From Anaerolineae bacterium (GTDB lineage Bacteria; Chloroflexota; Anaerolineae; DRVO01), in NCBI GenBank assembly GCA_012719195.1, contig JAAYAV010000201.1, positions 1 to 32,478 on the forward strand: DNA of 32,478 nt, written 5' to 3'. A program made the position numbers and the translations under genes. Position 1 is the stretch's first letter. Every line of letters starts with the position of its first letter. This document shows, piece after piece, positions 1 through 32,478 of this stretch. The notes beneath the pieces were generated by a model. The model did no database searches. It was not told the DNA's origin and saw nothing but the letters and a program-made list of their open reading frames with translations.

Positions 1-777
1 ATGGGCAAGCGCCCCCACCTGTCGGTGGTGGACGTCAGCCTCGACGAAGCGAAGGACCTCCGGCGGCTTGCCGACGACCTCGGGGTGGAGATCTCCACCT
101 TGGCCGCCTACACCAACTTCACCGGGGGGCTGGAGAGCCGCGAAGTCCCCTTCGTGGAGATGCAGCTGGCCTACCTCAAGCGGATGGCAGAGCTGGGCGA
201 AGTGCTGGGCACGAAGGTCATGCGCATCTTCACCGGCTACTTCACCGACAAGCTCTCCTACCTGGCCCAGTGGAACCTCTGCGTAGACGCCGTGCGCGAA
301 GCAGCCGAGATCGCGGCGCAGCATGGAATCGCTCTGGGCGTGCAGAACCATCATGACATCGGCGTGAGCGCCGAGTCCTACGAGGACTTCCTCGATCAGG
401 TCGATCACCCCAACTGCAAGGCCATGTTCGACGCCTGGAGCATCGCCCTGCACGATAGCGACCTGTACTACTGGGCGCGCAAGCTTGCTCCTCGCATGGT
501 CCAGACCACCGTCGCCGATTATGTCAAGCACCCCCGCTGGCACCTGGACGCCAACGTCACCAACTACACGCGCGTCCTCCCCGACGAGCTCCTCATGGTC
601 CCCATGGGAGATGGCTTCATCGACTACGACGCCTTCTTCCGCGGCCTGAAGGAAGGCGGCTTCGACGGCTATGTCTCCTACGAGATGTGCTGGCAGATCC
701 GAGGCGGCGGCAGCCTGGAGAACCTTGATGCTTGTGCCGCCAAGAGCCTGGCCGAGATCCAGCGGCTGATCGGCTAG
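1..777 (+). CDS. Sugar phosphate isomerase/epimerase (AP endonuclease family 2 TIM barrel); probably 5'-truncated by the window edge
   Basis: ORF from base 1 to TAG; motifs such as VMRIFTGYF, GVQNHHD, MFDAWSIALH and GDGFIDYDAFFRGLKEGGFDGYVSYEMC are typical of this family; the expected first beta strand appears missing. Confidence 0.8.
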   Translation: MGKRPHLSVVDVSLDEAKDLRRLADDLGVEISTLAAYTNFTGGLESREVPFVEMQLAYLKRMAELGEVLGTKVMRIFTGYFTDKLSYLAQWNLCVDAVREAAEIAAQHGIALGVQNHHDIGVSAESYEDFLDQVDHPNCKAMFDAWSIALHDSDLYYWARKLAPRMVQTTVADYVKHPRWHLDANVTNYTRVLPDELLMVPMGDGFIDYDAFFRGLKEGGFDGYVSYEMCWQIRGGGSLENLDACAAKSLAEIQRLIG

Positions 778-798
778 CCGCTCCCGGCGCGTCAGCCT

Positions 799-826
799 CG
801 GGCGTCCTGCCGGAGCAGGACGCCCG
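799..826. terminator. Perfect 11-bp stem-loop between convergent genes (candidate bidirectional terminator)
   Basis: CGGGCGTCCTG-ccggag-CAGGACGCCCG between the stop codons at 777 (+) and 840 (-). No strong U-tract. Confidence 0.65.
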
Positions 827-839
827 ATCTCCTTCCGGC

Positions 840-1703
840 CTAGAGGTTCAGCAACAGCACCGCCGGCACCGCCAGCGCCATCCCCGCCAGTGCTCGACGC
901 CCCGGCCGCTCCGACCACACCACCATGCCGGCAACCGCTCCAGCCAGCATGGTGCCGACGCTGGTCACGGGGTACACCAAGATGCCCGGCAGCGCCTTCA
1001 GCGCTGCCAGCAACAGGAAGGTGGCCGCCACGTTGGCGGCGCCAAGAATCAGGCCCAGGCCCAGGCCACCGGTGCTGACGGGTTCGCGGTTCTGCGCCCA
1101 GTGCGCGCCGGAGGCGATGCTCGCCCAGCCAAAGAGGGAGAACAGGTACCCGTAGCGGTAGGTGCCCAGCCCCAGCTCTTCGACCAACTTGGGGGCCACC
1201 ATCACCATTCCCTGAACCACAAACAGCGCCGCCAGGATGAGCGCGATGCTCGAGCGGGGCGCGGCCGTAGCTTCTGCGGCATCAGCCTCCCCGTGACCAG
1301 AGCTCAGGAGAACGAGTGCCACCAGGGCCGCCAGGAGGGCCGCCGTCTGCAGCAGCGTCGGTCGCTCGCCCCAGAAGACGATCGAGGCGAGGATGGGAAT
1401 CGCCACCGCCACGCTTGACACCGGCTGGGCCACCGAGAGGCCCGCTCGCTCTATGGCACGGAAGTTCACGAAGAAACCGACGACGTAGAACAGCCCGGCC
1501 GCCTGGCCCACCACCCACAGCAAGGGGCGCCCGGCCTCTTCTGGTGCCTGGGCGAGAAGGAAGAGCGAGATCAAGGCGGCAAACAGGTAGTTGATGAAGG
1601 CGATGGGCGTAGGAGGGTAGCCCAGCGCACCGGCGAGCTTGAGCAGTATCCCGAATGCCGCGAAGGCGATGAACGCGCCGATAAGTGCCGCCACAGTCTC
1701 CAT
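840..1703 (-). CDS. EamA/DMT-superfamily multi-TM transporter
   Basis: Minus-strand ORF; start chosen at METVAALIGAFIAFAAFGILLKLAGALGYPPTPIAFINYLFA rather than the longer track ORF, whose N-terminus is non-hydrophobic; ~10 hydrophobic segments. Confidence 0.8.
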   Translation of the reverse strand: METVAALIGAFIAFAAFGILLKLAGALGYPPTPIAFINYLFAALISLFLLAQAPEEAGRPLLWVVGQAAGLFYVVGFFVNFRAIERAGLSVAQPVSSVAVAIPILASIVFWGERPTLLQTAALLAALVALVLLSSGHGEADAAEATAAPRSSIALILAALFVVQGMVMVAPKLVEELGLGTYRYGYLFSLFGWASIASGAHWAQNREPVSTGGLGLGLILGAANVAATFLLLAALKALPGILVYPVTSVGTMLAGAVAGMVVWSERPGRRALAGMALAVPAVLLLNL

Positions 1704-1705
1704 CC

Positions 1706-1720
1706 TGCCACGTAGTGGCA
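1706..1720. repeat. Inverted repeat TGCCAC-GTA-GTGGCA overlapping the 5' leader/RBS of the DMT transporter
   Basis: Perfect 6-bp arms, 3-nt spacer, 2 nt upstream of the minus-strand ATG (1703). Confidence 0.6.
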
Positions 1721-1924
1721 CAACGGCCGTCCTGTAAATCCGGCCGGGCCCGGGGCCAATGCTAGCGCAGTGATCCGCAGGGCCCAAACCGAAGGCGCGG
1801 TCACCCGTAGAGCGGCCGGTTTGCGCCCGCCATCCTGCGGCCACTACCATGTCCACCGTCTTCACCACGCGGATCGCCGGCCGGTGGCTCGCCGGCAGCA
1901 GGCGCCAATCACTCCGGAGGAGCA

Positions 1925-3649
1925 ATGGCTCTCACCCCGTCAGCTCACCGCTCGCGGCCACGGTCGGACATCCGGCTAACCTTCCCCGACGGCATCGTCA
2001 TATCCGGCCCCCGAGAGGCTCCGCTCGAGACGTTCGTCGAGGCCTGGAAGGTGGAGGCAGAGCGGGAGACCGACGTCGTAACCGCCGTGCTCCTGGACCA
2101 GCAACTCCGTCCGCTGAGCTACGTTCCCTCCGGCGACGAGTCGGTGGCGCCCCTCGACCTCACGACGGCCGACGGCACGCGAGTTTACAAGCGCTCCCTG
2201 GTACTGGTCATAGTGGCGGCGGTGCGAAGGCTGTTCCCAGGCGCCCGCGTGAACGTCGACCACTCCATCACCGCCAACGGCCTCTACTGCACCATCAGCG
2301 GGAGGGAACCGCTGACCGCGGAGGAAGTGGGGGCGCTGGAGCGAGAGGTGAGGGCTCTGGTAGCTGCCGACTTGCCCATCACCGCGACCACCATGCCTCT
2401 GTCCGGGGCCCTGGAGCTCTTTGAGCGGGTGGGCTACGTGCAGACGGTGCGCCTACTCAGCACGCACTCTTCCAGCACCGTCCGGGTCCACCAGCTGGAC
2501 GGTACACCTGCCGTCTTCTTCGATCTGCTCGTGCCGCGCACTGGCCTGCTCAGCCGCTTCCGCCTCGAGCACGAGGACGACGGGTTCATCGTGCTGCTGC
2601 CGCTCCCGGAGGACCCGGAGCGCTTCCCGGAGGAGACGCACTTCCCCAAGCTCACGCGGGAGTTCCGCACCGCCTCGCGCTGGCTCCGGGACATCGGAGC
2701 CGGCGACGCCGGTCTGGTGAACCAGGCCATAGAGGGCCATCGCTTCCGCGAGCTGGTGCTGGTAGCCGAGGCGCTACACGAGCGCCGAATTGCAGCCATC
2801 GCCCAAGCAATCACCGAGCGCCGGGGCGTCCGTATCGTCTTCATCTCCGGCCCGAGTTCCTCCGGCAAGACCACCTTCTCCAAGCGCCTCGGCATCCAGT
2901 TGGCTGCCAGCAGCATCCGGGCCTTTGCTGTGGCCATGGACGACTACTTCGTCGACCGCGACAAGACCCCGATCGGCGAGGACGGCGCCCGGGACTTCGA
3001 GGCCTTCGATGCGGTTGACCACGAGCTTTTCCAGGAACACATGCTGGCCCTCCTTCGGGGCGAGCGCGTGCGGATGCCGCGCTACGACTTCCACTCGGGT
3101 ACGCGCGTGGGTGGGCCCGAGGTCGAACTCCCCGACGACACCGTCTTGATCGTCGAAGGCATACACGGGCTCAACCCCCAGCTGCTCCCCAAGGCGCCCC
3201 CCGAGGCACTCTTCCGCGTCTATGTCTCCTGCCTGACCCAGCTGCGGCTCGATCACCACAGCTATGTCTCGACCTCGGATGCCCGGCTTCTCCGGCGCCT
3301 AGTGCGCGATGCCCGCACACGCGGCTACACCGCCGAGGCGACGGTCCTGCGTTGGCAGTCGGTCCGGCGTGGCGAGCGCTCCTATGTGTTCCCCTATCAG
3401 GAGCGAGCCGACGTCCTTTTCAACTCCGCTCTGCCCTACGAGACGGCCGTACTCAAGCCCCTGGCCGAGCCTCTGCTGCTGCCGTACGATCACAACTCCC
3501 TCGCCGCGACAGAAGTGCAGCGCCTGCTGGGCATTCTGCAGCTCTTTCGACCGGCACAGGCCGAGGTCGTTCCGGACAACTCCCTGTTTCGGGAGTTCAT
3601 TGGGGGCAGCATCATGGAACACGTCCACCTGGCCGGCGGTCTCAGCTAG
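1925..3649 (+). CDS. Nucleoside (uridine) kinase family protein with TGS/ThrRS-like N-terminal region and P-loop kinase domain
   Basis: SD GGAGG before ATG; N-terminal IRLTFPDG...; Walker A GPSSSGKTTFSKRL; VAMDDYFVDRDKTPIGEDGARDFEAFDAVD; VEGIHGLNP. Confidence 0.85.
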   Translation: MALTPSAHRSRPRSDIRLTFPDGIVISGPREAPLETFVEAWKVEAERETDVVTAVLLDQQLRPLSYVPSGDESVAPLDLTTADGTRVYKRSLVLVIVAAVRRLFPGARVNVDHSITANGLYCTISGREPLTAEEVGALEREVRALVAADLPITATTMPLSGALELFERVGYVQTVRLLSTHSSSTVRVHQLDGTPAVFFDLLVPRTGLLSRFRLEHEDDGFIVLLPLPEDPERFPEETHFPKLTREFRTASRWLRDIGAGDAGLVNQAIEGHRFRELVLVAEALHERRIAAIAQAITERRGVRIVFISGPSSSGKTTFSKRLGIQLAASSIRAFAVAMDDYFVDRDKTPIGEDGARDFEAFDAVDHELFQEHMLALLRGERVRMPRYDFHSGTRVGGPEVELPDDTVLIVEGIHGLNPQLLPKAPPEALFRVYVSCLTQLRLDHHSYVSTSDARLLRRLVRDARTRGYTAEATVLRWQSVRRGERSYVFPYQERADVLFNSALPYETAVLKPLAEPLLLPYDHNSLAATEVQRLLGILQLFRPAQAEVVPDNSLFREFIGGSIMEHVHLAGGLS

Positions 3650-3677
3650 CCGCCGGAAGGCCAATGCCAACGTCAGC

Positions 3678-3710
3678 AACGAGCGTTCCGGAGGCTCCGG
3701 AGCGCTCGTT
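3678..3710 (+). terminator. Long stem-loop downstream of the nucleoside kinase
   Basis: AACGAGCGTTCCGGAG / CTCCGGAGCGCTCGTT inverted repeat (one G-U), followed by CTTTGCT. Confidence 0.7.
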
Positions 3711-3712
3711 CT

Positions 3713-3741
3713 TTGCTGCGCCTCGGCGGCCACACTATATT
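3713..3741 (+). promoter_or_regulatory. sigma70-type promoter for the prfA operon
   Basis: TTGCTG - 17 bp - TATATT, between a terminator and prfA; the -10 is a local AT-rich island. Confidence 0.6.
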
Positions 3742-3782
3742 GGGTACCGAGGATCATTTCGCTCTAGTCATTGGAAGGAAGC

Positions 3783-4856
3783 ATGCAAGATAGGCTCGAC
3801 GCCATCGCGCGCCGATTCGAAGAACTCGAGGCCCAACTGGCCGACCCGCAGATCGCCACCGACCCGGACGCGTACCGCCAACTGGCGCAGGAGCGCTCCG
3901 ACCTGGTGCCCATCGCTGACGGCTACCGTCAACTGGTGGAAATAGAGAACGCCCTCGCCGGTGCGGAGGAGATGCTCCGTGACGACGACCCGGAGATGCG
4001 GGCGCTCGCCTCGGCCGAGGTCGACGAACTCACCGCCACCCGGGATGCGCTGGGCCACCGGTTGCAGGTCATGCTGCTTCCGCCCGATCCGCTCGACAAG
4101 ACGGACGTCATAATCGAAGTTCGCGCCGGCACCGGGGGCGATGAGGCAGCCTTGTTCGCCGCCGAGTTGGCCCGCATGTACATGCGCTACGCTGAGTCCA
4201 AGGGCTGGTCCAGTGAAGTAGTGAGCGCCAACGAGATCGGGATCGGCGGCTACAAGGAGATCGTCTTCACCATTCGAGGCAAGGGAGTCTACTCCCGCCT
4301 CCGTTACGAGAGCGGCGTCCACCGCGTTCAGCGAGTCCCCAAGACCGAGTCTAGCGGCCGCATCCACACCTCCACTGCCACCGTGGCCGTCCTCCCGGAG
4401 CTGGAAGACGTCGAGATCGAGATCGACCCGAACGACGTCGAATTGGAGGTCTATCGCTCCTCGGGGCCGGGCGGGCAGCACATGCAGAAGAACTCCACCG
4501 CGGTGCGCCTGACCTACAAGCCCACCGGCATGGTTGTCGAGAGCCAGAATGAGCGCTCGCAGCTGCAGAACCGAGTGCGGGCCATGTCGGTCCTCCGCGC
4601 CCGGCTGTACGCCCTCGAGCTGGAGAAGCGGGCCAGCGCCCTCTCCGATGAGAGGCGGTCGCAGGTAGGTACGGCCGAGCGAAGCGAGAAGATCCGCACT
4701 TACAACTTCCCCCAGAATCGCATCACCGACCATCGCCTCGGCCTTACTAGCCACCGGCTGGTCCTGGTCCTGGAGGGCGATCTGGACGAGTTCATCGACG
4801 CGCTGGTCAGTTGGCAGGAAGAGAAGCGGCTGCAAGAGATAGCGGCGGGCGCGTAG
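3783..4856 (+). CDS. prfA: Peptide chain release factor 1
   Basis: GGAAGGA SD before ATG 3783 (track ORF starts 12 nt upstream at TTG); VHRVQRVPKTESSGRIHTSTATVAVLPE; SSGPGGQHMQKNSTAVRLTYKPTGM (GGQ loop). Confidence 0.95.
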   Translation: MQDRLDAIARRFEELEAQLADPQIATDPDAYRQLAQERSDLVPIADGYRQLVEIENALAGAEEMLRDDDPEMRALASAEVDELTATRDALGHRLQVMLLPPDPLDKTDVIIEVRAGTGGDEAALFAAELARMYMRYAESKGWSSEVVSANEIGIGGYKEIVFTIRGKGVYSRLRYESGVHRVQRVPKTESSGRIHTSTATVAVLPELEDVEIEIDPNDVELEVYRSSGPGGQHMQKNSTAVRLTYKPTGMVVESQNERSQLQNRVRAMSVLRARLYALELEKRASALSDERRSQVGTAERSEKIRTYNFPQNRITDHRLGLTSHRLVLVLEGDLDEFIDALVSWQEEKRLQEIAAGA

Positions 4857-5719
4857 AAAACCGCCTGAGCACCATCTCAGAGCTGATCCGGCAGGCGACC
4901 GCCCAGCTGGACGATGGTAGCGAGTCGCCACGCGGTCGGTCTACCGTCGAGTCTCTGTTGGCCCATGTGCTCGGGAGGCCGGTCTCGTGGCTGTACGCGC
5001 ACGCCGAGTTATACCCCGCGCTAGACCAAATTGACGCCTTCCACGAGTTGCTCCGCCAGCTGTTGGCCGGAGTGCCACCGGAGTACCTGACCGGTCGGGC
5101 GGCCTTCCACAGCATCGAACTCCTCGTCACTCCTGCCGTGCTGGTACCGCGGCCTGAGACGGAAACGCTGGTTGACCTTGCCCTAGAGCGGTTGGCCGGC
5201 AGGCAGCGGCCTCGCATCGCCGACGTCGGAACGGGATCCGGTGCCATCGCCCTCGCCCTGGCCCACGCCCGCCCGGACGCACTGATCGTAGCCACCGAGC
5301 TGTCCTCTTCAGCTTTGCGCGTGGCGGCACGCAACGTGCAAGAGCAGAGACAGGAGGCGCGCGTGCTCCTGGTCCAGACCGATCTGCTGGAGGGCGTGGA
5401 CGGCCGCTTTGACTTAGTGGCTGCTAATCTGCCCTACGTCAGCGACGGCGACCTGGAGGGCGTGTCGGCTGCAGTGTCACGTTACGAGCCATGGCTGGCC
5501 CTAGCCGGCGGCGCCGATGGGCTGGACCTGATGCGCCGCCTCCTGAGGCAGCTGCCCCGGCAAGTGCGGCCCGGGGGTTGGGCCCTGCTGGAGATCGGTG
5601 CGGGACAGGGGCAGGCGGCGTCTGAGGCGGCCCGGCTTGCGGTGCCCAGCGCTGAGCTCCGCGTTCTGCCCGATGCCTGGGAGCGCGATCGCGTGCTCAC
5701 ACTGAGGTTCGCCGGATGA
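4811..5719 (+). CDS. prmC: Peptide chain release factor N5-glutamine methyltransferase (PrmC/HemK)
   Basis: Follows prfA; PPEYLTGRAAFHSIELLVTPAVLVPRPETETLVDLAL; DVGTGSGAIALALAHARPDA; motif IV reads NLPY. Start codon uncertain (TTG 4811 or a non-standard site near 4860). Confidence 0.9.
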   Translation: MAGREAAARDSGGRVENRLSTISELIRQATAQLDDGSESPRGRSTVESLLAHVLGRPVSWLYAHAELYPALDQIDAFHELLRQLLAGVPPEYLTGRAAFHSIELLVTPAVLVPRPETETLVDLALERLAGRQRPRIADVGTGSGAIALALAHARPDALIVATELSSSALRVAARNVQEQRQEARVLLVQTDLLEGVDGRFDLVAANLPYVSDGDLEGVSAAVSRYEPWLALAGGADGLDLMRRLLRQLPRQVRPGGWALLEIGAGQGQAASEAARLAVPSAELRVLPDAWERDRVLTLRFAG

Positions 5720-6357
5720 GCGCCCTGATCCTGCCGCCCACCGATGCGTCAGTGCAGCTGGTGGCCCAGGCGCTGGTGCGGGGAGAGCTCTGCGTCATTC
5801 CCACCGACACGGTCTACGGAGTGGCGGCAGCGGTGGCCGCAGAGCCGGTGCGACGCCTGTACCGGGCCAAGGGGCGCCCCGAGTCGCGGCCGATTCCGGT
5901 GCTTCTGGCGGGGCTGGACGAGGTAGGCCAAGTGGCGGCACAGTGGCCGCCGGCCGCGGCCGCCATCGCCGCGTGTTTCTGGCCCGGCGCCCTCACGCTG
6001 GTGCTGCCGGCGCGCCATTGGCTGCCGGTCGAGGTGACAGGCGGGACGGGTACGGTGGGACTGCGGTGGCCGGCCGGTCGCTTGGTCCAGCAGGTCATTC
6101 GGATGGCCGGCGGCATGCTGGCCGTGACCAGCGCCAACCGGTCCGGGGAGCTCCCCGCCACCACCGCCGAGCAGGCCCTGGAGGCGCTCGGAGGGCTGGT
6201 GACCTACGTTCTCGATGGCGGAGACCTGGCGGGCAACCGCGCCTCCACGGTGGTGGCCATACGCGCCGGCGAGGTACAGGTCCTCCGCGAGGGACCCATC
6301 GAGCGCAGCGAGATAGAAGCGGTCGTGGGCAGCAGGCGGCCGGTTGATCACAGTTAG
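5716..6357 (+). CDS. tsaC: L-threonylcarbamoyladenylate synthase (Sua5/YciO/YrdC)
   Basis: IPTDTVYGVAA, YRAKGRPESRPIPVLL, WPGALTLVLPA, TSANRSGELPATT; ATGA overlap with prmC. Confidence 0.93.
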   Translation: MSALILPPTDASVQLVAQALVRGELCVIPTDTVYGVAAAVAAEPVRRLYRAKGRPESRPIPVLLAGLDEVGQVAAQWPPAAAAIAACFWPGALTLVLPARHWLPVEVTGGTGTVGLRWPAGRLVQQVIRMAGGMLAVTSANRSGELPATTAEQALEALGGLVTYVLDGGDLAGNRASTVVAIRAGEVQVLREGPIERSEIEAVVGSRRPVDHS

Positions 6358-6367
6358 GAGCAGGACC

Positions 6368-6823
6368 TTGAAGATAGTGCTGGCATCAGACCACGCCGGG
6401 GCGACGCTGAAAGCCGACCTCGTGGAGTACGTCGCTTCGCTCGGGCATGAGACTCGGGACCTGGGCGCCGATGGCAGCTGTTCCGTAGACTACCCTCAGT
6501 TTGCCCAGCAGGCGGCCCGCGCAGTGATCGACGGACGGGCCGACCGAGCCATTCTCATTTGCGGCACCGGCCTCGGCATGAGCATGGCCGCCAACAAGGT
6601 ACGCGGCATTCGGGCGGCGCTCTGCCACGAGTGCTACTCCGCTCGCATGGCCCGGGAGCACAATGACGCCAACGTCCTCTGCCTGGGGCAGCGTGTGGTT
6701 GGAGTTGGGCTGGCGCGTGACGTGGTGCGCACATTCCTGGAGGCGCAGTTCTCTCAGGGACCCAATCACCGCCGCCGCCTGGACATGATCGCGGAATCAG
6801 AGTCGGGCGCCGAAGCAGTATGA
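6368..6823 (+). CDS. rpiB: Ribose-5-phosphate isomerase B
   Basis: LKIVLASDHAGATLKADLVEYVASLGHETRDLG; ILICGTGLGMSMAANKVRGIRAALCHECYSARMAREHNDANVLCLGQRV. TTG start at 6368 preferred. Confidence 0.93.
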   Translation: MKIVLASDHAGATLKADLVEYVASLGHETRDLGADGSCSVDYPQFAQQAARAVIDGRADRAILICGTGLGMSMAANKVRGIRAALCHECYSARMAREHNDANVLCLGQRVVGVGLARDVVRTFLEAQFSQGPNHRRRLDMIAESESGAEAV

Positions 6824-7335
6824 GAGCAGGCGGCGCCATAGCTCCGGCCGCGGTGGTCATGGTCCTGGGCGTGTGGCTGTCCTTGGAGACCGTGTCGCCG
6901 TCCGGATTCGACGCCGAACTCCATTGGCCCCTGCTCATCACTGCCGCCGGAGCCTGCTACATCCTGGGGTATCTAGTGGGAGGAGGTCCGTGGCAGATCT
7001 TCCTGGGGCTTCTCGCCACCGGCTCCGGCATAGTCATGTACGGGTTCAGTGGCGGCCTGCTGGAGTGGTCGCTGCTGCCGGAGCTCTGGCCGGTCTTCCT
7101 GCTGCTGCTCGGCATCGCCGGCCTAGCCTACCTGGTGGCCTCACACGACGCTCCCTGGCCCCTGGTCGTGCCCGCGCTGGGTACCCTGCTTACCGGCTCC
7201 ACCGGCCTGCTCTATGCCCTGGGCCTGGTCACCCTGGACCCCATGGGACAACTCCGCCTTCTCTGGCCCGCCCTGCTGGTGTTGACGGGCCTGACCGGAA
7301 TCCTCCAGGCCCTCTGGCACGCCGTCAGCCGTTGA
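6820..7335 (+). CDS. Multi-pass membrane protein of unknown function
   Basis: Hydrophobic ORF with ATGA overlap to rpiB. Confidence 0.7.
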   Translation: MRAGGAIAPAAVVMVLGVWLSLETVSPSGFDAELHWPLLITAAGACYILGYLVGGGPWQIFLGLLATGSGIVMYGFSGGLLEWSLLPELWPVFLLLLGIAGLAYLVASHDAPWPLVVPALGTLLTGSTGLLYALGLVTLDPMGQLRLLWPALLVLTGLTGILQALWHAVSR

Positions 7336-7342
7336 GGCAAGT

Positions 7343-8431
7343 ATGCTACTGGGGATAGACGCCTCCCGTTGCGACCCGGCTCTGGCCGGCGTCGGGCGCT
7401 ACTCCACCGAGATGGTGCGCCATCTCGTCGGCCATCGCCGCCACCGCTACCGCCTCTACGCCAACGGCGCCGCCCGCCCGGACTGGTCGCGCCTTCCCGG
7501 GGTAGAGTGGCGCGACATCCCGTTCCCACGCCTGTGGACGCACCTGAGGCTATCCGCTGAGCTGTTGACGCAGCCGCCGGACCTGCTTTTCGTTCCCGGC
7601 CACGTCCTGCCAATCATCCGCCCCCGCCGGACGCTAGTCACCATTCATGACCTGGGGTACCGGCGCTTCCCCGAGTGCCATCCGCCGCGACAGCGCCTCT
7701 ACCTGCGGTTGAGTACGGCCTGGAGCGCCCGTGTCTCCACCATGATACTGGTCGACTCGCGCGCCACGCAGGCCGATCTCGCCGCCGCTCACCCAGTCGC
7801 GGCCGCCAAGTCCACGGTCGTGTACCCGGGCGTCTCGGCGAGCTTCCGCCCCCAGGCCGCCGAGGTAGTGGAGGCCGCCCGGCGGCGTCTCGGACTGCCG
7901 GACCAGTACCTGCTCTTCGTCGGCACCATCCAGCCTCGCAAGAACCTGCTGCGGCTCATCAAGGCCCATGGCCAGGTACCGGAGGCGCCGTCGCTAGTGA
8001 TAGTCGGCAGGCCCGGCTGGATGAGCGCGCCCATCATGGAGTACATCGAGAACGCCTCCCACCGCGTTCAGGTGCTGGACTCGGTCGCCGACGCCGACTT
8101 GCCCGCTGTCTACTCCGGTGCCACGGCCCTTACCTTTCCCTCGCTGTATGAGGGCTTCGGGATACCAGCGCTGGAAGCGATGGCCTGTGGCACAGCGGTA
8201 GTAGCCTCCACCACATCATCGCTACCCGAGGTGGTGGGAGGCGCCGGCATCCTGGTCGATCCCCTCTCCGTGGACGGCATTGCCGCCGCCATTCGCCGCA
8301 TCATCGCGGAGCCGGACCTACGATACGAGTTGGGAGCCCGCGGTCGCGAACGCTCGCGCCACTTCACCTGGCCGACCGCCGCTCGTCAGGCACTAGAGGT
8401 CATGGAGGCGCTGTTTGATCAGGCCTCGTGA
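7343..8431 (+). CDS. Glycosyltransferase family 4
   Basis: LLFVGTIQPRKNLLRLIKA; FPSLYEGFGIPALEAMACGTAVVASTTSSLPEVVGGAGILVDP. Confidence 0.92.
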   Translation: MLLGIDASRCDPALAGVGRYSTEMVRHLVGHRRHRYRLYANGAARPDWSRLPGVEWRDIPFPRLWTHLRLSAELLTQPPDLLFVPGHVLPIIRPRRTLVTIHDLGYRRFPECHPPRQRLYLRLSTAWSARVSTMILVDSRATQADLAAAHPVAAAKSTVVYPGVSASFRPQAAEVVEAARRRLGLPDQYLLFVGTIQPRKNLLRLIKAHGQVPEAPSLVIVGRPGWMSAPIMEYIENASHRVQVLDSVADADLPAVYSGATALTFPSLYEGFGIPALEAMACGTAVVASTTSSLPEVVGGAGILVDPLSVDGIAAAIRRIIAEPDLRYELGARGRERSRHFTWPTAARQALEVMEALFDQAS

Positions 8432-9512
8432 GCGGCTACTGGTAATCAAGTTGGCCGACCTCGGCGACGCCATCACGGCCACCCCCGCCCTCCATGCCCT
8501 GCACGCCGCCTACCCGTCCGTGCGCCTCGATGTGCTCACCTCGGCCGTAGGGGCGTCGGTGATGGCGGACCTCCCGGAGGTGGATCGGGTGCTGGTCGCT
8601 GACCGGCACCTGCTCGACTCGCCGCGCTCCGCCCTCCGCCCCTCTGCCTGGCGGCGCACGCTCGCGCTCATCGGCGACCTCCGCCGGCACCGGTACGACA
8701 CCGTCATCTTCATGCACCACCTCACCACCGCCATGGGCGCACTGAAATGGCGAATCCTTGCCTCCGCGCTCCGTCCCGCCCACACCGTCGGCCTGGACAA
8801 CGGTCGTGGTCGCTTCTTCGGCACGCGCGTTCCCGACCTGGGCTTCGCAGCGCTACACGAAGTAGAGTATGCCCTCCGACTCGCCGAGGCCGTCGGAGCG
8901 CCGCCAGCCAGCCCCTGCCTGCGCGTCAGCCTTACGCCGAAGGCGGAGGAGGGTGCCCGTTCGCTTCTCGGCACCCTGCAGCGGCAGAGATTCGCGGTGG
9001 TGCATCCCGGCTCCGGCTCGTACAGCCTCGCCCGACGCTGGGCGCCGGAGCGGTTTGCCGCCGTGGCCGATGAGCTGGTGCGCCGCTACGCCTTGCCCGT
9101 GGTGGTAGTGGGTAGCGCTCACGACGGCGTGGACGAGTTCGTGAGCGCCGCTCACGAGCGCCACCACAATCTGGCCGGTCGCACCGACGTGCCCACCCTC
9201 GCCGCTGTACTGCGCTCTGCCGCCTTCTTCCTCGGCGGCGACAGCGGCGTAGTGCACCTGGCCGCCGCCGCCGGCACACCGCTTCTCTCTCTCTTCGGCC
9301 CGACGGACCCGCGTGCCTGGGGGCCGTGGCGGCCGCCCGCTTGCGGTTCCGCTCCCGCCGCCGTGCTGCAGGGCCACTGCCCCTACGATGGACCTTGTCT
9401 CTATCGCGGCCACACCCTGGGCCAGCGGGACGGCTGCCCGGGACACGACTGCCTCCGCGATCTGACGGTACCCATGGTACTGGAGCGAATCCGTGCCCTT
9501 GCCCTACTCTGA
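8415..9512 (+). CDS. Glycosyltransferase family 9 (heptosyltransferase-like)
   Basis: LLVIKLADLGDAITATPALHALHAAYP; VVHPGSGSYSLARRWAPERFAAVADEL; FFLGGDSGVVHLAAAAGTPLLSLFGPTDPRAWGP. Confidence 0.9.
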   Translation: MIRPRERLLVIKLADLGDAITATPALHALHAAYPSVRLDVLTSAVGASVMADLPEVDRVLVADRHLLDSPRSALRPSAWRRTLALIGDLRRHRYDTVIFMHHLTTAMGALKWRILASALRPAHTVGLDNGRGRFFGTRVPDLGFAALHEVEYALRLAEAVGAPPASPCLRVSLTPKAEEGARSLLGTLQRQRFAVVHPGSGSYSLARRWAPERFAAVADELVRRYALPVVVVGSAHDGVDEFVSAAHERHHNLAGRTDVPTLAAVLRSAAFFLGGDSGVVHLAAAAGTPLLSLFGPTDPRAWGPWRPPACGSAPAAVLQGHCPYDGPCLYRGHTLGQRDGCPGHDCLRDLTVPMVLERIRALALL

Positions 9513-10257
9513 ACCGGCATCGCCCCGCGGACGAATCCTCGGCGTCCGGGTGGACTGCGTGACCCGCAGCCGAGCACTAGAGGCTATCCGAGACTATCTG
9601 CAGCAACACCATACCCGTCAGGTTGTAACCCTCAATCCCGAAATGCTCATGATGGCCCGGCGCGATCCCGACCTGTACTCCGCCATCGAACAGGCCGACC
9701 TGGTGACAGCCGATGGGGCCGGCCTGCTCGTCGCCGGACGTCTGCTCGGGCTGGCGCTACGCGAAAGAATCACCGGCGTCGACCTCGTGCCTGATCTCTG
9801 TCGCCTGGCTGCCGAGAGGAAGGAGGCCGTGTTCTTCCTCGGGGCGGGCCCGGGAGTGGCCACGAAGTGCGCCGATTCCCTGGCGGCAGCCATACCCGGC
9901 CTGAAGGTAGCGGGCAGCCACTCCGGATCCCCTTCGCCGGCGGAGGAGCAGTCCATCTGCCGCTCGGTCAACGCCGCCGGGACCGGCATCCTGCTCGTCG
10001 CCTATGGTGTGCCGGCGGAGGAGAAGTGGATCGCTCGCAACCGGCAGCGGCTCGACGTGAAGGTGGCGGTGGGGGTGGGCGGCGCGTTCGACTTCATCGC
10101 CGGGCGGGTCCCCCGGGCTCCCCGGTGGATGAGAGGGGCCGGACTGGAGTGGGTCTACCGCCTCTGGAAGCAGCCCTGGAGGTGGCGCCGCATGATGGCT
10201 CTGCCCCATTTCCTGGCGCTGGTCCTTGCCCAGGCCGTGCGGGCTCGCCTAACATGA
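9493..10257 (+). CDS. WecG/TagA/CpsF family glycosyltransferase
   Basis: VVTLNPEMLMMARRDPDLYSAIEQADLVTADGAGLL; RITGVDLVPDLC; FFLGAGPGVA; GVPAEEKWIARNR; VGGAFDFIAGRVPRAPRWMRGAGLEWVYRL. Confidence 0.93.
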   Translation: MPLPYSEPASPRGRILGVRVDCVTRSRALEAIRDYLQQHHTRQVVTLNPEMLMMARRDPDLYSAIEQADLVTADGAGLLVAGRLLGLALRERITGVDLVPDLCRLAAERKEAVFFLGAGPGVATKCADSLAAAIPGLKVAGSHSGSPSPAEEQSICRSVNAAGTGILLVAYGVPAEEKWIARNRQRLDVKVAVGVGGAFDFIAGRVPRAPRWMRGAGLEWVYRLWKQPWRWRRMMALPHFLALVLAQAVRARLT

Positions 10258-10288
10258 CCGCATTCGGACCCCGAGGGAAGGCATAGCT

Positions 10289-11296
10289 GTGGCTCTTGCG
10301 ACCTCTGCCGAGGTTCTGCCGCGCCTGCGCGAGGCGGCCGGCCATGTGGTGCTGGTGGTGGGCGATGTCGTCCTTGACCGCTACGTCATCGGCCGGGCCC
10401 AGCGCCTCTCGCGCGAAGCGCCGGTCCCCGTTCTGGTGCACGAGAGCTCCTTCGCCGTGCCCGGCGCTGCCGCCAACCCCGCCCTCAACGTGCGCGCCTT
10501 GGGCAGCCGAGCACTGCAGGTCGCCCTCGTTGGGGACGACCAGCCGGGCAACGAACTGCTCGATCTTCTGCACCGCGCCGGCGTGGAGACCGAGGGAGTG
10601 GTCCGAGCAACAGGTCGGCAGACGACCGTCAAGCAGAGGTTCCTCGCCCGCGGTTCTCTCAGCTTTCCCCAGCAGCTGGCCCGGGTTGACTACCTCGACC
10701 CCGAACCCATCGCCGAAGCGTTACAGCGCCAGATCGCTGCTCAGGTGAGCAGCCAGTCGCTGCAGGCCGACGCGCTGCTACTGAGCGACTACCAAGGGGG
10801 CGTCATCGGCGAAGCGGTGCTCAATGCCTGTCTGGAAGCCCGGCGCCTTCATGGCCTTCCTCTCTGTGTGGACGCGCAGACGGACCTCTGGCGCTTCCGC
10901 GGCGCCTCCCTGGTGAAGTGCAACCAAGCGGAGGCGTCCCGGGCCCTCGGCCGGCGTCTGGCCACCGAAGTCGACTTCGCCGTCGCGACGGCGGAGATTC
11001 GCAGCCGCCTGGAGGTGGACGTGGTGGCCATCACGCGCGGCGCTGAGGGGATGACCCTGTGCGCCGAAGCCGGGGGCTGCCTGCACCTGCCCGCGCCCAA
11101 CCGCAGCGAGGTCTTCGACGTCGTTGGCGCCGGCGATACCGTCATCGCCATCATGGCCTTGGGGTGGGCGGCGGGCTGGCCGCACCCTCTCGCTGCCACC
11201 GTGGCTCAGCTGGGCTCGGGTGTGGTCATACAGCGACTCGGCAACGCCACCCCCACCTACCCCGAACTCGAGGAGGCCGCGCGCCGATGGCTGTGA
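10289..11296 (+). CDS. PfkB-family D-glycero-beta-D-manno-heptose-7-phosphate kinase (RfaE1/HldE N-terminal-like)
   Basis: VVGDVVLDRYVIGRAQRLSREAPVPVLV; ALLLSDYQGGV; FDVVGAGDTVIA; adjacent to an RfaE2 gene. Confidence 0.87.
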   Translation: MALATSAEVLPRLREAAGHVVLVVGDVVLDRYVIGRAQRLSREAPVPVLVHESSFAVPGAAANPALNVRALGSRALQVALVGDDQPGNELLDLLHRAGVETEGVVRATGRQTTVKQRFLARGSLSFPQQLARVDYLDPEPIAEALQRQIAAQVSSQSLQADALLLSDYQGGVIGEAVLNACLEARRLHGLPLCVDAQTDLWRFRGASLVKCNQAEASRALGRRLATEVDFAVATAEIRSRLEVDVVAITRGAEGMTLCAEAGGCLHLPAPNRSEVFDVVGAGDTVIAIMALGWAAGWPHPLAATVAQLGSGVVIQRLGNATPTYPELEEAARRWL

Positions 11297-11781
11297 CGCC
11301 CGCGCCCATCCTGACCTCGCTGGACGAGGCCTCGGTCTGGACCCAGGCCCAGCGCGACAGCGGTCGGAAGGTCGTGCTTACCAACGGCCACTTCGACCTG
11401 CTTCACGCCGGACACGCCACCTACTTGCAGGCGGCGCGGCTCCTGGGCGACGCCCTGATCGTGGGAGTGAATGACGACGCCGCCACTACCGCCCTGAAAG
11501 GGCCGCAGCGCCCGCTCATCCCCGCCACTGAGCGGGCCCTGCTCCTTTCCCACCTGCGCGCCGTGGACTGCGTCGTCATCTTCCCGCAGTACACCGCCGA
11601 CGCCCTGCTCAGGTACGTTCGCCCCCATGTCTATGTCAAGGGGGGCGACTACGATCTCTCATCACTGCCGGAGGCCGCGACGGCAGCCGAGGTCGGGGCG
11701 GAGATGGCCTTCATTCCACTGGTCCCGGGACACTCAACCACTAGCGTGCTGCAGCGCATCCTATCTCGCTTCGCTCCATGA
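11287..11781 (+). CDS. D-glycero-beta-D-manno-heptose 1-phosphate adenylyltransferase (RfaE2/HldE C-terminal-like)
   Basis: KVVLTNGHFDLLHAGHATYLQAARLLGDALIVGVNDDAA; RALLLSHLRAVDCVVIF; PHVYVKGGDYDLSSLPEA. ATG at 11287 overlaps rfaE1. Confidence 0.9.
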   Translation: MAVTPAPILTSLDEASVWTQAQRDSGRKVVLTNGHFDLLHAGHATYLQAARLLGDALIVGVNDDAATTALKGPQRPLIPATERALLLSHLRAVDCVVIFPQYTADALLRYVRPHVYVKGGDYDLSSLPEAATAAEVGAEMAFIPLVPGHSTTSVLQRILSRFAP

Positions 11782-13355
11782 GCGCGCCCGGCGTCGTCGA
11801 CCGCCGGGGGATCGCCGGCGCGGCCGCCCTGGTGGCGGTAGGCAACGTCGCCAGCCGCGCCCTCGGACTGGTACGCGAAGCCTTCATAGCCAACCGCTTC
11901 GGCGCCGATGGTTCGGTCAGCGCCTTCCGTGTCGCCAACCGAACTTACAACCTGCTCTACGAGCTGCTAATCGGCGGCGTGATGGCCTCGGCGTTGGTAC
12001 CCGTCTTGTCCGAGTATGCCGAGAAAGACCGGCTCGAGTACCGACGCCTGCTGACATCACTCAGCTTCGTGCTTCTTGTCATCGTCGGTCTGGCGCTGGT
12101 CGCTCTGGAGGTGGCCGCTCCGCTGGCGGCAGACGCCATGGGCAGCGGGTTTGGACCGGAGCTGCACGCGCTCACCGTTGAAATGCTGCGGGTGGTCTTC
12201 CCCGCTGTGCTCCTCATGTCCCTTGCCGGTCTGCTCTCAGCCGCCCTCTACTCCCTCAAGCGGTTCCTGTTTCCGTCGTTCTCAGCGGCCATCTTCAATA
12301 TCGGCCTCATCGCCGGCGCCGTCATCCTCGCGGAGCAACACCGGGCCGTGGCGCTCGCCTATGGCGTCCTTGTGGGTGCCGCCGCGCAACTGCTGCTGCA
12401 GCTGGTGGGGCTCTGGCGAGCGGGCATTCGGCCGGCTCGCTGCCTGCTGCACCCGGCCCTCAAGCGCATTCTCCTCCTCGCCCTGCCCATCCTCGGCAGC
12501 CTTGCCGTCGGCCAGGCGCAGGTGGTGATCGACTCAAACCTGGCCTCTCGGACCGGCGAGCAGTCCCTAGCCTGGATGGCCAACGCCACCACCCTTATCC
12601 AGTTCCCCCTCGGGCTGGTCGCCACCGCCATCTCCGTGGCCAGCCTGCCCCAACTGGCGCGACTCGCCTTGTCGGACCGAGACGGCCACGAGTTTGCCGC
12701 CACACTGGCCTTCGGGCTGCGGCTGGTAACGCTCCTCATCCTGCCCGCGACGGCCGCACTGGTCGCCATCGGAGCACCGCTCATCGAGCTGATGTTCGAG
12801 CACGGCGCTTTCACGCCTGCCGATTCCGTGGCCGTCACGGCCGCGCTGCACCTGTACCTGCTCGGCTTGCCTGCCGCGGCACTGGATCAGTGCCTGCTAA
12901 TGGCCTTCTACGCTCGAGGCGACACGCTGCGCCCCGCCCTAGTGGGTGTGGCTGGGGTGGGCATCTATCTTGCAGTCGCCCTTGCCACCATGAACTCGAT
13001 GGGGATGCTCGGTCTGGTGTTGGCGAACTCATGTCAGTGGGTCGGCCACCTCGCGCTAATGTCTTGGCTGGCGATACGCCGCCTCCCCGCGCTGGGAGCA
13101 CAGCCTCTGATCCGGCCGCTCGCCCAGGCACTGGGGGCGTCGGTCGGCGCCTTCGGTGCCATGGCGTTGGCCCTGCAGGCGCTTGGGGCAGCCACCGCCT
13201 GGGGCCTCCTCGGGGAGTTGGTTCGGGTAGCCGCCCCGGCCGTCGCCGGAGCGCTCACCTATGTCTTGCTCTTGCGGCTGTCCGGCAACGGCGATCTGGA
13301 CAGCGCCTGGCAAGCCTTCCGGGGCCGGCTGCGGCCGGGCTCCCGGGCCGTCTAG
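11778..13355 (+). CDS. murJ: Lipid II flippase MurJ (MviN family)
   Basis: VAVGNVASRALGLVREAFIANRFGADGSVSAFRVANRTYNLLYELLIGGVMASALVPVLSEY; ~14 TM helices; ATGA overlap with the previous gene. Confidence 0.92.
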   Translation: MSAPGVVDRRGIAGAAALVAVGNVASRALGLVREAFIANRFGADGSVSAFRVANRTYNLLYELLIGGVMASALVPVLSEYAEKDRLEYRRLLTSLSFVLLVIVGLALVALEVAAPLAADAMGSGFGPELHALTVEMLRVVFPAVLLMSLAGLLSAALYSLKRFLFPSFSAAIFNIGLIAGAVILAEQHRAVALAYGVLVGAAAQLLLQLVGLWRAGIRPARCLLHPALKRILLLALPILGSLAVGQAQVVIDSNLASRTGEQSLAWMANATTLIQFPLGLVATAISVASLPQLARLALSDRDGHEFAATLAFGLRLVTLLILPATAALVAIGAPLIELMFEHGAFTPADSVAVTAALHLYLLGLPAAALDQCLLMAFYARGDTLRPALVGVAGVGIYLAVALATMNSMGMLGLVLANSCQWVGHLALMSWLAIRRLPALGAQPLIRPLAQALGASVGAFGAMALALQALGAATAWGLLGELVRVAAPAVAGALTYVLLLRLSGNGDLDSAWQAFRGRLRPGSRAV

Positions 13356-13364
13356 GGTGATATC

Positions 13365-14150
13365 ATGACTTCGCATCGACTCACCCGCTCCGTCGGTGCG
13401 CCCGCACCGTCGCCGGCCTCCGGGAGCCTTTCATCGGGTACGCCCTTCCGCCGGCTGCAAACCCGTCCTCTGAACCAGCGCCGGTCGCGCATCTCTCTGG
13501 GCAGGCTGGCCAACCTGGGCCTACTGCTGGTCGAGTTGGCAGCCGTGGCGGCACTGGCCTGGTGGGTATACACGTCCATCGCAGAGTGGCGCAGCTTGGC
13601 TGAGGCAGAGCCCCTACCCGCGGGCACAACCGAAACCAGCTGGATGGCCACAAACACCGTGCTGCCCGGGGGACACGAGGCGCCTTCCCAGGCATCCGTT
13701 CCCGCCCACCTGCGCGCCCTCATTCAGCCGACCGCCATGGTTCCGCTGCCGACGGCCGCGCCGGGACGAGCATCGCGCCTCGTCATCGAGAAGACCGGCG
13801 TGGACGCGCCCGTCCTTCAGGGCGACAGTGACGAGCAGCTGCGAATGGGCGTCGGCCACCGCCTAGGGACGGCGGGCCCGGGGCAGGTCGGGAACATGGT
13901 GCTGTCGGGTCACAACGACATCTACGGGCAGGTCTTCCGCGATCTCGATCGCTTGGCCGAAGGGGACCTCATCACGGTATACTCACGGGGCGAGCCCTTC
14001 ACCTATGTGGTGAAGCAGAAGCTTATCGTAGAGCCGACGGACCTGTCCGTGCTGGAGCCATCGCAGCGACCGATCCTGACGCTCATAAGCTGTTACCCCT
14101 ACCTGGTGGACTCGCACCGTATCGTGGTGATTGCCGAACTGAGTCACTGA
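13365..14150 (+). CDS. Sortase family transpeptidase
   Basis: N-terminal TM; APVLQGDSDEQLRMGVGHRLGTAGPGQVGNMVLSGHND; catalytic TLISCYPYLVDSHRIVV. Confidence 0.92.
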   Translation: MTSHRLTRSVGAPAPSPASGSLSSGTPFRRLQTRPLNQRRSRISLGRLANLGLLLVELAAVAALAWWVYTSIAEWRSLAEAEPLPAGTTETSWMATNTVLPGGHEAPSQASVPAHLRALIQPTAMVPLPTAAPGRASRLVIEKTGVDAPVLQGDSDEQLRMGVGHRLGTAGPGQVGNMVLSGHNDIYGQVFRDLDRLAEGDLITVYSRGEPFTYVVKQKLIVEPTDLSVLEPSQRPILTLISCYPYLVDSHRIVVIAELSH

Positions 14151-14166
14151 GAGCGAGGAGTGTCGC

Positions 14167-14400
14167 TTGGCTAAGAGGAAAACTGCCCGACAGAAGCGCA
14201 CCCGCGTGGCGCGTCCGTCGCCAGTAGCGAGCCCGCCCGCACCCACCGTTGCCTCGCCGCCGCCGGCTGCGCCCACGAGTTCGGGCACTGATGAACTCCG
14301 GGCCGAGTACCAGTACGTGCTGACCGACCTCAAGCGGATCGGTATTACCACCGCTGCCATGTTCGCCCTCCTGGTGGTGCTGGCCCTGGTCATCACCTAG
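14167..14400 (+). CDS. Small membrane-anchored protein, Lys/Arg- and Pro/Ala-rich N-terminus, single C-terminal TM
   Basis: TTG start with GAGGAG SD upstream; TTAAMFALLVVLALVIT tail. Confidence 0.6.
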   Translation: MAKRKTARQKRTRVARPSPVASPPAPTVASPPPAAPTSSGTDELRAEYQYVLTDLKRIGITTAAMFALLVVLALVIT

Positions 14401-14434
14401 CACCGTCAGGCCCCCTGGCGAGCCGCGCTTGATT

Positions 14435-14450
14435 TGGCACGCAACTTGCA
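14435..14450 (+). promoter_or_regulatory. sigma54 (-24/-12) promoter upstream of rpoN (P1)
   Basis: TGGCACGCAACTTGCA: matches TGGCAC-N5-TTGCA with GG-N10-GC spacing, intergenic and correctly oriented. Confidence 0.85.
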
Positions 14451-14522
14451 ATAGGGTCACTGCCAAGTAGCTTATGTTAGCCGGCGCCGCCCGAGTGGCG
14501 CGAAGCGATGGCGGAGGCAGTG

Positions 14523-15992
14523 ATGTACCAGACTCTCAGTGCGCGTAATGATGTTTACATCACACCACAGGCGATCATCGCCAACGCCCTGCTGCAGATG
14601 TCGGCCCTGGAACTCGACCAGGCTGTCAGTGAGGCCCTCGCCGAGAACCCCGCCCTGGAGATGCCCTCTCCGGTGGTCTGTCCCCGCTGCGGAACTCCCC
14701 TAGCCAACGGGATCTGCCCTCTGTGTGCGACCCACGGCCGCAACGCCGAGATCCGACGCGACGAGGACGGCTGGTGGAACGATGACTCGCGCTGGCGAAC
14801 GCGAAACATCCCGCTGGGAGAGGAGGACGATTTCGACCCCCTCACCCTGGTAGCCGCGGAGACGACGCTGGCCGAGCACATGCTGGAGCAGTTGGCGCCG
14901 CTCCTTGAGCCGGACGAACTAGAGATCGCCGTCTACATCACCGACTCTCTGGATGTGCATGGCTTCTTCACCGTCCCGCTGGAGGAGGCGGCCGAGCACC
15001 TGCATTGTACCCAGGAGCGGATAGAGGCGGTTCTCGCCAAGGTGCACACCATCGATCCGCCCGGAGTGGGTGCTCGATCGGTGCAGGAGGGGCTGCTCAT
15101 TCAGCTCGCCCAGCTCGAGAACGCCAATGGGTACACGGAGCCCGCCCGGCGCATTCTCAGCGAATGCTGGGACTCCTTCTCCCGCCTGAGCCTGGACGCC
15201 ATCGCCCGCCGGCTGCGTCTCTCCGAAGACGACGTGTCGGAGACTATCACCTTCATCGGGCGCAACCTGAACCCCTTCCCGGCCAACATCAACTGGAGCG
15301 GGCCGGGACCCCGCAGCGAGGGCGGCTCCCTTCAGCCCGATATCATTGTGCGGTCGCGACCGGGAAGCGAGAGCAAGTACGAGATTGAGATCCCGGACAG
15401 CCGGCGCTACCGCCTGCGCGTGAACGGTCTCTACCAGCAGATGGCCCGGGACATCAGGGCCGGCGACTGCCAGGCGACCTACGCGGAGTCCGAACACCTG
15501 CGCGAGCACCTCGCGCAAGCCAGGCTCTTCATCAACTGCGTGCGGCAGCGTTGGCAGACATTGGAGCGAATCGCGCTCGCCCTGGTGGACATTCAGGAGG
15601 AGTTCCTAGACAAGGGGTACCGGCACCTCCGGCCTTTGACTCGCTCTGAGCTCGCCGATATAGTCGGGGTGCATGAGTCTACGGTCGGCAGGGCAGTGGC
15701 CAACAAGGCCATAATGCTGCCCAACAACCGGATCATCCCACTCTCGGACCTTTTCGACGGTTCCCTGGCGGTGAAGTGCGTCATCGAAGAGATAGTGCTC
15801 CAGGAGAACGAAGCCCTGAGCGACCAGAAGATCGCGGACGTCCTCCAGTCTCGGGGCTACAACCTGGCCCGACGGACGGTGGCCAAGTACCGGGACGCGG
15901 TGGGGATTCCACCGGCGCGGGTGCGAGCCGCCCTGAAGACGCGCGCCTGGCGCCCGCTGTGGGTGCCACCCGAGCACGCCGGCGCCTTCTAG
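14523..15992 (+). CDS. rpoN: RNA polymerase sigma-54 factor with zinc-ribbon-like insert
   Basis: ITPQAIIANALLQMSALELDQAVSEALAENPALE (region I), RpoN box ARRTVAKYRDAVGIP, core-binding region; insert CPRCGTPLANGICPLC. ATG 14523 has GGAGG 5 nt upstream (track ORF starts 14508). Confidence 0.95.
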   Translation: MYQTLSARNDVYITPQAIIANALLQMSALELDQAVSEALAENPALEMPSPVVCPRCGTPLANGICPLCATHGRNAEIRRDEDGWWNDDSRWRTRNIPLGEEDDFDPLTLVAAETTLAEHMLEQLAPLLEPDELEIAVYITDSLDVHGFFTVPLEEAAEHLHCTQERIEAVLAKVHTIDPPGVGARSVQEGLLIQLAQLENANGYTEPARRILSECWDSFSRLSLDAIARRLRLSEDDVSETITFIGRNLNPFPANINWSGPGPRSEGGSLQPDIIVRSRPGSESKYEIEIPDSRRYRLRVNGLYQQMARDIRAGDCQATYAESEHLREHLAQARLFINCVRQRWQTLERIALALVDIQEEFLDKGYRHLRPLTRSELADIVGVHESTVGRAVANKAIMLPNNRIIPLSDLFDGSLAVKCVIEEIVLQENEALSDQKIADVLQSRGYNLARRTVAKYRDAVGIPPARVRAALKTRAWRPLWVPPEHAGAF

Positions 15993-18343
15993 ACTTCACT
16001 ATCGGGAGGACCCCGCTCCTCATCGGGGTCGCGGTCCTGATCGTCGCGGCTCTGAGCCTTGGCTATGTCGTTCAGAGCCGTCTGCCCGTCGCTGACGTCG
16101 CCCTCGAATCCAGCTGGGGCGGTGACCCCCTCACCGTCGCCATCGGCGTCGACGGGATGCCGCTCTCCTTCACCCGCAGCGGTGAACGCGTGGGCCTGTG
16201 GCCGGATCTCTTTGACCAGGCCCCGCTCGCCAGCCGATCCTGGTCCGTACTGAGCACCTCCGAGTCCGATGCCGCTGCCGCGGCCGCTGCCGGAGCCGCC
16301 GACGTGGCGCTGCTGCCGGTGGTGCGTGGCCAGAGCGCCTTTGGCCTGACAGTGTCGGAGCCCCTGGCCAGTCACTCCGGTTCCCTCTTCGCCCTTGCCC
16401 CCATTCTGGGCACCGAATCCCTCGCCGGGCAGTCAGTGGCTTGGTCCGGCGCCGAGGGTCTGGTCCCGGTGCTAATGCGGCTCGGGGCCGAGCCCGTCGC
16501 CACCATGTCGGTGGACGACTGCCTGACCAGGGTACTCACCGGAACCGTAGTCGCTTGTGCTATGGACGAGGCGGTGGGGCGAGCGCACGCCGCTGCCCTC
16601 GGCCTGAGTGAGCGCCTGCTGATCGTCGGCAGCCCCATAGCCACCATCGACTACATCCTGGCCTGGCGGCCGGCCGATGGCGTGGCCGCAAAGGTACTGC
16701 CACGCTGGATTGCCACGGCGTCCGAGGCGGGCGTGCTGCCCAGCCTGCAACGGCAGTGGCTTGGAATGCCCCTGCAGACGCGCATGGCTCCCAGCTGGAC
16801 CGGCATTAGCAGCGGACTGGCGGCGGCCTTGGCCAGCGTGTCAATGGTTGCCGTCGCCGTCGGGCTCCAGAACCGCCGGCTGCGGTCGACCATCTCCCGG
16901 CGAGCGCGCGCCTTGGCGCGCTCGGAGCCACGACACGCCGCGGCCTTCCAGGCCACCCGCGACGCGGTCTTCGTTCTCGAGCCGCGCGAGCTGACCATCC
17001 TCGAGGCCAACCAACGCGCCTACGAGCTAACAGGTCACGAACCCGGCCGGCTGATTGGAGTGCAGTTCACTGAACTTCTCCCGGCTCGACAGCGGCGACT
17101 ACTGCGCCGGACCTTCCTGGACGAGGAGCCGGTGGACCTGGATGACCTGCCGTTAGTTCACACGGAAGGCACTGTCGCCACCGTGTCCCTTCATAGCTTC
17201 GTGGTGGCAACCGCGTCTGGGACCGAGCGAGTGTGCCTGGCCACCGATATGACTGAGAGTATCGGCAATCGGCGCGAGGTCGACCGCCTGGCCGACCTCG
17301 CACGGCGCCTGATCCAGGCGGTACCGGTGCCCCTGCTCGTCATCGATGCCGCCGGGCAAGTGCTGGCGGCCAACCCAGCAGTGACGCGAATCGGACTGCC
17401 CGAGGACGCCGCCGGCCAACCCGTGGACAACTTGCTCCAGTCCACGCCGGAGCCCATGGGCAAGCAGATAGCCTCGCTGGTAGGCCGGCGCGACGGCAGC
17501 AGCCAGGCAACGACTGTCATGGCTGGAGCCGACAGCGAGTCCGGTGTGCCCGGTACACTCGCCCCGCTGGGAGAGGACACAAACCCTTGGGGAGCGCTCC
17601 TCGTGGTGGCAGAAGCGACCGATGGCGGCCCAGCACCCGGCCAGGATCAGCGCCTCGACGTGCTAAGTGCCCTCGGACAGGTCTCCGGCGTTCTGGCACA
17701 CGACATCCGCTCTCGCGTCACCAACGCCAGCCTGGGTGTGCAGATGCTGGAGGAGGGACTCCCGCCCGACGACCCGGACCGGGTGTCGGTCCGCATCGTG
17801 CGCGAGGAGATCGACTTCACCATGGAGATGGTGGACGACATCCTGACGCTGCTACGGCCGGGCAAGGTGCAGCGTGATGCTTGCCGCGTGGACGAGATTC
17901 TGGAGCGTGTAGTTGTGGCGCAGGCGTCCCTGAGTCATAGTAGTGGCGTAGAAGTGCTGGCGTCGCTCGCCTCGGGGATACCGGCCGTAACCGGAGACCC
18001 GGTGCAGCTCGAGCGCGCCCTCACCAACCTGGTGAAGAACGCTATCGAGGCCTCGCCCGTGGGCGGAGTGGTTAGTGTGGGCGTCGAACTGCTCGCCGGA
18101 GCCGCCCGCGTCAGTGGTCGTGATGAACTGCGCGTCACCATAGCGGACCAGGGTGCGGGGATACCACCCCACATCCGCGGACGGCTCTTCGAGCCCTACG
18201 CCACCGGCAAGCGTGGCGGGACCGGGCTGGGGCTTTCTATCGTGAAGAAGATCATAGATGAGCACAGGGGACGGATCGAGGTGGGTAGCCGCGTCAATAG
18301 CGGAACGACCTTCACCGTCTACCTACCTGTAAGTAGGGATTGA
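15959..18343 (+). CDS. Membrane-bound sensor histidine kinase (extracytoplasmic SBP-like sensor, TM, PAS, HisKA, HATPase_c)
   Basis: TM near LLIGVAVLIVAALSLGYVV; SBP-like region; PAS-like segments; H-box GVLAHDIRSRVTN; NLVKNAIEASPVGG; ADQGAGIPPHIRGRLFEPYATGKRGGTGLGLSIVKKI. GTG 15959 proposed because the 5' extension in the track ORF overlaps rpoN. Confidence 0.87.
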   Translation: MGATRARRRLLDFTIGRTPLLIGVAVLIVAALSLGYVVQSRLPVADVALESSWGGDPLTVAIGVDGMPLSFTRSGERVGLWPDLFDQAPLASRSWSVLSTSESDAAAAAAAGAADVALLPVVRGQSAFGLTVSEPLASHSGSLFALAPILGTESLAGQSVAWSGAEGLVPVLMRLGAEPVATMSVDDCLTRVLTGTVVACAMDEAVGRAHAAALGLSERLLIVGSPIATIDYILAWRPADGVAAKVLPRWIATASEAGVLPSLQRQWLGMPLQTRMAPSWTGISSGLAAALASVSMVAVAVGLQNRRLRSTISRRARALARSEPRHAAAFQATRDAVFVLEPRELTILEANQRAYELTGHEPGRLIGVQFTELLPARQRRLLRRTFLDEEPVDLDDLPLVHTEGTVATVSLHSFVVATASGTERVCLATDMTESIGNRREVDRLADLARRLIQAVPVPLLVIDAAGQVLAANPAVTRIGLPEDAAGQPVDNLLQSTPEPMGKQIASLVGRRDGSSQATTVMAGADSESGVPGTLAPLGEDTNPWGALLVVAEATDGGPAPGQDQRLDVLSALGQVSGVLAHDIRSRVTNASLGVQMLEEGLPPDDPDRVSVRIVREEIDFTMEMVDDILTLLRPGKVQRDACRVDEILERVVVAQASLSHSSGVEVLASLASGIPAVTGDPVQLERALTNLVKNAIEASPVGGVVSVGVELLAGAARVSGRDELRVTIADQGAGIPPHIRGRLFEPYATGKRGGTGLGLSIVKKIIDEHRGRIEVGSRVNSGTTFTVYLPVSRD

Positions 18344-18351
18344 GGTCAGAA

Positions 18352-19713
18352 ATGCCCGGAAGCATCCTTATCGTTGAAGACGACGTCAGTACCAGGCTCT
18401 TTCTGGCCACGTCGATCCGCCGCGATGGCTATGTGGTTCGCGAGGCCAGCACGGTAGAGGAGGCCCTAGACCAACTCCAGAAGCATCCCATCGACCTAGT
18501 GATTCTCGACCTGGGGCTGCCCGACCGTTCCGGGATGGAGCTGCTTCCGGAGGTCACCGCGTCCGATCCGAATCTGCCCGTAATCGTCCTCACGTCGTCG
18601 CAAGAGCCTGCCGACGCCGTGCTGGCCATGAAGCTTCGCGCCTGCGACTTCCTCATAAAACCCCCGAATCTTGTGTCTCTGAAACAGATCATCGCCCACC
18701 TCCTCAACACCGCTCAGCTGCACGATCACATCGAGGTGCTCAAGTCCAGCCAGGGAGACGCGTCTCAGCCCTTTGTGCTGGGCAAGAGCCGGGCTATGGG
18801 GCAGGTGCTGGAGATGGTCGAGGACGTCGCGCCGCTGCCGACGAGTGTCCTCATTCTGGGCGAGAGCGGAACCGGCAAGGAGCGCATCGCCAGGCTCCTC
18901 CACGACCGGAGCCCTCGGGCCAGGCACCCGTTCATTGCCGTCAACACCGCTGCCATACCCGACAATCTGATGGAGAGCGAGTTCTTCGGCGCCATGCGCG
19001 GTTCATACTCAGGCGCCACCAAGGATCGCAAGGGTATCATCGAGCACACCCACGGCGGGACCCTCTTTCTGGATGAGATCAGCTCCATGAAGCCCGACCT
19101 TCAGGTGAAGCTGCTGCGCGTCCTCGAGGACGGCAAGGTCCGTCGGCTGGGATCGAGCTCCGATATCGAGGTGGACACGCGGATCATCAGCGCCTCCAAC
19201 CAGGACCTACAGGAGATGATCCAGGCGGGCACGTTCCGCGAGGATCTCTACTACCGGCTGGCGGTGGTGGTCATCGAGTTGCCGCCCCTGCGGGAGCGCC
19301 TAGAGGACATCCCCGACCTGACGGCCGCCTATATCGATCACTTCAACCGCGAGCTGAGCCGCTTCGTGGAAGGAGTGACACCGGAAGCGCTATCCTGCCT
19401 GAAGGCCTACTCCTGGCCCGGCAACATCCGGGAGCTCCGCAACGTGATCGAGCGGGCCATGATCAGGGCCAAGGAGGGCGAGATCGGGCTGGAGCACCTG
19501 CCGCGGGAGCTCCAGAGGGTCAGTTTGAGAGCGATCTCGCCGCGGCCCACCGCCAGGGACGATCCCGGACGCCTCGCCCACTCCCTGGTTGACTATGATA
19601 AGCAGCTTATCAGCCAGGCGCTGGTACAGGCCGACGGAGACCGCGAGTATGCCGCCAGGCTACTCGGCATCACCGTCGAGGAGATGGACCGCCGGCTGGC
19701 CGCCTCGAGCTGA
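18352..19713 (+). CDS. NtrC-family sigma54-dependent response regulator (REC-AAA+-Fis-like)
   Basis: ILIVEDDVSTRLFLATSIRRDGY; VILDLGLPDRSG; Walker A GESGTGKERIARLLHDRSP; GSYSGA loop; GGTLFLDEISSM; FREDLYYRLAVVVIELPPLRER; YSWPGNIRELRNVIERAMI. Confidence 0.95.
   Translation: MPGSILIVEDDVSTRLFLATSIRRDGYVVREASTVEEALDQLQKHPIDLVILDLGLPDRSGMELLPEVTASDPNLPVIVLTSSQEPADAVLAMKLRACDFLIKPPNLVSLKQIIAHLLNTAQLHDHIEVLKSSQGDASQPFVLGKSRAMGQVLEMVEDVAPLPTSVLILGESGTGKERIARLLHDRSPRARHPFIAVNTAAIPDNLMESEFFGAMRGSYSGATKDRKGIIEHTHGGTLFLDEISSMKPDLQVKLLRVLEDGKVRRLGSSSDIEVDTRIISASNQDLQEMIQAGTFREDLYYRLAVVVIELPPLRERLEDIPDLTAAYIDHFNRELSRFVEGVTPEALSCLKAYSWPGNIRELRNVIERAMIRAKEGEIGLEHLPRELQRVSLRAISPRPTARDDPGRLAHSLVDYDKQLISQALVQADGDREYAARLLGITVEEMDRRLAASS
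19596..19612. promoter_or_regulatory. Candidate enhancer/UAS: perfect palindrome TGATAAGC-A-GCTTATCA
   Basis: 8-bp perfect arms around one central base, AT-rich within GC-rich coding DNA, ~145 bp upstream of the predicted start from the sigma54 promoter at 19723. Confidence 0.45.
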
Positions 19714-19722
19714 CCCCCACCC

Positions 19723-19738
19723 TGGCATACTAATTGCA
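19723..19738 (+). promoter_or_regulatory. sigma54 (-24/-12) promoter for the receiver/TPR/protease operon (P2)
   Basis: TGGCATACTAATTGCA, GG-N10-GC spacing, directly after the activator gene and before the receiver gene. Confidence 0.82.
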
Positions 19739-19743
19739 GTTAG

Positions 19744-19786
19744 CCCTCGGGTGACGCCGCAAGGCGTCGGCATCTTCGCCCGAGGG
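19744..19786 (+). promoter_or_regulatory. Nested leader stem-loops: outer CCCTCGGG/CCCGAGGG, inner GACGCC-GCAA-GGCGTC (GNRA loop)
   Basis: Perfect 8-bp outer and 6-bp inner inverted repeats; the right arm includes GAGGG, the likely SD for ATG 19799. Confidence 0.6.
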
Positions 19787-19798
19787 TTCGCTTTGCCC

Positions 19799-20179
19799 AT
19801 GGTCCCACAGCGCGTACTCCTGGTTGACGATCAGCCCGCGGCGCTACACTTCCTGCGCAGCGGCCTTCTGCACGCCTGGCCCTCCTGTCAGGTGGACTTG
19901 GCCGGCAACGCGACCCAGGCCGAGCCGCTCATCCGGCGGCACCGCTATGACGCCATGATTACCGACTACCACCTAGGAGACGGCACCGGGCTGGACCTGG
20001 CCCGGCTGGCCCGGCGACGACTGCCGCTGGCTACCATCGTTCTCACTTCGGCTTCGCCGTATGCCCTTGCCGATGCAGAGATCGAGGCGCGCGAGTGCTG
20101 CATCGGTCTGTTGCCGAAGCCCATCGAGTTCAGTCGACTCCTGCAGTCACTGCAGGTAGATCCGGTGGTGGTGCCATGA
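19799..20179 (+). CDS. Stand-alone response-regulator receiver domain protein
   Basis: RVLLVDDQPAALHFLRSGLL; AMITDYHLGDGTGLDLA; IVLTSASPYA; LLPKPIEFSRLLQSL. ATG 19799 follows P2. Confidence 0.87.
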   Translation: MVPQRVLLVDDQPAALHFLRSGLLHAWPSCQVDLAGNATQAEPLIRRHRYDAMITDYHLGDGTGLDLARLARRRLPLATIVLTSASPYALADAEIEARECCIGLLPKPIEFSRLLQSLQVDPVVVP

Positions 20180-20508
20180 CTCTCGCGCTGGACAGTGAAC
20201 TTCTTCGCATCGCCATGGCAGTTGTGCTCTTCCTGCTGGGCGTCGTCGCCCTTATAGCCGGCCTGCGCCTTATCCTTGCCGGCGAGTACCGCGACGGCAT
20301 GAAGGAACTGGTGGCGCAGTCCACCCGGGTCAGCAAGCGTGGCGTCACCGAGCAGAGCGTGGCCCCCATCATCGAGGCCACCTCCCGGCTTATTGACTCC
20401 GTGGCCGGCCTCGTCCGGACGGCCTTCGGCATGGGAGCCTTCCTGTGTCTTCTCGGTGTCGCTCTGTGCACCATCTCTGTTTGGATCATTTGGGTCACGC
20501 TACCGTGA
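20176..20508 (+). CDS. Small membrane protein with two TM segments of unknown function
   Basis: ATGA overlap with the receiver gene; hydrophobic stretches IAMAVVLFLLGVVALIAGLRLIL and GMGAFLCLLGVALCTISVWIIWVTL. Confidence 0.72.
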   Translation: MTLALDSELLRIAMAVVLFLLGVVALIAGLRLILAGEYRDGMKELVAQSTRVSKRGVTEQSVAPIIEATSRLIDSVAGLVRTAFGMGAFLCLLGVALCTISVWIIWVTLP

Positions 20509-20519
20509 TTGGAGGTTCC

Positions 20520-23500
20520 ATGGCCGATGTAAGCGCGGTCCCCGGCGCACTCCCCCTCAACCTGCGGGACCAGCGAACTCAGCACACTACCATCGTCACT
20601 ACCGACCTCGAGATGGCCTCGCTTGGCGGTGAGGGCACGACCCTAGTGCTGACCGGTCGAGCCGGAGACGCCCCGGCGATCCCTCACTGGCTTGCCCGCT
20701 CCAGCAGCATCAACTGCGTCCGTCTCTTGGGCGTGCCTGAGATAGAGAACCTCTCGCCGACTTCCGCGGAGCGGTTGGTCGTCTTCGGTACGCGCGAGGT
20801 GGCAGCGGAGCTGACGAAGCGCCTCGACGGCGCCGTCGCGCTAGTGGTGGAACCGGCGCAGGACGCGCAGGTCGCCGCCGCCATCGCGCGCGCCCTGCCG
20901 AGCGGACTCGCGAACGAGCTCTCGGCTGAGGCCCTGCGCGACCCGGAGCTCTGGAGCGCCCTGCACCTGGAGCAGTTCCTGGGCACAGCCATCCGCCTCA
21001 CGCGTCAGGAAGGCGGGACAGCTTGGCTCTCGCGCGCGGCCCTCGTGACCGAGGCGGCTCTAGCGGTAGGAGTAGGCCAGGATCTCCTGCGACGGCTCGG
21101 CGATCGAGTTCTGCAGGGGACTGGTGCCGTCGGCGGGGAGACGGACGCTTCGTCGATGCGGGCTCTCCTATCGGGGCGGCCCGAACCGTTGGCCGTCCAC
21201 CGGCTCTGGGAGGACTACGCGGTCGCCCAGTCGCTCTTGGCCGAGGCACCCGTCGTCCGTACTCTGGTGGCCAATCTAGTGCCCGCCGGGAGCGGCACCG
21301 TAGTCAGCATGCTCTACGGCCTGGCCGACAGCCGCCTCGAGTGGATCCAAGCGCTGATGGCCGAGGGGCCTCAGGGCGCCGAGATGCTGGCCCGCTGCAT
21401 CGCCTGGCAGGATGACCCCAGCGCTCGCCAAGGTTGCGTGGCGGCCGCAGTCGCCGGCGTGTCCGACGCCACCGCGGTGGCCACGTTGGTGCGCGCCCTG
21501 GACGGACTGGTGGGTGCCGACGTGGTGGCGCCGGCAGTGGAAGCGCTCCGGTCACTCGCCCCCAGCAACCTGGCCGCCGTGCACTACATCCTCGCGGGGA
21601 CGGCCATGGCCGCGCGAGTACTGGAGGCACCCGCACTCGCACTGGGGCTGCCGGGCGCAGACTCCGGCCAAGCGGTCGAGTCCGGCATTGAGGCGGCCCT
21701 GAGCACGGCCGACTCCCTGCGCGCGAATCTGCTGTTCCAGCTCGGTCGGTCGGCGGAGGCCAAGGGAGACTGGCAGGAAGCGGCCACTCGCTACCACGCC
21801 GCCTGGCAGTCTGGCCAGCGACTGTCAGTCTACGCCGGCGCGGCGGCGCGCGCCCTGAGTAGAGCCGGGCGTTACGACGACGCCATCCAGGTGCTGGACT
21901 CCGTTGGAGCCACCCTTCCGTCCGATCCCTCGCTGCTTGTGCAACGCGCCGAAGCCTACCTCGGTCTCGGCTGGGCCGATGAGGCGTTGCAGACGGCCCA
22001 GTCGGCTGTCGCCCTCTGCCCCGATTCCGCCTTCGCCCGTGCCGCTGCCGGTCGCACGCTCCAGGCCGCCAGCCGCCTCTCCGAGGCGGAAGCCGAGTGG
22101 ATGGAGGCCGTGCGACTGCGGCCCGCCGACGCCGACGCCCACCTCGACCTGGGCCACTGTCGCTCGGCACTGGGCGACCAGGTCTTGGCGCGGCTCGACT
22201 TCGAGCGCGCCGTGGACTTGCGGCGCGACCACCGTGAGGCCTGCAAGGCGCTGGCGGCGCTGTTGCTGCGGCAGGGCGACCATGCCGGCGCCATCCACCA
22301 CCTGGAACGTCTGTCGGAACTAGAGCCGGCGGACGCACAGGTGCGGGTGCAGCTCGCTGAGGCTCTCGATGCCTCGCGTCAGAACGAACGCGCCGAAGCC
22401 GCCTGGCAAGAGATTCTCGAGCAGGTGTCCGATGACTGGGATGGCTTGCTGGCCACCGGCGCCGCTCTGCGGCGAGCCGGCCGCTTCGATGACGCCGTCA
22501 AGACCCTGAAGCGCGCCATTGCCACCGACCCCTCTGCCGTTGCAGCCGGGATTGAGCTCGCCCAGAGCCTCGAAGCGGCCGGACGGACGGAGGAAGCCCT
22601 GGAGGAGTACAACGCCGTCGTCCGGCGCTTCCCCCAGGAGCCTCTTGCCCACTATCACCTGGGCCGATGTGCAGCCCGAATGGGACAGGTAGATGAGGCC
22701 ATCGCCTCCCTTCAGGAGGCTATCGAGCGCGACCCGGCCCTGTCCGAGGCGCACTACGAGCTCGGGCAGCTACACGAGCATCGAGGGGCACGGGCCGAGG
22801 CACTGGAGTCATACCGTGCCGCTGCTCTCGGCTCAGGCGGCAACCCCCACTATCACGGTGAAGCGGGGCGCCTCTGCCTTGGCCTGGGCCGGTACGAGGA
22901 GGCCGTCCAGCACCTGCGCCGGGCCACCGCGGGGCCGGCAGCCGACGCCGAGACCTACGCCGCTCTCGGAGACGCCCTCTTCCATCGCGGCGCCGACGAG
23001 CAAGCCATGGCTGCCTACCGAAGCGCGGTCGACGGCGAGCCCACCAACCCGTCCTACCATGGCCGGCTGGCTCAGTCGGCCCTCAGGCTGGGCCGGGTCA
23101 ACCAGGCCCTGCGGGAGGCCGAGGAGGCGGTTCGCTTAGCTCCCGACGATCCCGAGTACTTGGCGCTCAAAGCCCAACTGCTGCTGGACATGGGTCGCTC
23201 CCTGACTGCCACCGAGGTGCTGCGGCGCGCCGTCTCCCTCCCCGGTGGCGACGCCTTCCGGGCCGTGCTGGGCGCCGCCTACCGTCGCTCGGGGAACCTG
23301 GAGGCGGCCGAAGCCGAACTCACGGCCGCCGTCGGGCAGCGCCCCGACGACCCGCTCATCCATGAGGAACTGGGTGCCCTCTATGCCGCCCGCGGCGATG
23401 TCGAAGGCGCCCTGCGCGAGGTGCACCACGCCCTCGAACTGGAGACAGACAGCATCGATGCCCGTGTCCGGTTAGCCACCGCCCTGGCTGACCTGGGCGA

Positions 23501-26500
23501 GGCCGAGGAGAGCTGCGAGACCTTGAGACAGACGGTCGAGGCAGCTCCGGAGAGAGGATCAGCGCACGCCGCCTTCGGCCTGGTGCTGGAGCGCCTGGGC
23601 CGACTCTCCGAGTCCCACGCTTCTCTCGAACGCGCCGCCTCTCTGGATGAGCAGTCGACTGCCACCCTCATCGCCCTGGGACGGGTCTGCCGGAAGCTGG
23701 GCGACCATCAGGGCTCGCTGCAGCATCTCCGCGCGGCGGAGGCCAACTCGGCGGACCATCCCGAGGTGCACCACCAGATGGGGCTGACGCTCACGGCCGT
23801 CGGTCGAGCCCACGACGCCTACCGCCATCTGCATGAGGCTCTACGCTTGACCGGTCCCTCCGGTCCCATCCTCGAATCGCTGGGCCGCGCGCAGCTGGCT
23901 GCCGACGAGGTGGATGCCGCCATCGCCACGCTCGAGAAGAGCATTGGCTGCGACCCCAAGGCCGAAGGCCCCCGCGAGGCGCTTGCCCGCGCCTTCGCCG
24001 CCAAGGGCTGGAACCAGGAAGCGGTGGACCAACTGACGGAGGCGGCCGAGGACCATCCCGCATCGGCGTCCCTCCGGCTGGCACTGGCAGAACTGCTTCG
24101 CGGGCGAAGCCTGCACACCCCGGCGGCCGCCGCGCTACAGCAGGCGGCCCGTCTTGCCGGCCCCGACCCGGAACTGCTGCAGCGTATCGCCGACGCCCTG
24201 ATGAGAAACGGCGAAAGCCACGAAGCCAAGCCGGTGCTCCAGCGCGTCCGGGAACTGGTGCCGGACTCCTGGGCCGCCGGGCTTGCCCTCGTTGACGCCC
24301 ACCTGGCGCTCGGCGAGCACCACGAGGCGAAGGCGCTTCTGGAGGATCTGGTCTCCCGGCGTGAAGCCAGCGCCGAGGCCCACTACCGCCTCTCTCAGCT
24401 TCACCTGCAGGAAGGCGAGCCTCAGCTGGCACTCGAGTCGGCTACCAAGGCGGTAGCCCTCGAACCCGACGACGCCGCCATTCGCGCTCACCGGGCCAAG
24501 GTGCTCGCCAAGTGTGGCGCTGTGTTGCAGGCCCTGCCCGAGGCGCAGCGAGCCGTGGAACTCAGCCAGGACAATCCGGACGCGGTCGCCACCCTTGCCG
24601 CCCTGCTCACGGCGAGCGGCCGCTACCAGGACGCCCTGGGGTGGTATGAGCATGCAACCGAACTCGAACCCGGCGACGCCTCCCTCTGGCGTGAGCGCGG
24701 ACGGCTGGCCCTCAGTCTTGACAACCCGGAGTTGGCGGCGCAGTCACTTCAGCGGGCGGTCGAACTGCGGCCCGACAGCAGTGAGTCGTTCAGTCTGGCC
24801 GCCGAGGCTCTTGATCGAGCCGGCCGGCTTGAATCGGCCATCGACATGGCCCGAAGAGCTCACGACCTTGAGCCGGACTCAGTCGACCTTCGACTGAGGC
24901 TCGGTCGCCTCCTGCGCCGTGGCCGGCGGCTCTCGGAGGCGGCGGAGGTCCTCGAGGCCGGCGGCGACAGCGTCCCTCGGGAGTTCGTCCTCGAGCGGGC
25001 TCGCGTGCTTGCCGCCCGTGGGCGTCACGAGAAAGCCCTTCGCCTGTACCAGCAGACGCTGGAGCGCTCGGCCGACAACCTCGAGACGCTGTTGGAGATG
25101 TCGGAGAGCGCCCTCGCCTGGCAGCAGCAAGCCGAGGCCGAGGCCGAGGCCGGTGTCGCAGTGGCAGCTCCTGAACCGGGAGTGTTGGCGACCCTCCAAC
25201 AACTGATCACCAGGTTCCGGCCCGCCCCTGCCCTGGAGGGCCGCTACCTGGCGGCGAGCGCCGGCCTCATGGCGGCTCTCGGCGCGCATGCCGAAGCGCT
25301 CGACATGTGCCGAGATGCGCTCGAGCACTCTCCGGACGACCCGCAACTCCGCCGCCGCTTGGCCACCCTGCTGATGCAGTCGGGCCGGGTGAAGGAGTCG
25401 CTGCGCGAACTGGTCATCGCCGATAAGGCGCAGCCCGGCGATCCGGAGACGGTCCTCAGCATAGGCCGCCTCCTGCTCGATGTTCGCGAGACGGAACGGG
25501 GCGCGGCGGCTTTGCAGCGCGCTGGCCGCCTCGCCGGCGACGATCCGTTCACCCTGGCGAGGGTGGCGCGGCTCCTCGAGCGGGCGGGCAAGCGCGAGGA
25601 GGCGGTAGCGCCCCTCGAGGCAGCGGTAGCGGCCGACGATCAGCACCCGGAGTGGTGGAACCAGTTGGGCGAACTGCAGCTGGGCCTGCAGCGCTACCAG
25701 TCGGCCCTGGAAGCCTTCCAGCGGGCCTCTCGTCTCGACCCGGACAGCGCCCTCTACCTGCGAAACGCCTCCCGGGCCTACAGCGGCATGCGCCGCTTCC
25801 AGTCGGCCGCTCGTGCCCTGGAGCGGGCCACCGATCTGGCGCCCGAGAACGCCGCCTGGATGGCGGAACTGGCGGAAACCTACCAGTCCGCCGGAGAGAT
25901 TGCCCGCGCCGCGCAGGTATATGAGCTGGCCTGCCGGCTGGAGCCAGCCAACCCGGCCCACTACGTCGGCCTCGGCAACGCCCAGTCGCGCTTGGGGAGG
26001 CTGCAGGATGCCGGCAAGTCGCTCTCTAGCGCTCTAGAGCTCGATCCCGGAGTGGGGAGCGTTCACGCCGCTTTGGGACGGCTGCGCTATCTCGAGGGCC
26101 AGCGCGATGCCGCTATCGCCTCATTCGAGGAGGCCATTCGCGTCGATCCTTCCAGCCACCGTCACCATCAGGAACTCGCCACGCTCCTGTACCTCTCGGG
26201 GGACACGCGTCGCGCGCTGGAGGAGTCGGAAGTGGCGGCCTCGCTCGAGCCCACCGACCCGGAGAACTACGTGGTGATGGCCCAGGCCCACGCCGCCCTC
26301 AACCGCCGGGACGAGGCAGTGCAGGACCTGGAGCAAGCTCTGGCCCTGGACAACACCAACGCCGACGTCCACCACGCCATGGGCGAACTGTGCCGCCAGA
26401 TCGGCTACCACGAGCGGGCTGAGGAGCACTTCCGGCAGGTGATCAGCTTGCGGCCCAAGGACGCTGAGGCCCGGAACCAACTGGGCCAGACCTACGAACA

Positions 26501-26741
26501 CGCCCAGCAGTACGACAAAGCCCTGGCGCAGTATCTACGGGCCATCGAACTGGACTCGGAGGAGCCGGAGTACTACTTCAACGCCGGACGTACCCACAAG
26601 AAGCGTAAGGAGTACTCCGAGGCCCAAGCCATGTTCATGGAGGTCCTGCGCCTGGCCCCGGCCAACACCGAGGCCTACAAGCAACTCGCAGCCGTGAGCG
26701 CCCTCAGCCTGGCGGGTGATGTGCGTGCCATTGCCCGATGA
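20520..26741 (+). CDS. Giant (~2073 aa) tetratricopeptide-repeat solenoid protein with ~400-aa non-TPR N-terminal region
   Basis: ATG 20520 with GGAGGT SD; dozens of ~34-aa TPR repeats (e.g. AHYHLGRCAARMGQVDEAIASLQEAIERDP; VHAALGRLRYLEGQRDAAIASFEEAIRVDP). No signal peptide. Confidence 0.93.
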   Translation: MADVSAVPGALPLNLRDQRTQHTTIVTTDLEMASLGGEGTTLVLTGRAGDAPAIPHWLARSSSINCVRLLGVPEIENLSPTSAERLVVFGTREVAAELTKRLDGAVALVVEPAQDAQVAAAIARALPSGLANELSAEALRDPELWSALHLEQFLGTAIRLTRQEGGTAWLSRAALVTEAALAVGVGQDLLRRLGDRVLQGTGAVGGETDASSMRALLSGRPEPLAVHRLWEDYAVAQSLLAEAPVVRTLVANLVPAGSGTVVSMLYGLADSRLEWIQALMAEGPQGAEMLARCIAWQDDPSARQGCVAAAVAGVSDATAVATLVRALDGLVGADVVAPAVEALRSLAPSNLAAVHYILAGTAMAARVLEAPALALGLPGADSGQAVESGIEAALSTADSLRANLLFQLGRSAEAKGDWQEAATRYHAAWQSGQRLSVYAGAAARALSRAGRYDDAIQVLDSVGATLPSDPSLLVQRAEAYLGLGWADEALQTAQSAVALCPDSAFARAAAGRTLQAASRLSEAEAEWMEAVRLRPADADAHLDLGHCRSALGDQVLARLDFERAVDLRRDHREACKALAALLLRQGDHAGAIHHLERLSELEPADAQVRVQLAEALDASRQNERAEAAWQEILEQVSDDWDGLLATGAALRRAGRFDDAVKTLKRAIATDPSAVAAGIELAQSLEAAGRTEEALEEYNAVVRRFPQEPLAHYHLGRCAARMGQVDEAIASLQEAIERDPALSEAHYELGQLHEHRGARAEALESYRAAALGSGGNPHYHGEAGRLCLGLGRYEEAVQHLRRATAGPAADAETYAALGDALFHRGADEQAMAAYRSAVDGEPTNPSYHGRLAQSALRLGRVNQALREAEEAVRLAPDDPEYLALKAQLLLDMGRSLTATEVLRRAVSLPGGDAFRAVLGAAYRRSGNLEAAEAELTAAVGQRPDDPLIHEELGALYAARGDVEGALREVHHALELETDSIDARVRLATALADLGEAEESCETLRQTVEAAPERGSAHAAFGLVLERLGRLSESHASLERAASLDEQSTATLIALGRVCRKLGDHQGSLQHLRAAEANSADHPEVHHQMGLTLTAVGRAHDAYRHLHEALRLTGPSGPILESLGRAQLAADEVDAAIATLEKSIGCDPKAEGPREALARAFAAKGWNQEAVDQLTEAAEDHPASASLRLALAELLRGRSLHTPAAAALQQAARLAGPDPELLQRIADALMRNGESHEAKPVLQRVRELVPDSWAAGLALVDAHLALGEHHEAKALLEDLVSRREASAEAHYRLSQLHLQEGEPQLALESATKAVALEPDDAAIRAHRAKVLAKCGAVLQALPEAQRAVELSQDNPDAVATLAALLTASGRYQDALGWYEHATELEPGDASLWRERGRLALSLDNPELAAQSLQRAVELRPDSSESFSLAAEALDRAGRLESAIDMARRAHDLEPDSVDLRLRLGRLLRRGRRLSEAAEVLEAGGDSVPREFVLERARVLAARGRHEKALRLYQQTLERSADNLETLLEMSESALAWQQQAEAEAEAGVAVAAPEPGVLATLQQLITRFRPAPALEGRYLAASAGLMAALGAHAEALDMCRDALEHSPDDPQLRRRLATLLMQSGRVKESLRELVIADKAQPGDPETVLSIGRLLLDVRETERGAAALQRAGRLAGDDPFTLARVARLLERAGKREEAVAPLEAAVAADDQHPEWWNQLGELQLGLQRYQSALEAFQRASRLDPDSALYLRNASRAYSGMRRFQSAARALERATDLAPENAAWMAELAETYQSAGEIARAAQVYELACRLEPANPAHYVGLGNAQSRLGRLQDAGKSLSSALELDPGVGSVHAALGRLRYLEGQRDAAIASFEEAIRVDPSSHRHHQELATLLYLSGDTRRALEESEVAASLEPTDPENYVVMAQAHAALNRRDEAVQDLEQALALDNTNADVHHAMGELCRQIGYHERAEEHFRQVISLRPKDAEARNQLGQTYEHAQQYDKALAQYLRAIELDSEEPEYYFNAGRTHKKRKEYSEAQAMFMEVLRLAPANTEAYKQLAAVSALSLAGDVRAIAR

Positions 26742-28200
26742 TGGCGGCGGCCGGGCGCCGCTGCTCCTGCTGGCCTCGCGCTTGCTCCTCACCCGCAAGT
26801 TCGGCGAGCAAGGCTGGATCGCGGTGGACAAGGCTCTCGGGCAGCTGTCCGAGAGCCTTCACTGGCTCCCCGCCCGCCTGCTCTACGTCGATGACGAACG
26901 TTGCCTGTCGCCCTACGGACTGACAGCAGTCTACCCTCGGGAGCCGGAAGGCATCCTGAGCCTCGTCCGTGCAGCAGAGCGCGTCCTGTTCGACGGGCAG
27001 GTATCTGCCGTGTGGCTCATGGGCGGTGACGAACTTCTCCCCTGTTTCCGTCTCGATAACCCGGCCGACGACACGGACTCGGTCATCCTCTCAGATGCTC
27101 CCTACGCTTCACCGGGTGGGGATCCATTCGCCCCCGTCCGTCCAGTGGGACGGCTTCCTCATCTGGACGGTGCGGTCGAGAGCTTCCTTGCGCTCATTGC
27201 CAGGAACACCGCCAGCCAGGTCCTACCCTGCCTCGACGCCTGTCCCGTCGTCTCCGGATACACCGCCAGCATCTGGCGCGAAGCCTCGCAGCAGGTCCTG
27301 ACGGGCATCACCGACACCGGCGCCATGCGGCTCTCGCCGCCGTGGGATCTGAGCGACTACCCCTTCATCCGCCGCCAAGTAGCCCCCATCCGCTACTACA
27401 ACCTGCATGGGCGGCCCGACGGCACCACCTGGCACGGGCAACTGGACCCGGCCGTGCCCGCCGACTTCACCGACTTCCCACCGGCCTTGCGGCAGGTGGA
27501 CATCTCGGCAGCGGAGGCTCGGGGATGCATCGTCGCCACCGAGTCCTGCTACGGCGGCGCTCTGTCCGAGCGGAGCATCGCCTCCCGATTCCTCCGGCTT
27601 GGGGCGGCCTCGTTCCTCGGCTCGACCGCAATGTCGTACGGAGCCCTCGCCTCGCCCATCTCCGGCGCCGACCTGCTCATCCGCGACTTCATCTCGTTGT
27701 GTGCTGCCTCCGTTCCTCTGGGCGAGGCCCTGCTGCGGGCCCGTCTGGCCTTCGCGCGTGTGATGATGGAACGGCAAGGCTTCCTCGACGCCGAGGACCA
27801 GAAGACGCTTCTGAGCTTCCGCCTCCTGGGCAACCCGACTCTGCGGCTGAGCGGAGTCGAGCCCGAGGCGCCGGTAGCGGTGCAGGCGCTGCAGATGCCC
27901 ATGGAGCCGGTCGAGGTAGTCTGCGCCCACGCCGTGCCCACCACCGACGCGCCCGCCCCTCCGGCCAGCCTCCTCGAGGAGATCCAGGAGCTCGCCGCTC
28001 TGTTCCTTCGTTCTGGCCGCAACGACGTCCCTACTCGGCACGCAACTTGCATCACACCTCCAGTGCGCGCCACCAGCGGTCTCAACTCCGCCAACTGCAG
28101 CGTTGTCAGCTTTGATCGAGCCCTGGCGGACGGGCAGGTGGCGGTGGCCAGGTTCACCTTACGTGACGGTCACCTCGCCAAGACCATCGTGTCTCACTAG
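26719..28200 (+). CDS. Clan CD cysteine peptidase, C25 (gingipain)-like, no recognisable signal peptide
   Basis: AVWLMGGDELLPCFRLDNPADDTDSVILSDAPYA; VGRLPHLDG; candidate His in YYNLHGRPDGTTW; candidate Cys in VATESCYGGALSE; LGEALLRARLAF; LLGNPTLRLSG. Overlaps the TPR gene end. Confidence 0.78.
   Translation: MCVPLPDDGGGRAPLLLLASRLLLTRKFGEQGWIAVDKALGQLSESLHWLPARLLYVDDERCLSPYGLTAVYPREPEGILSLVRAAERVLFDGQVSAVWLMGGDELLPCFRLDNPADDTDSVILSDAPYASPGGDPFAPVRPVGRLPHLDGAVESFLALIARNTASQVLPCLDACPVVSGYTASIWREASQQVLTGITDTGAMRLSPPWDLSDYPFIRRQVAPIRYYNLHGRPDGTTWHGQLDPAVPADFTDFPPALRQVDISAAEARGCIVATESCYGGALSERSIASRFLRLGAASFLGSTAMSYGALASPISGADLLIRDFISLCAASVPLGEALLRARLAFARVMMERQGFLDAEDQKTLLSFRLLGNPTLRLSGVEPEAPVAVQALQMPMEPVEVVCAHAVPTTDAPAPPASLLEEIQELAALFLRSGRNDVPTRHATCITPPVRATSGLNSANCSVVSFDRALADGQVAVARFTLRDGHLAKTIVSH
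28036..28051 (+). promoter_or_regulatory. Intragenic sigma54 (-24/-12) promoter upstream of the coiled-coil gene and ftsZ (P3)
   Basis: CGGCACGCAACTTGCA: 15 of 16 bases identical to P1, GG-N10-GC spacing, sense orientation. Confidence 0.68.
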
Positions 28201-28241
28201 CTAGGCGAACAGCCAAGCCCTAGGCATCTGGAGCGAATGAA

Positions 28242-28685
28242 ATGGAACTCACCGAGCTGATGGACCAGTTGGAAAGCACCGTCTCGGAGGCGCCCTACAT
28301 CCCCATGACCAGCAAGGCGGTCATAGATCAGAACCTGTGCCTCGAGCTCATAGATCGAATCCGCGCCGCCCTGCCGGAAGAGCTGGCGGAAGCGCAGGGG
28401 ATCCTGGCTGCCAAGGAGCGCATCCTGGCGGAGGCCGAGTCTGAGGCCCAGGAACTGCGCCAGCTTGGCCGCCAGCAACTGGAGCAATCCGCCTCCGAGA
28501 GTGAGGCCGTGGCGGTGGCGAAGGAAAGGGCCGCCGAGATCGTCGCCGAGGGCGAGCGCCAGGCCCGTGAGATGGCGGCAGCGGCTCTGGAGTATTCCTC
28601 GTCCATCTACGGACGCCTGGAGGACGACCTCACAGGCATGCTCGAAGACCTTCGGCACCGCGTCCCCGATAAGCAGACTGCTTAG
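28242..28685 (+). CDS. Conserved coiled-coil protein (resembles small proteins often annotated as ATPase- or DivIVA-like)
   Basis: ELMDQLESTVSEAPYIPMTSKAVIDQNLCLELIDRIRAALPEELAEAQGILAAKERILAEAESEAQEL; long heptad-rich helix. Confidence 0.72.
   Translation: MELTELMDQLESTVSEAPYIPMTSKAVIDQNLCLELIDRIRAALPEELAEAQGILAAKERILAEAESEAQELRQLGRQQLEQSASESEAVAVAKERAAEIVAEGERQAREMAAAALEYSSSIYGRLEDDLTGMLEDLRHRVPDKQTA
28670..28684. repeat. Perfect palindrome TAAGCAG-A-CTGCTTA just upstream of ftsZ
   Basis: 7-bp perfect arms overlapping the stop of the coiled-coil gene, 31 bp before the ftsZ start. Confidence 0.5.
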
Positions 28686-28714
28686 CGACTCGTTTACCGA
28701 CTGGAGAGTGACCC

Positions 28715-30010
28715 TTGGAGAAGCTTGAGGAAACCCAGCCAACCCCGTTGAAGCCCGTGGCCATCACGGTAGTGGGAGTGGGAGGCGCCGGCACCAATGC
28801 CGTGGACCGCATGATAAGTGTCGAGATCCCGGACGTGGACTTCCTAGTGCTTAACACCGATGCGCAGGCACTGGAACGCTCCGACGCTCAGCAGCGTATC
28901 TGCCTGGGGGGCCCCCGTACCCGCGGTCTGGGAGCAGGCGGGAATGCCAGCGCCGGCGCGGCGGCCGCCGAGCTCTCCACTGAGGAAATTGCGCGCGCCC
29001 TGGAAGGCTCCGACCTGGTGTTCATCGCCGCCGGCATGGGAGGCGGAACCGGAAGCGGCGCCGCCCCGGTGGTGGCGAAGGTCGCCCGGGCTGCCGGAGC
29101 CCTGACGGTGGGCGTCGTAACACGGCCCTTCTCTTTCGAGGGCTTCCGCCGGCGACAGGTAGCTGATCAGGCCCTGTCAGAACTCGAGAAGCACGTCGAT
29201 ACCCTGATCGTCGTGCCCAACGACAAGCTGCTCGCCTTCACCTCCGAGAAGGTCACGCTGGACATCGCCTTCCGCATCGCGGACGACGTCCTGCGCCAGG
29301 GCATTCAGGGCATTGCCGAGATCATCACTCGGCCCGGACTGATCAACGTCGACTTCGCCGATGTCAGGCGGATTCTCGGCTACGGTGGCATGGGCCTCAT
29401 GTCCATCGCCCAGGCCAAGGGGCCGGAGCGCGCGATCGAAGCGGCTCAGTCTGCCATCGCCAACCCTCTCATCGACTCCGACTCCATCGCCGGAGCCAAG
29501 GGCATCCTCATCAACATTATCGGCGGGCCGGACATGAGCCTGATTGAGGCCGGACAAGCGGTGGAGTACATCACCGAGCGGGCCAGCGAGGACGCCGAGG
29601 TGATCTTCGGCTCTGCCATCGACAACTCCATGGGCGATAAGCTCCAGCTCACCCTAGTCGCAACAGGAGTGGGACAAGCGGCGCCGCAGGCCAAGCACAC
29701 TTCTCCGGCTGCCCGCCCGCGGGCCGATGCCGGGATCCCCTCCGAGCCGCGCGTAGCCGTGCTGCCCCCGGAGTTCGAGGAACGACTGGCTCGGGTGCGG
29801 GATAACGCTCCGGCGGCAGCCGTCACAGAGCGCGAGGTTGCGGCCCCAGGCAACGATAGCGGCAAGCACAACGGCAATGGCAATGGCAACGGGAACGGTC
29901 ATACCCGCCCGGTGTTGCCCCAGATCAGACGCGAGCCCGTAATGGCATCCGCCGAGCGCGGCAGCCTCGAGATCCCGACGTTCCTGCGTCGCGCCCGCGG
30001 GCTCCTCTAG
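28715..30010 (+). CDS. ftsZ: Cell division protein FtsZ
   Basis: VVGVGGAGTNAVDRMI; GMGGGTGSGAAPVVA (tubulin signature); INVDFADVR (T7 loop); C-terminal EIPTFLRR peptide. TTG start. Confidence 0.95.
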   Translation: MEKLEETQPTPLKPVAITVVGVGGAGTNAVDRMISVEIPDVDFLVLNTDAQALERSDAQQRICLGGPRTRGLGAGGNASAGAAAAELSTEEIARALEGSDLVFIAAGMGGGTGSGAAPVVAKVARAAGALTVGVVTRPFSFEGFRRRQVADQALSELEKHVDTLIVVPNDKLLAFTSEKVTLDIAFRIADDVLRQGIQGIAEIITRPGLINVDFADVRRILGYGGMGLMSIAQAKGPERAIEAAQSAIANPLIDSDSIAGAKGILINIIGGPDMSLIEAGQAVEYITERASEDAEVIFGSAIDNSMGDKLQLTLVATGVGQAAPQAKHTSPAARPRADAGIPSEPRVAVLPPEFEERLARVRDNAPAAAVTEREVAAPGNDSGKHNGNGNGNGNGHTRPVLPQIRREPVMASAERGSLEIPTFLRRARGLL

Positions 30011-30035
30011 CAGCGCGGAACAAGGAGTAAGTCAC

Positions 30036-30260
30036 ATGGGAGACTGCCAACTGGAGAGTGCGGCCAAGACCTACCTACAGCGGCATTTCCCCAACCTGGA
30101 GGGTGCCGATCCCGTGCGCACCGAGCGCCAGGCAAAGACGCCGGGAGCGCCTCGGCAGCACGTCTTCGACTACACCGGCACCATCAACGGAACTACACAG
30201 AGAGTGAGGCTTGTCCTGGATGACACAGGCAAGGTTGTTAAGGCAGCCGTATCGCGATAG
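30036..30260 (+). CDS. Small conserved-looking hypothetical protein (74 aa)
   Basis: AAGGAG SD upstream of ATG; compact ORF MGDCQLESAAKTYLQRHFPNLEG... between ftsZ and the LysM gene. Confidence 0.6.
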   Translation: MGDCQLESAAKTYLQRHFPNLEGADPVRTERQAKTPGAPRQHVFDYTGTINGTTQRVRLVLDDTGKVVKAAVSR

Positions 30261-30273
30261 AGCGGCTTCTGTC

Positions 30274-31989
30274 GTGTCCAATCGACGCCTGCTGCTCACC
30301 GCCATCCTGGTGGCGGTGAGCTTGGCATTAGCCCTGGCGCCCATACCCGCCCTGGCCGAAGGGGAGACGGTGCACGTCGTCACCTGGGGCGAGACGTTGA
30401 GCAGCATCGCCGAACGCTACAACGTGTCGCTGGAGGAGCTGTTGCGGGTTAACGCCCTGCCCAACGCTCACTTGATCCAGGCTGGGCAAGTGCTGGTGAT
30501 CCCCACCGGGCAGCCGACGGAGGCACCCGCCGCACCGGTGCCGCCCTCCGGATCCGGCCGCACCCACGTGGTGAGCTTCGGCGAGTCGCTCTTCGCTATT
30601 GCCCTCAACTATGGCGTAGACATGTACGAGCTGGCTGCGGCCAACGGCATCGCAAACCCCGATATCATCCGACCGGGTCAGACTCTGATCATCCCTGGCC
30701 AAGGCGCGCCCACGGATGCGCCGCCCCCTGCGGAGCCGCCCCCACCTGGGGCACCCGCCGCGTCGCGTCAGCACGTGGTCAGCTATGGGGAGACCCTCAT
30801 CGGCATCGCGCTGCAGTACGGTGTCTCCCTAGATCGGATCAGCGCCGTGAACGGCATCACCAACCCCTCGCTGATCTACCCCGGTCAGACGCTGCAGATC
30901 CCATCTGCCGATGGAAGCGGTAACGGGACCACCCTGCCCCAACCCACACCGACCGAAGCGCCGGTACCGGTAGCCGGGAGCGCTGCACCGGGCGTCTGCG
31001 TCCACGCCGTACACCAGGACACCAACGCCGTCATGGACGCCGTCCAGGGCCTCAACTTCGGTTGGATCAAGCAGCAGGTGGAGTGGAAGATCATCGAGCC
31101 CTCCAAGGGCGACATCCGCTGGGACATGCTGGACCCGGTGGTCAACGCAGCCGCCGAGCGCGGTCTCAACGTGCTCTTCAGCGTCGTCAAGGCCCCCATC
31201 TGGGCCCGCCCCGCCGACAGCGACCTCACAGTGGACGGTCCGCCCACCCATCCCGGCGACTATGCAGACTTCGTTGGCGCCCTTGCCGCCCGATATCAGG
31301 GACGGGTACAGGCCTACGAGATCTGGAATGAGCAGAACCTCTGGTACGAGTGGGGCGGCAAGGGAAGGCTCTCCGCCGGGGAGTACGTCGAGTTGTTGCG
31401 CGTCGCTCACGACAGGATCAAGGCCACCGATCCGGCCGCGCTGGTGATCAGCGGAGGCCTGACACCAACCGGCGTCAATGACGGCTACCTGGCCTTCGAC
31501 GACGTGCACTACCTCGGGCAGATGTACGCTGCCGGCGCCGCCAACTACTTCGACGTACTGGGCGCGCACCCCAGCGGCTACAACAATCCGCCCGATGACA
31601 CGCCCTCCCATAACAGCACCGACACAACCGAGTTCAAGGGGCACTGGAGCTTCTACTACCGTCGCTACGAGCAACTCCGTGACGTCATGGCCCTGCACGG
31701 AGACGGCCACAAGCAGATGTGGTTCACTGAGTTCGGCTGGTCCTCTCAGGAGGAGCCGCCCTTGGGCTACGAGTACGCCGCTGACAACTCCGAGGATGAG
31801 CAAGCCCGCTACCTCCTGCGAGCCTTCGAGATGGCACGGCAGCAGGGCTATGTTGGCGTGATGTTCGTCTGGAACCTGAACTTCGCCTCCGTGGCCGGCT
31901 CCGCCGATGAGAAGGCCGGCTTCAGCATCGTCCGCGCCGATGGCTACCCGCGCCCGGCCTACCTGGCGCTGGCCGCCATGCCCCGCTAG
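30274..31989 (+). CDS. Secreted protein with three LysM domains and a glycoside hydrolase (GH39/GH5-like TIM barrel) domain
   Basis: Signal peptide LLLTAILVAVSLALALAPIPALA; three HVV..GE.L..IA..Y.V LysM units; candidate acid/base IWNEQN and nucleophile WFTEFGW. GTG 30274 start. Confidence 0.87.
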   Translation: MSNRRLLLTAILVAVSLALALAPIPALAEGETVHVVTWGETLSSIAERYNVSLEELLRVNALPNAHLIQAGQVLVIPTGQPTEAPAAPVPPSGSGRTHVVSFGESLFAIALNYGVDMYELAAANGIANPDIIRPGQTLIIPGQGAPTDAPPPAEPPPPGAPAASRQHVVSYGETLIGIALQYGVSLDRISAVNGITNPSLIYPGQTLQIPSADGSGNGTTLPQPTPTEAPVPVAGSAAPGVCVHAVHQDTNAVMDAVQGLNFGWIKQQVEWKIIEPSKGDIRWDMLDPVVNAAAERGLNVLFSVVKAPIWARPADSDLTVDGPPTHPGDYADFVGALAARYQGRVQAYEIWNEQNLWYEWGGKGRLSAGEYVELLRVAHDRIKATDPAALVISGGLTPTGVNDGYLAFDDVHYLGQMYAAGAANYFDVLGAHPSGYNNPPDDTPSHNSTDTTEFKGHWSFYYRRYEQLRDVMALHGDGHKQMWFTEFGWSSQEEPPLGYEYAADNSEDEQARYLLRAFEMARQQGYVGVMFVWNLNFASVAGSADEKAGFSIVRADGYPRPAYLALAAMPR

Positions 31990-31995
31990 GCCCGC

Positions 31996-32478
31996 AATGC
32001 GACTTCGCTGCCTACACCAAGCCGTCGCGATAGCGCTGGCGCTGCTCACGTTAGGCCTGGCCGCCTGCTCTCCGTCGGCCAGGCCTACCCCGGCTCCGAT
32101 CGGCCTGTCCGGACGACTTCTGCCTCCCTACAACGAGGGGGCGCTGGCCGACGCCGCGCGGCCCAGCCAGCGCGTCGCCGCGCCGGTGGCAACCGCCGCT
32201 CCCATGGTCGTCGTCGAGCCGACTGCAGTGCCCAAGCAGGACCGCGTCAATGTCCTGCTCCTCGGCGTGGATGAGCGCGAGACCTGGAGCGAGGGACCCC
32301 CACGCACCGATGCCCTCATGCTTGCTTCCGCTGATCCTGCGACGGGCCAGGTCTCAGTCCTGTCTCTGCCCCGAGACCTGTGGGTGAGCATCCCCGGCTT
32401 CGGTCCAGAGCGCATCAACGTCGCCTACCGGGTCGCCGAAATGACCGCGCCCGGCACCGGACCGGACACAGCCGCCGC
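31996..32478 (+). CDS. LytR-CpsA-Psr (LCP) family protein, 3'-truncated by the window end, with lipobox-like N-terminus
   Basis: Open reading frame of 161 codons to the window end (absent from the ORF track): MRLRCLHQAVAIALALLTLGLAACS...VNVLLLGVDERETWSEGPPRTDALMLASADPATGQVSVLSLPRDLWVSIPGFGPERINVAYR. Confidence 0.85.

Follow-up and report, generated by a model that had tools for sequence, protein, structure and literature searches.

The window, i.e., the whole 32,478-nt stretch of DNA analyzed here, carries a module of three genes that encode, in this order, a small predicted membrane protein (TM137), a giant TPR solenoid protein and a C25-like clan CD cysteine protease (Table 1). The window is an entire contig (G000:C62) of a metagenome-assembled genome of 2.9 Mb with 93% completeness. 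A literature search found no description of the TM137–TPR–protease module, which may be an undescribed protease switch acting in cell division or cell-fate control. We propose, tentatively and with slightly less than even confidence, that the three proteins make up a membrane-associated, solenoid-gated clan CD endopeptidase, tied in this class of bacteria to a second FtsZ (FtsZ2) and to remodeling of the envelope.

Table 1. Coordinates of the module, its domains and its neighbors in the window.
Feature	Positions	Strand	Remarks
Sensor kinase and NtrC-type regulator	15776–19713	+	5' of the module; kinase start uncertain; NtrC homologue at most five genes upstream in 33/54 loci
TM137	20176–20508	+	110 aa, two predicted TM helices; third core gene
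Giant TPR solenoid protein	20520–26741	+	2073 aa; ATG 20520; Pfam TPR E 1e-118
TPR protein, N-terminal ~390 aa	20520–21690	+	NACHT/STAND remnant, nucleotide-binding core gone
C25-like clan CD cysteine protease	26716–28200	+	494 aa; alternative starts 26719, 26725
Predicted catalytic His231 (YYNLHG)	27406–27408	+	Invariant in 41-sequence alignment
Predicted catalytic Cys278 (TESCYGG)	27547–27549	+	Invariant in 41-sequence alignment
C-terminal alpha-beta4 domain of the protease	27913–28197	+	Window copy ends Ser-His
147-aa coiled-coil protein	28242–28685	+	Neighbor kept between protease and FtsZ in 7 relative genomes
FtsZ2, divergent second FtsZ	28715–30010	+	Pfam FtsZ match; canonical FtsZ elsewhere in the genome; tree

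Gene order and junctions among relatives

Scans of genome contigs and viral contigs with the protease sequence alone returned no relatives, and an alignment query found them in the genome contigs. The family-alignment scan of GTDB genomes gave 243 relatives, of which 80 were fetched; they belong to Chloroflexota and are annotated mostly as Anaerolineae. A giant TPR gene is located upstream of the protease gene, within two genes, in 67 of the 70 loci with upstream sequence, and 52 of the 54 loci with enough flank have TM137 on the 5' side of that TPR gene. The recurring order is TM137, TPR, protease, and with both neighbors kept at these frequencies the unit consists of three genes, not two. 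The hydropathy profile of TM137 indicates its two TM helices, residues Gly22, Gly29 and Gly85 are invariant, and the protein has no Pfam match.

The TPR neighbor is absent from three protease loci, L111, L112 and L117. The latter two, on MAG contigs of Cloacimonadota and WOR-3, carry a protease-only form of 363–368 aa directly after a kinase and an NtrC gene. A homologue on a rhizobial plasmid was rejected as a member of the module, its neighborhood being unrelated and the TPR partner absent.

Each of the candidate protease starts, GTG 26716, ATG 26719 and GTG 26725, lies within the TPR reading frame. In the sister genome the two genes overlap by 17 nt (10879–10895 of L021), and taking GTG 26725 as the start in the window gives the same overlap. 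Among 69 TPR–protease junctions, 43 are overlapping, with an overlap of exactly 4 nt in 27 of them; counting the junctions with a gap of no more than 30 nt as well brings the number to 62. The starts were chosen mechanically, so that individual junction values may be off.

The first-pass annotation had described two overlapping genes for a two-subunit cytoplasmic protease. Both genes proved real, being forward-strand open reading frames with an overlap that is usual among relatives. The description of their products stood in part: the conserved, usually overlapping pair and the lack of any secretion sign agree with it, but the core of the module is three genes, and the description leaves out the NACHT-TPR partners of many relatives, which we class as signaling proteins, the TPRs within relatives' own protease chains and the FtsZ2 and two-component genes around the module.

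The protease and its solenoid partner

On its own, the sequence of the window protease had no match in Pfam, NCBIfam, PADLOC or PDB. Peptidase_C25 (PF01364) was matched by 11 of 15 aligned relatives (best value 1.5e-17), the window member itself giving no match. An hhalign comparison of the protease family with one canonical C25 peptidase of the same genome was weak (probability 5), for which reason we preferred a fold search. The AlphaFold2 model of the protease (pLDDT 81.5, pTM 0.88) had gingipain R as its top solved structure in Foldseek (E 9e-13), followed by Csx29, SAVED-CHAT, TPR-CHAT of Craspase and separase. Both residues of the predicted dyad are invariant in the alignment, and in the homologue L031 they are lost together, Arg and Gly replacing His and Cys.

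Within the first 60 residues of the TPR protein and of the protease, no 19-residue window has a mean hydropathy above 1.6, and the N-terminus of the protease aligns to, and is modeled as, core strand 1; hence we see neither a signal peptide nor a prodomain. These data agree with the earlier assignment of the protease to clan CD, with neither a secretion signal nor a prodomain. The modeled fold, the C25 matches of relatives and the joint residue loss in L031 are also consistent with the proposed placement of the His/Cys dyad and do not refute it, and we regard these residues as the probable catalytic pair.

It should be noted that L031 adjoins a 3127-aa TPR gene and that its genome (G027) has one FtsZ. 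A canonical C25 peptidase is encoded elsewhere in the window's genome (L119, G000:C354). The CHAT family PF12770 had no match in that genome and none in the Pfam scan of the window. Protease-like copies with in-frame stops (G099:C18:412412-417138, G007:C1:66602-67423, G131:C11 and G162:C1) are possibly decaying paralogues or assembly errors.

The C-terminal domain was modeled with a pLDDT of 90.8 and had no significant fold match in the PDB; neither an inhibitor fold nor a Cystatin/PepSY-type identity, the latter hinted at by the topology, is therefore claimed. Among complete relative proteases, 65 of 67 terminate in Ser-Arg or Ser-Lys, and the window lineage terminates in Ser-His. The same domain also occurs as a stand-alone gene: we found 21 copies of 80–133 aa, 20 of them ending in Ser-Arg, Ser-Lys or Ser-His, and the gene adjoins FtsZ wherever the locus shows FtsZ. 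We infer that a basic C-terminus of this kind might occupy the S1 pocket of an enzyme resembling gingipain.

The TPR repeats of the partner are unambiguous (TPR_2). Most relatives have a longer protease chain than the window, and all three tested, L023 (TPR_16 2e-15), L072 and L033, contain N-terminal TPRs within this chain; the protease of the window lineage has none. The fusion accords with joint action, and it is plausible that the TPR protein binds, inhibits or targets the protease, the genomic data favoring none of these roles over the others. Near-obligate adjacency of overlapping genes across deep divergence, together with these fusions, argues against mere co-transcription of proteins with separate jobs, for which the three loci missing the TPR gene could be cited; in the same way, a dyad invariant in 41 relatives argues against a non-catalytic binding module, as L031, devoid of both catalytic residues, might suggest. 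In either form we hold this alternative to be very improbable.

About 23 of 71 TPR proteins are of the NACHT-TPR type, i.e., they carry the P-loop NTPase core of a STAND NTPase, with the P-loop visible in the alignment; in two partners tested, Pfam NACHT was matched at 1.3e-8 and 8.7e-14. Most TPR partners in the wider set have no NACHT, the TPR-only relatives being ~1650–2100 aa long. An hhalign comparison of window-type and NACHT-TPR N-termini gave a probability of 97.8 and E 6.6e-13 over template positions 181–443 only. In the window, the sister genome and a third family member, the P-loop region is missing and the part after the nucleotide-binding core is retained, a remnant indicating that the NACHT core was lost at least in the window's family.

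The intact P-loops bring to mind a conflict or regulated cell-death system, in which a STAND (NACHT-TPR) sensor would switch on a caspase-like protease and this enzyme would act against the cell via the membrane protein, as in the apoptosome-like systems of multicellular bacteria. The CHAT-related fold, the patchy presence (16/201 genomes of a phylum sample) and the published precedent of a two-gene system of a membrane protein and a caspase (PMC7159879) are consistent with such a role. Yet NACHT is wanting in most partners and is broken in the window, where the module is kept nonetheless; the protease has no PADLOC match, and gene order and housekeeping neighbors (FtsZ2, RpoN, AlaS, SmpB) are constant over many families. 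We consider a death system rather unlikely.

FtsZ2, wall genes and regulatory neighbors

The FtsZ of the window matches Tubulin (E 5.6e-46) and FtsZ_C (E 1.9e-27). In a same-class sample of 100 genomes, at least two FtsZ were found in 13/15 protease-bearing versus 8/85 protease-free genomes (Fisher p = 2.5e-9, not corrected for phylogeny). A further same-class sample showed at least two FtsZ in 4/4 module genomes versus 0/9 module-free genomes, and six more module genomes, including Leptolinea and Anaerolinea, have two each, one second copy being partial. In a tree of 72 FtsZ sequences, 35 canonical copies form a group set off by a branch with 100/99 support, to which none of the 36 module-linked copies belongs; the copy G090a from a module-free genome sits on a very long branch and its placement is unsure, and several module copies are also long.

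Outside the window's class, 9 of 10 module genomes have a single FtsZ; the TPR–protease pair is intact there in L161–L163, and TM137 is present in L162. FtsZ2 was accordingly rejected as an obligate partner everywhere: the link is a feature of the window's class and not part of the core. In about half of the loci the module is followed by AlaS or SmpB, and FtsZ is not in the vicinity.

Genes for SpoIID, MraZ and amidase are present at module loci, a neighborhood that suggests wall or septum work. Proteins of a GH-like family with SpoIID as their C-terminal domain (E 6e-26 in L054) are encoded at 33 loci, including L054, L056 and L060, their genes usually adjoining the module. The 147-aa coiled-coil protein had no Pfam match at the cut-off; it may resemble septation proteins of the SepIVA/DivIVA type.

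RpoN and kinase genes adjoin the module in the window. These genes, the NtrC homologue upstream at 33/54 loci, the short proteases of Cloacimonadota and WOR-3 encoded directly after a kinase and an NtrC gene, and the Craspase precedent (PMC10028731) would fit a regulated-proteolysis switch under control of a kinase/NtrC/RpoN pathway, where the protease cuts TM137 or a regulator and alters gene expression. We judge such a switch unlikely, since a sizeable minority of loci lack the two-component genes or have others in their place, and no sigma–antisigma pair was recognized.

Proposed mechanism and comparison with known systems

In the solenoid-gated endopeptidase that we favor, TM137, the TPR protein and the protease would form a physical complex at the membrane, with the protease as a cytoplasmic C25-like His/Cys enzyme of clan CD. 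The TPR superhelix would be the scaffold that recruits or gates protease and substrate, the TPRs being preceded by a NACHT switch in many relatives, and TM137 would be either the membrane anchor of the assembly or a substrate for its proteolysis. The C-terminal domain with its basic end may dock into the enzyme's own S1 pocket, mimicking a cleaved Arg/Lys product; both basic specificity and autoinhibition are implied in this arrangement. Alternatively, the domain and its stand-alone counterpart next to FtsZ2 may have a partner in common. In the window's class the module would act together with FtsZ2 and the wall enzymes (SpoIID, amidase) in remodeling the septum or envelope, and would in this way have a role in division.

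A more specific version would be a separase-like bacterial machine, in which TM137 anchors a TPR-gated clan CD protease and a product-like basic C-terminus restrains it, the enzyme cleaving a septal or FtsZ2-associated substrate and so timing division or filament fragmentation in Anaerolineae; in this full form we think it decidedly unlikely.

If the general model is true, it would provide a tractable system, namely a conserved solenoid-gated protease paired with a dedicated second FtsZ in filamentous bacteria that are common in the environment. Hosts such as Anaerolinea thermolimosa and Leptolinea tardivitalis are in culture. The system would allow one to ask about the origin of such switches and about the use of site-specific proteolysis in bacterial division.

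Solenoid-gated clan CD proteases (separase, Craspase, apoptosome–caspase) are known switches in division, immunity and death. With peptidase family C25 (gingipains, PF01364), the source of its nearest solved structure, the window protease shares the clan CD fold and the conserved dyad of His followed by Cys; 11/15 close relatives match the family model. It differs in having no apparent signal peptide or prodomain of the classical members and in lying below detection by the family model, and its family differs by its own TPR and C-terminal domains and by the TPR partner gene.

In separase (C50), the solenoid arm is a large helical superhelix that regulates a clan CD protease, as proposed for the module, and the division context of the window's class is alike; in the module, solenoid and protease are on separate chains. 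The resemblance to NACHT-type STAND proteins (apoptosome- or NLR-like) lies in the many relatives with a NACHT-TPR partner, whereas the TPR protein of the window has no P-loop region and most partners in the wider set have no NACHT.

Craspase is among the nearest published themes (PMC10028731, PMC9729208). Its TPR-CHAT/Csx29 protein, from type III-E CRISPR, is alike in joining a TPR solenoid with a cytoplasmic clan CD protease, in agreement with the Foldseek match, and is activated through a partner; Csx29 cuts Csx30 and frees a sigma factor (PMC10028731). For the module, gating by a partner is proposed. The module differs in that its solenoid is mainly in a separate protein of 2000 aa, its catalytic domain is closer to C25 and it has a membrane protein partner; no CRISPR genes were noted in the neighbor tables of its loci.

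The EACC1–caspase system (Kaur et al. 2020, PMC7159879), also among the nearest published themes, is a membrane-associated two-gene system, and there too a gene for a small membrane protein, with one TM helix, is located 5' of a caspase-superfamily gene. Compared with it, the module has two TM helices in its membrane protein, a C25-like protease, a giant NACHT/TPR protein and an FtsZ2 context.
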